A stretch of DNA of 64,000 nucleotides from Nitrobacteraceae bacterium AZCC 1564 (lineage in GTDB: Bacteria; Pseudomonadota; Alphaproteobacteria; Rhizobiales; Xanthobacteraceae): NCBI GenBank assembly GCA_036924835.1, contig JBAGRR010000001.1, forward strand, positions 434,001 through 498,000, written 5' to 3'. Position 1 is the first letter of the stretch; every line of letters begins with the position of its first letter. The notes beneath the pieces were generated by a model. That model saw nothing but the letters and a program-made list of their open reading frames with translations. It was not told where the DNA came from and ran no database searches. Shown here piece by piece: positions 1-64,000 of the stretch. The translations under genes were made by a program, and so were the position numbers.

Positions 1-308
1 AAAGACAAAGCGCGAATCGTGACGGACTCATGGCCCTCATGGTACCGAACATACTGATTTTGGACGACGTCCCGATGAGGCCCAACGGGTCCTCCAGAAC
101 CTGATCTTACGCTCAAAAGCTGACTTACGCTGATCGCCTAAACGGTCTTTCCGGTTGGTCTGCCGGCTTCCGGAATGGTTCAAAGAAATTAAAGTCGGAG
201 TGGCATTTTTTATCGTCGCAGGAAGCCGCGGAGGCGCAATTCGAAGGCTCCGGTTCTTCGATTTGTTGCCCGTTGAGGGACCTGGAATAGCTATCTACTT
301 GAAAAAAT
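1..308. other. No supported gene at left edge
   Basis: Short open frames exist on both strands here, but none has a recognisable domain, a convincing ribosome binding site or a family-like composition. A gene truncated by the window edge could occupy the first ~60 bases: frame 1 stays open to a TGA at 55-57, and the minus strand has ATG codons reading out of the window. I cannot support either. Confidence 0.4.
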
Positions 309-385
309 TGGCGATCCCAGCAGGACTCGAACCTGCAACCCGCGGAGTAGAAATCCGCTACTCTATCCAGTTGAGCTATGGGACC
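309..385 (-). tRNA. tRNA-Arg (anticodon TCT)
   Basis: Read on the minus strand, the sequence folds into a complete cloverleaf. The acceptor stem GGTCCCA pairs with TGGGATC, the anticodon stem GCGGA/TCCGC encloses a loop with TCT in the middle, and the T arm is GCAGG-TTCGAGT-CCTGC. The discriminator is G and the 3' CCA is encoded. Total length is 77 nt including CCA. It reads AGA codons, which are rare in a genome of this GC content. No integrase gene lies beside it. Confidence 0.97.
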
Positions 386-584
386 GCGTAGAGCTCTCCG
401 AAATCACATAACATCGTTTTATGTCGTTCACTACCGTCCGAGAACCAATAATGAACGGCTATTTTCAAGCCGCCGCTTAGACTTGTGCGTCTTTGCATTC
501 TTTACTCAGCGAGTGAGCCGCCCGCCTGCAACACGCAGCCGCTCATTCCTTGAACCATCCGCGGAAAGCAATCGACCACATCGC

Positions 585-782
585 ATGAGCATTTCCTCGC
601 CCGTCTTGCGCGACATTGCTCTGGCGTCCTGCATGGCTTGCACACTGTTCTGGATCTATACGTTCTACCGGATTTCGAAGTTGCCGCCTGATGACGGCCC
701 GCCTTTCGAGTGGGTCGCAGAATTGCCACTGACCGCGATCTTTGTCTTTGGTTGGCCGCGCCTATTGGGCAATCGAAGCTAG
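585..782 (+). CDS. Small hypothetical membrane-associated protein
   Basis: A 65-residue frame starting MSISSPVLRD. It has one hydrophobic stretch near residues 10-27 (ALASCMACTLFWIYTFYRI) and a second, weaker one near residues 44-58. I chose the internal ATG over the upstream one at 378, because the upstream start would lie inside the tRNA-Arg gene. A purine-rich GGAAAG lies about 10 nt before the chosen start. I recognise no family. It stands alone between the tRNA and a convergent cold-shock gene. It could be a chance frame. Confidence 0.4.
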   Translation: MSISSPVLRDIALASCMACTLFWIYTFYRISKLPPDDGPPFEWVAELPLTAIFVFGWPRLLGNRS

Positions 783-830
783 CTGCATTCGCGGTGTTCT
801 GGCCCCAGTTGAGCGCAGAATTCGCGCATT

Positions 831-861
831 AAAAAAAGCCGCCGGGCCACGGCCGACGGCT
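831..861 (-). terminator. Rho-independent terminator of the csp gene
   Basis: On the minus strand AGCCGTCGGC pairs with the complementary arm GCCCGGCGGCT (nine pairs, one of them G-T), followed by seven Ts. It sits 35 nt downstream of the stop codon of the cold-shock gene. Confidence 0.8.
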
Positions 862-895
862 ATTTAAGATCGATTGCGATCAATCCGAGGCGACG

Positions 896-1099
896 TTACT
901 CGACCCGCAAGTTCTCGGCGGACTCTCTGCCCCTGCTCTGTACGATTTCGTAGCTGATCTTGGCCCCCTCGCGAAGATCAGACAGACCGGCCTTTTCCAC
1001 TGCCGAGATGTGAACGAAAACGTCCTTGCCGCCAGTTTCCGGAGCGATAAAGCCATACCCCTTTGTCGCGTTGAACCACTTCACAGTTCCTATTGCCAC
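896..1099 (-). CDS. Cold-shock protein, CspA family
   Basis: A 67-residue single cold-shock domain, the normal length for this family. It is a small five-stranded beta barrel that binds single-stranded RNA or DNA and melts mRNA structure in the cytoplasm. RNP1 is visible as KGYGFIAP (residues 13-20) and RNP2 as DVFVHIS (residues 26-32). The start gives MAIGTVKWFN, typical of alphaproteobacterial paralogues. A good terminator follows. More than 300 nt of gene-free DNA lie upstream, compatible with the long structured 5' leader often found on csp mRNAs, but I cannot show one here. Which paralogue it is cannot be told. Confidence 0.95.
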   Translation of the reverse strand: MAIGTVKWFNATKGYGFIAPETGGKDVFVHISAVEKAGLSDLREGAKISYEIVQSRGRESAENLRVE

Positions 1100-1489
1100 C
1101 TGAATGCCTCCCCAACATTGGTCAATTGGCCGAAATATTGGCCGAGTCGCAGGCTGGTGACCGATTCAGTCCGAATTGCGACGCTTCCAAATTGATGCCT
1201 TGAACTTTCGAAGGGCGCTTCGAGGACATCCTGAACCGTCGGAAAAAATCCGTCGTGACCGGCTGATGGGATCACGACGGATGGGGAGTAGCATTCCACG
1301 ATCAAGTATATCGCGGCCCTCGTCGGCGGCTGTGAACAAAAGGTCGCATCGTCCCTCTCAAAACGTCGCAGCCTGCAAGGGTTACCGGCGGCACGAAAGG
1401 CTGACTGAGCGTGCGGCCGGCCACAAAAAACGTGATCCGCAAAGACTTGCGACCACTCATCGTTTCGCTATTTTCGTTCAGCCGCCGGT
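1100..1489. other. Gene-free stretch upstream of csp
   Basis: Frames in this stretch are short and rich in Arg and Ser in the way shadow frames of GC-rich DNA are. It should hold the csp promoter and 5' leader (minus strand). I see no reliable -35/-10 pair, tRNA or repeat. Confidence 0.4.
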
Positions 1490-1858
1490 TTGATCCCCAT
1501 CATCGGGCGGATAAGGTTTGGCCGGGCCGGCCAACGATGCCCGGCCGAGCTGATCCACTCCAGCGGCGGCAATGTCCGTTGGAATTCGACGCACGACTTG
1601 TCGCACGGCCTCATCGCCATTCCCGTAACCTCAACATTTCGGCAGGTCTATCCAGATCCGGGAATTTCGGCATCCGTTCTGATCGTATCGTCCCAGGGGA
1701 AAAAATCATCCGATCGACCCTTGCGGAGACAACCGTGCTTACGAGTGCCGCCGTGGTGATCAGGAAATATTTGCACACGATGGACGCGCCCTTCGAAATC
1801 GATCGATTACAAATTGGAAAAGAAGATCGAACACGATAAGAACGTGCCGCCAGACTGA
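1490..1858 (+). pseudogene. Possible decayed small gene with two compensating frameshifts
   Basis: Three frame segments join into one plausible protein of about 120 residues. Frame 2 reads MIPIIGRIRF through PDPGISASVL. Frame 1 then reads STLAETTVLTSAAVVIRKYL and DAPFEID. Frame 2 resumes with YKLEKKIEHDKNVPPD and a TGA at 1856. The first switch falls at a run of six As (about 1700-1705) and the second in a GATCGATC repeat near 1800-1808. The -1 and +1 shifts cancel. The acidic/lysine-rich C-terminus looks like real coding sequence rather than a shadow. I do not recognise the family. It is equally possible that only part of this ever coded. Confidence 0.35.
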
Positions 1859-1966
1859 GGCTGAACCGGCCAATCCGTCCTTTGCATTCTGCTGGATGAG
1901 CGCCTTCGCCAAAATCTGCGATTGAACCTCCAACGACCAAACGATCTACAGGAAGACCTCACCTCT

Positions 1967-2311
1967 ATGGGATTCAAAGAACCTAGTTTCCTCGACCGGC
2001 AGACTGCCGCTCGGAACGCAAGAAAGGACATTCTCGAGAAATTTAAAGCACAACCAGGTCCGGACGATCCCGCGGCTTTGAAGCGCGCTGCTGAACGACA
2101 GGAAGTCGCTGCCCGACGTGAGGAGGCCCGGAAGGCTCGCGAAGCGGCCAAGGCCGAACAAAAGGCTCGGGAAGCGGCGCAAGCAGCACAGGCTGCTGCC
2201 GAGGCCTTGCGGCTCCAGGCCGAAAAGGAAGCTGCAGAAGCCGAACTCAAGGCTCAACAGAAAGCTGCGCGTGACGCACGATACGCCGCGCGCAAGGCCA
2301 GAAAAAAATAG
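1967..2311 (+). CDS. DUF6481 family protein
   Basis: A 114-residue, very charged protein starting MGFKEPSFLDRQ, the signature N-terminus of DUF6481 proteins of Bradyrhizobium relatives. From about residue 45 it is almost wholly Ala/Lys/Glu/Arg and should form one long helix or coiled coil ending in KARKK. AGGAAG precedes the ATG by about 10 nt, so I prefer it to the upstream start at 1922. No enzymatic motif is present and the function is unknown. The basic tail would suit nucleic-acid or ribosome contact, but that is a guess. It is monocistronic. Confidence 0.8.
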   Translation: MGFKEPSFLDRQTAARNARKDILEKFKAQPGPDDPAALKRAAERQEVAARREEARKAREAAKAEQKAREAAQAAQAAAEALRLQAEKEAAEAELKAQQKAARDARYAARKARKK

Positions 2312-2376
2312 CCTTTGCAGTTTCCGGTAGAGAAAGCGACCGGGCAGGAAGCACGATGCTTCCGCACCTGTTTAGC

Positions 2377-2414
2377 CACGAAGCAGACCGATCATCCGAA
2401 CGGTCTGCTTCGTG
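2377..2414. repeat. Perfect 14-bp inverted repeat, 10-nt loop
   Basis: CACGAAGCAGACCG at 2377-2390 is exactly reverse-complemented at 2401-2414. It lies between two convergent genes, 14 nt beyond the stop of the MxKDx gene. It has no T-run on either side, so it is either an unusual terminator/mRNA 3' stabiliser or a protein-binding palindrome. Confidence 0.75.
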
Positions 2415-2428
2415 CACAAGCAAGATGA

Positions 2429-2644
2429 TTATTTTTTCATCTCGTCCTTTTTCATCATCCCGTCGTGCTTCATTCCATCTTTTTTCATGGCATCCTTCTT
2501 CATGCCATCCTTTGTCATGCCGTCTTCTTTCTTCATGCCATCCTTTGACATCTTGTCCTGCGCGAATGCAGCCGGAGCGAAGGCAAGGCCGAGGGAGATA
2601 GCCGCCGCGGAGAGGCCCAGCGCGATACGGGTGGTGCGTGCCAT
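2429..2644 (-). CDS. Pentapeptide MxKDx repeat protein, exported
   Basis: A 71-residue protein. A signal peptide (basic MARTTR, hydrophobic core, AFAQD cleavage region near residue 28) is followed by a Met/Lys/Asp-rich mature part. That part is built from imperfect 5-residue units such as GMKKD, GMTKD, AMKKD and GMKHD. This matches the penta_MxKDx family of small periplasmic proteins found in proteobacteria. Their role is not established; Met- and Asp-rich repeats suggest metal binding, which is inference. The perfect 14-bp inverted repeat follows the stop. The DNA repeats make the reverse frames look open, but these are shadows. Confidence 0.9.
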   Translation of the reverse strand: MARTTRIALGLSAAAISLGLAFAPAAFAQDKMSKDGMKKEDGMTKDGMKKDAMKKDGMKHDGMMKKDEMKK

Positions 2645-2991
2645 GAGATTTCATCCTCAAAAAGTTGGTACGACGGATGTCGCCTAAGCATCTTCGTTCG
2701 ATATTCTGCTCCGTTACGCGGACATGAAGAATTTTTGAGCCAACCTGCGGAATGCTTGTATTTGCCGGGATTTTTCTCCCGGCTACCCCTCAGCCACGAT
2801 CCCGCAACGCACAAAAAAGATGCCCAGCCAAAATTGCCTAACGGCAATAGGCAAAGATCGTATCACGACCTATACCAAGGACTAAAATCACCGGTCATGC
2901 AGGCCAGTCATGTTCCTGTTACAACCGGGCCTCGAAACGCGGCCAACGCGGATTCAAAAACCAAGAAGCTAATTAAAGGGAGAGACATTCC
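2645..2991. other. Intergenic region upstream of dctP
   Basis: A divergent promoter region for the MxKDx gene (left) and the TRAP operon (right). It contains a perfect 7-bp hairpin (GCCGGGA at 2764-2770, TCCCGGC at 2777-2783) without a T-tract. A GGGAGAG ribosome site lies just before the dctP start. I cannot identify the promoters. Confidence 0.4.
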
Positions 2992-4008
2992 ATGCTCACG
3001 CGCCGTCATGTTCTTGCATCAGCGCTTGCCGCGCCGGCTATCTTGCGTTTGAGTGCTGCGCAGGCCGCAACGACGCTTAAAATCTCCCACCAGTTTCCGG
3101 GGGGCACGATCGACAAGGGCGATTTCCGCGACAGGCTTACGCGGATGTTCGCAGCCGAAGTGAACAAGCGCAGCGGCGGGGACATCGTCGCCGAAGTTTA
3201 TCCCGGCTCGTCCCTGATCAAGACCAACGCCCAGTTTTCGGCCATGCGCAAGGGCGCGCTCGATATGAGCCTCTATCCCCTTCCTTATGCCGGCGGCGAA
3301 TTACCCGAAACGAATATCGGCCTGATGCCGGGTCTGGTTCCGACTTATGACATTGGCCTGAGCTGGAAAACGAAGCCCGTCGGCAAGGCCCTCACCGACT
3401 TCCTCGCGGACAAGGGCATCATGATGATTTCCTGGGTTTGGCAGGCAGGCGGTGTCGCCAGCCGTACGCGTCCACTGGTTGCGCCTGAGGACGCAAAGGG
3501 CATGAAGGTGCGCGGCGGTTCACGCGAAATGGACATGGTTCTCCAGACGGCTGGCGCCGCCGTGCTGTCGGTGCCATCCAATGAAATCTACGCGGCGATG
3601 CAGACCGGTGCATGCGATGCCGGCATCACCTCTTCAACCAGCCTGATCTCATTCCGGCTCGAGGAAGTTGCGAAGCACCTCACCTCCGGCGCAGGTCAAT
3701 CCTACTGGTTCATGCTCGAGCCGCTGATGATGTCGAAGGCCATCTTCGACAAACTCCCAAAAAATCATCAGGACATCATCCTCGCCGTTGGTGCTGAACT
3801 TGAAGCCTTTGGCAAGAAAGGCGCTCAGGACGACGACGTCGAAGTCGCCAAGGTCTATGAGAAGGCTGGCGCGAAGGTCAGCGAGCTGGATGCCGCAACG
3901 GTTGGCAAGTGGCGAGATATCGCCCGCGATACGGCCTGGAAGGACTATTCCAAAAAAACGGCCAATTGCGCCAATCTCATGAAGCTGGCGACCGACGCAG
4001 CCGCATGA
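2992..4008 (+). CDS. dctP: TRAP transporter substrate-binding protein (DctP family)
   Basis: A 338-residue periplasmic receptor of a tripartite ATP-independent transporter. It delivers a ligand, usually a carboxylate, to the DctQM permease, which uses the sodium or proton gradient. The N-terminus MLTRRHVLAS followed by a hydrophobic Ala-rich segment ending SAAQA is a Tat-like or Sec signal peptide. The DctP fold is seen from LKISHQFPGG onward, with the conserved MKVRGG region and its ligand-contacting Arg near residue 167. AGGGAGAG lies 7 nt before the ATG. The stop overlaps the dctQ start (ATGA), so the three genes are one operon. The substrate cannot be read from sequence. Confidence 0.93.
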   Translation: MLTRRHVLASALAAPAILRLSAAQAATTLKISHQFPGGTIDKGDFRDRLTRMFAAEVNKRSGGDIVAEVYPGSSLIKTNAQFSAMRKGALDMSLYPLPYAGGELPETNIGLMPGLVPTYDIGLSWKTKPVGKALTDFLADKGIMMISWVWQAGGVASRTRPLVAPEDAKGMKVRGGSREMDMVLQTAGAAVLSVPSNEIYAAMQTGACDAGITSSTSLISFRLEEVAKHLTSGAGQSYWFMLEPLMMSKAIFDKLPKNHQDIILAVGAELEAFGKKGAQDDDVEVAKVYEKAGAKVSELDAATVGKWRDIARDTAWKDYSKKTANCANLMKLATDAAA

Positions 4009-4559
4009 CGCACGGTCTGGTCGATGATCGGCGCGCGCCGGTCGAGCCCGCCTCAAGCAATCCGCTTGTGGCGGGCGTAGTCCGTGCGCTTGCCATCTGC
4101 AACCGCATCATTCTCATCATTGCGTCCCTGGCGCTTGTCCTCGCATGTCTGATCCTCAGCTACAGCGTCGTGTCGCGAACGCTCTTTCATGCAGCCACCT
4201 ACTGGCAGGATGAAGCCGCGGTGTTCCTGCTTGTCGGAGCAACCTTCATGACCTCGGCGTTCGTGCAAAGCCAACGCGGCCACATCGGCATTGAGGCCTT
4301 CGTGCATCTGCTGTCTCCCCGAATGAACCGGATCCGGCTGACGCTGGTGGATATCGCGAGCCTCGCCTTCTGTGCTTTCTTCACTTGGAAGTCATGGACC
4401 TTGACTCATGAGGCGTACGTCGATGGTCAGGTTTCGAATTCGATCTGGAGCCCACCGCTGGCAATTCCCTATGCGCTCATGGCCGCCGGCATGACGCTGC
4501 TATGCGTGCAGATCGCTCTGCAAGTTGTTCTGTCGTTCGGCAAGGCCCACCGATCATGA
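4005..4559 (+). CDS. dctQ: TRAP transporter small permease (DctQ family)
   Basis: A 184-residue inner-membrane protein with four predicted membrane segments (about residues 35-57, 70-90, 112-132 and 150-172), the standard DctQ arrangement. It forms the membrane complex with DctM. The start at 4005 overlaps the dctP stop by four bases (ATGA), and the stop overlaps dctM in the same way, so translation is probably coupled. A longer frame from 3909 would run deep inside dctP, so I reject it. WQDEAAVFLLVGATF matches the conserved W-x-(D/E)-E core of the family. Confidence 0.9.
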   Translation: MTHGLVDDRRAPVEPASSNPLVAGVVRALAICNRIILIIASLALVLACLILSYSVVSRTLFHAATYWQDEAAVFLLVGATFMTSAFVQSQRGHIGIEAFVHLLSPRMNRIRLTLVDIASLAFCAFFTWKSWTLTHEAYVDGQVSNSIWSPPLAIPYALMAAGMTLLCVQIALQVVLSFGKAHRS

Positions 4560-5914
4560 CCGTTTTTGGAATTGGGATCAGCTACGGTCTCGCCACCCTG
4601 CTGGTGATGTTTTCCGGCATGCCGATTGCGTTCGCGCTCGGCGCCGTCGCCGTAGTGTTCATGGCGATCTACATGCCATCCGCTTCCCTCGATACCGTGA
4701 CCCAAAACGTCTACGAGGAGATGGCCTCGATTACGCTGCTGTCGATCCCGCTGTTCATCCTGAAAGGCGCCGCGATCGGAAAATCCCGCGCCGGACAGGA
4801 CCTTTACTCCGCGCTGCACGCGTGGTTGCACAAGGTTCCCGGCGGGCTGGGTGTCGCGAACGTCTTTGCCTGCGCATTGTTCGCAGCCATGGCCGGGTCT
4901 TCCCCTGCGACCTGTTCGGCGATCGGGTCCGCCGGCATTCCCGAGATGCGCAAGCGTGGCTATTCGGGCGGATTTGCTGCCGGCATCATCGCGGCTGGAG
5001 GCACGCTTGGCATCCTGCTGCCCCCTTCAATCACCATGATCCTTTTCGCCGTTGCTGCTGAGAAGTCACTCGGGCGGCTATTTTTGGCAGGCATCGGCCC
5101 GGGTCTGCTGTTGGTCAGCCTGTTCGGCGGCTATGCGGTGTTCCGTTTCCGGAAGGAATATGCCGCCGCCAAGGAAGCCTACGAAAAAACCGGCAAGACG
5201 GACGCCATTCTTGTCCATGATGATTTCACCATGGCAGAACGCTTCAACGCTCTGCCGCGCGTGCTGCCTTTCGTTATCCTGCTCACCGGCGTCATGATCG
5301 CCTTGTACGGCGGCTATGCGACTCCTTCGGAGACCGCTGGACTTGGCGGCTTGCTTGCGCTGCTCTTGATTGCATTCATCTACGGTGTGTGGAAACCAAG
5401 CGACCTGTCGCCGATCCTTACGTCGACAATCAAAGAATCGACCATGCTGATGCTGATCATCGGCATGTCGCTCCTTTATTCCTATGTGATGAGCTATCTC
5501 ACCATCTCACAATCGGCCGCCAGCGCTATTGTGGCGATGCATTTGCCAAAGTGGGAATTGCTCGCCGCAATCCTCGGCATGACGATTGTGCTGGGCTTTT
5601 TTCTGCCGCCGGTGTCCATCATCCTGATGACTGCGCCGATCATTCTCCCGCCGCTTCGTGCTGCAGGCTTCGACATCATCTGGTTTGGCATCGTACTGAC
5701 CATCGTGATGGAAATGGGATTGATCCATCCACCGGTCGGACTGAATATCTTTGTCATCCGCAATGTCGCCCCCGACATTCCGCTCAGTGAGGTGATCTGG
5801 GGCACGCTACCATTCGTGCTGCTGATGGCCTTCGCCGTCCTGCTGCTATGCTTCTTCCCTCAAATCTCAACATGGCTGCCGGATATGATCATGGGACCTG
5901 ACGGCAGCCGATAG
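4556..5914 (+). CDS. dctM: TRAP transporter large permease (DctM family)
   Basis: A 452-residue polytopic transporter subunit with about 12-13 hydrophobic segments, normal for DctM. It is the ion-coupled translocation subunit working with DctP and DctQ. Family signatures include the Gly/Ala/Ser-rich AAMAGSSPATCSAIGSAG stretch (about residues 116-133), GTLGILLPPSI, and PPVGLNIFVI near the C-terminus. The start is an ATGA overlap with dctQ. The gene ends 15 nt from the convergent liuE stop, so transporter and leucine-degradation genes are neighbours but not one transcript. Confidence 0.94.
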   Translation: MTVFGIGISYGLATLLVMFSGMPIAFALGAVAVVFMAIYMPSASLDTVTQNVYEEMASITLLSIPLFILKGAAIGKSRAGQDLYSALHAWLHKVPGGLGVANVFACALFAAMAGSSPATCSAIGSAGIPEMRKRGYSGGFAAGIIAAGGTLGILLPPSITMILFAVAAEKSLGRLFLAGIGPGLLLVSLFGGYAVFRFRKEYAAAKEAYEKTGKTDAILVHDDFTMAERFNALPRVLPFVILLTGVMIALYGGYATPSETAGLGGLLALLLIAFIYGVWKPSDLSPILTSTIKESTMLMLIIGMSLLYSYVMSYLTISQSAASAIVAMHLPKWELLAAILGMTIVLGFFLPPVSIILMTAPIILPPLRAAGFDIIWFGIVLTIVMEMGLIHPPVGLNIFVIRNVAPDIPLSEVIWGTLPFVLLMAFAVLLLCFFPQISTWLPDMIMGPDGSR

Positions 5915-5929
5915 CTGCCGTCGCCCAAC

Positions 5930-6835
5930 TCAATGCGAGCGCCGGCTAGCGTTAAGAGCGGACGCGACGCGGCTGACCGGCGGCTTGCCGATCAGCTGGC
6001 TGATTTCGTTGGTGGCAGCGACGAGCTTCTGCATGTCCACGCCCGTGGCAATGCCCATGCCCTCAAGCATGTAAACGACATCCTCGGTCGCCACATTGCC
6101 GGTGGCGCCCGGCGCGTAAGGACAGCCGCCAAGACCGCCAGCCGCGGAATCGATCACGCGGGCCCCTTCCTCGAGCCCGGCGTAGAGATTGGCCAGAGCC
6201 TGGCCATAGGTGTCGTGGAAGTGCATCCCGAGGTTGCCAATCGGGACTTCACCGGACACAACCCGCAACAACTGGCGCGCCTTCATCGGCGTTCCAACCC
6301 CGATGGTGTCACCCAGCGAGACTTCGTAGCAGCCGAGATCCCAAAGCTTTCGTGACACTGAAGCGACGGCGGAAGGTTTCACTTCACCGTCATAGGGGCA
6401 ACCGAGCACGCAGGAGACATACCCGCGCACCTTGATGCCGTCGGCCTTGGCACGTTGGACAACAGGCGTGAACCGCTCAATGGATTCCGCCACCGAGCAG
6501 TTGATGTTCGCTCGGGAAAATCCCTCGGATGCCGAGGCAAACACCGCGATGACTTTGGCGCCCGCAGCCTTCGCTGCCTCGTAGCCCTTTTCATTGGGCA
6601 CGAGGACGTGGAACTCATGGCCGGGATGATGATCGACCGCGCGCAAAACCTGATCGGAATTGACCATCTGCGGGATGGCCTTCGGAGACACGAAGCTGCC
6701 TACTTCAACCGTCGTGAGACCAGCGCTCACCAGATTTTCCACAAACGCGATGCGCGCCTCGACGGTAATCGGCGTCTTTTCATTCTGGAGCCCGTCGCGC
6801 GGACCGACTTCCACAATACGAACCTGATCACTCAT
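5930..6835 (-). CDS. liuE: Hydroxymethylglutaryl-CoA lyase
   Basis: A 301-residue TIM-barrel lyase of the HMGL family. It splits 3-hydroxy-3-methylglutaryl-CoA into acetoacetate and acetyl-CoA, the last step of leucine/isovalerate breakdown in the cytoplasm. Visible features are the N-terminal EVGPRDGLQNEK with catalytic Arg-Asp, the metal-binding HFHDTYGQ, and the active-site loop GLGGCPYAPGATGN carrying the catalytic Cys. It is last in the leftward liu operon, starting 5 nt after the liuD stop. Also called mvaB or hmgL. Citramalate synthases are related, but GGCPYAPGATGN fixes the assignment. Confidence 0.95.
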   Translation of the reverse strand: MSDQVRIVEVGPRDGLQNEKTPITVEARIAFVENLVSAGLTTVEVGSFVSPKAIPQMVNSDQVLRAVDHHPGHEFHVLVPNEKGYEAAKAAGAKVIAVFASASEGFSRANINCSVAESIERFTPVVQRAKADGIKVRGYVSCVLGCPYDGEVKPSAVASVSRKLWDLGCYEVSLGDTIGVGTPMKARQLLRVVSGEVPIGNLGMHFHDTYGQALANLYAGLEEGARVIDSAAGGLGGCPYAPGATGNVATEDVVYMLEGMGIATGVDMQKLVAATNEISQLIGKPPVSRVASALNASRRSH

Positions 6836-6840
6836 AACAA

Positions 6841-8871
6841 CTATTCCTTTGCAGGTTCGATTTCGGCGAGCTCAACGCCTTCCTGAACGATGTCGCCGAC
6901 CTTGCATTTCAACTGCTTGACTGTCCCGGCGAACGGCGCGCGCAGCGTCTGCTCCATTTTCATAACCTCAAGAGTGAGGATGGCCGCGCCCTTTTCGACG
7001 TGCACCCCTTCCTCAACAAGCAGCGCGACGACCGTTCCTGGCAATGGCGCCACAACGCGATCCGCTCCCGCCTGTTCGTCGTCCTCCATGCCGAAAGGAT
7101 CGACCCAGTGCACCTCGAAACGACCATTCCGCGTCCGGACATAAACCTCGCGCTGATCGAGCACCCCAGTGACATGATGCTTGATGCCATCAAGAGAGAG
7201 ATCTACGCCGCCTCGGCCGGAAGCTGACCAGCCGAACGCGATGTCACGTCCATCGATAGCCAGTGTCGAAGGACCATTGCCGTAACGCAACGTAACCTCA
7301 CGTTCATGAGCGTGGCGAAACAAGAACCGCCTGCGACGCGTGCCAACCGCCGTCCAGCCGCCTGACTGCCATGGCGAATAGGCGTCCTCGACGGCATTTG
7401 CCTCGCTCTGCAAGATGGTGGCTACCGCTGCGCCGAGTTCGAGGTCCGACAACTCGGCCTGCTCTGGCGTCAAATCCGCCAAATGGCGTTCGATGAAACC
7501 GGTATCGATTGCATTCGAGCGAACGTCCGGATGCATCACGAGCGCGGACAGGAACGGGATATTCGTGGTCACGCCCCGGACGTCGGTTTCCTCCAATCCA
7601 CGGGCAAGACGCGAGATCGCGAGATCCCGCGTCGGCGCCCATGCGATCACCTTGGCCAGCATGGCGTCGTAGTTGGGCGAGACGGCCTTGCCTTCATCGT
7701 AACCGGCATCGATGCGCAAGCCATCGGCCTCGGCTGGGGTCCGCCATGTCCTGATGCGGCCGACCGAGGGCATGAAGTTCTTGTTGGGGTTCTCGGCGTA
7801 AACTCGCGCCTCGATCGCGTGACCGTTTAGTCTGATCTGCTCCTGAGCCAGGGGCAGCTTCTCACCGAAGGCAACACGCAACTGCCACTCGACGAGATCG
7901 ACACCCGTGATCAGCTCCGTCACCGGATGCTCGACCTGAAGGCGCGTGTTCATTTCAATGAAAAACACGTCGCGCCCGTTCGAGACGAATTCAATGGTCC
8001 CGGCCCCGACATAGTTCACGGCGGCCGCAGCCTTGCGCGCGGCTGCGCATACAGCCTCGCGTTGCGCTTCATCAAGTGTTGGCGACGGTGCCTCTTCGAT
8101 CACCTTCTGGTGCCGCCGCTGCAACGTGCATTCTCGCTCGAACAACGATAGGATATTGCCGTGGCTGTCGCCGATGATCTGCACCTCGATATGGCGCGGA
8201 TTCTCAACGAATTTCTCGATCAGCATGCGATCGTCGCCAAATGCTGCGAGCGCCTCGCGCTTGGCGCTCACGATGGCGCCCGCAAGTTCGCCTGCATCCC
8301 GAACGACGCGCATGCCGCGCCCGCCCCCGCCGGCTGACGCCTTGACCAGCACCGGAAAACCGATCTTCCCGGCGGCGGTTGCCAACGTCGCTTCGTCTTG
8401 CGCCTCGCCATGATAGCCCGGCACCAGCGGGACGCCGGCCTTCTCCATCAGCGCCTTCGAACCGGACTTCGAGCCCATTGCCTCCATCATCTCGGCGGTG
8501 GGGCCAACAAACACCAGTCCTGCCAGCGCGCAGCGGCGGGCAAATTCGGCGTTTTCCGACAGAAAGCCATAGCCGGGGTGGATAGCCTCGGCCCCGGTTT
8601 TCTCCGCGGCCTCGATGATGCGATCAATGTTCAGATAGCTGTCGCGCGCACGCGCGGGCCCTAACAAAACAGCATCATCGGCCAACGCAACGTGTACCGC
8701 GTCAGCGTCCGCCTCCGAATATACAGCAACCGTACGCAGGCCCATGGCGCGTGCTGTCCTGATGACCCGGCATGCGATCTCGCCGCGATTGGCGATCAGC
8801 AGCGTCCCAAACCGTCGATACAACGGCATGGCTAACCCAGCACCGGCACCCTTGTTCAAACGTGTCTCCAT
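6841..8871 (-). CDS. liuD: Methylcrotonyl-CoA carboxylase, biotin-carrying alpha subunit
   Basis: A 676-residue fused biotin carboxylase and biotin carrier subunit. It carboxylates its own biotin using ATP and bicarbonate and hands CO2 to the LiuB carboxyltransferase. Biotin carboxylase runs from LLIANRGEIACR, with the ATP-grasp segment KASAGGGGRGMR and the catalytic MNTRLQVEHPVTE. The C-terminal biotinyl domain has EVMKMEQTL, with the biotinylated Lys between the two Mets. I start at ATG 8871, 8 nt after the liuC stop with a GAG-rich leader. A shorter start at 8829 (MPLYRRF) fits homologues equally well. Propionyl- or acetyl-CoA carboxylase is less likely given the operon. Confidence 0.92.
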   Translation of the reverse strand: METRLNKGAGAGLAMPLYRRFGTLLIANRGEIACRVIRTARAMGLRTVAVYSEADADAVHVALADDAVLLGPARARDSYLNIDRIIEAAEKTGAEAIHPGYGFLSENAEFARRCALAGLVFVGPTAEMMEAMGSKSGSKALMEKAGVPLVPGYHGEAQDEATLATAAGKIGFPVLVKASAGGGGRGMRVVRDAGELAGAIVSAKREALAAFGDDRMLIEKFVENPRHIEVQIIGDSHGNILSLFERECTLQRRHQKVIEEAPSPTLDEAQREAVCAAARKAAAAVNYVGAGTIEFVSNGRDVFFIEMNTRLQVEHPVTELITGVDLVEWQLRVAFGEKLPLAQEQIRLNGHAIEARVYAENPNKNFMPSVGRIRTWRTPAEADGLRIDAGYDEGKAVSPNYDAMLAKVIAWAPTRDLAISRLARGLEETDVRGVTTNIPFLSALVMHPDVRSNAIDTGFIERHLADLTPEQAELSDLELGAAVATILQSEANAVEDAYSPWQSGGWTAVGTRRRRFLFRHAHEREVTLRYGNGPSTLAIDGRDIAFGWSASGRGGVDLSLDGIKHHVTGVLDQREVYVRTRNGRFEVHWVDPFGMEDDEQAGADRVVAPLPGTVVALLVEEGVHVEKGAAILTLEVMKMEQTLRAPFAGTVKQLKCKVGDIVQEGVELAEIEPAKE

Positions 8872-8878
8872 GACCGTC

Positions 8879-9672
8879 TCAATTCCAGGAAGCTTTGCGC
8901 TTTTCGAGGAACGCCGAAAGTCCCTCGCGCGCTTCGGGACGGGCGCGCACATCAGCGATCAGCGCCGCGGTTTCGGACATCAGAGCCTCGTCGATTGGTC
9001 GGCCAGCAATATCGCCCGCCAGCTTCTTGGCAATCGCACGAGCACCCGGCGCCGCGGATTTCAACTGCTTAAGTAGTTTGGTGATCCGCTCGTCCAGTTC
9101 ATCGGGAGCGACTACTTCATGCAGCAAGCCGATCCGCTTGGCCTCCTGGGCATCGAAGACCTCGGCCGTCTGAAAATAGCGCCTCGCCGTACGTTCGCCG
9201 ATCGCGCGCAGCACATATGGGCTGATCATACCCGGGACGATGCCGAGTCTGACCTCGGACAGGCAGAACGTGGCTTCCGAAGACCCGATGGTGATATCGC
9301 AAGCGGCAACCACTCCGACGCCACCGCCATAGATGGGCCCCTGGACCCGACCGATCGTCGTCTGCGGCATCCGATCTAGTGCGGCAAGCATGCGCACCAA
9401 GGGCATCGCATCAGCGATGTTTTCCTCGCGACTATAGGAAGCTGCCTTTCGCATCCAGTTGATGTCAGCCCCGGCGCACAGGCTTTTGCCTTCGCCCGAT
9501 AGCACAACGGTTGCGATCGACGCATCGGTCGCGAGGGTCTCGAACGTGACGCGAAGCGCTTCGATCAGCTCTTCATTGAGTGCGTTGTTGAGTTTGGGGC
9601 GATTAAGGGTGACGCGTGCCACACCTTGATCGCGTTCGATACGGACAAGATCGGTCATCGTTGCAGCCTGCA

Positions 9673-9673
<1 letters not shown>
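8879..9673 (-). CDS. liuC: Methylglutaconyl-CoA hydratase, enoyl-CoA hydratase family
   Basis: A 264-residue crotonase-fold protein. In this operon it should hydrate 3-methylglutaconyl-CoA to HMG-CoA, between the carboxylase and the lyase. The oxyanion-hole regions are seen as SLCAGADINWM (residues 64-74) and GPIYGGGVGVVAACD (about 109-123). SEVRLGIVPGMISPY carries the glutamate region typical of hydratases. The start overlaps the liuB stop (TAATG). An internal ATG at 9658 (MTDLVRI) is an alternative. Sequence alone would allow other short-chain enoyl-CoA substrates; the specific call rests on context. Confidence 0.9.
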
Positions 9674-11277
<1,604 letters not shown>

Positions 11278-11522
11278 GACCTCCCGCCGCTTGCCTTTTT
11301 AAGCTCTTTATACGCCGCGACCTCGTTTCGGGACGGCCAGGCCGCAGGGTGTCATTGCAGGGCCACCCAGCGCAACACCAACTTTTATTGAACTAAAGAC
11401 ACACACGGCAACTTCCATCCGCGGCGGAAGGCACTGGCGCTGAGGCAAGCTGCGCCCATCGGCTTCAGAACTGGGCTTCAGAATTGTTTGCTTTCCCGGC
11501 AACCCCGGTTAGCGGGGCGGGA

Positions 11523-11828
11523 TTAGTGGGTCCAGGGCTCTGGCCGGCGGAATGCGAAATTGTCCGCATAGGCCTTCACCCGGAGGCCCATCTCATTGGG
11601 CTCCAGCACCTGGTACGCGATGCCTTCCCGCTCGCAGTACGCGATCGCTTCTTCCTTGGTGTGGAAGCGGAGCGTGACCTGCTGCTTCATATCGCCCGAA
11701 CTGGTCCAGCCCATGAGCGGCTCGATAACACGAGGCTGCTCGGGTTCATAGTCGAGCTGCCAAGCCTTGGTCTTCGCGGCGCCGGACTGCATAGCATTTT
11801 TGGCCGGCTTGAAGATTCGCGCTGTCAT
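11523..11828 (-). CDS. NDUFS4-like complex I accessory subunit
   Basis: A 101-residue protein of the ETC_C1_NDUFS4 family, the alphaproteobacterial counterpart of the mitochondrial 18-kDa complex I subunit. It binds the peripheral arm of NADH:ubiquinone oxidoreductase and stabilises it. Diagnostic are MTARIFKPAKNAMQSG at the start and the conserved WTSSGD followed by RFHTKEEAIAYCE. I start at ATG 11828. The 24 extra residues of the longer frame are low-complexity leader sequence. It is a single gene, divergent from opgC. Alphaproteobacteria often encode it far from the nuo operon, as here. Confidence 0.9.
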   Translation of the reverse strand: MTARIFKPAKNAMQSGAAKTKAWQLDYEPEQPRVIEPLMGWTSSGDMKQQVTLRFHTKEEAIAYCEREGIAYQVLEPNEMGLRVKAYADNFAFRRPEPWTH

Positions 11829-12047
11829 GGAGTTACCAGTCCCTGAGCCGAGAGTTCTGATGTAGGTAAATAGATAAAGTTGGTCCGATTCAAGCCGCAA
11901 TCAAGTTCCTGCGCGGGCTCTCGAACCAGACTTACCAGCTTCAGAATCTGGTATAATCTGTTCGAAACGCTGTGACAATCGCGGCCCAGCCGGGGCTGGA
12001 TTGAAGATTGCGGCGAGGTCGATCGAATTGCGAGACGGCTTCCAGCC

Positions 12048-13226
12048 ATGGACATTCAGGCAACTCTTCCCGAGAAAGGCCGCGATCTCCGGCTCGATTT
12101 CTTTCGAGGCATCGCGAACTGGTGGATCTTCCTCGACCACATCCCAAACAACGTGATCAATTGGGCTACCCCGCGAAACTATGGGTTTAGCGACGCCGCT
12201 GACCTCTTCGTCTTTATCTCAGGCTATACGGCATCTTTCGTCTATGCCCGTTTGATGCTCGATCGTGGGTTTGTCGTCGGCTCAACGCGGCTATGGAAAC
12301 GCGTTTGGCAACTTTACGTTGCCCATGTTCTTCTCTTCGTCATCTATATCGCGGCGATAGGCTGGGTCGCCCTACGCTATAACGATCCTGACATCATCAA
12401 CGAATTCAACGTCGCCGGTCTGGTCGACAATCCGATTCAAACGCTGACACAGGGCCTCGTGCTGCGCTTCAAGCCCGTCAACCTGGACGTGCTTCCACTC
12501 TACATCATACTGATGGGCTTCTTCCCGCCGGTGCTCTGGCTGATGCTGCGTAAGCCCGATCTCACCATGTTGGCCTCGCTGGCCCTTTACTTTGCTGCGC
12601 GCCAGTTCGGATGGAATTTCTCCGCGTATCCGACCGGAAGCTGGTATTTTAACCCGTATACGTGGCAATTGCTGTTCGTCTTCGGGGCCTGGTTCGCGCT
12701 TGGCGGCGCTCGCGAGTCGCAGTCGATTATCAAGTCGAAATGGCTGCTGATAGCGGGCACCCTCTATCTTCTGTTCGCCCTCGTAATGACGATGGCAGGC
12801 CGCTTTGAAGCATTCGGCGAAATGTTCCCGAAATGGCTTTATGATGCCTTCAATCCCAACGACAAGACGTTCCTTGCGCCCTATCGCGTGCTCCACTTCG
12901 TCATCATCGCGTTCTTCGTCACCCGCTTCGTACACAAGGACTGGAAGGGATTGGAATGGAGGATCTTCGATCCAGTGATCAAATGCGGTCAGCAATCCCT
13001 CCAGGTCTTTTGCGTCGGCGTGTTCCTGTCATTCGTGGCCCACTTCATCCTGCTTCTGAGTTGGGGGTCGTTCTGGGCCCAACTGGGCGTGAGCCTCGGT
13101 GGCATCGCCATCCTGACGGCGGTCGCCTATTACGGGAACTGGTCGAAAAAGCAGGACAAGCCGAGCGCTAAGCCTATGCCGCCGAAGAGCCAGGCCGCTC
13201 AGCCATCCGCTGCCGCTGGGTCATAG
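12048..13226 (+). CDS. opgC: OpgC-family membrane acyltransferase
   Basis: A 392-residue inner-membrane protein with about ten hydrophobic segments, belonging to the OpgC/acyltransferase-3-like group. Family members add succinyl groups to periplasmic glucans, which matter for osmotic adaptation and, in rhizobia, for host interaction. The N-terminal LDFFRGIANWWIFLDHIPNN carries the conserved Arg and the His expected of the active site, and DLFVFISGYT follows. The tail after residue 365 is Lys/Pro/Ala-rich and cytoplasmic. No opgG/opgH glucan synthase is next to it, so the exact acceptor is unknown. The start has a weak ribosome site. Confidence 0.85.
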   Translation: MDIQATLPEKGRDLRLDFFRGIANWWIFLDHIPNNVINWATPRNYGFSDAADLFVFISGYTASFVYARLMLDRGFVVGSTRLWKRVWQLYVAHVLLFVIYIAAIGWVALRYNDPDIINEFNVAGLVDNPIQTLTQGLVLRFKPVNLDVLPLYIILMGFFPPVLWLMLRKPDLTMLASLALYFAARQFGWNFSAYPTGSWYFNPYTWQLLFVFGAWFALGGARESQSIIKSKWLLIAGTLYLLFALVMTMAGRFEAFGEMFPKWLYDAFNPNDKTFLAPYRVLHFVIIAFFVTRFVHKDWKGLEWRIFDPVIKCGQQSLQVFCVGVFLSFVAHFILLLSWGSFWAQLGVSLGGIAILTAVAYYGNWSKKQDKPSAKPMPPKSQAAQPSAAAGS

Positions 13227-13301
13227 GAGCCATTGACGGCGGAACGCGTTATTAACATCGGCCATCGTCGGCACCCGATTGCACGCTTTAGAAGGCCTTA
13301 T

Positions 13302-13346
13302 TCGCCTTGCTGCGGCGACACGAAGCGTGTATCGACTGTCATCTCT
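13302..13346 (+). promoter_or_regulatory. Candidate promoter of tRNA-Pro
   Basis: TTGCTG is followed after 17 nt by TATCGA, which ends 11 nt before the tRNA 5' end. The match to the housekeeping sigma consensus is partial; spacing and position are right. Confidence 0.45.
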
Positions 13347-13423
13347 CGGGGTATAGCGTAGCCTGGTAGCGCGGCAGTTTTGGGTACTGCAGGTCGGAGG
13401 TTCGAATCCTCCTGCCCCGACCA
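13347..13423 (+). tRNA. tRNA-Pro (anticodon TGG)
   Basis: A complete cloverleaf of 77 nt with encoded CCA. The acceptor CGGGGTA pairs with TGCCCCG, the anticodon stem GCAGT/ACTGC encloses TTTGGGT with TGG at positions 34-36, and the T arm is GGAGG-TTCGAAT-CCTCC. The discriminator is A. Confidence 0.97.
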
Positions 13424-13560
13424 AATTCACAAGAAAAATCAATACCTTGAATGCGAGCGCTCGCGCGCTCTTTCAGCGAACGTCCGTATTGGGGCCGCAG
13501 AAGCCAAATTGAGATGGCGCTCCTAAACGGAATCGAACCGCGCTCGCCGAACCAATTTGC

Positions 13561-14064
13561 CTATTTCGTGCCAAACAGCGGATGGCCGACACGGTCGCCA
13601 GGGGCGATCCCATACTTTTTGGCGGTTCCGCCGGCCACCTCAATCACACCTTTGACCAAGCCGCCCGACGGAATGATTTTCTCGGACTGTGGCGTGGTGT
13701 TTTCGGCGATCCGCAGGATGCGGCCATCGCTCCGGACGAAGATCATGTCGAGGGGAATGAAGGTGTTCTTCATCCACATCGAAACCTGCTGCTCTGGAGA
13801 GAAATCGAACAGCATGCCCCGGCCCTCGGGCAGCTCCTTGCGATACATGAGCCCAGTCGCCCGCTCCTGCTCGGTCTTCGCAACCTCCACGGTAAAGACC
13901 TGAACTCCGGACTTGGTCACAATTTCGAGCGGCTGAAGTTCGGCCGCGCGAGCGCCAGTAGCCGCCAATATCACGGCGGCACAGCACACGATGAGCATCG
14001 CGATGCGCTGGCGGAGGGCGCCAGACGAAGCTATCGATGTGGGGAAGTTCAAACGCAATGCCAT
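13561..14064 (-). CDS. DUF192 domain protein, exported
   Basis: A 167-residue protein. A signal peptide (MALRLNF, hydrophobic core, cleavage near ATGARAAE) is followed by a single DUF192 domain. Conserved family features are RATGLMYRKELPEGRGMLF, MWMKNTFIPLDMIFV, and the C-terminal KYGIAPGDRV. The function of this small periplasmic or secreted beta-rich domain is unknown. I prefer ATG 14064 to the longer frame from 14121, because it places the signal peptide at the N-terminus. A 24-bp perfect palindrome lies about 110 bp upstream and could be its operator. Confidence 0.88.
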   Translation of the reverse strand: MALRLNFPTSIASSGALRQRIAMLIVCCAAVILAATGARAAELQPLEIVTKSGVQVFTVEVAKTEQERATGLMYRKELPEGRGMLFDFSPEQQVSMWMKNTFIPLDMIFVRSDGRILRIAENTTPQSEKIIPSGGLVKGVIEVAGGTAKKYGIAPGDRVGHPLFGTK

Positions 14065-14175
14065 GCTCAACCGTCCGGTATGCTCGAAGTTCGGCATCCT
14101 ATAGCCCGCCGGTCGTGGCAAAGGCCAGACAGCGAACCATACCGGACGTTCAGATCACGGGAATTTGGTCACCCC

Positions 14176-14199
14176 CTGACGCAGATCGATCTGCGTCAG
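14176..14199. promoter_or_regulatory. 24-bp perfect palindrome, candidate operator
   Basis: The arm CTGACGCAGATC is followed at once by its exact reverse complement, with no spacer. It lies in the intergenic region upstream of the DUF192 gene (minus strand) and is not part of the REP-like element that follows. A spacer-less palindrome is poor as an RNA hairpin but typical of a dimeric repressor site. No regulator gene is adjacent. Confidence 0.5.
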
Positions 14200-14220
14200 A
14201 AAGAGGGCGCTGCGGCGAGC

Positions 14221-14388
14221 CTAGTGTCCCGAATCCAAAGTTCGCCTTATCGTGCGGCGCGCTCCCTAGCGAACTTTGGCTTCGAGAGGACGCTATTAAA
14301 TTTATGATTCTCGTGCCGCTTTGGGGATTTGAAGTTCTTCATTGAGCTTGCGGCTTCACTCGGAAGAACTTCAAATCCGCGGCACTAG
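14221..14388. repeat. REP/BIME-like paired palindrome, copy 1 (diverged)
   Basis: Two hairpins with CTAG at the outer ends. Unit 1 (from 14221) pairs CCAAAGTTCGC (14235-14245) with GCGAACTTTGG (14269-14279). Unit 2 pairs GGATTTGAAGTTCTTC (14325-14340) with its exact complement at 14363-14378, and GTGCCGC with GCGGCAC outside a TTTGG bulge. An AT-rich spacer separates the units. The layout matches copies at 23049, 23823, 24421 and 63076, in inverted orientation, though the sequence is the most diverged. Its terminal CTAG supplies the stop codon of the cold-shock gene at 14385. Confidence 0.75.
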
Positions 14389-15026
14389 TGCGACGACAGG
14401 CCTGGCGCACCATTCTCAGGCTGAATCTCGGCAGCCATCATACCCTTGGAGCCTGGCCCGAAACGAACAAGCACATACTGGCCCGGACGCAGCTCGGTCA
14501 TTCCATAACGGCGCAGCGTTTCCATGTGCACGAAGATGTCGGGCGTGCCTTCTCCGCAGGTCAGGAAGCCGAAGCCCCGTAGCCGATTGAACCATTTGAC
14601 CTGCGCACGTTCGAGGCCGCTCGTCGGAGTGACAGTGACGTGAGTTCGCGCCGGCAACATCTGAGCAGGATGGATCGCGGTGGACTCATCCATCGAGACG
14701 ATACGGAAAGCTTGATAGCCCTTCTGCCGCTGCGTGCACTCGCACACAATGCGAGCGCCCTCATAAGCGGTTTGATAGCCGTCACGCCGAAGCACGGTGA
14801 CATGTAGCAGGACGTCCGGCCAACCATTGTCCGGAACGATAAATCCATAGCCCTTCGAGGCGTCGAACCATTTGATGACGCCTGAAATCTCGACCAGATT
14901 GACCGCGGTACCATCCGCGGCAAACGTATCTGTGCCTAAATTCCGCTCTATTGGTGCGGATCTATCGTTCAAAGCGAATCCGCTTGAACCTGCTATCCTC
15001 TTGGACTCAAATCCGTCCGACCCCAT
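14385..15026 (-). CDS. Tandem cold-shock domain protein
   Basis: A 213-residue protein with two cold-shock domains: about residues 48-112 (VIKWFDASKGYGFIVP) and about residues 141-204 (QVKWFNRLRGFGFLTC). A charged N-terminal region and a linker flank them. Such double-CSD proteins are common in Rhizobiales and bind single-stranded nucleic acid in the cytoplasm. In the first domain the RNP2 reads DVLLHVT instead of DVFVHIS, and the second has DIFVHME. I start at ATG 15026 (MGSDGFESKR); the longer frame would begin with TTG. The stop TAG lies inside the terminal CTAG of a palindromic element, so the C-terminal end may have been set by insertion of that element. Confidence 0.9.
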   Translation of the reverse strand: MGSDGFESKRIAGSSGFALNDRSAPIERNLGTDTFAADGTAVNLVEISGVIKWFDASKGYGFIVPDNGWPDVLLHVTVLRRDGYQTAYEGARIVCECTQRQKGYQAFRIVSMDESTAIHPAQMLPARTHVTVTPTSGLERAQVKWFNRLRGFGFLTCGEGTPDIFVHMETLRRYGMTELRPGQYVLVRFGPGSKGMMAAEIQPENGAPGLSSH

Positions 15027-15211
15027 GACCCCGGACCCCAACCAATCTGCGGTCAATCACTTCCGTGATGACTTACGATCCGCGTTGCCCATCGTGAGGC
15101 TTCAAGACGACACAACGCGAATCTCTTAACGCAACGATAACACTCTGAGGCGAGCCTGAAAGACAAAAAACAATTCTAAAGCGAACTATGAACAGCTTGC
15201 ACAGTTGCGAA

Positions 15212-15973
15212 TCAATTTCCCACAAACGGCGCTAGCGTTTCGCCGATGTCATGACGGATCACGAGATCAGCAATTTCGTCCTGTTCTGTCGGTGCATCGT
15301 TGATGATCACAAGCTTCGCACCGCTATTACGCGCCAGCATTGGAAAACCGGCCGCCGGCCAGACAACGAGTGACGATCCGATAGCCAGAAAAAGATCGCA
15401 GTGTTGCGCCAGTTCCGTTGCGCGCTGCATCTCGTCGTCCGGCATCGCCTGGCCGAACGAGATCGTGGCCGTCTTCACCGGATCCCCACAGGCCGTGCAT
15501 GAAGGCGCCTCGCCGACTTCATCAAAGCGCGTTTTTACCCAGGCAATCTCGTATCGCTGCTGACAGCCAATACAGCGTGCATAAGTGGTATTGCCGTGCA
15601 GCTCGACAACATGGTCAGGCGCAAATCCTGAAGCCTGATGGAGATTGTCGATATTCTGCGTCACGATCGCAGGGATCTTTCCCGCCTTGTAGAGCGATGC
15701 CAAGGCGCGGTGTCCTCGTCCCGGCTTCGCGGCCGCGAAACAGGCCTCCATCGCAAAACGCCGACGCCAGGACTCATCGCGAGCCTCCTGACTTTCGAGA
15801 AATTCATCGAACGGAATGGGACGATTGCGAGTCCACAGTCCACCCGGAGACCTGAAATCCGGAATGCCGCACTCGGTTGAAATGCCGGCCCCGGTAAAGG
15901 GCACGATCGTCTTTGCTTCAGCGATCATATCGCCAAGCATTTCAATCCCACTGCGAAGATCGGATGCAAGCAT
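15212..15973 (-). CDS. cobB: NAD-dependent protein deacylase (Sir2 family)
   Basis: A 253-residue sirtuin that removes acetyl or other acyl groups from lysines, consuming NAD. The NAD-binding GAGISTECGIPDFRSPGGLW is at residues 28-47, TQNIDNLH follows, and the catalytic His is in ELHGN. The zinc knuckle has CIGC and CTAC pairs. The substrate-channel GSSLVVWPAA is intact. I chose ATG 15973, because GGGAGG lies 7 nt before it. It stands alone. Acyl specificity is not decidable; the Tyr/Arg pair of desuccinylases is not evident. Confidence 0.93.
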   Translation of the reverse strand: MLASDLRSGIEMLGDMIAEAKTIVPFTGAGISTECGIPDFRSPGGLWTRNRPIPFDEFLESQEARDESWRRRFAMEACFAAAKPGRGHRALASLYKAGKIPAIVTQNIDNLHQASGFAPDHVVELHGNTTYARCIGCQQRYEIAWVKTRFDEVGEAPSCTACGDPVKTATISFGQAMPDDEMQRATELAQHCDLFLAIGSSLVVWPAAGFPMLARNSGAKLVIINDAPTEQDEIADLVIRHDIGETLAPFVGN

Positions 15974-16080
15974 TGACAGACCTCCCACTTCCGACCGCGC
16001 ATAACACTCTCAGGCAGGCACTGATCTTCCCATCATTGAAGCAGATGCCCAAAAATGTCCGAGGTCAAATCGATGCTCAG

Positions 16081-16104
16081 CAAAAAGGGGGCTCGAAGCC
16101 CCCA
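16081..16104 (-). terminator. Terminator of the H-NS-like gene
   Basis: GGGGGCT and AGCCCCC enclose a 3-nt loop. On the minus strand the stem is followed by five Ts. It lies about 45 nt after the stop of the gene at 16148. Confidence 0.9.
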
Positions 16105-16147
16105 AATAAACAATGCCGTACGTTAACAGGCAAGCGGCTGAAAGCAA

Positions 16148-16387
16148 TTACGCGGCCTTCACGGCCTGCGGTTGGGGCGTCAAGGCGTCCTTCACATCCT
16201 TAAGGTCCTTCGCCTCTTTCTTCGGAGCGGGCGTCTTGACCATCTTGCCGTATGCAGAAAGCCTTTCCATTTCAGCGACAAGCTCGCGCTGACGCGCCGC
16301 GACTTTCTCGGCAAGCTTTTCAGTCGCCTGGTCGCGCAGCTGCGCCAAGTCTTCAATCGACATCGAGTCCAGATCTACTTTTTGCAT
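16148..16387 (-). CDS. Short H-NS-like protein lacking the DNA-binding domain
   Basis: A 79-residue protein. The N-terminal half, MQKVDLDSMSIEDLAQLRDQ and on to about residue 50, matches the coiled-coil oligomerisation part of rhizobial H-NS/HvrA-type proteins. The usual C-terminal DNA-binding motif (a YRNP-type segment with a conserved Gly-Arg core) is absent. It is replaced by a Lys/Asp/Pro-rich tail. Such a protein could dimerise with full-length H-NS-like proteins and dampen them; that is inference. GGAGACGACC before ATG 16387 fixes the start, and a strong terminator follows, so the short length looks genuine. Confidence 0.75.
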   Translation of the reverse strand: MQKVDLDSMSIEDLAQLRDQATEKLAEKVAARQRELVAEMERLSAYGKMVKTPAPKKEAKDLKDVKDALTPQPQAVKAA

Positions 16388-16527
16388 GGTCGTCTCCATT
16401 GGTTGCAACGGACGTACCAAGAACATTTTGGACCCGCTAGGCGCAGGATTCTCTTATCCACTGAGACAATTCCAGTTGAACGCAAACGTGGCGCTGGAAC
16501 CGTCTACGGCAGATCACGTTGTCAGGC

Positions 16528-16764
16528 ATGCCGTACGCGCTGTTCTCGAACGATGAAAAGATAAGCAAAGCCTTTCCGACCGAGCATGAGGTTTGGATAC
16601 ACGCCGACGAAGCCGGGCTGGTGATCGACGTGCAATCTGACGGCAATAAGGAACAGTCGAAGCGCGTCCTTGATCAGGATTATGAGATCAAACCTTGCGA
16701 AGCTGACGCGCCTTCAGAGACTGCCCCTACCCCTCGCACAAGGGAAAGCGTCAGCAGCCGGTAA
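16528..16764 (+). CDS. Small hypothetical acidic protein
   Basis: A 78-residue soluble protein starting MPYALFSNDEKISKAF. It is acidic and contains EHEVWIHADEAGLV, with a disordered C-terminus rich in Pro, Thr and Ser. Composition and the balanced hydrophobic pattern of residues 1-45 suggest real coding sequence. I do not recognise the family. Its last bases overlap the end of the convergent gene at 16751. An ATG three codons upstream is possible. Confidence 0.55.
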   Translation: MPYALFSNDEKISKAFPTEHEVWIHADEAGLVIDVQSDGNKEQSKRVLDQDYEIKPCEADAPSETAPTPRTRESVSSR

Positions 16765-16963
16765 ATCTCGGATCGGGCCCGTCGTGCAGCTCTCGCAGAT
16801 AAGCTAGACCGCATATCGCGAGGCGATGGGCATCTGTTTCACCGGCAGAAAACAGCATCTCGATATAGTTCGTCAAACTCGCTCTCGATTGTTCAAGCCC
16901 CTCGCAGTTGATGCTGCGTATCATCCCGAACGTATCCATCACGCGATCGACGACTTCTTCCAC
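16751..16963 (-). CDS. Small conserved-looking hypothetical protein
   Basis: A 70-residue frame with a GTG start at 16963, chosen because a strong GGAGG lies 6 nt before it. The protein reads EEVVDRVMDTFGMIRS and later LTNYIEMLFSAGETDAHRL, two amphipathic helices, ending DPRFTGC. It is probably cytoplasmic. No family is recognised. The 3' ends of this gene and the convergent one at 16528 overlap by 14 bp. Confidence 0.6.
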   Translation of the reverse strand: MEEVVDRVMDTFGMIRSINCEGLEQSRASLTNYIEMLFSAGETDAHRLAICGLAYLRELHDGPDPRFTGC

Positions 16964-17115
16964 TGGTTGCCTCCAACCTCCACTGAACGTCAGAGATGAC
17001 AATTGCAACGCAGCATGGCGGTTCCTAGGCAAACAGGGATTTATTGTGCACGAATATTGAGCGCGTTGTTCGAAGCACGACGATTACAGGGCGTGCTCTT
17101 GACATTCCTACTTGC

Positions 17116-17541
17116 TCAAGTTGGGATTTTTCGAAGTGCCGCAGCTATCGACAGACAGAATGCCAGCAATGTCACGCCTGCATTGACGGCATGAGACAAT
17201 TCCCACCGTCGTCGTAGAGCCTCCCAATTGTCAGGCATGACGGTCCAGTTCACGGTCTCTACGTTTACCGGGTACGTGAAGAAATAGAAGATCACGAGGT
17301 TTGCCAGAAGCAGGATCGCAGCCATGAGCGCAAAGAGGTTGCTCTCTACATATGCAAGCGCGAAATTGGCCAGCAGCGAAATCGGCAGCAGAAGACCCGC
17401 CATCCACCAGCCGATGTAGATCTTCTGAACGACGAAATACTCCACCTTCGGCAGGGGCATCTTGTTGGCGATTTCATAAACATGCGCACCAGGCGCGATC
17501 AACGCCAAACCCGTGAGCAGGACTGCGAAAAACCGGAGCAT
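17116..17541 (-). CDS. DUF1772-like integral membrane protein
   Basis: A 141-residue protein with four hydrophobic segments (about residues 5-22, 45-63, 72-92 and 118-135). A short loop with EIANKMPLPKVEYFVVQ follows the first, and W-rich sequence (VNWTVMPDNWEALRRRWE) precedes the last. This matches DUF1772 proteins of unknown function. I start at ATG 17541, because the longer frame adds a polar leader before the first membrane helix. It is divergent from the glyoxalase gene. Confidence 0.75.
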   Translation of the reverse strand: MLRFFAVLLTGLALIAPGAHVYEIANKMPLPKVEYFVVQKIYIGWWMAGLLLPISLLANFALAYVESNLFALMAAILLLANLVIFYFFTYPVNVETVNWTVMPDNWEALRRRWELSHAVNAGVTLLAFCLSIAAALRKIPT

Positions 17542-17675
17542 GACTCTGAACGATGAAATGAGCTCCGCGTTCCGCACGTAAACGTGTGCCACGCTTCGTA
17601 ATTTGCTGCTATTTATTGCCCCGTCATGCGGGAGCCGCCCGGAATTCTGCAAACATTCTCAAAAGGATAAGAAAC

Positions 17676-18125
17676 ATGCGTTATCTCCACACCATGCTGC
17701 GGGTTCGTAATCTCGATGTTGCCCTGAAATTTTATCACGATGCGCTGGGCCTGAAGGAAGTCCGCCGAACCGAAAGTGAAAAGGGACGCTACACCCTGGT
17801 GTTTCTGTGCGCGGCGGAAGACGAAGCCTTGTTGAAACAGGTTAAGGGACGCGGCGCGCCTCTGGTCGAATTGACCTACAACTGGGATGAAGAGACCTAC
17901 GGAGAGGATCGCTATTTTGGTCACCTCGCCTACGAGGTCGATGATATCTACGCGACCTGCGATCGCCTGATGAAGCTTGGCATCACCATCAACCGCCCGC
18001 CTCGCGATGGCCAGATGGCGTTTATTCGTTCACCCGACCTGCACTCGATCGAGCTGCTGCAGAAAGGCGACGCGCTGCCTCCGCAGGAGCCATGGTCGTC
18101 GATGCCGAACACCGGCCACTGGTGA
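17676..18125 (+). CDS. gloA: Lactoylglutathione lyase (glyoxalase I)
   Basis: A 149-residue VOC metalloenzyme that converts the hemithioacetal of methylglyoxal and glutathione to S-lactoylglutathione in the cytoplasm. All four metal ligands can be placed: His in YLHTMLRV (residue 5), Glu in ELTYNW, His in FGHLAYEV, and Glu in SIELLQK. The length suits the short Ni-type bacterial enzyme. AAGGAT precedes ATG 17676; the longer frame upstream is not needed. A strong terminator follows, so it is monocistronic. Confidence 0.95.
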
Positions 18126-18177
18126 GCATTCGCCTGCATCACCGCGTGATGAGCATCGAATAAAGCCGCAGACAAAG

Positions 18178-18202
18178 AGCCCCGCAGATGCGGGGCTTTT
18201 TA
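18178..18202 (+). terminator. Terminator of gloA
   Basis: AGCCCCGC and GCGGGGCT form an 8-bp stem with a 4-nt loop, followed by a T-run. It is about 50 nt after the gloA stop. Confidence 0.92.
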
Positions 18203-18230
18203 CTTATCCGATCCGTAAGCGGTTTGAAGT

Positions 18231-18551
18231 CTATAGCCTCCTGCAATCAGCCGCGGCCTCGATAAGCTTCACCAACTTATTGCCGGCGGCTTTCAGGATG
18301 CACATCTCGATCTGCTTTCCTGCCGGCACCGGCTTCGCACAGTTGATCTGCGGATTATCGTTATGGACAGGCGTCGAGAACTTGCAGCTTGCCATGCACG
18401 AGGCTTCGTAGTTCAGCGGATTGGTCAACGAAACGCTCGCCGAGACTTCTCCAGGCAAGATCGTGCAAACAACAGGGACCGGCTCGGCGTGTACACCTAG
18501 AGCCATAGTTAGCGTCGATATCGCGGCGAGAATGAAAACCCTGCTGAACAT
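18231..18551 (-). CDS. Small secreted cysteine-rich protein, unknown
   Basis: A 106-residue protein with a clear signal peptide (MFSRVFILAA, cleavage near GVHAEP) and six cysteines in the mature part (VVCTI, YEASCMASCKF, QINCAK, EMCIL, AADCRR). Six Cys in about 84 residues suggest up to three disulfides in the periplasm. I recognise no named domain. It is convergent with gloA beyond its terminator and divergent from marC. Confidence 0.7.
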   Translation of the reverse strand: MFSRVFILAAISTLTMALGVHAEPVPVVCTILPGEVSASVSLTNPLNYEASCMASCKFSTPVHNDNPQINCAKPVPAGKQIEMCILKAAGNKLVKLIEAAADCRRL

Positions 18552-18703
18552 GTTCGTATCGAGCCTGACCGGAGAACACTGCAGACTATCAATGCCCCGA
18601 CCTCACGACGAGTGATTTCGCATCCGGACCGCCCTCACCCATCAAGCGATTGCAAATTTCCGCGATCTCTGTTGCAACTAGGTTGGACGCTGGACGAGCC
18701 CCC

Positions 18704-19363
18704 GTGAACAACATCATCAATGCATTTTTATTGGTCTATGCCGCGCTCTTTCCGATCGTGAATCCGGTTGGCAGCGCGCCGCTGTTCTTGCGCATGACGC
18801 GTGAGCGAAGCGACGCCGACCGCGCGGCTCTCGCCTATGGCGTGGCGCGATATAGTTTCTTTTTGCTGCTTGGCTCCTTGTTCATTGGCTCGCACGTCCT
18901 GGAGTTTTTTGGCATCACGCTGCCTGTGGTGCGGATCGCGGGTGGTCTCGTGGTGGCAGCATTCGGATGGCAGTTGCTTCACACACCGCAAGACACTGCG
19001 GAGGAGCGGGAAAAGAGAAATTCGCAATCCAGCCCGCAGATTGACGCGTTCTATCCGCTCACCATGCCGCTAACGGTTGGCCCTGGCTCAATCTCGGTCG
19101 CCGTCACGCTGGGCAGTCAGCGGCCTGCCGGCGCTGCGACCGATCTCACCCAATTGGCAATCCTGGGCGGTGCAGCTATCGCGGGTCTTGCCGCGATCGC
19201 GCTGACGATTTTCATCTGCTATCGCTTTGCCGATCGCGTCGTCGCGCTGCTAGGCGCACGCGGGACGGACGTCGTCATGCGGCTGTCGGCGTTCATCCTT
19301 TTTTGCATCGGCATCCAAATCATCTGGAATGGCTGTAGTGCACTGCTCGCGCGACTGGCCTGA
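18704..19363 (+). CDS. MarC family integral membrane protein
   Basis: A 219-residue protein with six hydrophobic segments, the MarC/UPF0056 fold. Signatures include FPIVNPVGSAPLFLRMT after the first helix and FYPLTMPLTVGPGSISV in the middle. MarC proteins were once linked to multiple antibiotic resistance, but that role has not held up; the function is unknown, possibly transport of small metabolites. I choose GTG 18704 as start, because the longer frame from 18650 adds a polar leader atypical of the family. Confidence 0.88.
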   Translation: MNNIINAFLLVYAALFPIVNPVGSAPLFLRMTRERSDADRAALAYGVARYSFFLLLGSLFIGSHVLEFFGITLPVVRIAGGLVVAAFGWQLLHTPQDTAEEREKRNSQSSPQIDAFYPLTMPLTVGPGSISVAVTLGSQRPAGAATDLTQLAILGGAAIAGLAAIALTIFICYRFADRVVALLGARGTDVVMRLSAFILFCIGIQIIWNGCSALLARLA

Positions 19364-19528
19364 TGGTTCCGGATCCCTGCTATTTTCGGCGCAAAATCAA
19401 ATGGTTGGAACGTTTAAGGACGAGTTCCATTTCACGGCAATCGTGCATTGAACCAAACAGCCGTTTTCGCTAGCAGTTAAAGCCTGCGGACCCTGACGAC
19501 GGACCGCACATGCCAAGGTCCGCCTTTC

Positions 19529-20404
19529 ATGCACTGCCTGAAATTGGGTTCGAGAATTGGTCTGACGTTCAGAGCGCCGCTTGCCGCGCTTATGCTTGGT
19601 GGCATGGCATCAGTAGCGTTGAACGTCGCGGCATATGCTGAACAGCCAATCATGCTGGCCAGCGCTAACAAGCCGGCATCCGATGACATCAACGCGGTTT
19701 TCAAGAACCAGCCCTGCGTTCTGACGAAAGCGCTGACACAGTTCGACGCGCCGATCGTCCGGACCGCCAAGCGGCTCAACGAACACGAGCCCGTCACGAT
19801 TGTTGCGGTGGGATCATCGTCCACGGGCGGAGCTGGCGCGAGCTCACCCGCATTCGCTTATCCAAGCAGGCTCGAACGCGAACTCCACCTGAAATATCCA
19901 GACTCGGCGATCACGGTGATCAACCGTGGCGTCAATGGCGAGGATGCCGCAGACATGATAGCGCGGCTGAATGAGGTTCTCGCCCCGAAGCCTGATCTGG
20001 TGATTTGGCAGCTCGGTACCAACACCGTTCTTCGCGACGGCAGCATCCCTGCGACAAGCGACGTCCTGCAGTCGGGCATTACCCGCATCAAGGCAACAGG
20101 TGCAGACATCTTGCTCATCGACCCGCAGTTTGCCCCCAGCGTCAACGCGAAGCCTGCGGTCCACGATATGGTTGGAATGATCGGCCTTGTGGGCAAGCAA
20201 ACCCACGTGCCGGTGTTCAGGCGTTACGTGGCCATGCGGCATTGGCACGATGACCAGGCTCTTCCATTCGACCGGTTCATTATCGCGGACGGCCTGCATA
20301 TGAACGACTGGGGCTATTCCTGCCTCGCCCGCCTGCTGGCCGATAATATCGCGACCGCCGTGGCCCGGTCCCGGACCGTGGCGGGCTTCAAAACCCAGCA
20401 GTAA
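19529..20404 (+). CDS. SGNH/GDSL hydrolase, exported
   Basis: A 291-residue protein with an N-terminal signal or membrane segment (about residues 15-37) and one SGNH hydrolase domain. Block I is AVGSSSTGG with Ser97 as probable nucleophile, block II NRGVNGEDA, block III WQLGTNT, and block V DGLHMND with the catalytic Asp-His. All four catalytic blocks are intact. It should act on esters in the periplasm, perhaps as a deacetylase or esterase; the substrate is unknown. Weak AAGG precedes the start. Confidence 0.85.
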   Translation: MHCLKLGSRIGLTFRAPLAALMLGGMASVALNVAAYAEQPIMLASANKPASDDINAVFKNQPCVLTKALTQFDAPIVRTAKRLNEHEPVTIVAVGSSSTGGAGASSPAFAYPSRLERELHLKYPDSAITVINRGVNGEDAADMIARLNEVLAPKPDLVIWQLGTNTVLRDGSIPATSDVLQSGITRIKATGADILLIDPQFAPSVNAKPAVHDMVGMIGLVGKQTHVPVFRRYVAMRHWHDDQALPFDRFIIADGLHMNDWGYSCLARLLADNIATAVARSRTVAGFKTQQ

Positions 20405-20599
20405 CGGGCGTTTAAGCGCAACCCACAGTTCACGCATGTTAAGGCTTCAGAGCGCTTGCCGCTGCCGCGAAAGGTCTTTATAGGTTGCGGCGCGTCGGCC
20501 AAATCAGTTCGCTGACTCGGACCAACGAAGTTCCAAGATCGATCCAAGCCATTGATTTTGGTATGCTAATTTACCGATCCAGGTGAAAAGGCAGAGGTT

Positions 20600-20633
20600 T
20601 TGCGCACCAGGCGCGGGCCGGCTGTAGCTTTTC
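20600..20633 (+). promoter_or_regulatory. Candidate promoter of tRNA-Glu
   Basis: TTGCGC at 20600-20605 and TGTAGC at 20623-20628 are 17 nt apart, with the tRNA 5' end 5 nt beyond. Confidence 0.4.
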
Positions 20634-20708
20634 GCTCCCTTCGTCTATCGGTTAGGACGCCACCCTTTCACGGTGGAGAGAGCGGTTCGATTCCGCTAGG
20701 GAGCGCCA
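20634..20708 (+). tRNA. tRNA-Glu (anticodon TTC)
   Basis: A 75-nt cloverleaf with encoded CCA. The acceptor GCTCCCT pairs with AGGGAGC, the anticodon loop CTTTCAC gives TTC, and the T arm is AGCGG-TTCGATT-CCGCT. The discriminator is G. Confidence 0.97.
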
Positions 20709-20943
20709 CATCACTTTTCTTCAAAGATTTCAGTTGCTTAGATGCATATTTGTGCAGTGAGATCGGCCGTCTTTGTCTGATCCGCGCCCGGTTCTGTCTG
20801 TGATCAATTTCACCCCGTGGCCGCCGGCCTCCCGCTGCTTCTCCGCGCGGCCTTGTCCGCGGCTTCGGAGCGCCTGCGTCACTGAATAGAAGGGTACGGC
20901 ACAGCCTTCGTTACAGGCGTAGCCAAAATGCCGTTGACGTGAA

Positions 20944-21437
20944 ATGCACCGGAAACACGGCGAACGCTTCATGCCTGATCATGATGATTGGAGGATGGAT
21001 GGCCGATCAGTCGCGTTTTCGACGAGCGTTATTCATCACTTCGCGCTGCGCGTCGAGGACGTCGAGGCGGGCAAGAAATGGCTCACGACCACGCTTGGCC
21101 TTCGTGTGGAGCGCGAATTTCAAATTGCGGGTAATGATTTCGTCTTCCTTTCGCCCGGAGGCGCCAAGGCCCCGGTCATCGAGCTCATCGGCGGCCCGGT
21201 GGAAAGCGAGCGTCAACTTCCCGAAAATATCCCCGACATGATGAAGCTAGCCGGATGGCACCACATTTGCCTGCAGGTCGTAATGTCGAACGATGCATAT
21301 CGGAGCTGCGGCGCCGCGGAGTCAGAATCCTCCTCGACACGACCGATGGTCTGCCCGAGATCGGCGTGGAAAAGGTTGCTTTCATCGCCGATCCATCGGG
21401 CAACCTCTACGAGTTGCTTCAACTCGCCGATGGATAG
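20944..21437 (+). pseudogene. VOC/glyoxalase-like protein broken by a frameshift
   Basis: Frame 1 encodes the first two thirds of a VOC-family protein: SVIHHFALRVEDVEAGKKWL, then APVIELIGGPV, then WHHICLQV. The rest continues in another frame with NVERCISELRRRGVRILLDT and ends FIADPSGNLYELLQLADG with a TAG at 21437. One base is missing near 21280-21290. Joined, the protein would be about 160 residues with the usual metal-ligand His and Glu positions of a methylmalonyl-CoA epimerase or glyoxalase-like fold. As written, frame 1 runs on in meaningless sequence to 21483. The start may be 20971 or 20995. Error or true mutation cannot be told apart here. Confidence 0.75.
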
Positions 21438-21479
21438 AAGCCGACAGCCTCTCATCGACCGACAAGTGCGGAGTGTCTC

Positions 21480-22103
21480 ATGATCCTCTACTACGCCCCT
21501 GGTGGCTGTAGCCTGGCTGATCACATCGCGCTGATCGAGACGGGCCTTCCCTACAAGCTCGTCAGAGTCCATCGCGGCAAGCGAACCGCGGACGGACGCG
21601 ACTTCTGGACGATCAACCCAAAAGGGTACCTGCCCGCGTTAGAACTTGATGACGGGAATGTCCTGACCGAGAACCTCGCCATTCTTGTCTATATTGCCCA
21701 TGAGGCAGGCGCGCTACTCCCCGAGGACGGCCTCGGCCGTTGGCGCGCGCTTGAAGCCACTTCCTTCATGACCACCGAATTCCACACCAACTTCAGGCCA
21801 TTCTTCCACCATGACGCGACCCAGGCGGAAAGGGACAAGGCACGACAGTTGCTGGTCAGGCATTTTGCCACGATCGCCAAGCAGCTTGGCGATAGGCCCT
21901 TCTTGGTGGGCGATCGAATGACGATCGCGGACCCATATCTCGTCGTGATGCTGATGTGGGCGAGCAACAACAAGATCGAAGTGCCGGAGCGGCTCAGCGA
22001 CTATCTCGCGCGGATGAAAACGATTCCTTCGGTCGCTAGAGCGCTTGCAGATGAGGGGCCATCTGAAACTGAACGCTTGGCGAGCGGCAGTACCAGTGTT
22101 TAG
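21480..22103 (+). CDS. Glutathione S-transferase
   Basis: A 207-residue GST with a thioredoxin-fold N-terminal domain and an all-helical C-terminal domain. The start MILYYAPGGCSLADHIALIE carries the Cys-Ser typical of beta-class bacterial GSTs. NPKGYLPALELDDG holds the cis-Pro and LTENLAIL the glutathione-contacting Glu. It conjugates or reduces electrophiles with glutathione in the cytoplasm; the substrate is unknown. It begins just after the frameshifted VOC gene, 40 nt past its stop, so the two were probably co-transcribed. Confidence 0.9.
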   Translation: MILYYAPGGCSLADHIALIETGLPYKLVRVHRGKRTADGRDFWTINPKGYLPALELDDGNVLTENLAILVYIAHEAGALLPEDGLGRWRALEATSFMTTEFHTNFRPFFHHDATQAERDKARQLLVRHFATIAKQLGDRPFLVGDRMTIADPYLVVMLMWASNNKIEVPERLSDYLARMKTIPSVARALADEGPSETERLASGSTSV

Positions 22104-22210
22104 AGCGCAATTCCTTCCATTCCGAACCATCCTCCCGCTTGATCCTTATTTGCAGACTAAGGCACAGTCTCACGACGCGTATTGTCTCGTCCGCAACACA
22201 GGAGACTCCT

Positions 22211-22987
22211 ATGGCCCGCCGGCTGATCGATATTTCCGTCCCCCTGCAAAACGATGTGCCGGCTGATCCCCCAGGCAACCACCCGAACATTCAGTACATC
22301 GATCATCAGCAGGGATTGGCGCCTATCCTGCAGTTCTTCAAAGGGCTAAAGAAAGAAGACCTTCCCGACGGCCAAGGCTGGGCCGTCGAACAGGTCAACC
22401 TCTCCACCCACAACGGCACTCATCTCGACGCCCCTTATCACTTTCATCCCACGATGAATCGCGGTGAGCGTTCCTGGACCATCGACGAGGTGCCTCTGGA
22501 ATGGTGCTTTCAGCCCGGCGTCAAACTCGATTTCCGTCACCTGCCCGATGGCTATGTCGCCACCGCAGCGGACGTTGAAAACGAATTGAAGCGCATTGGA
22601 CATACGCTGAAGCCGCTGGAGATCGTTGTCGTCAACACCAGCGCTGGCGCGAAGTATGGCCGCCAAGACTACGTCGCATCCGGGTGCGGCATGGGTTACG
22701 AAGCGACGATGTATCTGCTCGAGCGCGGCGTGAGGCTCACGGGGACCGACGGCTGGAGCTGGGACGCACCATTCATTCATACCGCAAAGAAGTATGCCGA
22801 GACTGGAGACGCGAGCCTGATCTGGGAAGGCCATAAGGCGGGCCGCCACATCGGCTATTGCCATCTCGAAAAGCTGCATAACCTGGAGCAGCTGCCCTCG
22901 ACGAGCTTCATGGTGTCGTGCTTCCCCGTCAAAATCGAGCGGGCGTCGGCCGGCTGGACACGGGCGGTCGCGATCCTGGATGACTGA
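22211..22987 (+). CDS. Cyclase family protein (kynurenine formamidase-like hydrolase)
   Basis: A 258-residue metal-dependent hydrolase of the cyclase family. The signature HNGTHLDAPYHF (about residues 67-78) supplies metal-binding His and Asp. LTGTDGWSWD and KAGRHIGYCHLEKL further along are family-conserved. Members include kynurenine formamidase (KynB) and polyketide cyclases; the long insert with W-rich sequence here is unlike compact KynB, so the substrate is open. AGGAGACTCCT immediately precedes ATG 22211, which decides the start. Confidence 0.85.
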   Translation: MARRLIDISVPLQNDVPADPPGNHPNIQYIDHQQGLAPILQFFKGLKKEDLPDGQGWAVEQVNLSTHNGTHLDAPYHFHPTMNRGERSWTIDEVPLEWCFQPGVKLDFRHLPDGYVATAADVENELKRIGHTLKPLEIVVVNTSAGAKYGRQDYVASGCGMGYEATMYLLERGVRLTGTDGWSWDAPFIHTAKKYAETGDASLIWEGHKAGRHIGYCHLEKLHNLEQLPSTSFMVSCFPVKIERASAGWTRAVAILDD

Positions 22988-23048
22988 TCAACCGGGGCAT
23001 GGTCTTACGTCTGAAGCGTTGCCGGATTAAGCTTCATCACCGTTGCCA

Positions 23049-23217
23049 CTAGTGGAGTGGATTTGACATTCGCTACCCACCCGGTCGCGAGCTCGTCAAG
23101 CGAACGTCAAATCCAAAACTCCACTAGAAACTTATACTTTCTAGTGGTCCTTTGATTCTAACATTCGCAGGAGGTGCCCGCCGAAACGGGATGCGAATGT
23201 TAGAATCGGACCACTAG
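23049..23217. repeat. REP/BIME-like paired palindrome, copy 2
   Basis: Unit A (23049-23127) has outer arms CTAGTGGAGT/ACTCCACTAG, a 3-nt AAA bulge, and an inner stem GGATTTGACATTCGC opposite GCGAACGTCAAATCC with one mismatch. A 13-nt AT-rich spacer follows. Unit B (23141-23217) has outer arms CTAGTGGTCC/GGACCACTAG, a TTT bulge, and a perfect inner stem GATTCTAACATTCGCA/TGCGAATGTTAGAATC. It ends 23 nt before the hdeD start. Confidence 0.9.
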
Positions 23218-23240
23218 CTTCGGCCAAATGGAGAACGTCG

Positions 23241-23813
23241 ATGACCATGCCCGAGGATCTCGCCCGTCTTCAGTCGCAGATGCAGGAGACAGTGAAGTCC
23301 CACTGGAAGGCCTTCCTGATCGAGGGAATTGTCCTTGTCATCCTCGGTCTTGCGGCGATCGCCATTCCTCCGCTCGCAAGCATCGCGGTCGCTATTTTCC
23401 TTGGATGGATGTTTCTGATCAGTGGCGCCGTCGGGCTGTATCTGACCCTCTCCGCGCGCGAGATGCCGGGCTTCTGGTGGTCGCTATTCTCAGCCGTGCT
23501 GGCGGTCGCCGCCGGTCTCATTCTGGTGGTTCAGCCGATAGCTGGAACGCTGACGCTGACCATCGTGGTCGGGGCATATTTCCTGGCGGAAGGTGTCGCC
23601 ACCATCATGTATGCGCTCGAACACAGAAGCAGCTTGTCCGGCCGATGGGGCTGGCTTCTGGCAGCCGGCATTCTGGATATCCTGGTCGCTGCCGTCATCG
23701 TCGCCGGCCTCCCCGGATCAGCCGCATGGGCGATCGGGCTGCTGGTGGGCATCAACCTCGTTTTTGGCGGCACATCGCTGATCGGAATGGCCCTGGCCGT
23801 GCGAGACAGCTGA
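23241..23813 (+). CDS. hdeD: HdeD family membrane protein
   Basis: A 190-residue inner-membrane protein with six hydrophobic segments arranged as three tandem helix pairs, the DUF308/HdeD architecture. E. coli HdeD contributes to acid resistance at high cell density; the molecular action is unknown and may differ here. The start MTMPEDLARLQSQM has GGAGAA about 8 nt upstream. The gene is enclosed by palindromic elements in opposite orientation, which end 23 nt upstream and begin 9 nt downstream. Confidence 0.9.
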   Translation: MTMPEDLARLQSQMQETVKSHWKAFLIEGIVLVILGLAAIAIPPLASIAVAIFLGWMFLISGAVGLYLTLSAREMPGFWWSLFSAVLAVAAGLILVVQPIAGTLTLTIVVGAYFLAEGVATIMYALEHRSSLSGRWGWLLAAGILDILVAAVIVAGLPGSAAWAIGLLVGINLVFGGTSLIGMALAVRDS

Positions 23814-23822
23814 GACATCAAC

Positions 23823-23967
23823 CTAATGGTCCGATTCTAACGTTCGCATCCCGTCCCGGCGGGCACACTGGCGAACGTTAGAAAAATTCTGGTGGAGCTT
23901 TGGATTTGACGTTCGCATCACGCATTCGCGGCAAGCAGGGTCGCGAACGTCAAATCCGGTCCACTAG
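23823..23967. repeat. REP/BIME-like paired palindrome, copy 3 (inverted, eroded)
   Basis: The same element in reverse orientation. Unit B' starts CTAATGGTCC at 23823 and keeps the inner stem CGATTCTAACGTTCGC/GCGAACGTTAGAA, but its right outer arm and the spacer are lost. Unit A' (about 23889-23967) pairs GGATTTGACGTTCGC with GCGAACGTCAAATCC and ends in CCACTAG. The bulge side and order are reversed relative to copies 2, 4 and 5. Confidence 0.85.
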
Positions 23968-23994
23968 TAGGTACGAATACGATCTGCCTATGCT

Positions 23995-24270
23995 TTAGCA
24001 GCCTCGGCAGATGCTCTTGATCTTTCGATCGAGCTCTTTGTCCTGAGCGGATTCCGTGTAGTTGCCTTCACTACCGGAAGGGACGTCGCTGGCGCGCGGC
24101 TGGCGATGACCGACTGGCGCTTCAGGGATTTTGCCCGTTTTAGACAACGACGACGGTGAATTGGCCGAACTTCCTGCTCCCGTGGTCATGCCCGGGGTGG
24201 TGTTCTGGGCAAGAGCAACCGAGATGCCGAACACCGAGAAGACAACCATGAGCGGGATGGAATTTCGCAT
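23995..24270 (-). CDS. Small exported protein, unknown
   Basis: A 91-residue protein with a signal peptide (MRNSIPLMVV, cleavage near VALAQN) and a short polar mature part rich in Ser, Gly and Pro. It ends in a helical segment DKELDRKIKSICRGC with two Cys. The mature chain looks disordered except for the C-terminus. GGAGATGTGAC precedes ATG 24270. No named family is recognised; similar small periplasmic proteins are common in Bradyrhizobium relatives. It lies between two palindromic elements. Confidence 0.75.
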   Translation of the reverse strand: MRNSIPLMVVFSVFGISVALAQNTTPGMTTGAGSSANSPSSLSKTGKIPEAPVGHRQPRASDVPSGSEGNYTESAQDKELDRKIKSICRGC

Positions 24271-24420
24271 GTCACATCTCCAGACGAAATGATTCTGACT
24301 GACTTCCCTCCAGTCTAACGAGAACGATCCGGAGTTTCCATCGTTCCGCAGTTCCGCCTGCACAATCCTGTGCCTTCCGCAGGTCCGCCATCGAACTCAG
24401 CAACGAGATACCGGCAGCCG

Positions 24421-24588
24421 CTAGTGGAGCGGATTTGACGTTCGCACCCTGCTTGCCGCAAATTCGTGATGCGAACGTCAAATCCAAAGCTCCACTAGAA
24501 TCTTATATTTGCTAGTGGTCTTTGGATTTTTAACGTTCGCAAAAGTGGCCGCCGAGACGGGATGCGAACGTTAAAATCGGACCACTAG
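24421..24588. repeat. REP/BIME-like paired palindrome, copy 4
   Basis: Unit A (24421-24498) has outer arms CTAGTGGAGC/GCTCCACTAG, an AAA bulge, and a perfect 16-bp inner stem GGATTTGACGTTCGCA/TGCGAACGTCAAATCC. Unit B (24512-24588) has TTTTAACGTTCGCA paired with TGCGAACGTTAAAA inside CTAGTGGTC/GACCACTAG. The 13-nt spacer is AT-rich. Same orientation as copy 2. Confidence 0.92.
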
Positions 24589-24675
24589 CGCGACAAAAAA
24601 GCGGAACATGACTGCGTTTTCCAGAGCTCGGTTGCCTTCGCCCTCGGGCGGCTCGGGATTAGTCATCGCCAAGAC

Positions 24676-25737
24676 CTAAGATGATGGCGGATAAAGGTGC
24701 ACATCGCCGCAGTAGTCGATGACTCTGTAATAATCGCTCTGCTCCACCTGATCAGCCGACAGGTATTGCGGGCCAATCGGCGCCTTGCCGTAGCCGCCTG
24801 GAATATCGAGGACGTAATCTGGCTGACACAGACCTGACACACGGCCACGCAAGGCGCGCATCAATTCCTGCCCCGCCTTCAACGTTGTGCGAAGATGGGC
24901 AGTGCCTGGCGCAAGATCGCCATGATGCAGATAATACGGCTTGATCCGACATTCCACGAAACCGCGCATCAATGCTTCGAGTGTTCCAGCGTCATCGTTG
25001 ACCCCCTTTAACAGCACGGACTGGCTGACCATCGGGATGCCCGCGTCAATCATGCGCGCGCAGGCTGCTCTGGCCTCAGCGGTCAGCTCGCGCGGATGGT
25101 TGGCGTGTAGGGCCACCCACGTGGTTGCCTTATCTGTTCTGAGCGAAGCAACAAGGTCGTCGGTGATCCTGCCGGGATCGGCGACGGGCACACGTGTGTG
25201 AAGACGAATGATCTTGACGTGATCAATCTCCGCGAGATCCGTCATGATCTCACTGAGCCGCCGTGCGGACAGCATCAGCGGATCGCCGCCCGTCAGAATG
25301 ACTTCCCAGATCTCCGGGTGTGTGCGGATGTAGTCCAGTGCTGCCGCATAGGAGTCAGTTGAAAGCGCGCTCTCCCTACCCGGTCCCACCATTTCGCGGC
25401 GAAAGCAAAACCGGCAATAGACCGCGCAAACATGTACCACTTTGAACAGCACCCGATCGGGATAGCGGTGGACGATTCCACCCACCGGCGAATGGGCATG
25501 ATCCCCAATTGGGTCGGCATTCTCCTGGCTCTGGATCACCAGTTCCTCGGCCGAAGGCACGTACTGGCGTGCGATCGGATCGTGAGGATCCGATCGATCG
25601 ATGAGAGCTGCGACATCCGGCGTCACCGCCACCGCATAGCGCGCGGCAACTTTCTCCAGTGCGGGCAACTTCTCCACGGTTGTTAGACCATGCGCTGCAA
25701 GCTCAGCCGGAGTGCGAAGAGTATTGGAAGATCGCAT
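24676..25737 (-). CDS. epmB: EF-P beta-lysylation protein EpmB (KamA-type radical SAM aminomutase)
   Basis: A 353-residue radical SAM, PLP-dependent lysine 2,3-aminomutase. With EpmA next door, its job should be conversion of (S)-alpha-lysine to (R)-beta-lysine for modification of elongation factor P. The iron-sulfur motif is CAVYCRFC (Cys 104, 108 and 111). The SAM-binding ILTGGDPLML and the GGYGKAPIG segment with the PLP lysine are present. It starts 2 nt after the epmA stop (TGA-CC-ATG), so the two are translationally linked. A catabolic lysine aminomutase is longer and has no such neighbours. Confidence 0.93.
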   Translation of the reverse strand: MRSSNTLRTPAELAAHGLTTVEKLPALEKVAARYAVAVTPDVAALIDRSDPHDPIARQYVPSAEELVIQSQENADPIGDHAHSPVGGIVHRYPDRVLFKVVHVCAVYCRFCFRREMVGPGRESALSTDSYAAALDYIRTHPEIWEVILTGGDPLMLSARRLSEIMTDLAEIDHVKIIRLHTRVPVADPGRITDDLVASLRTDKATTWVALHANHPRELTAEARAACARMIDAGIPMVSQSVLLKGVNDDAGTLEALMRGFVECRIKPYYLHHGDLAPGTAHLRTTLKAGQELMRALRGRVSGLCQPDYVLDIPGGYGKAPIGPQYLSADQVEQSDYYRVIDYCGDVHLYPPSS

Positions 25738-25739
25738 GG

Positions 25740-26792
25740 TCAGGCGCCACCGTGCTGCGGTGTCCACACCACCTGATCGACGCGTGTGGCTCCGCTAGCC
25801 AACATCACGAGACGATCAAAGCCCAGGGCGACACCGGACGCCGGTGGCATATGCGCCACGGCGGCAAGGAAATCTTCGTCGAGGGGATAGCGCTCGCCAT
25901 AGCGCCGCTCTTTCTCGTTCATGGCTTCGTTGAATCGAGCACGCTGCTCCACAGCATCCGTTAACTCGCCGAAACCGTTCGCAAGCTCGACCCCGCAGGC
26001 ATAGAGTTCAAAGCGTTCAGCCACGCGCGGGTCAGACGGCTTGGTGCGTGCAAGCGCCGCTTCCGGTGCGGGATATTCATAGAGAACTGTCAAACGACCC
26101 TGCCCTAAATTCGGTTCGATATGCTCGACCAGAACCTTGCTGAAGATATCCGACCACGTGTCGTCGCTGGTGATGCGAACGCGATCCTTTGCGGCGGCTG
26201 CCAATAAATCACGATCCGATCGTCCGTTCAGAACGGTCGCGAGTAGATCGATCGATGCAAAACGCACAAAGGCGTCAGCGACTGTCAACATTTCCGGTTC
26301 CAGAAATGGGTCCGCGGCTCGGCCACGGTATGAAAACATCTCAATCCCAGTCGTCCGAGCGGCATGTGCGACGACCGTGATGCAATCCGCGATCACCGCA
26401 TCATAGCTATCCTTGGCGCGATACCATTCGAGCATCGTGAATTCCGTCAGATGAAGCGGCCCGCGTTCACGGTCCCGGAACACACGAGCGAACTCCACGA
26501 TTTTCGTCTCACCTGCCGCCAACAGCTTTTTGCATGCGAACTCCGGGGACGTGCGGAGGTATCGTCGCGTCTTCTCGCCCGAGGCAGAGGTCAGATCGGT
26601 CCCTGGTGCATGCAAATGAGTCTCGTTGCCGGGGGATGCCTGCAGAATTCCCGTCTCGACCTCGACGAATCCCTGCTCCTCAAACCAAGTCCTAATTTCC
26701 CGGGTTACGGCCCCGCGAGCCCGCAAAAACGGCTTTCGGTCGGCATGGCGGTCTGCTAACCACCAGGGCGACGGAGTTTGCCCCTCATTCAT
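25740..26792 (-). CDS. epmA: EF-P lysine ligase EpmA (GenX/PoxA)
   Basis: A 350-residue class II lysyl-tRNA-synthetase-like enzyme without the anticodon-binding domain. It adenylates beta-lysine and attaches it to a lysine of EF-P. Class II motifs are visible: motif 1 around FVEVETGILQASPGNE, motif 2 FRDRERGPLHLTEFTMLEW, and motif 3 GVALGFDRLVML. I start at ATG 26792, giving MNEGQTPSPWW. The 35 extra codons of the longer frame are not family-like. It is divergent from efp across 138 bp, which should hold both promoters. Confidence 0.94.
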   Translation of the reverse strand: MNEGQTPSPWWLADRHADRKPFLRARGAVTREIRTWFEEQGFVEVETGILQASPGNETHLHAPGTDLTSASGEKTRRYLRTSPEFACKKLLAAGETKIVEFARVFRDRERGPLHLTEFTMLEWYRAKDSYDAVIADCITVVAHAARTTGIEMFSYRGRAADPFLEPEMLTVADAFVRFASIDLLATVLNGRSDRDLLAAAAKDRVRITSDDTWSDIFSKVLVEHIEPNLGQGRLTVLYEYPAPEAALARTKPSDPRVAERFELYACGVELANGFGELTDAVEQRARFNEAMNEKERRYGERYPLDEDFLAAVAHMPPASGVALGFDRLVMLASGATRVDQVVWTPQHGGA

Positions 26793-26930
26793 GGGCGAAC
26801 GGCCCGATTTTGCCGCAAAATGCTGGCTTCTCCGCTGCAAATGAGTATGTTGCGGCCCGAAACCGCCTTGGCGGGCGCCGAGATCCTGGACCTGCATCGG
26901 GTCCCATTCTGAACATTAGGAAACGTATCC

Positions 26931-27497
26931 GTGAAAGTCATCGCTAGTTCGATTCGCAAGGGCAACATCATTGATCAGGACGGAAAGCTATATGTTGTCC
27001 TGTCGGCGGAGAACATCCATCCCGGCAAGGGAACTCCGGTCAGCCAGATCGAAATGCGCCGGATTAGCGACGGCGTAAAGATCTCTGAACGCTACAAGAC
27101 CACGGACCAGGTCGAACGGGCATTCGTTGAGGACCGCGACTTCAACTATCTCTACGAAGATGGCGATGGTTTCCATTTCATGAACAACGAGACCTACGAC
27201 CAGATCCTGGTCTCCAAGGACGTCGTCGGCTCGCAAGCGCCCTACCTGCAGGAGAACATGACCGTCAAGCTGTCGATCCATGAGGGCACAGCAGTCGCGA
27301 TCATCCTGCCACAGCGCACGACCCTGGAGGTCGTTGAAACGGAACCGGTCACGAAGGGACAGACAGCGTCCTCCTCGTACAAGCCAGCGATGCTGTCGAA
27401 CGGCGTGCGTACCATGGTTCCTCCGCACATTGGAGCCGGCACCCGCATTGTCGTCATGACCGAAGACGGATCCTACGTCGAGCGCGCCAAGGACTAA
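26931..27497 (+). CDS. efp: Elongation factor P
   Basis: A 188-residue three-domain factor that binds between the P and E sites and rescues ribosomes stalled at proline runs. The KOW-like N domain runs from [11 protein letters not shown]. The modified lysine should be Lys33 in HPGKGTP, the loop expected for EpmA/EpmB targets. The two OB domains are intact, ending [14 protein letters not shown]. The start is GTG with AGGAAA about 8 nt upstream. Its divergence from epmA-epmB places substrate and modifying enzymes together. Confidence 0.97.
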
Positions 27498-27562
27498 CCC
27501 GCCGGACCGACGGGGATACCGTGGCGCTGGCGGCTGCAAGGACACAACGCGCGACAGCATCG

Positions 27563-29249
27563 ATGACACGTCGGTGCTGTCTTTCTTTGATGATCTTTGC
27601 GCTGCTCTCAGTGCTCTGCACTGCGAAGGCGAATGAGTTCAGAACTCCAGCGATTTCCTTTGCCCGTCCGGACTGGCAGGCGGCCGCTCAACAACTCCAA
27701 AATGAAATCAGCTCAGAGCCACGGGCCGCCGAGCATTTCAACTTCACGGCCGCAAGACGGTCACGCCTGTTCCGGCCACAGCGCTTCACATCGATCGCGC
27801 AGCTCAATTCCATCACCTCACCGTTCTTCCCCGGTGTCGGCCTCAGCTCAGTGCCGGTGCTGTTGCCATTCGACACCGCGCAATATCTGACTGACAGAGA
27901 CAGCGGCGCCACCAATCTCTTCCTTTCGCGCTACCAGGCGGGTTTTCGGCCTGTAAGAGTGTTCGATGCCGGATCGGCCGGTTATGATGCGGTATTCGCA
28001 TTGAACCAAGGCGTCGGCGACGACATGCCGCCTCGCATTTTCGTCAAGCCGATCGAAGTTCAGATCACCGGTTCTCTGCTGACTTACGACATCAATGATC
28101 CTCTCTTGGGCAAAGGCGAACCGGTCAAATCGCTGGCGTCCCAATTCCCGGATCTCCGAAGGCTCATCCGCGAAGGCTATGTCCGCTACGCATTCACACG
28201 TTTTGGCGTCCCGTACGTCGTCTCAATCGCGTGCCACGATGGCGCCGCGCGCAGTCGGCGTCTGTCTTGCCGAGAAGCATCGCCGGTTGCGGAACGATTC
28301 CTGAGAGCTCTGCGCGTTGCCGGCGGAAGCCCTCACCGCCCGCGCGCCGATATTCCGTCTGAAGCTGCTGAGCGCCCGATCGAATTCTCGCCCGACTTCA
28401 CCTATCACCCGCCGGGCGAAATCATCGCCAACAGTGGCTATCGCGAACAAAGCGGCCGTGCCGATTTCACCGTCTACTCGCAAATCCGTTTTCCGCTAGA
28501 GAAAGCACCTGCATTCGCGAACTCTCAATCATTCCTGAACTGGGGCGACTGCTACCAGACCGGGCGTGTAAATTGGTCGGCCAGAAAGGGAGACCACTAT
28601 CACTGCAAACGCAACGACAAGCCGCTCGTGTTCGATGAGTCCGCCACGGAGAACTACAGCTATCCCTGGCAGGATAACTTCTGCGAAACGCGCGACTTCG
28701 AAGTCGGCCAATGTGCCAATGGCATGGGGCACCAGGGACAGGACATCCGTCCGTCGTCCTGCCAGTTGCGCAATGATGGCCGATCGCTGCTTGCCCGACA
28801 TTTTCTCAATCGTCGCGGTTCGCGATGGAACCCTAATCCGCGCTCCCGGCGAGCAGACCGTATATCTGCTGGTCAACGACGACAACGAACATATCCGCTT
28901 CCGCTACGTTCACATGAACCCGGCTCGCATGGATGAAGACGGCGTGTTGCACGGACGGCGTGTCAGTGAAGGCGAGAAGATCGGACTGGTCTCGAACTTT
29001 CAGGATCGCGTCGGCGGCACTACGAGCCATCTGCATTTTGATGTTCAGGTGTTCACGCGGGATGGATGGATCTGGGTCAATCCCTACACCACGCTGATCT
29101 CGGCGTACGAGCGGCTGATTGGCGGCCGCGGACGCGAGTATATCTCGCCACCGCCGACGGCACCGGCCATAGCCCACGCGACGCTGCCGGATGAGCGTCC
29201 ATCTACGCCAGCAACCGACGGCCCGGATAGAGTTCCCGTGGCGGATTGA
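27563..29249 (+). pseudogene. M23 (LytM-type) metallopeptidase split by a frameshift
   Basis: The first frame encodes a signal peptide (MTRRCCLSLMIFALLSV, ending CTAKA), a roughly 350-residue N-terminal region, and the start of the peptidase domain with GMGHQGQDIRP, whose His and Asp bind zinc. Near 28776-28782 the frame changes. The rest of the domain (DIFSIVAVRDGTLIRAPGEQ, then TTSHLHFDVQVF with the second zinc His pair) continues in another frame to 29249. Restoring two bases would give roughly 560 residues. As written, the upstream product lacks the HxH ligands and cannot be active. A working version would cleave peptidoglycan peptide bonds in the periplasm. It follows efp and precedes a lytic transglycosylase. 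Confidence 0.85.
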
Positions 29250-29288
29250 CCTTTGCTCTCACCCGCGTGGTGACGCTAAACTAATACT

Positions 29289-30527
29289 ATGGTCTTCAAA
29301 GATTCTCCCGACGCAGAATCCCTGACGCGGCGCGCGTTGCTGCGCTCGGCACTCAGTGCCGGCGCGGTTATCGCGACACCGCTCGGCGCGCTCGCCGCTC
29401 CACCCGGTTTCGACAAATGGCGCGAAGCCTTTCGCGCCAAAGCGTTGGCCCGGGGCATTTCCGAAGGCACTTACATTCGGGTCATGAGCCGCATCGAGCC
29501 GGACATGAGCGTATTTGCGAAAATGCGCAAGCAGCCGGAATTCAATGAAGAGCTCTGGCAATACATCAACCGCCGTGTCTCTGACTGGCGGATTACAGCA
29601 GGCAAGGCAGCGCTTCAAAAGCACAGCTCGCTCTTCGCGCGCATCGAGAAGGATTTCGGCGTCGAGCGCGGCACGCTGCTGGCCCTTTGGGGTGTGGAAA
29701 CCGCTTATGGCGATCCGCTGGTGCAGCAGAACCATATGCGCCCCGTGTTTCCCTCCCTTGCGGCCCTCGCCTGGAACGAGCCGCGCCGGCGTGCCTACTG
29801 GGAAACCGAGCTCATCAATGCATTGCGCATCGTCGACAAGGGATGGAGCACGCCAGACGAGATGCGTGGATCATGGGCCGGCGCCATGGGCCACACGCAA
29901 TGGATGCCCGAGGTCTGGCTCAACGTCGGCTTCGACTACGATCATGATGGCCGGGTGTCACCGTTCGGTAAACCCGACGATGCGCTGGGCTCAAGCGCAC
30001 GCTTCCTTGTCAATCGCGGTAAATATCGCCGCGGCGAACACTGGGGCTACGAAGTACGCGGCGTAACCTCCGCAAAAGGCGGCAATCAAAGCTATGCGCA
30101 ATGGGCTGCGGCTGGCGTGACCCGCGCAGACGGCCAACCGTTCCCAAGGCCGAACGACAAGGCGCAATTATGGATCCCGGTGCCGGGCGGCCCATCGTTC
30201 CTGCTGGGGCCGAATTTCTATGCCGTGAAGAGCTACAATCCGTCGATGAATTATGCGCTTGCCATCGTACACCTAGGCGATCGGATTCTTGGCGGCGGCC
30301 CGTTCATACAGCCCTTCCCGGGCTCCGAGCGCGCCCTCACGCTTGCCGAAGTGCAGGAAGTCCAGACACGGTTGACCAAGGCCGGCTTCGATACAGGCGG
30401 GACCGACGGCCGTGTCGGCAACGATACGATGCAGGCGGTTCGGGATTTCCAGACGAAAGCGGGTCTGTTACCCGCTGACGGCTATGCCGGATTGAAGGTC
30501 TTGGCGCGGCTGCGTCAGGGCGGATGA
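29289..30527 (+). CDS. Lytic murein transglycosylase (MltB family) with PG-binding domain
   Basis: A 412-residue exported enzyme that cleaves the MurNAc-GlcNAc bond to leave 1,6-anhydro ends. A Tat-like signal (LTRRALLRSAL) precedes a hydrophobic Ala-rich segment. The SLT-3/MltB catalytic domain covers about residues 40-330, with catalytic Glu137 in WGVETAYGD and the family motif GSWAGAMGHTQWMP. The C-terminal peptidoglycan-binding domain 1 covers about residues 345-410 (EVQTRLTKAGFDTGGTDG). Length and domain order are normal. The 1,6-anhydro products connect it to anmK at 60.6 kb. Confidence 0.94.
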   Translation: MVFKDSPDAESLTRRALLRSALSAGAVIATPLGALAAPPGFDKWREAFRAKALARGISEGTYIRVMSRIEPDMSVFAKMRKQPEFNEELWQYINRRVSDWRITAGKAALQKHSSLFARIEKDFGVERGTLLALWGVETAYGDPLVQQNHMRPVFPSLAALAWNEPRRRAYWETELINALRIVDKGWSTPDEMRGSWAGAMGHTQWMPEVWLNVGFDYDHDGRVSPFGKPDDALGSSARFLVNRGKYRRGEHWGYEVRGVTSAKGGNQSYAQWAAAGVTRADGQPFPRPNDKAQLWIPVPGGPSFLLGPNFYAVKSYNPSMNYALAIVHLGDRILGGGPFIQPFPGSERALTLAEVQEVQTRLTKAGFDTGGTDGRVGNDTMQAVRDFQTKAGLLPADGYAGLKVLARLRQGG

Positions 30528-30532
30528 GCTAT

Positions 30533-32374
30533 TTAACGGATAAGCGCAGGCCCCGGATCCGGCACCGCGACATCGGTCACGCGCAACTGCACGCGCTCCG
30601 CCCCCTGCCAACGATCCACGGCGAGCGAGCCTGCGACATGCAACGGCTGCCCGCGATGCTCAAGCAAAGCGTTGCCCAGCTTCTGTCCCACCGCGCGAAA
30701 CGCGATACCATTCACCATCGCGCCATCACCCGATTTCAGGCGCACGCGCAAATGAGCCTGTCCGACTTCGTCCACGAAAGCCAATTGATGCGACGGCAAC
30801 GCGATGATCGGCTCTGGATTGCCGCTGCCGAAGGGCCCAGCTCGATTCAACGTTCCAACGAAGTCCGTCGTCACCGCTCGCGCGCTGACCGCGCCATCGA
30901 TAAACAGCTCATTGACGTGGCGAGCCTCGGCCACTGACTTCGCCAGCTTTGCTTCGATGAAGGCACGAAACTCCGCAAGCCGCTCTTTCTTCAAAGTAAT
31001 GCCAGCGGCCATGGCGTGGCCACCACCCTTCAAGAGGATACCCTCGTGAACGGCGTCGCGTACGGCTTTACCGAGATCAACGCCTGAAATTGAGCGGCCT
31101 GATCCCGTTCCAAGACCGCCGGGTTCGATCGCGATTGCAAAGGCCGGCCGAGAGAACTTTTCCTTTAGCCGCGAAGCCACAAGGCCGACAACACCGGGAT
31201 GCCATCCCTCGGATGCTGTGACGATCACCGCGCCCTTATCATCCAGACCGAGCGAAGCCAGCGCTTCGGCTTCCGCCTGCGCTTCCGCCATCTGTTCAAT
31301 GACGCGTCGTTCAGTATTCAGCCGATCAAGCTCCGCGGCAATCCGTGCCGCCTCTGATACGTCGCCTTCGAGCAACAGGCGCACGCCGAGATCGGCCTGC
31401 CCGATACGGCCACCGGCATTGATGCGGGGACCGAGCATGAATCCGAGATGCCAGGCCTCCGGTGGCCCGCTAAGCCGGGCAACATCCATCAGCGCGGTGT
31501 GTCCGACGTGATCGCGGCGGCGAAGCGCAATCAATCCCTTGGCCACGAATGCGCGGTTGAGACCAGTCAACACGGCAACATCCGCAACCGTGCCAAGGGC
31601 AACGTGATGAAGCGCGTCAAGCAAACTCGGCTCCGGACGCTCGCTGGTCCAGAACCCGCGTGAGCGCAACTCGCGGTTCACCGCGACCAGCGTCACAAAC
31701 ACAAGTCCCACAGCGGCCAGATGCCCGAGCCCGGACAGATCGTCGGGCCGGTTTGGATTGACCAGTGCATCGACCACGGGAAGATCTTCGCCGCATTGAT
31801 GGTGGTCGATGACCACCACACTCATCCCAAGGCGCTTGGCTTCAGCCAACGGCTCGACGCTTGTTGTGCCGCAGTCGACCGTCACAAGCAGGGTCGCGCC
31901 CTTGGCTGCGAGATTGCGAACAGCCTCCACGTTGGGGCCGTAGCCTTCAAAGATGCGGTCCGGAATATGGATCAGCGGATTAAGTCCGCAATGGCGCAGG
32001 TGCCACGCGAGCAATGCCGCCGATGTGGCGCCGTCCACATCGTAATCGCCAAAAATCGCGACCTTCTCGCCACGCGTCGCGGCATCCGCGATTCGGACCG
32101 CTGCGGACTCCATCTGCGTGATGGTGTATGGATCCGGCATCAGCTTGCGGATGGTTGGATCGAGAAAATCCTCGACCGCATCGATATCGATGCCGCGGCC
32201 TGCAATGACACGCGCGAGCATCTCCGGCACCTGATAGCGCTGCACGATGGCCAATGCCCGCGCGGCGCCGCGCGGGTCGAGCCGGTCACGCCAGATACGT
32301 CCGGTTGCGGATTTCGTCACGCCGAGAAAGGCCGGCGGAGCTTCAATAGGGAGTGCGGATGCAGGGAGCGTCAT
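30533..32374 (-). CDS. recJ: Single-stranded-DNA-specific exonuclease RecJ
   Basis: A 613-residue DHH-family 5'-3' exonuclease acting in RecF-pathway repair and mismatch repair. Motifs are IFGDYDVDGATSA (motif I), VTVDCGTTS, VIDHHQCGEDLPV (DHH), and NAGGRIGQADLGVRLL. The C-terminal DHHA1 region has LKGGGHAMAAG, and an OB domain follows. ATG 32374 is chosen; the longer frame begins with TTG. It ends 5 nt from the convergent transglycosylase stop. It closes a leftward run of genes from 37.7 kb, though the 63-nt gap to the dehalogenase leaves operon membership open. Confidence 0.95.
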   Translation of the reverse strand: MTLPASALPIEAPPAFLGVTKSATGRIWRDRLDPRGAARALAIVQRYQVPEMLARVIAGRGIDIDAVEDFLDPTIRKLMPDPYTITQMESAAVRIADAATRGEKVAIFGDYDVDGATSAALLAWHLRHCGLNPLIHIPDRIFEGYGPNVEAVRNLAAKGATLLVTVDCGTTSVEPLAEAKRLGMSVVVIDHHQCGEDLPVVDALVNPNRPDDLSGLGHLAAVGLVFVTLVAVNRELRSRGFWTSERPEPSLLDALHHVALGTVADVAVLTGLNRAFVAKGLIALRRRDHVGHTALMDVARLSGPPEAWHLGFMLGPRINAGGRIGQADLGVRLLLEGDVSEAARIAAELDRLNTERRVIEQMAEAQAEAEALASLGLDDKGAVIVTASEGWHPGVVGLVASRLKEKFSRPAFAIAIEPGGLGTGSGRSISGVDLGKAVRDAVHEGILLKGGGHAMAAGITLKKERLAEFRAFIEAKLAKSVAEARHVNELFIDGAVSARAVTTDFVGTLNRAGPFGSGNPEPIIALPSHQLAFVDEVGQAHLRVRLKSGDGAMVNGIAFRAVGQKLGNALLEHRGQPLHVAGSLAVDRWQGAERVQLRVTDVAVPDPGPALIR

Positions 32375-32437
32375 GATGCTTTCTGCAAATAAGTGCGACG
32401 CAAGCACGTTCAATGATTCGCGGCATTCGCGCCGCGT

Positions 32438-33151
32438 TCAACAGCCAAACTTATCTGCCAGATCGTTCAAATCCGTCACAACGAAATCCCATTCGCCCTC
32501 GGGACCGAAGTCGCGGCTTTGCAAAGGTCCGTATTCGGTCGGCCGGGGCACGAAGGCCGTCTTGAGACCAACGGCCTTCGCCGCCGCCAGATCGTTGTTA
32601 TGCGCAGCCACCAGCATCACCTGCTCAGGCCTCAGGCTCAATATCTTGGCCGCTCCGAGATAGGTTTCCGGATCCGGCTTGTAATGCCTGAATATCTCGG
32701 CGCTCAGGACCAAATCCCACGGCAATCCGGCATGCTTGGCCATGTTGACGAGCAGCGCGACATTGCCATTCGAAAGCGGGCTGATGATAAAGTTCTTCTT
32801 GAGCCGCGTCAGACCACCGACGCTGTCCGGCCACGGCTCAAGGCTATGCCAGCCCCGGGTCAGATGATCGAAGTCGGCTGACGTCAAACCTCTGATGCCG
32901 AGCTTTGCAGCCAGCGGCTCGACAGACCTCCGCTGCAGGTCATCAAGAATCACGAAGCCCCGATCCGGATGCTTGCGAACCTCATCCATCGAAGGCATGT
33001 AGGCCCCGCGCCAGGCATCAACTAAAGCGGTCCAGTCGCCACTGATGCCCTTGGCGTCGCCCCACTTTGTGAAATTGTCGATCAGGCTAGTGCGCCAATC
33101 GACGACTGTGCCGAAGACATCGAACAACAGCGCTTTCACATCGGCGGGCAT
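32438..33151 (-). CDS. (S)-2-haloacid dehalogenase-type HAD hydrolase
   Basis: A 237-residue HAD protein of the haloacid dehalogenase type II group. The nucleophile Asp is in LLFDVFGTVVDWR (Asp11). The Arg of halide binding, DWRTSLI, follows. SPLSNGN is motif II, HYKPDPETY carries the motif III Lys, and MLVAAHNNDLAAAK replaces the usual VxSNxxD with AAHNND, as seen in many such homologues. It would hydrolyse short 2-haloacids such as 2-chloropropionate to hydroxyacids, though many homologues act on phosphates or unknown substrates. It ends a short chain with the GNAT gene 9 nt upstream. Confidence 0.88.
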   Translation of the reverse strand: MPADVKALLFDVFGTVVDWRTSLIDNFTKWGDAKGISGDWTALVDAWRGAYMPSMDEVRKHPDRGFVILDDLQRRSVEPLAAKLGIRGLTSADFDHLTRGWHSLEPWPDSVGGLTRLKKNFIISPLSNGNVALLVNMAKHAGLPWDLVLSAEIFRHYKPDPETYLGAAKILSLRPEQVMLVAAHNNDLAAAKAVGLKTAFVPRPTEYGPLQSRDFGPEGEWDFVVTDLNDLADKFGC

Positions 33152-33160
33152 CGGTTGTCC

Positions 33161-33610
33161 TCAAAAGATCTTGCGATACTGCATAAACCCCGATCGGTCG
33201 GCGACCTCATCGTACAAGATTTGCGCACGTGCATTCTCAAACTGCGTTAGCCAATGCACCCTGCTCGCCCCCGCGGCTTTGGCCTTCTCATACACGGCCT
33301 CGATCAGCTTGCGCCCGACGCCGTGGCCGCGCGCATCAGCATTCACGAACAGATCCTGCAGATAGCAATAGTCTCCCACCGTCCATGCTGAACGATGGAA
33401 AAGATAATGAACTATGCCGGTCAACTTGCCGTCGACATAGGCACCGAGCACGTACATGGGCTCGGCTTCATCATGGAAGCGCTGCCAGGTAATATCAGTC
33501 GTGGCGGCCGGAATTGTCGTTTTGTAGAACGTCTGGTAGCCCACCCAAAGCGGCTCCCATTCGGCACGCTCATCCTCGCGCACCGGGCGGATGACGACAC
33601 GATCAGTCAT
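33161..33610 (-). CDS. GNAT family N-acetyltransferase
   Basis: A 149-residue single GNAT domain starting MTDRVVIRPVREDERAEW. The acetyl-CoA pyrophosphate loop is ADARGHGVGRKLIEAVYE, after the beta-4 strand YCYLQDLFV. Length and motifs match the group that includes diamine and amino-acid N-acetyltransferases; the acceptor is unknown. The chosen ATG is supported by domain alignment; the longer frame overlaps glpX. It lies 17 nt after glpX and 9 nt before the dehalogenase. Confidence 0.9.
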   Translation of the reverse strand: MTDRVVIRPVREDERAEWEPLWVGYQTFYKTTIPAATTDITWQRFHDEAEPMYVLGAYVDGKLTGIVHYLFHRSAWTVGDYCYLQDLFVNADARGHGVGRKLIEAVYEKAKAAGASRVHWLTQFENARAQILYDEVADRSGFMQYRKIF

Positions 33611-33627
33611 GGTCGTCCGTCTCCGGC

Positions 33628-34626
33628 TCAATCGAGGTGGAATTTGTCGAACTGGCGATGCTCGCCCTTGATGATGCGAACAGTGCCGGTCACCGAACGC
33701 ATCACAACCGTCTCGGTCTCGATGACGTTCTTCCGGAACTTGACGCCTGACAACAGTGAACCATCGGTCACACCGGTCGCAGCGAAGAGGCAGTCGCCCT
33801 TGGCCATATCCTCGATGCCGTAGACCAACTTCGGATCGGTGATCCCCATCTTCGCAGCGCGCTCGCGCTTCTCGTCGTTGTCGAGAATGAGCCGGCACTG
33901 CATCTGCCCACCGATACAGCGCAACGCTGCAGCCGCCAGAACGCCTTCCGGCGCGCCACCCGTGCCCATGTAGATGTCCACGCCGGTGTTGTCCGGGTCT
34001 GCGGTGTGAATAACGCCCGCCACGTCACCATCGGTGATGAGACGCACGGCAGCACCCGTGCTGCGAACTGCATTGATAATCTCGGCGTGACGCGGGCGAT
34101 CGAGCACAAGCGCGGTGATTGCGGAGGGATGCACGTCCTTGGCGCGGGCGAGACGGCGGATGTTTTCCGCAGGAGGCGCGTCAAGATCGACCACGTGTTT
34201 GGGATAGCCCGGACCGACTGCGATCTTTTCCATGTAGACGTCCGGAGCGTGCAGCAGCGTGCCGCCTTCTGCCATCGCCATGGTTGCGATCGCACCTGGC
34301 ATATTCTTCGCACAGAGCGTCGTGCCTTCGAGCGGATCGACCGCGATGTCGACTTTTGGACCAGCCTGGATGCCGACTTTCTCTCCGATGAAAAGCATCG
34401 GAGCTTCGTCGCGCTCGCCCTCACCGATCACCACCGTGCCTTCGATTGGGATCTTGTTGAGCTCGCGCCGCATGGCATCAACCGCGGCCTGGTCTGCAGC
34501 CTTCTCGTTGCCGTGGCCGCGCAGCCGTGCCGCCGAGACCGCCGCCCGTTCCGTCACGCGGACGATTTCCAGCGTGAGAATGCGTTCCAGCAAAAGCTGC
34601 GGCGGAACGGAAATAGTCGTCGACAT
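33628..34626 (-). CDS. glpX: Class II fructose-1,6-bisphosphatase
   Basis: A 332-residue GlpX-type phosphatase that makes fructose 6-phosphate in gluconeogenesis and, where present, the Calvin cycle (some rhizobial homologues also use sedoheptulose bisphosphate). Metal and phosphate residues are visible in VIGEGERDEAPML, VDPLEGTT and DVAGVI. The GTGGAPEGVLAAAALRC segment is family-specific. Length is normal. The order aminotransferase-hom-glpX-recJ is conserved in Bradyrhizobium relatives as I know them. A 47-nt gap separates it from hom. Confidence 0.95.
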   Translation of the reverse strand: MSTTISVPPQLLLERILTLEIVRVTERAAVSAARLRGHGNEKAADQAAVDAMRRELNKIPIEGTVVIGEGERDEAPMLFIGEKVGIQAGPKVDIAVDPLEGTTLCAKNMPGAIATMAMAEGGTLLHAPDVYMEKIAVGPGYPKHVVDLDAPPAENIRRLARAKDVHPSAITALVLDRPRHAEIINAVRSTGAAVRLITDGDVAGVIHTADPDNTGVDIYMGTGGAPEGVLAAAALRCIGGQMQCRLILDNDEKRERAAKMGITDPKLVYGIEDMAKGDCLFAATGVTDGSLLSGVKFRKNVIETETVVMRSVTGTVRIIKGEHRQFDKFHLD

Positions 34627-34673
34627 GGCACACTCCTAAAGCGTCAAGATAGGCCCGGCTGGGCTAAAGCCTA

Positions 34674-35996
34674 TCAGTTCTTTTCAATACGTATCACCTG
34701 CGGCCGGCCGGTTATCACCCGATCTTGCTGCACGGCATGCAATGCGCGGTGAACCGCATCCTCGCTTGTCGCGTAGGTGATGAGAATGACTGGCACGGGC
34801 GTCGCCTTGCGGCGGGCATCTAGCAGGTCCACTGCGCCATCAGGATGACGCTGAACGATGGATTCAATGGAAATTTTCTGCTCGGCAAGGCGGGTTGCAA
34901 TCGTTGCCGCCGTTCCGGGCAGATCGCGGGCCATCAAACGGATGTAATATCCACCCTCATGGCGTTTCATCGGGGCTTTGGTGGTCGTCTTGAGCTTGTC
35001 GACCGGGCGCCCAAACGGCACCGCACGAATGCCGCGCGCGACGTCCGCGATATCGGCCAGAACGGCGGAAGCCGTTGCGGCGCCTCCAGCCCCTGGACCA
35101 ACCAAGGTGATCGGGGGAATGCCTTCGCCGTCAATCGTCACCGCATTGGTAACATCCATCACCTGTGCGATCGACGAAGACTTCGGCACCATGGTGGGAT
35201 GCACGCGCTGCTCGATCCCGGTTTCGGTGCGCACCGCGACCCCCAGCAGCTTCACGCGATAACCGAGCTCTTCAGCAGCCTTCAAATCCTCAGGGGCAAT
35301 CGAGGAGATACCTTCGACGTAGACCGCGCTCTGGTTGGCCTTCGTGCCGAATGCAAGGCTCGCGAGAATTGCAAGCTTCTGCGCAGTGTCATGCCCGTCC
35401 ACATCGAACGAGGGATTTGCCTCGGCGTAACCCAGCCTCTGCGCATCCTTGAGACACTCAGCGAAGGACAAGCCTTCCCTCTCCATACGCGTCAGAATGT
35501 AATTGCAGGTGCCGTTGAGAATGCCATACACGCGGTGAACGTCGGTGCCCGCAAGGCCCTCGCGCAGCGTCTTGATCACCGGGATTGCGGCGCCAACAGC
35601 GGCCTCGTAGTTCAAGGCCGCATTGTGCTTTTCCGCAAGCGCGGCCAGCCTGGACCCATGTTTGGCAATCAGTGCCTTGTTGGCAGTCACAACCGACTTG
35701 CCGTTCTTGAGGGCGGCTTCGATGGCCGACAACGCGGGCTCGCCCACGCCGCCCATCAACTCCACGAAGCAGTCGACGTTCGGATCATTCGCCATCGCGA
35801 GCGGGGTTTTGGCCCAGGTTATGCCCCGGAGGTCGATTCCGCGTTTTTTTGCCTTCGATCTCGCTGTGACGGCAACGACGCGAATGCTGCGACCGCATCG
35901 TGCCGACAAAACCCTGTTTTGAGCTTCGATGAGACGAACGACCTCGGCCCCCACGGTGCCGAGTCCCGCAATACCCACTTTAAGTGGAGCGACCAT
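34674..35996 (-). CDS. hom: Homoserine dehydrogenase
   Basis: A 440-residue enzyme reducing aspartate semialdehyde to homoserine, the branch point to threonine, isoleucine and methionine. The NAD(P)-binding GIAGLGTVGAEVV is at residues 8-20. The catalytic region has GILNGTCNYILT and AQRLGYAEANPSFDVDGHD. A C-terminal ACT domain (about residues 350-430, YYIRLMARDLPGTAATIA) provides feedback control, probably by threonine. It starts 23 nt after the aminotransferase stop, so the two amino-acid genes are co-transcribed. No leader peptide for hom itself is visible. Confidence 0.96.
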   Translation of the reverse strand: MVAPLKVGIAGLGTVGAEVVRLIEAQNRVLSARCGRSIRVVAVTARSKAKKRGIDLRGITWAKTPLAMANDPNVDCFVELMGGVGEPALSAIEAALKNGKSVVTANKALIAKHGSRLAALAEKHNAALNYEAAVGAAIPVIKTLREGLAGTDVHRVYGILNGTCNYILTRMEREGLSFAECLKDAQRLGYAEANPSFDVDGHDTAQKLAILASLAFGTKANQSAVYVEGISSIAPEDLKAAEELGYRVKLLGVAVRTETGIEQRVHPTMVPKSSSIAQVMDVTNAVTIDGEGIPPITLVGPGAGGAATASAVLADIADVARGIRAVPFGRPVDKLKTTTKAPMKRHEGGYYIRLMARDLPGTAATIATRLAEQKISIESIVQRHPDGAVDLLDARRKATPVPVILITYATSEDAVHRALHAVQQDRVITGRPQVIRIEKN

Positions 35997-36019
35997 AACG
36001 ATGAAACCTGCCGGAAATT

Positions 36020-37238
36020 TTACCGCCGAGTGGCGAGAGGAACCACGTTGTGCAACGTTTCAACGCCAGATTCAAGGAAACGGCGGATATTGCGGGCTGC
36101 TTGGCGAATTCGCTGCTCGTTTTCCACCATTGCGATGCGAACATACCCCTCGCCGTGCTCGCCAAAGGCCACGCCCGGCGACACCACAACGCCGGATTTC
36201 TCGACCATCAGCGTCGCGAACTGCATGCTGCCGACGTCGCGGAATTTCTCCGGCAGCGGAGCCCATGCAAACATCGACGCCGCCGGCGGCGGAATGTCCC
36301 AGCCCGCGCGGCCGAACGCCTCCACCAGCGTGTCGCGCCGCTTGCGGTAGATGTCTCGGACCTCCTGAATGCACTCCTGCGGGCCATTCAGCGCGGCCGT
36401 CGCAGCCACCTGAACTGGCGTAAATGCGCCGTAATCGAGGTAGGACTTCACGCGCGTGAGGGCCGCGATGATCCGCTCATTGCCCACCGCGAAGCCCATG
36501 CGCCAGCCAGCCATGGAAAACGTCTTGGACATCGACGTGAATTCGACGGTGACGTCGATTGCACCCGGCACCTGCAGCACCGAAGGCGGTGGATTACCGT
36601 CGAAATACAATTCCGCGTAAGCAAGGTCCGAGAGAATGAAAATCTCGTGCTTTTTCGCAAACGCAACGAGGTCGCGATAGAAATCCAGCGACGCTACGTA
36701 GGCTGTCGGATTGGACGGATAGCAGGCAATCATCGCGATCGGCTTCGGGATCGAATGGATGATCGCCCGTTCAAGCGCGTGGAAAAGCTCTGGGGTCGGT
36801 TCCGCGGGGACCGAACGGACGACGCCACCTGCCATCAGGAAGCCGAAAGCGTGGATCGGGTAGCTGGGATTTGGCACCAGAACCACGTCACCCGGCGCCG
36901 TAATCGCCTGGGCGACGTTCGCGAACCCTTCCTTCGAGCCAAGAGTGGCAACCACCTGGGTCTCGGGGTTCAGCTTCACGCCAAAGCGGCGTTTCGTAAT
37001 AGGCAGCCTGCGCCCGCCGAAGGCCGGGGATACCCTTGGACGCCGAGTAACGGTCCGTGCGGGGCTTGCCCAGAGTTTCCTTAAGCTTCTCAAGAACATG
37101 AGGAGGTGTCGGCAGATCCGGGTTTCCCATGCCCATGTCAATGATGTCGGCTCCGGCGTTCCGCGCGGCGGCCTTGGCTCGATTGACTTGCTCGAACACA
37201 TAAGGCGGCAAACGGCGGATACGATAGAACTCTTCCAT
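36020..37238 (-). pseudogene. AlaC/DapL-like aminotransferase with a one-base frameshift
   Basis: A PLP-dependent class I/II aminotransferase of about 405 residues when repaired. The N-terminal part reads [19 protein letters not shown] up to [11 protein letters not shown] in one frame. From [20 protein letters not shown] to the end it reads in another, with the PLP lysine in SMSKTFSMAGWRMGF. An extra T in the TTT at 36992-36994 (A on the coding strand) explains the shift; without it the text reads [11 protein letters not shown]. Family members make alanine, or act in aspartate-family metabolism. A longer N-terminus from GTG 37304 is possible. Everything else is intact, so a sequencing error is quite likely. 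Confidence 0.88.
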
Positions 37239-37298
37239 TGGTCTGGGCTCCGGGGAGCCGGCAAATTTACCGGCAAGAACAATAAGATCGGTTACGCG

Positions 37299-37336
37299 CT
37301 TCACCTTGAAGTGGAACTCCGCACTTCCAGGTGAAG
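37299..37336. repeat. Imperfect hairpin between the lipoprotein and aminotransferase genes
   Basis: CTTCACCT pairs with AGGTGAAG outside GAAGTG/CACTTC, with small bulges. On the coding (minus) strand it is followed by a T-rich stretch (CTTATTGTTCTTG). It may terminate the upstream lipoprotein transcript or act in the leader of the aminotransferase-hom transcript. The alternative GTG start at 37304 would lie in this hairpin. Confidence 0.5.
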
Positions 37337-37431
37337 ACGCGACGTTTCAGTATATTACGCTGATTCAAATGCGTTTTGCGGTTGAATCGTGGTCTTTTTA
37401 GCACGAACCGCGGCCTGTACCATCAGAGGCC

Positions 37432-37707
37432 TCAGTCATTCCGCCGTTGCGCAGCCTGGGAACCTGAGGCCTGGCGATCGCGGGCCGCGGCCAGATCCTT
37501 TTCCAGCTTGGCCTGCTGTTCCGGGGTCAGCACCGCATCGTCACGGGGCGGCGGCAGATCATGAACCGGCAGATAGCTAGGCGGCGTCGCCGGACGTGCG
37601 GGCGTATTCGCGGGCACGCCCACAAGCGGCAAGTCCGCCAAAGGGATCGAACACCCGCCCAGCGCCACGCCAAGCAGAACCAGGCCAGCCGAAAATAACA
37701 GCCGCAT
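37432..37707 (-). CDS. Small lipoprotein
   Basis: A 91-residue protein with a lipoprotein signal peptide MRLLFSAGLVLLGVALGGC, whose lipobox LGGC puts the lipidated Cys at residue 19. The mature part is Pro-rich (TPARPATPPSYLPVHDLPPP) and then helical and charged (TPEQQAKLEKDLAAARDRQA). No named domain is evident; similar short anchored proteins occur in Rhizobiales. A GTG at 37743 would add 12 residues before the signal. I prefer ATG 37707 because it gives a canonical signal. Confidence 0.75.
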   Translation of the reverse strand: MRLLFSAGLVLLGVALGGCSIPLADLPLVGVPANTPARPATPPSYLPVHDLPPPRDDAVLTPEQQAKLEKDLAAARDRQASGSQAAQRRND

Positions 37708-38009
37708 GCTCCACACGCTGCGACCTGACAAAGATGTACTCACATCCCCTCACAAGCTCGTACTTGGATGGGTCCAGCACAACAGGCTGACGATACTACC
37801 GGCATCCAATGTGGGTCGAAGGCGTTAATTCTCGAACAACCCGTGCTGACTAGAAACAACCCTTGAGGCTCTAATGTGACGAATAGATTAACGAACATGA
37901 CGCGCCGCAGCACATGCATTTCACCCCGCCCGACTGGATTGTGTCATGATAGCTGCAACGAAGCGGTCATATGAACGCTGTCTTGAAATGAAAGTTTGTA
38001 GCGTTAGCC

Positions 38010-39827
38010 ATGAGTGACGTCGCAACGCGCCCCACGAACGGAAATTCTGGTGCGACGAACGGTTTCGATCCTGAAACCTTCTCGACCAATCTGACACGAG
38101 CGCTGGATTCAGCCGGACAGGCTCTTGCCGCTTATTTGAAACCGCGCACCGGGTTGGACGGCCAGGATCAGCCTGCCAATGAGCTTGCCGAGGTGGTGAA
38201 GACCTTCACATCCGTGGCGGAATATTGGCTGTCGGACCAAAAGCGCTCAGCCGAACTACAGATGAAGCTTGGCGGCGCGTTTCTTGAACTTTTGGGAAAC
38301 TCGGCGCGCCGGCTTGCAGGCGAAGCGGCAAAGCCCACGGTCGAGCCCTCTCCTCGCGACAAGCGCTTCCAGGATCCAGAGTGGAAGACAAACCAGTTTT
38401 TCGATTTTGTGATGCAGGCCTACCTCCTCACCACAAAATGGGCCGACGATCTGGTCAAAAACGCCGAGGGACTTGATCCGCACACCCGCAAGAAGGCCGA
38501 GTTTTATGTCCAGCAGTTCACCAATGCGCTGGCACCATCCAATTTCGTTCTGACAAATCCGGAAGTATTGCGACAGACGCTATCCAGCAACGCCGAGAAT
38601 CTGGTCCGCGGTATGAAGATGCTTGCGGAGGATATCCAAGCTGGTGGCGGCACGCTCAAGATACGCCAGTCCGCCGCTAACCTTGAGGTCGGCCGCGATC
38701 TCGCGCTGACACCCGGAAAGGTGATCTACCAGAATGAGATCATGCAGCTCATTCAATACACGCCGACAACGGAAAACGTGTTGCGCACGCCTCTGTTGAT
38801 CGTGCCACCGTGGATCAACAAGTTTTACATTCTCGATCTCAATGCCCAGAAGTCCTACATCAAATGGTGCGTCGACCAGGGCATCACGGTTTTCGTGATC
38901 TCATGGGTCAATCCGGACAAGAGTCTCGGCGGCAAGACCTTCGAAGACTACATGCACCAAGGCCCGTTGATGGCGATGGACGTCATCGAAAAAGCCACGG
39001 GCGAAATGCGCGTGCACACGATCGGTTACTGTGTCGGCGGCACCCTGCTCGCTGCGACCCTTGCCTGGCTGGCGGAAAAGCGACGCGTGCGGGCGGCGTC
39101 GGCAACATTCCTTGCGGCACAGGTCGACTTCACCCATGCAGGTGACTTGCTGGTGTTTGTGGATGAGAGCCAGATTTCGACTCTCGAACGCGGCATGCGA
39201 CAGGCTGGCGTCTTGGAAGGCAGCAAGATGGCCATGGCCTTCAACATGCTGCGCTCCAATGACCTGATCTGGTCCTACGTGGTGAGCAATTATCTTAAGG
39301 GCAAAGAGCCGGCAGCCTTCGACCTCCTTCACTGGAATTCGGATGCCACGCGAATGCCGGCAGCCAACCATTCGTACTATCTGCGCAACTGCTATCTGGA
39401 GAACCGGCTGTCAGCCGGCACAATGGTCCTCGACAACACACAGCTTGATCTGTCGAAGGTGAAGATCCCCGTCTACAACCTTGCGACGCGCGAAGACCAC
39501 ATCGCGCCAGCGGAATCGGTTCTCTATGGGTCACAGTTCTTCGGCGGCCCCGTGCGGTATGTCCTTGCCGGGTCTGGCCATATTGCTGGCGTCGTCAATC
39601 CACCCGAGCTTGGCAAGTATCAGTACTGGACCAACGACCGCATCCACGATGTGTCCCTCGCGGACTGGCTGAAGGATGCCCAAGAGCACAAAGGCTCGTG
39701 GTGGCCGGATTGGCGCGCCTGGCTCGACAACATCGATCCTGAACAGGTGGCTGCGCGCGTTCCCGGCGCGGCCCCCATGGAAGCGATTGAAGACGCGCCG
39801 GGGAGTTACGTCCGGGTCCGCGCCTGA
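38010..39827 (+). CDS. phaC: Class I poly(3-hydroxyalkanoate) synthase
   Basis: A 605-residue polymerase joining (R)-3-hydroxyacyl-CoA, mainly 3-hydroxybutyryl-CoA, into storage polyester at granule surfaces. The lipase-like box is GYCVGG with catalytic Cys341. The other triad members are Asp496 in REDHIAP and His524 in GSGHIAGV. The N-terminal region (about residues 1-200) carries the PhaC_N domain. [16 protein letters not shown] is class I-typical. phaA, phaB and phaR are not in the window. About 265 bp upstream are gene-free and contain the promoter. Confidence 0.97.
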
Positions 39828-40069
39828 GGACGGCCGTCTCGCTCCCGGACGATCCGGCAAGTCAACGATTTGGTCGGCCCTGGCGATACCCCGTGAGTGG
39901 ATGCATTGCTCCAGCGGCAAAATTCACTGCTGACATTGGCCCGACTTCATCTACCGTCTATGAATGGTCGTGACGATGGCCCGTCGGATTCGACTGCAGG
40001 GTCGGCTCTTCTTCCCGCAATCGCAGTTCGGCCCTTCAGGCGCCATCGAGACATTGAAGGGAAACGTCG

Positions 40070-40468
40070 ATGACACGCGAACTATTCTGGCTGACGCTGA
40101 CTGTTATTCTGACAGGCCTGCTGTGGATTCCCTACATCGTCAATCGCTGTCAGGTGCGTGGCCTCAGCGGCGCAATGGCTAACCCCTCACGCACCGACAA
40201 GCCGCAGGCCGAATGGGCGAACCGCCTGATGTTTGCCCATGACAATGCGGTTGAAAACCTAGTCATCTTTGCACCACTGGTGCTGATCCTCAACGCGATC
40301 GACTATTCGACGAAATGGACGGTGCTCGCCTGCGCCGTCTACTTCTGGTCACGCGTCGCGCATCTGATCGTTTATACGCTCGGCATCCCCGTCCTACGCA
40401 CCTTGGCGTTCACCGTCGGATTCCTGGCGCAGGTGGTGCTGGTATTCGGAATATTTCAGGTCCTCTGA
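40070..40468 (+). CDS. MAPEG family membrane protein
   Basis: A 132-residue protein with four hydrophobic segments, of the MAPEG/eicosanoid-glutathione family. It has NRLMFAHDNAVENLVIFAPLVLI, which includes the conserved E-N pair that contacts glutathione in family members, and YFWSRVAHLIVYTLGIPVLRT near the C-terminus. Bacterial MAPEG proteins are often inactive or uncharacterised glutathione transferases of the inner membrane. AAGGGAAAC precedes the ATG. A bidirectional terminator follows. Confidence 0.88.
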   Translation: MTRELFWLTLTVILTGLLWIPYIVNRCQVRGLSGAMANPSRTDKPQAEWANRLMFAHDNAVENLVIFAPLVLILNAIDYSTKWTVLACAVYFWSRVAHLIVYTLGIPVLRTLAFTVGFLAQVVLVFGIFQVL

Positions 40469-40490
40469 TCGCCTGAAGCAGCGCACAAAT

Positions 40491-40521
40491 AAAAAGGGAC
40501 GGCATGGCCGTCCCTTTTTTT
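40491..40521. terminator. Bidirectional terminator between MAPEG gene and argC
   Basis: GGGACGGC and GCCGTCCC form a perfect stem with a 3-nt loop, flanked by an A-run on the left and a T-run on the right. It can therefore end transcription from both convergent genes. Confidence 0.95.
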
Positions 40522-40537
40522 CGTATCTCCGGGGTAA

Positions 40538-41596
40538 TTACGGAAACATCGGTGGCTGATCGATCCCCATCGTCTCTGGCAACCCGAGCACCAGATTCAT
40601 GTTCTGAACCGCTTGGCCAGACGCTCCCTTGGTCAGATTGTCGAGCGTCGAGATAATGATTGCTCGCCCCGGCATGCGGTCGGCGGTCACCCCGATGAAC
40701 GTCATGTTCGACCCGCGCACATGCCGCGACTGCGGCATCTTGCCAAACGGCAACACGTAAACGAACGGCTCCTTCTCGTACTGCTTGACCAGGATGTCAT
40801 GCAGATCCTGAGCAATCTTGCCTCTCCGTCCCCGCACGTAGATCGTTGCAAAAATGCCCCGGTTCATTGGCGTCAGATGCGGGGTGAAGGAGACCAAAAC
40901 CTCTTTGCCCGCAGCCTTGGAGAATTCCTGATCGAGTTCGGCCATGTGCCGGTGCTGCCCCACGCCATAGGCGTGGAAGCCTTCCGACACTTCCGAAAAT
41001 AGCATCTCTTCCTTTGCCGAACGCCCCGCGCCGGTCATGCCTGACTTCGCGTCAATGACAATCTCGTCGGGCTCGATGGCTTTCGCCTTCAAGAGAGGGA
41101 CGAGCGGCAGTTGTGCCGTGGTCGTATAGCAGCCCGGATTAGCAACCAGCCGCGCCTTCTTGATGTCGCGCCGATAGACTTCCACGAGCCCGTAGACGGC
41201 TTCCTTTTGCAATTCGAGAGCGTGGTGTTCGTGACCGTACCACTTCGCATAAGCCGCCGGATCACTCAGCCGGAAGTCGGCCGACAAATCGACGACCTTG
41301 GTCTCCGGCGCTTTCGCCATCAGATCTTTGAGAACCTTCTGCGTCGTCGCATGCGGTAGCGCGCAGAACACCAGATCGAGGCCTGCCTGGCTCCAATCGA
41401 CTTCATCGATCGTGACGAGCCGCGGGAGGTCATAAGGAGCGAATTGCGGAAACACGTCGCCCATCATTTGCCCTGCCCGTCTGTCGGCGGTGAGCAAAAC
41501 GATTTCCACGCGAGGGTGACGCAGCAACAGCCGAACCAGTTCAGCGCCGGTATAACCTGAGGCACCGAGGATGCCGATTTTCTTCTTCTCAGCCAT
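40538..41596 (-). CDS. argC: N-acetyl-gamma-glutamyl-phosphate reductase
   Basis: A 352-residue type 1 ArgC, NADPH-dependent reduction of N-acetylglutamyl phosphate to the semialdehyde, step 3 of arginine synthesis. The nucleotide-binding GILGASGYTGAELVRLL is at residues 8-24. The catalytic Cys is in ANPGCYTTT, and the substrate-binding HRHMAEL follows. GMTGAGRSAKEE is conserved. AAGGAC precedes the start. A 234-nt leader between the MBL gene and argC holds a promoter, a 24-codon ORF with four Arg codons in a row, and a terminator-like hairpin, so arginine control by attenuation is likely. No other arg gene is adjacent. Confidence 0.97.
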   Translation of the reverse strand: MAEKKKIGILGASGYTGAELVRLLLRHPRVEIVLLTADRRAGQMMGDVFPQFAPYDLPRLVTIDEVDWSQAGLDLVFCALPHATTQKVLKDLMAKAPETKVVDLSADFRLSDPAAYAKWYGHEHHALELQKEAVYGLVEVYRRDIKKARLVANPGCYTTTAQLPLVPLLKAKAIEPDEIVIDAKSGMTGAGRSAKEEMLFSEVSEGFHAYGVGQHRHMAELDQEFSKAAGKEVLVSFTPHLTPMNRGIFATIYVRGRRGKIAQDLHDILVKQYEKEPFVYVLPFGKMPQSRHVRGSNMTFIGVTADRMPGRAIIISTLDNLTKGASGQAVQNMNLVLGLPETMGIDQPPMFP

Positions 41597-41660
41597 GACG
41601 TGTCCTTACCCAAGCAAGTTCAAAATGAACGCTACCGGAGCAGGTCTTGCGGCAAGTTTT

Positions 41661-41700
41661 GACGAGAAACAAGATGCCGCGGACCATTTCCGGCGGCATC
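41661..41700 (-). terminator. Candidate attenuator terminator in the argC leader
   Basis: On the minus strand GATGCCGC pairs with GCGGCATC, continued by GGA/TCC past a single bulged base, with a 5-nt loop (stem 41673-41700). It is followed by TTGTTTCTCGTC, a moderate T-tract. It begins 8 nt after the stop of the arginine-rich leader ORF and lies about 75 nt before the argC start. Confidence 0.6.
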
Positions 41701-41783
41701 GGCGATGATCAGACGCGATCAACCGCCCATACCGCGGTAATGCGGCGGCGGCGATTCAAGATAATGGTGCTGGCGCTGTTCAT
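41673..41783 (-). promoter_or_regulatory. Candidate arginine attenuator of argC
   Basis: Elements in order on the minus strand: leader ORF start (41783), four CGC codons (41753-41742), a GGCGG segment (41727-41723), the leader stop (41711-41709), then the terminator hairpin whose 5' arm includes CCGCC (41696-41692). GGCGG can pair with CCGCC, which would break the terminator. A ribosome stalled at the CGC run would leave GGCGG free (antitermination). One that reaches the stop would cover it (termination). The layout is that of classical amino-acid attenuators; the assignment is inference. Confidence 0.6.
41709..41783 (-). CDS. Arginine-rich leader peptide of argC
   Basis: A 24-residue ORF beginning MNSASTIILN, then four consecutive Arg residues (all CGC), then ITAVWAV and a fifth Arg near the end, stop TGA. 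The ATG lies 7 nt beyond the -10 hexamer TATATC of a near-consensus promoter, so its A is the most probable first base of the transcript. The mRNA would be leaderless, with no ribosome binding site. Leaderless leader peptides are known for alphaproteobacterial trp attenuators. The four-codon run before a terminator and a biosynthetic gene for the same amino acid is the reason for this call. GC-rich CGC runs can arise by chance, so conservation in relatives is the deciding test. Confidence 0.6.
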   Translation of the reverse strand: MNSASTIILNRRRRITAVWAVDRV

Positions 41784-41790
41784 GGGCGCG

Positions 41791-41819
41791 GATATAGGTC
41801 CGCGCCCATTATCCGTCAA
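41791..41819 (-). promoter_or_regulatory. Strong candidate promoter for the argC leader
   Basis: TTGACG (41819-41814) and TATATC (41796-41791) are separated by exactly 17 nt. The -35 begins 11 nt after the MBL hydrolase stop. A perfect 11-bp inverted repeat (ATGGGCGCGGA at 41782-41792, TCCGCGCCCAT at 41799-41809) covers the -10 and the leader start codon. Confidence 0.7.
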
Positions 41820-41829
41820 GCTGTGAACT

Positions 41830-42819
41830 TTAGATGACAGGATTCCAAGGCGCCGGAATCCAGCGATATCCGGTGCCGTCCTTCTCCAGATTGGCCAAAC
41901 CCGGGAACGGATAGTGGAAGCCCTGCACCCGCATTCTTTCCGCGACGATCATGTCATAGATCTTGCGGCGCGTAGTTTCGGCCTGCGCCGGATCCTGATC
42001 ATACATCAGGTGCCAGCCCGGATTGCGGGCAAACAGATCAGGATCGTTCGTCACGTCTGACTGAATGAAGACTTTGTCCGCGCCCGACGACAGAACGTAC
42101 GACGTGTGTCCCGGCGTGTGACCGATGGTTTCGACGGCCAGCATGCCCGGCGCAACTTCCTTGCCCCACTCGTAGGGCGTGACTTTCTTTTTCAGTCCTG
42201 CTTCGAACACTCTGCGATTGTTCTTGAAGAGGCCTTGCATCCGATCACCTGAAGCGCGGCTCATCTCGCCGTCGTCCATCCAGTATTTCCACTCCACCGC
42301 CGGCACCAGAACTTCAGCGTTCGGAAACGCGGGTTGACCGTCGGCAGCCAATAGACCGTTCACGTGGTCGCCGTGGAAGTGAGAAATCACCACGATATCG
42401 ACGTTCTTCGGATCAATCCCGGCTGCTGCCATGTTCGAGGCGAACTGACCGTTCGCGCCTTTGCTTGCGGCAAACGCGGCCGGGCCATTGCCGGTATCGA
42501 CGACCACCAGCTTGCCGCCGGTATTGATGACCAACGGTCCAAAGTTGATCGTCATCTTGTCACGTGGACGGAACGCCTTCTCCAGCGCCGCATTCACCTC
42601 ATTCTTCTTAGCGTTGAGAACGAAGCCGTCGCCGAGCGGAAAGGTCGTCGCGCCGTCCGAGACGACCGTCACCTCGATATCGCCGACCTTGTACCGATAG
42701 AAGCTCGCATTCTGTTTGTTGATGACAGGAGCTGCTGCGTTTGCGGAGTTCGCTTGCAGCAACGGGGCCGCTGTAAGCGCCGCAGCGCCAGCCAATACGT
42801 GACGTCGTGTGAGATCCAT
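41830..42819 (-). CDS. MBL-fold metallohydrolase, Tat-exported
   Basis: A 329-residue metallo-beta-lactamase-fold protein with a Tat signal (MDLTRRHVLAGAAALTAA, cleavage near NSANAAA). The metal motif is SHFHGDHVNG (HxHxDH), with a further His in IGHTPGHTSY and Asp in FIQSDVTND. Members act as lactonases, sulfatases or esterases; this one is not a classical beta-lactamase, and the substrate is unknown. CCGGAGAACG before ATG 42819 decides the start. The longer frame repeats FIQSDFTN-like sequence by chance and is rejected. Confidence 0.88.
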   Translation of the reverse strand: MDLTRRHVLAGAAALTAAPLLQANSANAAAPVINKQNASFYRYKVGDIEVTVVSDGATTFPLGDGFVLNAKKNEVNAALEKAFRPRDKMTINFGPLVINTGGKLVVVDTGNGPAAFAASKGANGQFASNMAAAGIDPKNVDIVVISHFHGDHVNGLLAADGQPAFPNAEVLVPAVEWKYWMDDGEMSRASGDRMQGLFKNNRRVFEAGLKKKVTPYEWGKEVAPGMLAVETIGHTPGHTSYVLSSGADKVFIQSDVTNDPDLFARNPGWHLMYDQDPAQAETTRRKIYDMIVAERMRVQGFHYPFPGLANLEKDGTGYRWIPAPWNPVI

Positions 42820-42990
42820 GGTCGTTCTCCGGTTAGTGAAATCAGATTGAATAAAAATGCGATCGCGAGTTGATCTCGTATACGTGCGATTCGTTCGCAA
42901 GCTATGTGTATTCGTTATTGTGCCATCAGCTTAACACCGGCCGATGTCGCCTCATCCCTGATCACAAAAATTGTTTTGAGGCGGCCACGT

Positions 42991-43509
42991 TCACATCAGC
43001 ATCTTCACGCCGAAAACGCCCGGAGCCATCAATGCAGCCGCCCACAAGAGCGCGGAGGAAAAATTTGCGAACTGAAAACGCCAATACGGCATCTCCACAA
43101 CTCCGGCGACCAGCGGGACTGTGGCGCGCAGCGGTCCGGAAAACCGGCCGATAAAAACGCCGAGGACACCCCACTTTTTCATAAACCGCTCTGCACGCGG
43201 CAACATTTCAGGGAAGCTCGACATCGGCCACATGTGCGCAATGCGATCGTGAAATTTGACACCGATCCAATAGGATAGCCAATCGCCACAAGCTGCCCCA
43301 AAACTTCCGGCAAGCCAGACCGGCCAGAAGCTGATACCGCTCACACCTATCAGCGCTCCGATTGAGACAAGCGCGCCCCATGCCGGTAAGAGAAGTGAAA
43401 GAAAGGCCAGCGACTCCGCGAACGCGAGCACGAAAACGACGGGTGCGGCCCAGACCTGATGGTCACGGACAAATTCTGCCACTCCACGCGTCATTTCCTC
43501 AAAAGTCAT
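42991..43509 (-). CDS. DedA family membrane protein
   Basis: A 172-residue DedA/SNARE-associated (VTT domain) protein with about four membrane or re-entrant segments. The family motif region GSFGAACGDWLSYWIG (with conserved Gly-Asp) is followed by FMKKWGVLGVFIGRFSGPLRATVPLVAG, with the conserved F/G-x3-R-x4-R pattern. DedA proteins are proton-dependent lipid flippases or scramblases and affect envelope homeostasis. The start is ATG 43509; 43557 is an alternative. It is divergent from parE. Confidence 0.88.
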   Translation of the reverse strand: MTFEEMTRGVAEFVRDHQVWAAPVVFVLAFAESLAFLSLLLPAWGALVSIGALIGVSGISFWPVWLAGSFGAACGDWLSYWIGVKFHDRIAHMWPMSSFPEMLPRAERFMKKWGVLGVFIGRFSGPLRATVPLVAGVVEMPYWRFQFANFSSALLWAAALMAPGVFGVKMLM

Positions 43510-43668
43510 GCGATGCCTTGGTTCCCGGCTTTCCAATCGAATGGTCTCGCTTAGCACGACAGCTACGGCCTTGTACGGGAACCGGCTGCGTCACATTTAC
43601 CGCCCCAACCGTGGCATAGTGATAGCCAGCGATTCGCCCCCCTTCTCGATTCTACAAGATTAAGGACC

Positions 43669-45738
43669 ATGCCGAAGTCATTGAAAAGTAATGAAAAAGC
43701 AGCTAGCGCACCGAAGGCTAACCGCGACCTTTTCGCGGCGTCCGACCGCAAGCCGCGATCGGCAACCAAGCCCACTGCGCGTGCAAGCGGTGCTGAAGCG
43801 GGCTACACCGCACGAGATATTGAAGTCCTGGAAGGGCTGGAACCGGTTCGCCGCCGCCCAGGTATGTACATCGGCGGCACCGACGAAAAGGCGCTGCACC
43901 ACCTCTTTGCGGAAGTCATCGACAACTCGATGGACGAGGCCCTCGCCGGCCATGCCACGTTCATTGAGGTGATTCTGACCGCGGACGGCTATCTGGCTGT
44001 CAACGACAACGGCCGCGGCATCCCGGTCGATCCCCACCCCAAGTTTCCGAAAAAGTCCGCCCTTGAAATCATCATGTGCACGCTGCACGCGGGCGGCAAA
44101 TTCGACTCCAAAGTCTACGAGACGTCAGGCGGCCTGCATGGTGTTGGCGTCTCCGTGGTGAACGCCCTCTCCACACAGCTTGTTGTCGAAGTCGCGCGAA
44201 ATCAGCAACTCTACCGGATGACCTTCGAGCGCGGTAAGCCGAAGGGCAAGCTGGAAGAGCTTGGCAAAGTGAGTAACCGCCGCGGCACCAGCATCCGCTT
44301 TAAGCCTGACCCGGAAATCTTTGGCGCGAAAGCAGCTTTCAAGCCGCAACGTCTGTTCAAGATGGCGCGCTCGAAAGCCTATCTGTTCGGCGGTGTCGAA
44401 ATCCGCTGGCGCTGCGATCCCGAACTGCTCAAGGGCATCGAGGATGTGCCCGCCGAGGATACCTTCCACTTCCCAGGCGGCCTCAAGGATTATCTCGCCG
44501 CGGCTATTCATGCCGATACACTCGTGCATCCGGATATCTTCTCCGGCAAGTCCGGGCGCAACGGCGCGCACGGCGCCTGCGAATGGGCTGTCGCATGGAC
44601 TGCTGATGCTGACGGCTTCCTGTCGTCCTACACCAATACAGTCCCGACGCCCGATGGCGGTACGCACGAAGCCGGCTTCCGCAGCGCGCTCCTGCGCGGC
44701 CTGAAGGACTACGCCGAACGTATCGGCCAGGGAAAGAAGGCGGCATCCGTCACGTCCGAAGACTTGATGGTCGGCGCCGCAGCCATGCTTTCGGTCTTCG
44801 TTCGCGAGCCTGAATTTCAGGGCCAAACGAAAGACCGCCTCGCGACCGCGGAAGCCCAGCGTATCGTCGAACAGGCGATCAAGGACCCATTCGATCACTG
44901 GCTCACGGGAAATCCGCTGCAGGCCAACAAGCTGCTCGAGTTCGTGGTCGAACGCGCCGACGAACGGCTGCGGCGCCGCGCCGAGAAGGAAATCTCGCGC
45001 AAGACTGCAGTGAAGAAGCTGAGGTTGCCGGGCAAGCTCGCTGACTGCACCAACACGGCCGCCGATGGCTCCGAGCTGTTCATCGTCGAAGGTGACTCCG
45101 CAGGCGGCAGCGCCAAGCAGGCACGCGACCGCAGAACCCAGGCGGTGCTGCCGCTGCGCGGAAAGATTCTCAACGTTGCCTCTGCAACACGCGACAAATT
45201 GACAGCCAACGCGCAGCTTGCCGATCTGATGCAGGCGATCGGCTGCGGCACCGGCGCGCATTATCGGCAGGAAGATCTGCGTTACTCGCGGATTATCATC
45301 ATGACCGACGCCGACGTCGACGGCGCTCACATCGCGTCCCTTTTGATCACATTCTTCTACCGGCAAATGCCACGACTAATCGACGAGGGGCATCTGTACC
45401 TCGCTGTCCCGCCGCTCTATCGCCTGACCCATGGCGCCAAGACGGTCTATGCACGTGACGAAGCCCATCGCGATGAGTTGCTCAAAACGCAATTCAACGC
45501 CAACGCCAAGGTCGATATCGGCCGCTTTAAAGGCCTTGGCGAGATGATGCCGGCGCAGTTGAAAGAGACCACAATGGACCCGGCCAAGCGCACCATGCTT
45601 CGTGTGGTTTTGCTGCCGGATGACCGCGAGGGAACAGCCGACTCCGTTGAGCGCCTGATGGGCACCAAGGCCGAAGCCCGCTTCGCGTTTATTTCGGACA
45701 AAGCCGAATTCGCCAGCGAGGATTTGCTGGACGTGTGA
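43669..45738 (+). CDS. parE: DNA topoisomerase IV subunit B
   Basis: A 689-residue ATPase subunit of topoisomerase IV, which decatenates daughter chromosomes with ParC. A basic, disordered N-terminal extension (about 45 residues) precedes the GHKL ATPase domain: VIDNSMDEALAG, DNGRGIPVD, and GGLHGVGVSVVNAL. The TOPRIM domain has EGDSAGGSAKQARDR and TDADVDGAH. The C-terminus YKFKGLGEM-type segment reads GRFKGLGEMMPAQL. The length and the KQARDR sequence favour ParE over GyrB. Monocistronic. Confidence 0.96.
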   Translation: MPKSLKSNEKAASAPKANRDLFAASDRKPRSATKPTARASGAEAGYTARDIEVLEGLEPVRRRPGMYIGGTDEKALHHLFAEVIDNSMDEALAGHATFIEVILTADGYLAVNDNGRGIPVDPHPKFPKKSALEIIMCTLHAGGKFDSKVYETSGGLHGVGVSVVNALSTQLVVEVARNQQLYRMTFERGKPKGKLEELGKVSNRRGTSIRFKPDPEIFGAKAAFKPQRLFKMARSKAYLFGGVEIRWRCDPELLKGIEDVPAEDTFHFPGGLKDYLAAAIHADTLVHPDIFSGKSGRNGAHGACEWAVAWTADADGFLSSYTNTVPTPDGGTHEAGFRSALLRGLKDYAERIGQGKKAASVTSEDLMVGAAAMLSVFVREPEFQGQTKDRLATAEAQRIVEQAIKDPFDHWLTGNPLQANKLLEFVVERADERLRRRAEKEISRKTAVKKLRLPGKLADCTNTAADGSELFIVEGDSAGGSAKQARDRRTQAVLPLRGKILNVASATRDKLTANAQLADLMQAIGCGTGAHYRQEDLRYSRIIIMTDADVDGAHIASLLITFFYRQMPRLIDEGHLYLAVPPLYRLTHGAKTVYARDEAHRDELLKTQFNANAKVDIGRFKGLGEMMPAQLKETTMDPAKRTMLRVVLLPDDREGTADSVERLMGTKAEARFAFISDKAEFASEDLLDV

Positions 45739-45782
45739 TTCCACGATCGGCATCCATCGAGCCAATTGCGAGCATCGCCCTC

Positions 45783-45977
45783 ATGAGAATTCCCCTGCTC
45801 ACCATTGGCATACTCGCGCTTTTGATCGGCCTGCTGTGGATCGGTCAAGGCACGGGTTATGTGCGGTGGCCGCAATCAAGCTTCATGATCGACCAGATCG
45901 GCTGGGCTTGGTATGGCGCAGGTCTGGGTTTCGTCGGCCTCGTTCTGGTCGTGCTTGCTTATCGCGGCAAATCCTGA
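45783..45977 (+). CDS. Small two-helix membrane protein
   Basis: A 64-residue protein with membrane segments at about residues 4-20 and 41-59, joined by a short loop with GYVRWPQSSFMIDQ, and ending YRGKS. The motif G-x-G-x2-RWPQSSFM recurs in small proteins of Bradyrhizobium relatives as far as I recall. No function is known. It lies 44 nt after parE and 51 nt before an SDR gene. Confidence 0.65.
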   Translation: MRIPLLTIGILALLIGLLWIGQGTGYVRWPQSSFMIDQIGWAWYGAGLGFVGLVLVVLAYRGKS

Positions 45978-46028
45978 TCGGGTTTCCGGCGCCCTTCGCA
46001 TGATCCTGCCAATATCGACGAGGTTCAT

Positions 46029-46799
46029 ATGACAGCATCTCCTTTCGATCTCTCGGGAAAGGTCGCCATCATTACCGGCGGCAATGGCGGCATAGGCCTC
46101 GGCATGGCGCGCGGCCTCGCCCGCGCGGGTGCCAGCATTGTCATTGCGGGACGTAACGAAGCAAAATCAAAGAGCGCGGCAGCAGAAATCGAGCAACTCG
46201 GCGTGAAGGCACAGCCGCTCAACGTCGACGTGGCGGATAAGGCTGCTGTCACAGGTATGGTCGACGCAACGCTCTCCGCATTCGGCCGGCTCGATATCCT
46301 GATCAACAATGCCGGCATCAACATCCGTAACTCGGCCGATACGCTCGATCTCAACGATTGGCACAAGGTGATCGATACCAATCTCACCAGTGCGTTTCTT
46401 TGCGCTCAGGCTGTCTATCCGACCATGAAACAGGCCGGTGGCGGCAAGATCATCAATGTCGGCTCAATGATGTCGATTTTCGGCGCGGGATTTCTGCCTG
46501 CATATGCCGCCAGCAAGGGGGGCATTGTGCAGTTCACCAAAGCCATCGCGTCGTCCTGGGCGCAAGACAACATCCAGGCCAATGCCATCCTGCCGGGTTG
46601 GATCGATACCGAACTGACGCGCAGGGGGCGCGAGCAGATTCCAACTTTGCATGACGCTGTGCTGGCACGCACTCCCGCGAAGCGGTGGGGCAATCCTGAT
46701 GATTTGGCCGGCACCGCCGTGTTTCTGTCCTCTTCCGCCTCCGATTTCTTGACTGGAATTTCAATCCCCGTCGATGGCGGATATTCAGCGCAAGGATAA
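46029..46799 (+). CDS. Short-chain dehydrogenase/reductase
   Basis: A 256-residue classical SDR. The cofactor motif TGGNGGIGLGMA (TGxxxGxG) is near residues 16-27, NNAG near residue 91, the catalytic Ser in NVGSMMS, and the Tyr-x3-Lys in YAASKGG. The C-terminal DGGYSAQG is typical. Closest in style to 2-deoxy-D-gluconate 3-dehydrogenase/gluconate 5-dehydrogenase, but substrate calls in this superfamily are unreliable. Position 37 after the second strand is Ala-Gly-Arg-Asn, suggesting NADP use. Convergent with the caspase-like gene. Confidence 0.88.
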   Translation: MTASPFDLSGKVAIITGGNGGIGLGMARGLARAGASIVIAGRNEAKSKSAAAEIEQLGVKAQPLNVDVADKAAVTGMVDATLSAFGRLDILINNAGINIRNSADTLDLNDWHKVIDTNLTSAFLCAQAVYPTMKQAGGGKIINVGSMMSIFGAGFLPAYAASKGGIVQFTKAIASSWAQDNIQANAILPGWIDTELTRRGREQIPTLHDAVLARTPAKRWGNPDDLAGTAVFLSSSASDFLTGISIPVDGGYSAQG

Positions 46800-46917
46800 T
46801 GCCTTGGAGCGCAGAAGCGTCTTTCGCAACGCTTGTGCCGCTATCCTCATCACCTTTGTCTGTCGGCACGCTTCCATGACTGACCGCTGATCACGTCGTT
46901 CGAATCGTCCCACGCGG

Positions 46918-48414
46918 CTACTTACGAAAATTCTTGATCTCCGACACGCTGCCGTCCTGGTAAGTCAGCTCGACCGAGACAGACTTCGTCGTGGCCGGAA
47001 TTTTCATATACGATGGCGGGCTATCGGGAATGGCCGACGGATCTTTAGGATTGCATGGCGGCACCTTGACGACCTTGTCAGGCACCGTCGTGTCGATACC
47101 AATGCGCATCTCGCGGATCGCGCAGCGGTACGAGAAGATCTGCGTGAAATAGACCAGCGGCGTATTGTAGCCGCCGAATGCCAACCAGCTCGTCGATGTC
47201 ATATCCAACAGCTTGCGATGGCTGTTGATCAGCGCAGCTTCAGGATCGAACTTGATCGGATACGGTCCCTGCATCTGTCCCATCGGATCGACATAGCGAA
47301 CCTGGATCGTCGCAGCCGGAGCATCGCTGGGCAATTCAATCGACGGGTTGGGCATACGCCGCCGTGTGCGCGGATCAAGAGAGTCCAGGAAGCCGGTTTC
47401 CTTAAAGTCCCCACTTTCACCGAGCCGCCAGGAAATCGCCAGCGTCGGATCTGCAATAGAGAACGAAATCGACCATCCGCCATTGTGCCGCATGAAGCTT
47501 GCGATGGGCGCGTTGCCGGAGTCACTGATGATTGGCAGCGGCGGAGCAATGGGCAAGGCTGCAACCTGCGGCAACACGTCGATCTTGCGGTCACCATCCT
47601 TGGCGGGATCCTTGGCGGGCTTCAGAATGTAATCTCCGACGATCTGGTCGTAATACGCCGGCGTCTGAATCCTGTTCACAGCCACAGTCATCTGGCGGAC
47701 ATCGGACTGTGTGCGCTTGGCAATCTGAACAAGATTGAGCCCAGGCTGCGATAGCTCGCGCACGAAATTTCGGGTGAAAACCGAATTAGGATTGGGATCG
47801 TCATCGTTCAGCCGGTCCAGCGCGGTCTGCTTGGCCCCAGCCGAGAACACGACGAACACACCTTCCGGCGGATTCATCGCGGCGAGGCCTCCGCTCCCGC
47901 CGATCGCACGTGTGCCTGTCGCCTCGAATGGGTTATTCCGGCACGCATCGAAGACAAAAATCGATGTTCGTGCCCCTCTCGCCTGTACGCGTGAAATCAG
48001 CCTTTCGGCGGCAAACGCACCATCGCGGATAAGTTCTTCCTGTCCCTCTGTCACCGCGGCAATGTCAGTCGGCAAAAGATAGTTCTGCCCGTTGATCTCA
48101 AAGCCGTGCCCCGCAAAAAATACGAACGCTGTGTCCCCTGGCTCCAGCACTTTATCGAAGGCCAGCATCGTTTCACTGAACGCTTGGCGGGTTTGGTTCT
48201 CGGCAAACAAAACGTTGAAACCAAGCTGCTTGAGCACATCGCTCATGGCTCGCGCGTCGTTCACGGCTTTCCGCAGTGGCGGGACATTGCGGTAATCATT
48301 GTTGCCAATCACCAGCGCAACGCGCTTCTCAGCGTGGGCCGAGGCAGTGAATGCGGCAGCTACTGCCGTCACAGCAGAAATGAAGAGCGCTGTCCTGATC
48401 GCGAGTTTCTTCAT
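46918..48414 (-). CDS. Exported caspase-like (peptidase C14) protein
   Basis: A 498-residue protein. A signal peptide (MKKLAIRTAL, cleavage after SAHA near residue 28) is followed directly by a caspase-fold p20-like domain: KRVALVIGNNDY, catalytic His103 in FAGHGFE, and catalytic Cys158 in FDACRNNPF. This dyad is intact, so peptidase activity is expected, probably with metacaspase-like basic specificity. The C-terminal part (about residues 300-498) has no named domain I recognise and is beta-rich in appearance. Being exported, it would act in the periplasm or outside. ATG 48414 is chosen over the longer frame. Divergent from the DEAD-box helicase. Confidence 0.85.
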   Translation of the reverse strand: MKKLAIRTALFISAVTAVAAAFTASAHAEKRVALVIGNNDYRNVPPLRKAVNDARAMSDVLKQLGFNVLFAENQTRQAFSETMLAFDKVLEPGDTAFVFFAGHGFEINGQNYLLPTDIAAVTEGQEELIRDGAFAAERLISRVQARGARTSIFVFDACRNNPFEATGTRAIGGSGGLAAMNPPEGVFVVFSAGAKQTALDRLNDDDPNPNSVFTRNFVRELSQPGLNLVQIAKRTQSDVRQMTVAVNRIQTPAYYDQIVGDYILKPAKDPAKDGDRKIDVLPQVAALPIAPPLPIISDSGNAPIASFMRHNGGWSISFSIADPTLAISWRLGESGDFKETGFLDSLDPRTRRRMPNPSIELPSDAPAATIQVRYVDPMGQMQGPYPIKFDPEAALINSHRKLLDMTSTSWLAFGGYNTPLVYFTQIFSYRCAIREMRIGIDTTVPDKVVKVPPCNPKDPSAIPDSPPSYMKIPATTKSVSVELTYQDGSVSEIKNFRK

Positions 48415-48753
48415 GGTTCGCCCTCCCCGAACCGCGCCCTCGCGGCTTACCCCTTCCACTATGGCATAGTCGGCCGGAACGGGGACGGGGTTCATGAACG
48501 TCTCGAAAGGTCTGGAACCTGTCAACTTATTGTCGTATTAAGGTTTTTCCCGATTCTGCCCTCAAATTCATTGACTTTGGCGGTTTCGGGCCTATGTTTC
48601 GCTGCAACGCGGCCAGAATCGAAACGCGATAGCCTGGTCGGTCGCCTGTCAGCGGATTTTTATCCTCCCCGTGCCATAAAAAAGCGTGCCGTTCCGGGGT
48701 TGAGCGCGACAGCTATTCCGAAAATCGGAACGGCGATTTCGATTAGAGGCTCA

Positions 48754-50136
48754 ATGTCCTTTTCCAATCTTGGCCTTTCCGACAAGGTCCTTGCTGCTGT
48801 AGCAGCCGCTGGTTACACCACCCCCACCCCCATCCAAGAAAAAGCCATCCCTCACGTCCTGGCCCGCCGCGATGTGCTTGGTATCGCCCAAACCGGTACC
48901 GGCAAAACCGCGGCCTTCGTGCTTCCGATGCTGACCCTCCTGGAAAAGGGGCGCGCCAGGGCGAGAATGCCACGCACCCTTATTCTTGAACCAACCCGCG
49001 AGCTCGCGGCGCAGGTCAAGGAGAACTTCGACAAGTACGGCGCCGGTCAAAAACTGAACGTCGCGCTTCTGATCGGCGGCGTCTCCTTCGGCGATCAGGA
49101 TTTGAAGCTGATGCGCGGTGTGGACGTGTTGATCGCGACCCCTGGCCGGCTGCTCGACCACACAGAACGCGGCGGCTTGCTTCTCACCGGTGTCGAGTTG
49201 CTGGTGATCGACGAAGCTGACCGGATGCTGGACATGGGCTTCATTCCGGACATCGAACGGATCTGCAAGCTGGTCCCTTTCACGCGTCAGACCTTGTTCT
49301 TCACCGCCACGATGCCTCCCGAAATTCGGCGCGTCACAGAAACATTCCTGCACAACCCTGAAAAGGTCGAAGTTTCCAAACCCGCTTCTACCGCTGTAAC
49401 TGTCACGCAGTCGCAAGTCAGCGTCGGGCGTGAGCCGCACGAAAAGCGCGAGGTCCTGCGCCAGTTGCTGCGTGAAGCAAAGGACCTGAAGAACGCAATT
49501 ATCTTCTGCAACCGGAAACGCGAGGTGGCCTTGCTACATCGCTCCCTTCAGAAGCATGGCTTTGGCGCTGCAGCCCTTCATGGCGACATGGATCAAAGCG
49601 CCCGCATGACAGCGCTCGATCAATTCCGCAAGGGCGAATTGCCCCTGCTGGTCGCATCTGACGTCGCGGCCCGCGGCCTCGACATTCCCGAAGTCAGCCA
49701 CGTCTTCAATTTCGACGTGCCCCACCATCCTGACGACTACGTCCACCGCATCGGCCGCACCGGCCGCGCCGGACGCCTTGGGACGGCCATTTCAATCGTC
49801 AGCCCCTCAGACCAGAAATCCCTCCTCGCCATTGAAAAGCTGATTGGGCAGCCGATTGCCCGGGCGGAAACCAGTCATACGGTATCCACGGATGCTGCTC
49901 CGATGCCCACCGCCCCTCATGGGGAAAAGGCGCCGGAAGAACGGAAGCCTCGCCGCGAAAGATCACGAGGCGGCCGAAACAAATCTCAGCGTCCGGAGGG
50001 CATCGCCGCACCGCAGCAGCCACCTTCCATCGGACGGCCCCGGCCGGTTTCAGCCTCCCGCGAGCAGTTTTCCGAACCAGGCGACCACTCCCACCTTCCT
50101 GCATTTCTTTTGAGGCCCATCCGCGCCCGCGGTTAA
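48754..50136 (+). CDS. DEAD-box ATP-dependent RNA helicase (RhlE-like)
   Basis: A 460-residue helicase. Motifs appear in order: Q motif (TPTPIQEKAIP), I (AQTGTGKT), Ia (PTRELAAQ), II (DEAD in VIDEADRMLDMGF), III (FFTATMP), IV (IIFCNRKREV), V (ASDVAARGLDIP) and VI (HRIGRTGRAG). A C-terminal basic, disordered tail of about 90 residues (RKPRRERSRGGRNKSQ) ends in HLPAFLLRPIRARG, a conserved end in rhizobial RhlE homologues. It remodels RNA in ribosome assembly or decay. TTAGAGG precedes ATG 48754; the very long upstream extension is a shadow of the caspase gene. Confidence 0.94.
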   Translation: MSFSNLGLSDKVLAAVAAAGYTTPTPIQEKAIPHVLARRDVLGIAQTGTGKTAAFVLPMLTLLEKGRARARMPRTLILEPTRELAAQVKENFDKYGAGQKLNVALLIGGVSFGDQDLKLMRGVDVLIATPGRLLDHTERGGLLLTGVELLVIDEADRMLDMGFIPDIERICKLVPFTRQTLFFTATMPPEIRRVTETFLHNPEKVEVSKPASTAVTVTQSQVSVGREPHEKREVLRQLLREAKDLKNAIIFCNRKREVALLHRSLQKHGFGAAALHGDMDQSARMTALDQFRKGELPLLVASDVAARGLDIPEVSHVFNFDVPHHPDDYVHRIGRTGRAGRLGTAISIVSPSDQKSLLAIEKLIGQPIARAETSHTVSTDAAPMPTAPHGEKAPEERKPRRERSRGGRNKSQRPEGIAAPQQPPSIGRPRPVSASREQFSEPGDHSHLPAFLLRPIRARG

Positions 50137-50279
50137 CCTCTTATTTCCCCCCGGGAATCATCATCACCCTGACGCCCCGTTTACGGGTCGTTCACTCTCC
50201 TCACCTAGTTTGCGCGCTTGATACTTTAGTATTTCGCGATGGGTGAGGCTGGCGTCCGACAGCCTTGGGGACACAGAAC

Positions 50280-51347
50280 GTGATTGGCCTTCTGGAAGAG
50301 CATGAACGCACCATGGCGTTCGCTGAGGTCGCTTTGGGTCAAATCAGATCCTTGCGCCAGACAGCCGTGCCTCGCAATTACGAGATCTGGTACGTCTACG
50401 CGACGGGCTACAACAGTGCCCTCAACAAGATCATCAATGAGACCCTTGCTCGCAACGGGAAGCTGACAGAGTCTGATCTCGATCAGATCTACGAGACCTA
50501 TCTTTCCCAGATCCGCACCACTGAGCGCATCGATAAGGTTGGCTCGCGCGTCATCAGCGAAATAGACGACGTGATGTCGCTCATCACCGAAGCGCTGGGC
50601 ATGACCGCGACCTTCGGCAACAGCCTCGATGGGGCGACGCAGAAACTTTCCAGCGCCAAGGACCTCAGTCAGGTCAAAGCCGTCGTCGAAGCCTTGGTCG
50701 CATCCACGCGCGAAATGCAGGAAACCAATCGGGCGCTTGAATCCCGTTTGATGATCTCGAAGCAGGAAATCTCCAACCTCCAGCACAGTCTTGAAGCCAT
50801 CCGGACGGAGAGCCTCACAGATCCATTGACGTCGCTCGGCAACCGCAAGTTCTTCGACCGAGCGATCGAAAGCGCAGTTGCTCATGCAACACAGACCGGC
50901 GAGCCATTGTCGCTGCTGATGCTCGACATTGATCACTTCAAATCCTTCAACGACAACTATGGTCACCTGACGGGTGACCAGGTGCTGCGTCTCGTGGCGA
51001 TGTCGTTGAAGCAGACAATCAAGGGTCAGGATATTACAGCGCGCTATGGCGGTGAAGAGTTCGCCGTGGTGCTGCCGAATACAGCGCTTCGTCAGGCTCT
51101 GACAGTCGCAGACCATATTCGCCGTGCGGTAATGTCGAAACAGCTCAAGAAGAAATCGACCGGAGAAATCCTCGGCCGCGTCACGATCTCCGTCGGCGTT
51201 TCAATGCTGCAGTCCGGCGACGACACCGACAGTTTCATCGAGCGCGCGGATGCTTGCCTTTATGCTGCTAAACGCAACGGCCGCAATCGCGTGATTTGTG
51301 AGGCTGATCCCGAATTTTCTCCCAACGACCGCATACAAGTCGCTTAA
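50280..51347 (+). CDS. GGDEF diguanylate cyclase
   Basis: A 355-residue cytoplasmic protein making cyclic di-GMP. The N-terminal two hundred residues are helical and contain EIWYVYATGYNSALNK and a coiled-coil stretch (EMQETNRALESRLMISK). The GGDEF domain starts SLTDPLTSLGNRKFFD, with LDIDHFKSFNDNYGH and the active site RYGGEEFAV. The inhibitory RxxD I-site position reads KGQD, so product inhibition may be weak. No membrane or known sensor domain is seen. Start: GTG 50280, with GGGGA about 9 nt upstream; a TTG at 50265 is possible. Confidence 0.9.
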   Translation: MIGLLEEHERTMAFAEVALGQIRSLRQTAVPRNYEIWYVYATGYNSALNKIINETLARNGKLTESDLDQIYETYLSQIRTTERIDKVGSRVISEIDDVMSLITEALGMTATFGNSLDGATQKLSSAKDLSQVKAVVEALVASTREMQETNRALESRLMISKQEISNLQHSLEAIRTESLTDPLTSLGNRKFFDRAIESAVAHATQTGEPLSLLMLDIDHFKSFNDNYGHLTGDQVLRLVAMSLKQTIKGQDITARYGGEEFAVVLPNTALRQALTVADHIRRAVMSKQLKKKSTGEILGRVTISVGVSMLQSGDDTDSFIERADACLYAAKRNGRNRVICEADPEFSPNDRIQVA

Positions 51348-51862
51348 GTCCTTTTCCCGCCGGTCTTCCGACCGGCTTTTTTACGTCCGGTTTTTTTCTT
51401 GGCGGCTTTTGTGCGGGGCGTCTTTCGCTTCGCGACCGCTGTCCTTGACGCCTTCTTCTTTGCTTTCTTGGCTGGCCTTGAGACGTCGTGCTTCGGTTTG
51501 GACGGCTGCTTTTTTACGCGTGATTTCTTGGCTGCTGCCCGCTTGGCCGCCTCGACCGCTTCTCGCGCCCAGACAGCCAACTCTTCCGGATCGTCATAAA
51601 GCCGTTCCGGCAGATGCCGATAAGACTTCACAACCACCGTTTTGTTTCTGGTGTCGTACTGGAAAGGCTTGGCGCCCTCTGCCTCGTACCGCGCGACGGT
51701 CAGATCATCGACCCTGAAAATGATGCCGGCCCTTAACGCCATGGCGAAGTTCACGCCATCGGCGACGATGCCGTAGCCGCTGAACATGCGGCGAAGGAGG
51801 ATAGGTCCGAATTCAGAGAAAAGATCGCTAAGATAGTCGCGGTCCATGGCTGGACCCGACAT
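51344..51862 (-). CDS. TfoX N-terminal domain protein with histone-like tail
   Basis: A 172-residue protein. The TfoX_N domain covers about residues 8-105 (DLFSEFGPILLRRMFSGYGIV, then FRVDDLTVARYEAEG). After residue 108 the chain is almost pure Lys, Ala, Arg, Pro and Thr (KKKASRTAVAKRKT), resembling histone H1 or AlgP tails, and should bind nucleic acid. TfoX/Sxy regulates competence in gammaproteobacteria; whether the N domain alone does so here is unknown. It begins 2 nt after the sufA stop (TGA-CG-ATG), so it is the last gene of the suf operon. Its 3' end overlaps the GGDEF gene by 4 bp. Confidence 0.85.
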   Translation of the reverse strand: MSGPAMDRDYLSDLFSEFGPILLRRMFSGYGIVADGVNFAMALRAGIIFRVDDLTVARYEAEGAKPFQYDTRNKTVVVKSYRHLPERLYDDPEELAVWAREAVEAAKRAAAKKSRVKKQPSKPKHDVSRPAKKAKKKASRTAVAKRKTPRTKAAKKKTGRKKAGRKTGGKRT

Positions 51863-51864
51863 CG

Positions 51865-52272
51865 TCAGCCATCAACCTTGGCCGGCGTCAGCTGAACCGA
51901 CTCTCCGCAGCCGCAAGCACTGACCTGGTTTGGATTGTTGAAGACGAACTGCGCCTGCATCTTGTCCGCCTTATAATCCATCTCGGTGCCCAGCAGGAAC
52001 AGCACCGCCTTCGGATCGACAAGGATCTTCACACCCTTGTCCTCGACGACCTCGTCGGTCGGCCGAACTTCATGGGCATACTCAACGGTGTAGGACTGAC
52101 CGGCGCAACCGCCGTTCTTGATACCCACCCGCAGCCCAACGATTTCAGAATCCGCGCGACCGGCAAGCTCTTTCACGCGCTCAGCAGCAGCGTCCGTCAG
52201 ACGCATCACTTGCGGACGAGGACGAACCTTGGGCTTAGCAGATGTTGAACTTGTTGGCGTCATAGCTGTCAT
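51865..52272 (-). CDS. sufA: A-type iron-sulfur carrier SufA
   Basis: A 135-residue HesB/IscA-family carrier that receives clusters from SufBCD and passes them to apoproteins. The three conserved Cys are Cys56 in NGGCAGQSY and Cys120/Cys122 in SACGCGES. A 20-residue polar N-terminal extension (TPTSSTSAKPKVRPRP) precedes the domain. Its position in the operon, after sufT and before the TfoX gene, supports SufA rather than ErpA. Confidence 0.94.
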   Translation of the reverse strand: MTAMTPTSSTSAKPKVRPRPQVMRLTDAAAERVKELAGRADSEIVGLRVGIKNGGCAGQSYTVEYAHEVRPTDEVVEDKGVKILVDPKAVLFLLGTEMDYKADKMQAQFVFNNPNQVSACGCGESVQLTPAKVDG

Positions 52273-52343
52273 TTGGTCATTTCCCTCGGCGGTTCAATGC
52301 CGACAACGTCCCAATTACACGCCGAATCGCAGACCTCTTCAAC

Positions 52344-52730
52344 TCACCACATGTTGAGGACAAGGCGGGCCTCGTCCGACATCCGGTCAGGCGTCCATAT
52401 CGGCTCCCAAACCACATTCACGCTCACCGGGCCAACACCCGGGACGCTTGCCACGGCGTTCTCGACCATGGTCGGCAGTTCGCCTGCAGCAGGACAGTTC
52501 GGCGTTGTGAGCGTCATTTGCACGTCCACGGAACGATCGTCCTTGATGTCGACCTTGTAGATCAGACCAAGCTCGTAAATATCGGCCGGGATTTCCGGAT
52601 CGAACACGGTCTTCAACGCTGCGACAATGTCGGTGCCGAGACGCTCCGTCTCTTCAACGGGCAGCGCCGACTGCGTATCAAACCGCGGTTGAGCTTCAGC
52701 CGCTTGAGATGCCTGAATGGTCTCACTCAT
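52344..52730 (-). CDS. sufT: SufT-type MIP18 (DUF59) Fe-S assembly protein
   Basis: A 128-residue protein. A disordered N-terminus is followed by one MIP18/DUF59 domain: VFDPEIPADIYELGLIY and MTLTTPNCPAAGELP, with the conserved Cys. In other bacteria SufT aids maturation of Fe-S proteins when demand is high. The start overlaps the sufS stop by four bases (ATGA), so translation is coupled. It corresponds to yitW/paaD-like genes that regularly sit between sufS and sufA in Rhizobiales. Confidence 0.93.
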   Translation of the reverse strand: MSETIQASQAAEAQPRFDTQSALPVEETERLGTDIVAALKTVFDPEIPADIYELGLIYKVDIKDDRSVDVQMTLTTPNCPAAGELPTMVENAVASVPGVGPVSVNVVWEPIWTPDRMSDEARLVLNMW

Positions 52731-53968
52731 GAAAAGAGCTCCTGCGCCTTGATCAGCGCCTGCGCAAGCTGGTCGACCTCGCTGCGCGTATTATACATGC
52801 CAAATGAGGCTCGGCATGTAGCCGTTACATTGAATCGCTCCAAAAGCGGCATCACGCAATGCGTTCCTGCTCGGACCGCAATGCCGCCACGATCGATCAC
52901 GGTCGCAACATCATGTGGGTGCGCCCCTTCCATCGTGAAAGAGATGAGAGGTCCCTTGCCGTGTGCCGTGCCAATGATGCGAAGGGAATTGATCTCGCGC
53001 AGCCGCTCCATCGCATAGGTGAGCAGGTCATGCTCATGCTTGGCGATGCGCTCCTTGCCGATCGAATTAACGTAGTCGATCGCTGCACCAAGCCCAATCG
53101 ACTCCACAATGGCTGGAGTTCCCGCCTCGAACTTATGTGGAGGATCACCGTAAGTGATCCAATCCTTGGCCACCTCGCGGATCATCTCGCCGCCGCCATT
53201 ATAAGGGCGCACTGCGACCAAGTGATCGTATTTCGCATACAGCACGCCGATCCCAGTCGGGCCGTAAAGCTTATGGCCGGTAAAGACATAGAAGTCACAA
53301 TCGATGTCCTGCACGTCGACAGCCATGTGCACGGCTGCCTGGCTACCGTCGACAAGCACAGGAATGCCTCGTGCATGCGCGATCTTTACGACATCCTTCA
53401 CAGGGACGACGGTGCCAAGCGCATTCGACATCTGCGTGATGGCAACAAGCTTCGTCTTCGCCGTCAGCAGCTTTTCGAATTCCTCGATCAGGAAGTTGCC
53501 TTCATCGTCGACCGGCGCCCATTTGATCACCGCACCATGGCGCTCACGCAGGAAGTGCCAAGGCACGATGTTCGAGTGGTGCTCCATGATCGAGAGCACG
53601 ATCTCGTCGCCCTCTCTGATATTAGGCTCGCCCCAAGATGACGCCACGAGGTTGATAGCCTCGGTCGCATTGCGCGTGAAGATGATCTCTTCATTGCGCC
53701 GGGCATTGAGAAACTGCGCCACGCGGGACCGCCCGCCTTCGTAGGCTTCGGTCGCCGCGTTGGCGAGATAATGCAGCCCACGATGGACGTTAGCGTATTC
53801 ACTCTTGTACGCCTCAGCCATGCGATCAAGCACAGCAGTCGGCTTCTGCGCGGATGCCGCATTGTCGAGATAAACCAGCGGCTTGCCATAGACCTTCAGC
53901 GCGAGCGCTGGAAAGTCTTGCCTGACCCGCTCCACATCGTATGAACCGTTAGCCACTGCCGGATGCAT
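52727..53968 (-). CDS. sufS: Cysteine desulfurase SufS
   Basis: A 413-residue group II PLP-dependent desulfurase that takes sulfur from cysteine for the SufBCD scaffold. The PLP lysine is in FTGHKLYGPTG and the active-site Cys in RAGTHCVMP. SAQKPTAVLDRM and YANVHRGLHYLAN near the N-terminus are diagnostic of SufS. The N-terminus starts MHPAVANGSYDVERV if ATG 53968 is used (3 nt after the sufD stop); an ATG at 53992 overlapping sufD is possible. No sufE or sufU partner is in the window. Confidence 0.95.
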   Translation of the reverse strand: MHPAVANGSYDVERVRQDFPALALKVYGKPLVYLDNAASAQKPTAVLDRMAEAYKSEYANVHRGLHYLANAATEAYEGGRSRVAQFLNARRNEEIIFTRNATEAINLVASSWGEPNIREGDEIVLSIMEHHSNIVPWHFLRERHGAVIKWAPVDDEGNFLIEEFEKLLTAKTKLVAITQMSNALGTVVPVKDVVKIAHARGIPVLVDGSQAAVHMAVDVQDIDCDFYVFTGHKLYGPTGIGVLYAKYDHLVAVRPYNGGGEMIREVAKDWITYGDPPHKFEAGTPAIVESIGLGAAIDYVNSIGKERIAKHEHDLLTYAMERLREINSLRIIGTAHGKGPLISFTMEGAHPHDVATVIDRGGIAVRAGTHCVMPLLERFNVTATCRASFGMYNTRSEVDQLAQALIKAQELFS

Positions 53969-53970
53969 GA

Positions 53971-55296
53971 TTATCCCCGTGCTGCCAGCCATCGATCGGC
54001 AGCAGCAATTGCGACGTCGCGCAGATTGTCGTCGACAATGGACTCGATCGCCTCGCCCACGAATGCCGCGATTAGCAATGCCTGGGCTTCCTTTTCGGGC
54101 AGACCGCGCGCGCGCAGATAAAACAAGAGGCTCTCATCCAGAGCGCCGGCCGTCGCACCATGGCCGCAAGTCACGTCGTCCGCGAAGATTTCGAGTTCTG
54201 GCTTGTTGCTGGCCTGGGCCTCGTCTGATAGCAGCAGCGCCCTGGTCATCATCTTGCCGTCGGTCTTCTGCGCGTCGGGACGCACGATAATGCGCCCTTG
54301 GAACACCGAATGAGCTCGCTCATCGAGCACAGACCGGAAGACTTCACGGCTTGAGCAGTGCGGTACTGCATGATCGACCAACAAAGTGGTGTCGCCGTGA
54401 CGATGTCCTCCAAGCAAATTTACGCCGTTCGTGGTCAGCGCGCCGCCTTCGCCACCAAAAGTGATAAAGGCCTGGTAGCGGCTAACTCCGGCGCCGTTCG
54501 TGAGGTTGAACGTATTCAGCTTGGTGTTGGCGCCGAGCGTAAAGATGGCAGTCGTGACGTTCGCAGCATCACGGGCATCTTCCATCAGGCGTACATGTTC
54601 GATCCCAACATCATCGCCACTCCAGACGACGATCGAGTCATGAGTTTGATAGGACTTCGCGCCATCGGCTGCGGCAAAGCTCTCCACGAGCGTGACCTGC
54701 GCGCCTTTGCCGATCTTCACCAGCGAGCGCGTGAAGGCTGAGGTGCCCGAGTTGGTCGCAATATGTGCGATATGGATCGGCTTAGCAGGCTTGGCGCCTT
54801 CGGCGATGTCGATCACGACCCCATCCGTTGCCATAGCGGCATTGAGCGAGATCATTGCATCCGAGGTCACACTGGTCTGCAACAGATCAGATCGGACCTT
54901 GTTGTCGGAATCTTCGAGCACTTCACGCAGCGTCCGCAGGCGGATGCTGGCATCAAGCCCGCTCAGATCGGACAGTTGCGGAGCGAATACACCATCGACC
55001 AGCACGAACTTCTGCGTGTTGTCGACACCGAGCGACTTCACCGACTGGGCGGCGCGGGCGAGCGCGGCCTGATCCGGAGCAGGCGCAAGCGGTGCGATCT
55101 CGCGCAATAAGGTGCGCAGATCGGTATATTTCCATTCTTCCAGACGACGATGCGGCAATCCGCGATTCGCAAAGTCATCAAAGGCGGCCTGCCGCACCTC
55201 GGCGACAACACCGGATCCCGGCAAACGGTCACGCGCCACGGCGAACAATTCGTCGAGCGTACGCTCCGTGTTCGGTTTGACCAATGCAACGTTCAT
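53971..55296 (-). CDS. sufD: Fe-S assembly scaffold subunit SufD
   Basis: A 441-residue SufB-paralogous beta-helix protein, part of the SufBC2D scaffold. VDHAVPHCSSREVFRSVLDERAHSVFQGRI and TCGHGATAGALDESLLFYLRARG are the family-defining C-terminal segments. The functionally important His sits in CGHGATAG. The N-terminal helical domain starts MNVALVKPNTERTLDEL. It is 12 nt downstream of sufC. Confidence 0.95.
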   Translation of the reverse strand: MNVALVKPNTERTLDELFAVARDRLPGSGVVAEVRQAAFDDFANRGLPHRRLEEWKYTDLRTLLREIAPLAPAPDQAALARAAQSVKSLGVDNTQKFVLVDGVFAPQLSDLSGLDASIRLRTLREVLEDSDNKVRSDLLQTSVTSDAMISLNAAMATDGVVIDIAEGAKPAKPIHIAHIATNSGTSAFTRSLVKIGKGAQVTLVESFAAADGAKSYQTHDSIVVWSGDDVGIEHVRLMEDARDAANVTTAIFTLGANTKLNTFNLTNGAGVSRYQAFITFGGEGGALTTNGVNLLGGHRHGDTTLLVDHAVPHCSSREVFRSVLDERAHSVFQGRIIVRPDAQKTDGKMMTRALLLSDEAQASNKPELEIFADDVTCGHGATAGALDESLLFYLRARGLPEKEAQALLIAAFVGEAIESIVDDNLRDVAIAAADRWLAARG

Positions 55297-55308
55297 GCTG
55301 GTGCCTGT

Positions 55309-56067
55309 TTACGCCGCTTTGTCTTCGAATTGCGCGTACCCGGATTTCTCCAGCTCAAGCGCAAGATCCTTGCCGCCGCTCTTCACGACGCGCCCCTTTG
55401 ACATCACGTGGACAAAGTCGGGAACAATGTAATTGAGCAAACGCTGATAGTGAGTGATCACCACCATAGCGCGGTCCTTCGACCGCAGTGCGTTCACACC
55501 GTCCGCAGCGACGCGCAGCGCGTCGATATCGAGACCTGAGTCCATTTCATCGAGAATGCACAGGCTCGGCTGGAACAGCGCCATCTGAAGCACTTCGTTG
55601 CGCTTCTTCTCGCCGCCGGAGAATCCGACGTTGACGCCGCGCTTCAGCATGTCCTGCGGGATGTTCAGCGACGTCGCGACTTCGCGAACCTTCTTTAGAA
55701 AATCCGGGGTCGAGTATTCGCTCTCGCCCCTCGCCTTGCGCTGTGCGTTCAGCGCAGTGCGCAGGAACGTCATCGTCGCGACACCGGGAATTTCGACCGG
55801 GTATTGGAAGGCAAGGAACACGCCCTTCGCGGCGCGCTCATCCGGCTCCATTTCCAACAGGTCTTCGCCTCTGAACAGGATCTCGCCGCTGGTGACGTCG
55901 TAGCCCGGCTTGCCGGCGATGACATGGCTGAGGGTCGATTTGCCTGAACCGTTCGGTCCCATAATGGCGTGAATCTCACCCACGTTCACGGTGAGGTTCA
56001 ACCCATGCAAAATCTCCTTGTCCTCGACCTGAACCTTCAGATCCCTGACTTCAAGCAATGCGGTCAT
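55309..56067 (-). CDS. sufC: Fe-S assembly ATPase SufC
   Basis: A 252-residue ABC-type ATPase driving conformational change of the SufBCD scaffold. Walker A is GPNGSGKST, the Q-loop is in [12 protein letters not shown], the signature reads [10 protein letters not shown], Walker B is [15 protein letters not shown], and the H-loop is in VITHYQRLL. The start overlaps the sufB stop (ATGA). A 246-nt longer frame upstream is a shadow of sufB and is rejected. Confidence 0.96.
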
Positions 56068-57542
56068 CCAACACTTCCTTCCAGCGAGATCGAGATCAAC
56101 TTCTGTGCCTCGACCGCAAATTCCATCGGCAATTGCTGCAGCACGTCCTTGACGAAACCGTTGACGACGAGCGCCACCGCTTCTTCCTGGCTCAGACCGC
56201 GCTGCACGCAGTAAAACAACATGTCTTCGGAAATCTTCGACGTCGTCGCTTCGTGCTCGAAGAGCGCCGATGAGTTCTTGGCTTCGATGTACGGCACCGT
56301 GTGGGCACCGCACTTGTCACCGATCAGGAGCGAGTCACACGCCGTGAAGTTGCGCGCGTTTGTCGCTTTGCGATGCGCCGTCACGAGGCCGCGATAGGTG
56401 TTTTGCGAAACGCCCGCCGCGATGCCCTTCGAGATGATGCGGCTGGTCGTGTCCTTTCCAAGATGGAGCATCTTGGTGCCAGAATCGACCTGCTGGAAAC
56501 CATTCGAAATCGCGATCGAATAGAACTCGCCGCGGGAATTATCGCCGCGCAGAATGCAGCTCGGATACTTCCACGTGATTGCCGAGCCGGTCTCAACCTG
56601 CGTCCAGGAAATCTTGGAGTGCTTGCCGCGGCAATCACCACGCTTGGTGACGAAATTGTAGATGCCACCCTTGCCTTCCGCGTTGCCCGGATACCAATTC
56701 TGCACCGTCGAATACTTGATCTCGGCATCGTCCAGCGCGACGAGTTCGACCACGGCGGCGTGCAACTGGTTCTCATCACGCTGCGGAGCAGTGCAGCCCT
56801 CGAGATAGCTGACGTACGAGCCCTTGTCGGCGATGATCAGCGTACGCTCGAACTGACCGGTGTTGCGCTCGTTGATGCGGAAGTATGTCGACAGCTCCAT
56901 CGGGCAGTGCACGCCTTCCGGCACGTAAACAAACGAGCCGTCGGAGAACACTGCCGAATTTAGCGTCGCGAAAAAGTTGTCGGAGGTCGGCACGACGCTG
57001 CCGAGATATTTCTTCACTAACTCAGGATGTTCGCGAATCGCTTCCGAGATCGGCATGAAGATCACGCCGGCCTTCTTCAACTCTGCCTGGAACGTCGTGG
57101 CGACAGACACGGAATCGAACACGGCATCGACCGCGACGCGGCGCTCACCTTCGGGGCGCACAACGCCAGCCAGCATTTCCTGCTCACGCAGCGGAATGCC
57201 GAGCTTCTCGTATGTCTTTAGAATTTCCGGATCGACTTCGTCGAGCGACGCCAACGCCTTCTTCTTCGGCGCGGCGTAATAGTAGAGATCCTGATAGTCG
57301 ATCTTCGGGTAGTTCACCCGCGCCCAGGTCGGCTCCTGCATCGTCAGCCAGCGACGATACGCTTCCAGACGCCATTCGAGCATCCAGGCTGGTTCGTTCT
57401 TCTTGGCTGAGATGAATCTGACGATGTCTTCGGAAAGACCTCTCGGGGCTTTCTCGGACTCGATCAGAGTTTCGAATCCATAACGATATTGATCGACGTC
57501 GATCTGGCGAACCCGATCGACCGTCTCTTGTACGGCCGCCAT
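56064..57542 (-). CDS. sufB: Fe-S assembly scaffold subunit SufB
   Basis: A 492-residue scaffold subunit where clusters are built. Conserved segments include [39 protein letters not shown] (with the persulfide-accepting Cys), [21 protein letters not shown] and [22 protein letters not shown] lies 8 nt before ATG 57542, which decides the start over the ATG/alternative at 57569. It follows an IscS-type desulfurase gene 85 nt upstream in the same direction. Confidence 0.97.
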
Positions 57543-57626
57543 CTTTTTATCCTCCGCTCGCGGTTTCAAGGACCGCGGTGGACCGCGTAAGTTGTACTCG
57601 GGCTTTACTCGCGCGGCGCGAGAACG

Positions 57627-58790
57627 TTAGAACTGTTCAAGCCCGATCGTTCGCGCTTTAAGTAATACACTCGAGAGCTTTCTCCAAGCCTCTAGGCACC
57701 GATCGATGTCCGCTTCCGTGGTCTCCCAGCCCATACTGAGGCGAATGGCTCCCTGAATCAGAGCAGGATCGACCTTCATCGCTTCGAGAACGTGAGACGG
57801 CTGCACCTTCCCAGACGAGCACGCTGATCCGGAAGACACCGCAATCCCCTCCAGATCAAAGCCGATCACCGCGGTTTCCGCCTTCAGGCCCGGTGCGGAA
57901 ACCAACGTCGTATTCGGCAACCGCGGAATGTCGCTGGAGAAGATCGTTGTTCCGGGGAGAGCCTTGAGGCCCGCTTCCAGCCGCTGCTGAAGCGATGCCA
58001 TGCCCGCTGCATTTGCTTCACGTGAAATCATGGCCGCTCGCGTAGCAGCCCCGAAACCCGCGATGCCTATGACATTCTCCGTTCCGGCCCGACGGCCCTG
58101 TTCCTGACCACCGCCGCGGACCCGAGGCTCCAGCCCATAGAGACTGTCCGCCAAAACGAGCGCCCCGACACCTTTGGGACCACCGATCTTGTGCGCAGAA
58201 ACGGTCAGAAGATCGCAATTTAATTCATTAATATTTATCGGTATTTTTCCGAGGGACGGCACAGCATCCACATGCAACAGGCCGCCTGCCCCATGAACCA
58301 TCTCAGCGACTTCAGGAATCGGTTGAATTGCACCCGTTTCATTGTTTGCGAGCATGAGCGAGACCAGTGTGGGCGGCTGGCTGTCAAGCAGCCTGGAGAG
58401 GTCCTGCAGGTCAACGACCCCCGACGAATTCACCCGTGCGATTTCAATCCGTTCGCGCGGAAAGCGCCCGCCCGCCAAAACCGACGCATGCTCTATGGCT
58501 GAAACAACCAGCCGCTGCACGGGGGCTCCGCTCCGCCGGAGCCCCGGCGTCAGCGCCAGCATGTTGGCTTCTGTGCCCCCCGACGTGAACACGACATTCC
58601 TCGCACCCGCTCCGGTCGCCTCAGCGATTGCGGCTCGCGCGTCTTCAACGAGCTTGCGCGCCGCACGACCTTCGCTGTGGATAGACGACGGATTGCCGGT
58701 AACGTCAAAGGCCGCCACCATTGCCGCGCGCGCTTCGGGCCGCAGCGGTGTGGTTGCATTCCAGTCCAGATAAACTCGTTGACGCGTCAC
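57627..58790 (-). CDS. IscS/NifS-type cysteine desulfurase, first gene of the suf operon
   Basis: A 387-residue group I desulfurase. VYLDWNATTPLRPEARAAM is the N-terminal signature, the PLP lysine is in VSAHKIGGPKG, and the mobile-loop Cys is in SSGSACSSGKVQPSHV. It should supply sulfur, perhaps to tRNA thiolation as well as Fe-S building, in addition to SufS. The start is GTG 58790 with AGGA upstream; TTG 58808 would add six residues. Opening a suf operon with an IscS-like gene is common in Rhizobiales, though an Rrf2-type regulator gene, often found here in other alphaproteobacteria, is missing. Confidence 0.92.
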   Translation of the reverse strand: MTRQRVYLDWNATTPLRPEARAAMVAAFDVTGNPSSIHSEGRAARKLVEDARAAIAEATGAGARNVVFTSGGTEANMLALTPGLRRSGAPVQRLVVSAIEHASVLAGGRFPRERIEIARVNSSGVVDLQDLSRLLDSQPPTLVSLMLANNETGAIQPIPEVAEMVHGAGGLLHVDAVPSLGKIPININELNCDLLTVSAHKIGGPKGVGALVLADSLYGLEPRVRGGGQEQGRRAGTENVIGIAGFGAATRAAMISREANAAGMASLQQRLEAGLKALPGTTIFSSDIPRLPNTTLVSAPGLKAETAVIGFDLEGIAVSSGSACSSGKVQPSHVLEAMKVDPALIQGAIRLSMGWETTEADIDRCLEAWRKLSSVLLKARTIGLEQF

Positions 58791-58842
58791 GTTCGGTAAT
58801 CCTGCCAAGTCCTTAAGGCGAGAAGGTCAATGCCCCCTCGCG

Positions 58843-58871
58843 ATGCTCAATCTATGATTAGCATGCTCAAT
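58843..58871. promoter_or_regulatory. Candidate iron/Fe-S-responsive operator upstream of suf
   Basis: ATGCTCAAT occurs twice as a direct repeat (58843-58851 and 58863-58871), exactly 20 bp apart, that is two helical turns. The second copy overlaps TGA-N9-TCA (58855-58869), the shape of rhizobial RirA-type iron operators, and an 8-bp AGCATGCT palindrome. It lies 53-81 bp before the desulfurase start in the divergent region shared with the hydrolase gene. Which regulator binds is unknown. Confidence 0.4.
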
Positions 58872-59020
58872 TTGCTTGCTTTTTGCCCCTCGCCCCATGG
58901 TAGAACGCCGCATCAAATTTGCATCGCGCCGATTTCCGGTCGCTAACGAGGCCAATCGATAATCTGTTGGCGTGGCTGATTCACCAGACACCGTCGATTG
59001 ACCACATCTAAGGACGACTG

Positions 59021-59668
59021 ATGCCCGAAGTCATTTTCACCGGCCCTGCCGGCCGTCTCGAAGGCCGCTACCATCCGGCGAAGCAGAAGAACGCACCGAT
59101 TGCGATGGTCCTCCACCCACATCCGCAGTTCCAAGGCAATATGAACCACCCGATTGTCTATCAGGTTTATTATGCCTTCGTAGCCCGTGGCTTTTCGGTT
59201 CTTCGGTTCAACTTCCGTGGCGTTGGCCGCAGCCAAGGCTCGTTCGACCATGGAACCGGCGAACTGTCAGATGCCGCGGCCGCGCTCGACTGGGCCCAGA
59301 CTATCAATCCGGAGGCGCGTGCCTGTTGGGTAGCGGGCTTTTCGTTCGGCGCCTGGATCGGCATGCAGCTCCTGATGCGCCGGCCCGAGGTCGAAGGGTT
59401 CATTTCGATCGCGCCCGAGCCCAACCGTTACGACTTCTCGTTTCTCGCTCCCTGCCCGTCATCGGGGCTGATCGTTCACGGCGAGAAGGATATCGTGGCC
59501 CCGGCAAAGGATGTCACGACACTGGTGGAGAAGTTGAAGACGCAGAAGGGAATCGTGATTGATCAGCAGATCATTCCCGGCGCCAACCATTTCTTCGTGG
59601 ACAAGATGGAACCGCTGATGGAGTCGGTGACATCCTATCTCGATATGCGGCTCGCCAACGTCCGCTAA
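59021..59668 (+). CDS. Alpha/beta hydrolase
   Basis: A 215-residue compact alpha/beta hydrolase. HPHPQFQGNMNHPIV and LRFNFRGVGRSQGSFDHG are the oxyanion and early-strand motifs. The nucleophile elbow is GFSFGAW (Ser110 region), Asp lies in HGEKDIVAP, and His in PGANHFFVDK. It belongs to the group annotated as CocE/NonD-like or dienelactone-like small hydrolases; the substrate is unknown. Divergent from the suf operon, with which it shares the regulatory region. Confidence 0.9.
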   Translation: MPEVIFTGPAGRLEGRYHPAKQKNAPIAMVLHPHPQFQGNMNHPIVYQVYYAFVARGFSVLRFNFRGVGRSQGSFDHGTGELSDAAAALDWAQTINPEARACWVAGFSFGAWIGMQLLMRRPEVEGFISIAPEPNRYDFSFLAPCPSSGLIVHGEKDIVAPAKDVTTLVEKLKTQKGIVIDQQIIPGANHFFVDKMEPLMESVTSYLDMRLANVR

Positions 59669-59723
59669 GGATACACGCCACGCTTTGAGCGTTGCAAACT
59701 CGATTCTGGCCAGGCGTTTGCCC

Positions 59724-60398
59724 TCAGGCAGCAGCCTGGCCTTCAAGTTTGAGCAGATACACGTTGTGTTTCTTCATGAACGCGCGCAGCAGTTCCGGAT
59801 AATCTGCACTGACCGCCTCGCGCACCGAGGTACGTTCGCGAAGATTCTTACGCCAATGCGCGATCTTCGGCTTGCCGGCAAGGATACCGAAATCGCCGAT
59901 CTCGTCGAAGACATCGAAGTAACGAAACGCTGGCGCAAACACGGCATCAACGAGCGAGAAGCCATCGCCGTCGAACCACGGCGCAGCGACCAGTCTCGCC
60001 TCGAGCCGCGCGAACCGCTCTTCTGATTGTTTGACTTTGGCTTTGAACGACGCCTCATCCTTGGAGGTCTCCAGACCCCAGATGTCGCCAAGAACGGCAG
60101 AGCCGTATTCGATCCACGCCCGATGCTCCGCGCGTGCGACAGCGTCCGTTGGATGCAACGGCTTGGGCTGCGTCTCCTCAAGATACTCAAGGATGACGGC
60201 AGACTCGAAGATCGCCTTGTCGCCCACCAACAAGACTGGCGTCTTGCCGAGCGGAGACATCTTCAAGAACCAGTCAGGCTTGTTGTCCAGGTCGATGTCA
60301 ATCCGTTCGAACGGCACGCCCTTCTCTTTCAACGCAATGACTGCTCGCTGGACGTAAGGGCACAGCTTATGGCTGACGAGTTTGAGAGGCTCGACCAT
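59724..60398 (-). CDS. Glutathione S-transferase (omega-like)
   Basis: A 224-residue GST. The start MVEPLKLVSHKLCPYVQRAV has an active-site Cys13 in the CPYVQ motif of omega/lambda-type enzymes, which act as thiol reductases or glutathionyl-hydroquinone-type reductases rather than classical conjugases. MSPLGKTPVLLVG supplies the cis-Pro and FESAVILEYLEE the Glu-Ser glutathione contact. The helical C-domain is complete. It is downstream of anmK in the same direction but separated by 205 nt, so it probably has its own promoter. Confidence 0.9.
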   Translation of the reverse strand: MVEPLKLVSHKLCPYVQRAVIALKEKGVPFERIDIDLDNKPDWFLKMSPLGKTPVLLVGDKAIFESAVILEYLEETQPKPLHPTDAVARAEHRAWIEYGSAVLGDIWGLETSKDEASFKAKVKQSEERFARLEARLVAAPWFDGDGFSLVDAVFAPAFRYFDVFDEIGDFGILAGKPKIAHWRKNLRERTSVREAVSADYPELLRAFMKKHNVYLLKLEGQAAA

Positions 60399-60603
60399 TA
60401 CACGGCTCCATTTTTACGGGCGCGCCGGAGTGCTTTCGACATTCGGCAACGTGTAGTGCGCGCAGCGCTCCGCACGCTGAAAAGCAGCTGCGTCGCCAGG
60501 AAAATGGCATCCCCGATAGGCATATGAAACTCGTTTTTAATGCAGATGCATCTTTCTAGACGCCGCGCCAAGCAGCGTCAAGGTTCATGCAACTGCATTA
60601 AAA

Positions 60604-61701
60604 TCACGGTTTTGCGAGCAAGCCACCGCTGAGAGGTTCAGTGATACCAGTCGTTCCTGGATAGGTCAGCGGCAGGTCCTTCAGACTGCGTACAGCCAGA
60701 TAGGCAAAGGCCTGAGCTTCGATCGCATCGCCCGACCATCCAAGATCGCTTCCGCGCAGAACGTTTGCTGAGCCAAGACGCGCGCCCAGCATGCGCATCA
60801 GAGTTGGATTACTTGCGCCGCCTCCGACGACAATCCATAACGTGGGCGGCTTCGGCAGCTTTGATGCGATGTGGGCGATGGATGTTGCTGTAAACGCGGT
60901 CAGCGTGGCGGCGCCGTCTTCCGCCGTGACACCAACCAGCTTAAGCGCTGCGAAATCATTGCGGTCGAGCGACTTCGGCGCGGGCCGGAAAAAGAACGGA
61001 CGATCCATCGCACGTTCAATCCAGTTCTCGTCGACGCGGCCGTTGGCCGCCATGCGACCATCGCGATCGACCGCTTCACCGGTCGTGCGCAGCATGAAGT
61101 CATCCAACAATGCGTTGCCAGGCCCTGTATCGCAAGCAATGAGCGTTTCATTGTCGATGTACGTGATATTGGCGACACCCCCAATGTTGACCACCACTGT
61201 GGGCTCGGCGCGCTTCTGCATCTGCACGAGCGCTCGATGATAAATCGGAACGAGTGGCGCCCCCTGCCCGCCGGCGGCAACGTCGGCCGCACGAAGATCA
61301 AACACCACTTGGATGCCGAGTGCTTTTGCCAACGCTTCGCCATCGCCGATCTGAACCGTCAGCTTCTGCTCAGGACGATGCAACACAGTCTGGCCGTGAA
61401 ATCCGATGACATCGACATCGGTTGGCGCGAGGCCGTTGTTTTGGAGAAAGCGCTTCACGACCTCTGCGTGAACTTCGGTGACGAGCCGCTCCGCCAGGGC
61501 CAGCGCGCCGGGGCGTTGGTCGCGCGCGGAAAGAGACACAGCATCCGCAAGCGCCTGCCGAAGCAACCCGCGCTCGCCGTCCGAATAGCGCCGATAATCC
61601 GTCGGCCCGAAAGACCCGACGCCTTCACCGTCAGTTTCGATCAGCGCAACGTCAACCCCATCGAGGGACGTTCCGCTCATGAGGCCAATCGCTTTCAGCA
61701 A
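60604..61701 (-). CDS. anmK: Anhydro-N-acetylmuramic acid kinase
   Basis: A 365-residue sugar kinase of the hexokinase/actin fold. It opens and phosphorylates 1,6-anhydro-MurNAc from recycled cell wall to MurNAc-6-phosphate. LMSGTSLDGVDVAL is the N-terminal phosphate loop, GFHGQTVLH and GGQGAPLVPIYH are conserved, and NIGGVANIT and CDTGPGNALLDD complete the ATP site. The start is TTG 61701, supported by AAGGAG 8 nt upstream; ATG 61680 would cut into the first strand. Divergent from tyrS across 81 bp. Confidence 0.95.
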   Translation of the reverse strand: MLKAIGLMSGTSLDGVDVALIETDGEGVGSFGPTDYRRYSDGERGLLRQALADAVSLSARDQRPGALALAERLVTEVHAEVVKRFLQNNGLAPTDVDVIGFHGQTVLHRPEQKLTVQIGDGEALAKALGIQVVFDLRAADVAAGGQGAPLVPIYHRALVQMQKRAEPTVVVNIGGVANITYIDNETLIACDTGPGNALLDDFMLRTTGEAVDRDGRMAANGRVDENWIERAMDRPFFFRPAPKSLDRNDFAALKLVGVTAEDGAATLTAFTATSIAHIASKLPKPPTLWIVVGGGASNPTLMRMLGARLGSANVLRGSDLGWSGDAIEAQAFAYLAVRSLKDLPLTYPGTTGITEPLSGGLLAKP

Positions 61702-61782
61702 GGGCCGCTCCTTGGTTGAATCCGACGCCGGACCTGATACACCACACCCCTCTATAAAACGCTAAATCGCCAGAGCGCCCGC

Positions 61783-63036
61783 ATGAGTGCCTACAAATCC
61801 GACTTCCTCAACGTCCTTGAAAGCCGAGGCTTCATCCATCAGGTCTCGGAACCCGAGGCATTGGATGCGCTCGCCGCGAAGGGATCGATCACGGGATATA
61901 TCGGGTTCGATTGCACCGCTCCGTCCTTGCACGTGGGTTCGCTGCTGCCGATCATGATGCTGCACTGGATGCAGCAGACCGGCCACAAACCAATCGCCCT
62001 CATGGGCGGCGGGACCACCCGCGTCGGCGATCCGTCCGGCAAGGACGAGAGCCGAAAAATTCTCACAGATGCCGACATCGCAGCGAACCTCGCAGGCATC
62101 CGCACCGTATTCGACAAATTCCTGACCTTCGGCGAGGGAAAAACCGACGCCCTCATGGTCAACAACAATGATTGGCTCGCGCCTCTCAATTACATCGATT
62201 TTCTGCGCGACGTTGGCAAGCATTTCTCTGTCAATCGCATGCTATCGTTCGACTCGGTCAAGCTGCGCCTTGAACGGCAGCATGAGCTGTCATTTCTCGA
62301 ATTCAACTACATGATCCTGCAGGCGTACGACTTCGTCGAGCTTCACAAGCGCACAGGCTGCGTGCTGCAGATGGGCGGTTCAGATCAGTGGGGTAACATC
62401 GTCAACGGCATCGACCTTGGCCGGCGCATGGCCAACGCACAACTGTTCGCGCTGACCTCCCCGCTGCTCACCACCGCTGGCGGAGCCAAGATGGGCAAGA
62501 CGGCGGCTGGCGCCGTTTGGCTCAATGAGGATCGGCTCAGCGCTTACGACTACTGGCAGTTCTGGCGCAATACCGAAGACGCCGACGTTGAGCGTTTCCT
62601 CAAGCTGTTCACCGTATTGCCGCTCGATGAGATTGCAAAGCTTGCCGCTCTGCGTGGCCAGGAGATCAACGAAGCCAAGAAGGTCCTCGCAACCGAAGCG
62701 ACAGCTCTGGTTCGCGGCCGTGCCGCAGCGGAAGCTGCATTAGAGACCGCGCGAAAGACTTTCGAGGAAGGCGCGATCGCGGGCGACCTTCCAACACTCG
62801 AAATTCCAACGGCGGAGCTTGATGGTGGCGTCGCAGTGCTTGGACTGTTCGTCAAGGCGGGCCTTGTTACGTCAAACGGTGAAGCGCGGCGCCAGATCAA
62901 GGGCGGCGGCCTCCGCGTCAACGACACAACGGTGACGGACGAAAAGATGGTGCTGGCATCGAAAGATTTGACGCCGGAGGGCGTCATCAAGCTCTCGATG
63001 GGCCGCAAGCGGCATGTGCTACTGAAGCCGGTCTAG
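61783..63036 (+). CDS. tyrS: Tyrosyl-tRNA synthetase
   Basis: A 417-residue class I aminoacyl-tRNA synthetase charging tRNA-Tyr. The HIGH-type motif reads HVGSLLP after the conserved GFDCTAPSL, the Tyr-binding region includes [11 protein letters not shown], and the KMSKS-type motif reads [10 protein letters not shown]-terminal S4 RNA-binding domain (about residues 350-415, [15 protein letters not shown]) is complete. The KMGKT form is usual in alphaproteobacterial TyrRS. Followed 40 nt later by a palindromic element. Confidence 0.97.
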
Positions 63037-63075
63037 AACTTCGGTTCATGTTTTGACGCGTGTTCTTCACGCGAA

Positions 63076-63243
63076 CGAGTGGAGCGGATTTGACGTTCGC
63101 CCCTGCCTGCCGCGAGTTCGGAATGCGAACGTCAAATCCCAAGCTCCACTCGAATTATATATAGCTGCTCGTGGTCCTTCGATTCTCACGTTCGCAACCG
63201 TGCCCACCAAAACGGGATGCGAACGTGAGGATCGGACCACGAG
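63076..63243. repeat. REP/BIME-like paired palindrome, copy 5
   Basis: Unit A (63076-63152) has CGAGTGGAGC/GCTCCACTCG outer arms and inner stem GGATTTGACGTTCGC/GCGAACGTCAAATCC. A 15-nt AT-rich spacer follows. Unit B (63168-63243) has CTCGTGGTCC/GGACCACGAG outer arms and a CTCACGTTCGCA/TGCGAACGTGAG inner stem. The ends read CGAG and CTCG instead of CTAG, changed on both arms. Same orientation as copies 2 and 4. Confidence 0.92.
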
Positions 63244-63344
63244 GTAATCACTTCGCTCGAAAACGCCTTAAGTCAGACAGCGGCGCTGCTCTGAAGCAAC
63301 ATCGTCATCATAGTCGCTGACATTGCCGCGAACAGCTCCCTCGT

Positions 63345-64000
63345 TCAATTGTTGGGCGTGCTGAAATCAGTCGGCGCGTTTTGCTTGCCGGTGTTGAAGT
63401 CAAATATCTTGCGGAAGACTCCCGGCGCCATAGCGGAGATCGGATTGACGCGCAAGACGGGCGCGCCCGGCGTTCCCACCACTTCATACGTGATGCCAAT
63501 CAGGCCTTCGTTACTGCCGCCACCGAGAAACAAACCAACAATCGGAATCTGACCGAACATATTGTTCAGACCGTAAAGCGGAACGAAGGTGCCGCTCATC
63601 CGAACCTGATTGGCTGCATAGTCGATGTTGCCCTCGATGGTCGCGCCGACTGTCGGCCCACGCACCACACCGTCCTTCACCCGAAGCTGACCTGTCTGGC
63701 GAATAAACTCAGCCCGCATTCCGGAGAATCCAACGCCTTGCGGATTGACGCCTGGTCCGTTCGCAACGACGCGATCAAGAGCAGCCTCTCCCTTGATATG
63801 AAAATCACGGACGTTCAGCAGACCTTCCTGAGGTGACGTATCGGACGCCGGAGGATCAACCGCGAGCCACATCCTCCCGCCAGTCATTTTGGCGTAGGTG
63901 TCGGTGAAACGGAAGAATGCACCGGCATCGTTGGTTTCCAGGTACATCACTTCCCGACCCTGAGCTCGCCCGCGAAGATCGCCGATCACGGACGTGTCGC
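63345..64000 (-). CDS. AsmA-like/YhdP-type envelope protein, C-terminal part only
   Basis: The last ~218 residues of a large envelope protein whose 5' part lies beyond the window. Visible are FFRFTDTYAKMTGGRMWLA, VRDFHIKGEAALDRV, MRAEFIRQTGQLRVKDGV, GATIEGNIDYAANQVRMSGTF, and VPLYGLNNMFGQIPIVG. These match the C-terminal AsmA_2/DUF3971 region of bridge-like lipid-transfer proteins that move phospholipid toward the outer membrane. It ends VFRKIFDFNTG and a polar tail. The frame is open to the window edge, so no start is given. Confidence 0.85.
   Translation of the reverse strand, partial: DTSVIGDLRGRAQGREVMYLETNDAGAFFRFTDTYAKMTGGRMWLAVDPPASDTSPQEGLLNVRDFHIKGEAALDRVVANGPGVNPQGVGFSGMRAEFIRQTGQLRVKDGVVRGPTVGATIEGNIDYAANQVRMSGTFVPLYGLNNMFGQIPIVGLFLGGGSNEGLIGITYEVVGTPGAPVLRVNPISAMAPGVFRKIFDFNTGKQNAPTDFSTPNN

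Follow-up and report, generated by a model that had tools for sequence, protein, structure and literature searches.

A conserved Arg-codon leader upstream of argC as a probable leaderless transcription attenuator in Nitrobacteraceae bacterium AZCC 1564 and its relatives

Introduction

The argC gene of Nitrobacteraceae bacterium AZCC 1564 is preceded by a short leader that very probably acts as a leaderless, ribosome-mediated transcription attenuator of argC, sensing charged tRNA-Arg. The leader lies on the minus strand of the window, by which we mean the whole analyzed stretch of 64,000 nucleotides (contig JBAGRR010000001.1, positions 434,001 to 498,000), and it has two anatomical elements of the attenuator class, namely an ORF with Arg codons 5' of argC and a pair of mutually exclusive hairpins. 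Neither Rfam nor the literature searched describes an Arg-codon attenuator before argC. The finding bears on the control of arginine synthesis in soil and nitrogen-fixing bacteria without ArgR, such as Bradyrhizobium, Afipia, and Rhodopseudomonas, for which the leader offers a specific and testable mechanism.

Anatomy of the leader

A first-pass annotation of the window had proposed a layout of promoter, short ORF, four CGC codons, TGA stop, hairpin, and argC, and this layout was confirmed on the minus strand (Table 1).

Table 1. Features of the argC leader in the window
Feature	Position	Strand	Description and basis
-35 box	41814..41819	-	TTGACG; sequence; 17-nt spacer in 119/123 leaders
-10 box	41791..41796	-	TATATC; 7 nt 5' of the leader ATG; predicted start site is the A of the ATG or adjoining
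Leader ORF	41709..41783	-	24 codons, MNSASTIILNRRRRITAVWAVDRV; ATG 41783-41781, TGA ends at 41709; present in 54/70 argC upstream regions
Control codons, also RNA strand 1	41742..41753	-	CGC x4 (Arg 11-14); Arg run under purifying selection
Strand 2, antiterminator 5' arm	41717..41737	-	CCGCGGTATGGGCGGTTGATC; folding; coevolution with strand 3
Strand 3, antiterminator 3' arm and terminator 5' arm	41690..41710	-	GATCATCGCCGATGCCGCCGG; folding, coevolution, covariation
Terminator-like hairpin, strands 3:4	41673..41700	-	GATGCCGCCGGAAATGGTCCGCGGCATC; -17.0 kcal/mol; folding, pair covariation
Tail	41661..41673	-	CTTGTTTCTCGTC; pyrimidine-rich, moderately T-rich; sequence, T count
Strand 5	41631..41655	-	TTGCCGCAAGACCTGCTCCGGTAGC; complementary to the entire terminator hairpin; own-versus-foreign duplex test
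argC, regulated gene	40538..41596	-	Type 1 N-acetyl-gamma-glutamyl-phosphate reductase, ATG at 41596; ORF, Pfam semialdehyde dehydrogenase domains, orthologue searches

These features vary little among the 123 leaders compared. The -10 box stands 6-9 nt from the ATG in 122 of them, an SD-like motif precedes the leader ATG in just two, and the ORF is 23-25 codons long in 113, with a longest Arg run of four codons in 89 leaders and of three in 23. The run is written almost exclusively in CGC and CGT (461/463 codons; CGC 402, CGT 59, CGG 2) and avoids CGG, CGA, AGA, and AGG. Scarce codons, on which the first-pass annotation had based the stalling, are therefore not its make-up: CGC is the commonest Arg codon in the long ORFs of the window (49%, against 18% for CGG and 16% for CGT), and the scarce species would instead be charged tRNA-Arg. 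The leader stop codon lies 7-14 nt 5' of the strand-3 TGCCGC in 109 of 114 leaders, which, judged from general ribosome dimensions, would place the strand-3 arm at the footprint edge of a terminating ribosome.

The hairpin has a strong stem, followed by a tail that is T-enriched yet weak in the window's family; its mean of 4.4 T per 10 nt, against a background of 2.2, agrees with the earlier caveat that the T-tract is only moderate. Leaders of Rhodopseudomonas carry no U-tract, and it is weak in several others, while two other families, f20 and f52, have T6-T8. Consensus scans for promoters and terminators detected none at the leader, because the loop limit of 8 excludes the hairpin and the -10 region is GC-rich.

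Candidate antiterminator and terminator

Strand 3 can pair with strand 2 as an antiterminator or with strand 4 as a terminator. The antiterminator joins GCGGTAT (41735-41729) to ATGCCGC (41699-41693) and continues with the pairing of GGCGGTTGATC and GATCATCGCC; folding of the window leader gives it -29.3 kcal/mol versus -17.0 kcal/mol for the terminator. A short antiterminator of 5 bp, GGCGG with CCGCC, had been suggested before; this complementarity exists, but folding and coevolution back the other register, with a helix of ~20 bp.

When each strand was tested against its own and foreign partners, duplex energies gave z -8.1 for strands 2:3 and z -5.6 for strands 3:4. In the dereplicated set, strands 2:3 stood at z -6.2 and their reversed control at -3.2, which indicates that part of the raw 2:3 value is shared composition; the permutation tests make no correction for relatedness, and values of z -3.2 to -3.6 occur in reversed controls. 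Base pairing is found in 87.4% of the cells of the antiterminator, compared with 35-58% in slid controls, with both sides changed in six of ten pairs, and in 89.7% of the cells of the terminator. One position of strand 3, column 23, shows covariation across three strands: its pairs with strand 2 are C-G, U-A, and G-C, and those with strand 4 are G-C, A-U, and C-G. Antiterminator and terminator are mutually exclusive, and both coevolve. A further pairing of strands 1:2, i.e., of the Arg run with GCGG...GGCGG, was rejected as it shows no coevolution (z 0.2), a result of little weight because both strands are nearly invariant. The minimum free energy of the whole leader is not unusually low (z -1.38, not significant), a score of little use here because an RNA with two alternative folds should not be judged by the stability of one sequence.

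The position of the ribosome was modeled by folding with the occupied nucleotides masked, an equilibrium model that ignores kinetics. Over 112 leaders the median terminator probability was 0.10 when the A site held the first Arg codon and 0.98 when it held the stop codon, and 71 of the 112 made a full switch, crossing 0.5 both ways. For the window's own leader, the terminator probability was 0.09-0.17 with the ribosome stalled at Arg 11-13, 0.98 at Arg 14, and 0.90 at the stop codon. In the model without a ribosome the terminator is favored in the family mean and the antiterminator in the window's own leader.

Might the alternative structures act chiefly on translation, by hiding or exposing the Shine-Dalgarno site of the next gene? 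The weak or missing U-tracts would be in keeping with such a mode, as would the CTCCT/AGGAG hairpin that strand 5 adjoins in loci of the PaiB type (described below). However, the predicted accessibility of the Shine-Dalgarno site is unchanged by ribosome position (0.33, 0.31, 0.31; 56 leaders), no anti-SD arm is seen before argC in the window, and the tail that follows the hairpin exceeds background in T and reaches T6-T8 in two other families, so that we hold control at the level of translation to be most unlikely.

Constraint on codons and peptide

Synonymous fractions, computed between leaders that are at least 80% identical, differ along the ORF. Codons 2-10 are near-neutral (0.30 versus 0.26 expected under neutrality), the Arg run exceeds its neutral value (0.57 versus 0.32), and codons 15-24 fall below theirs (0.16 versus 0.27). 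The Arg residues are preserved as amino acids and the C-terminal half is preserved as nucleotides, that is, as RNA. This pattern fits stalling on uncharged tRNA and disfavors a sequence-specific arrest peptide.

Separate leaderless leaders with Arg codons, ending in U-rich terminators, occur in two further families. In f20, such an ORF is present in all four genomes read (MFSTVTTRRRRILIQR, MITAATSTRRRILIQR, MSPAFTRSRRSIFIQR, MNTLSTWTRRRHLTLR), and a terminator with a tract of 6-8 T lies between it and argC; in f52, represented by one genome, MTTSCSIRRDTCRRPRGAR and a T6 tract precede a type-2 argC. In the mask model two of these leaders (L118, L170) switch and three (L110, L111, L169) keep the terminator, three of the four f20 leaders being without a switch. 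Beyond the Arg run they share little with the leaders of the window's family. A further regex match in the upstream regions, the end of rpsI (ERKKYG..RRSFQFSKR), is ribosomal protein S9 by sequence and was discarded.

These comparisons bear on the proposal that the leader peptide itself arrests the ribosome on sensing arginine or ornithine, like the fungal arginine attenuator peptide (AAP) or SpeFL. A basic run could contact the exit tunnel, and the C-terminal half gives the appearance of a conserved peptide (AVWA..). Against this, that half is constrained as RNA, the N-terminal codons drift near-neutrally, the leaders of other families have hardly anything but the Arg run in common with it, and the peptide conservation beyond the Arg run that marks nascent-chain arrest leaders of the AAP and SpeFL type was not found. 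Peptide arrest is thus very improbable, and we retain stalling on uncharged tRNA-Arg as the preferred reading.

A fifth strand downstream of the terminator

Strand 5 (41655-41631) lies 3' of the terminator and is complementary to all of it, arm, loop, and arm, with a mean duplex energy of -31.6 kcal/mol. In the own-versus-foreign duplex test it reached z -11.8 over 97 leaders and, over 51 dereplicated leaders, z -9.7, with -3.6 for the reversed control and +1.4 and +2.0 for unrelated-segment controls; within the window's Afipia subgroup alone (8 leaders) there was no coevolution signal (z 0.4). The position is unusual for an attenuator strand. Since strand 5 is made only once the polymerase has passed the terminator, its expected site of action is the read-through mRNA, and it raises the new question of an attenuator's fate after read-through.

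Complementarity between strand 5 of the mRNA and the terminator of the released RNA could also be taken to mean that the leader RNA released on termination, perhaps together with the peptide, is mainly a trans-acting sRNA with cis attenuation as a secondary role. The architecture is that of Sinorhizobium rnTrpL, which is likewise leaderless and an attenuator RNA and also acts in trans (PMC7298713). Yet the strand-5 site and the terminator share one transcript, so that cis pairing should prevail, and the leader is essentially single copy and adjoins argC, which leaves very little room for a mainly trans-acting RNA compared with attenuation in cis.

Conservation and association with ArgC

ArgC was located in 189 of the 199 genomes of the window's family, and 70 argC upstream regions of the family were read. 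The leader is present in 54 of them. It occurs in Afipia, Bradyrhizobium, and relatives, and the test proposed in the first-pass annotation, conservation of the ORF and Arg run together with covariation in both hairpins, came out in favor of the leader. A covariance model (R1) has a match in 110 of the family's 199 genomes, which represent 31 of its 47 genera. In the genome of origin it has a single match, the window leader itself; weak second matches away from argC (E 0.0015-0.008) in three other genomes (G059, G115, G123) were treated as chance. No R1 match was found outside the family in genomes sampled from the rest of the order and from the class, and the diverged leaders of other families were recovered solely via argC upstream regions. 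Several genera that lack the leader (L057-L062) show a conserved promoter-like motif, CTTTCG...GGTGTA, ~100 nt 5' of argC.

Eight promoter-pattern matches in the genome of origin include no further leaderless Arg leader. One TTGAC/TAT promoter pattern in that genome (L090, G000:C1:3662781-3662820, minus strand) ends a few nucleotides before the ATG of a carA-like gene, and carA, which likewise belongs to the arginine pathway, may on this sequence be leaderless too.

Many relatives have argC in second place, behind a PaiB-like FMN_bind_2 gene (PF04299; L004-L009, L072-L083, and others) that is absent in the window and appears degraded in Rhodopseudomonas (L028) and in L034. If the leader controls transcription it is expected before the PaiB-like gene, and this is where it was found, ~855 nt 5' of argC. 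Genomes of the Bradyrhizobium type have the leader, the PaiB-like gene, and then type-2 ArgC, a distant enzyme. The first-pass annotation named argC as the controlled gene; this scope is too narrow, as the leader serves entire operons and type-2 argC as well. Some Bradyrhizobium loci (L184, L185, L191, L209, and others) carry type-1-like and type-2 argC in tandem behind one leader, which gives the impression of one enzyme taking the place of the other.

A pattern scan for strands 2-4 alone, in which argC was not used, covered 84,980 species genomes and returned 115 stretches, 80 of which were read. Leader loci, with the leader present or cut at its edge, made up 72 of these; argC is in view in 60, in nine the stretch ends with only the PaiB-like gene in view, and three are cut before any gene. 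The remaining eight matches, from Streptomyces, an archaeon, and other organisms, lack a leader and are due to chance. One contig in a Streptomyces sp. AcH 505 record (L254, NZ_JTIY01000017) carries both the leader and an argC of 82% identity and is probably a contaminating alphaproteobacterium in the assembly.

The leader before argC is not a chance occurrence, and it follows the enzymatic step, ArgC function, rather than a particular gene or gene order. The association is unusually clean in that it persists through a change of gene order and through the swap to type-2 argC. That the locus is no more than a conserved promoter of the ordinary kind, followed by a fortuitous ORF and a GC-rich hairpin and not subject to regulation, is scarcely credible. 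GC-rich genomes do yield hairpins and CGC-rich frames cheaply, but here ORF length and run position are fixed, the leader heads the operon in any gene order, one position covaries across three strands, and the Arg run is under selection at the amino-acid level.

Absence of ArgR and the proposed mechanism

The ArgR domain PF01316 was found in none of the 199 family genomes, the genome of origin included, while nine of 14 control genomes were positive; PF02863 likewise had no match in the genome of origin. Because ArgR is missing, the attenuator is probably the main arginine control of the ArgC step.

Conservation and covariation support the earlier reading of the leader in terms of stalling and antitermination, which on present sequence evidence would proceed as follows. 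Transcription is predicted to begin at the A of the leader ATG or next to it, and a ribosome would start there without a Shine-Dalgarno sequence. When Arg-tRNA is ample, the ribosome would reach the stop codon and cover strand 2; with the stop ~10 nt 5' of the terminator arm, the geometry leaves strands 3:4 to pair, upon which RNA polymerase would leave the template. When Arg-tRNA is short, the ribosome would stall at the CGC run and free strand 2 for strand 3, a pairing that coevolution indicates; with strands 2:3 paired no terminator would form, and argC would be transcribed in response to the shortage.

More tentatively, a five-strand arginine attenuator could replace ArgR across a large part of the Hyphomicrobiales, with the pairing of strand 5 and the terminator adding a layer of control after the decision, for which refolding, processing of the long duplex, and titration of released leader RNA are candidate modes; we regard this wider reading as possible rather than probable.

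Comparison with known systems

Rfam contains no covariance model that matches the leader even at E values up to 10, nor any that matches eight related loci. Neither there nor in the searched literature was an argC attenuator found, in line with the initial impression that no such mechanism is standard for argC; most subscription papers lay outside the search, so that novelty is unproven.

Ribosome-mediated amino-acid attenuators are known for the trp, his, ilv, leu, thr, and phe operons, and were reportedly studied by Vitreschak et al. in 2004. The argC leader shares with the classical attenuators a short ORF with codons for the product of the pathway, an exclusive choice between antiterminator and terminator, and a biosynthetic gene 3' of them; it differs in its amino acid, arginine, in its gene, argC, in its predicted leaderless start, and in the fifth strand 3' of the terminator. 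With the ArgR repressor of E. coli and Bacillus it would share pathway and signal, but ArgR is absent from the entire family (199/199 genomes).

Individual leaders come close in single traits. The uORFC-8-2 motif before cysS in Rhodobacterales is likewise an alphaproteobacterial uORF with tandem cognate codons 5' of a gene, but these are two Cys codons before a tRNA synthetase gene in another order (PMC8632094). Arginine codons reportedly matter in the leader ORF of Salmonella speF, which precedes an ornithine decarboxylase (polyamine) gene of gammaproteobacteria and not argC (PMC6386406). A leaderless start is in itself no rarity, as leaderless mRNAs are common in the class Alphaproteobacteria (PMC4117421; PMC4842269).

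By analogy of mechanism, the argC leader would most closely resemble the leaderless trp attenuator of Sinorhizobium meliloti, rnTrpL/peTrpL, whose RNA starts at the AUG of the leader ORF (PMC7298713; PMC10117765). Both are alphaproteobacterial and stand before an operon without transcriptional repression, and both would begin at the leader AUG, a start that is mapped for rnTrpL and predicted for the argC leader. They differ in their control codons (Arg versus Trp), in the gene that follows (argC versus trpE), and in the length of the peptide (24 versus 14 aa).
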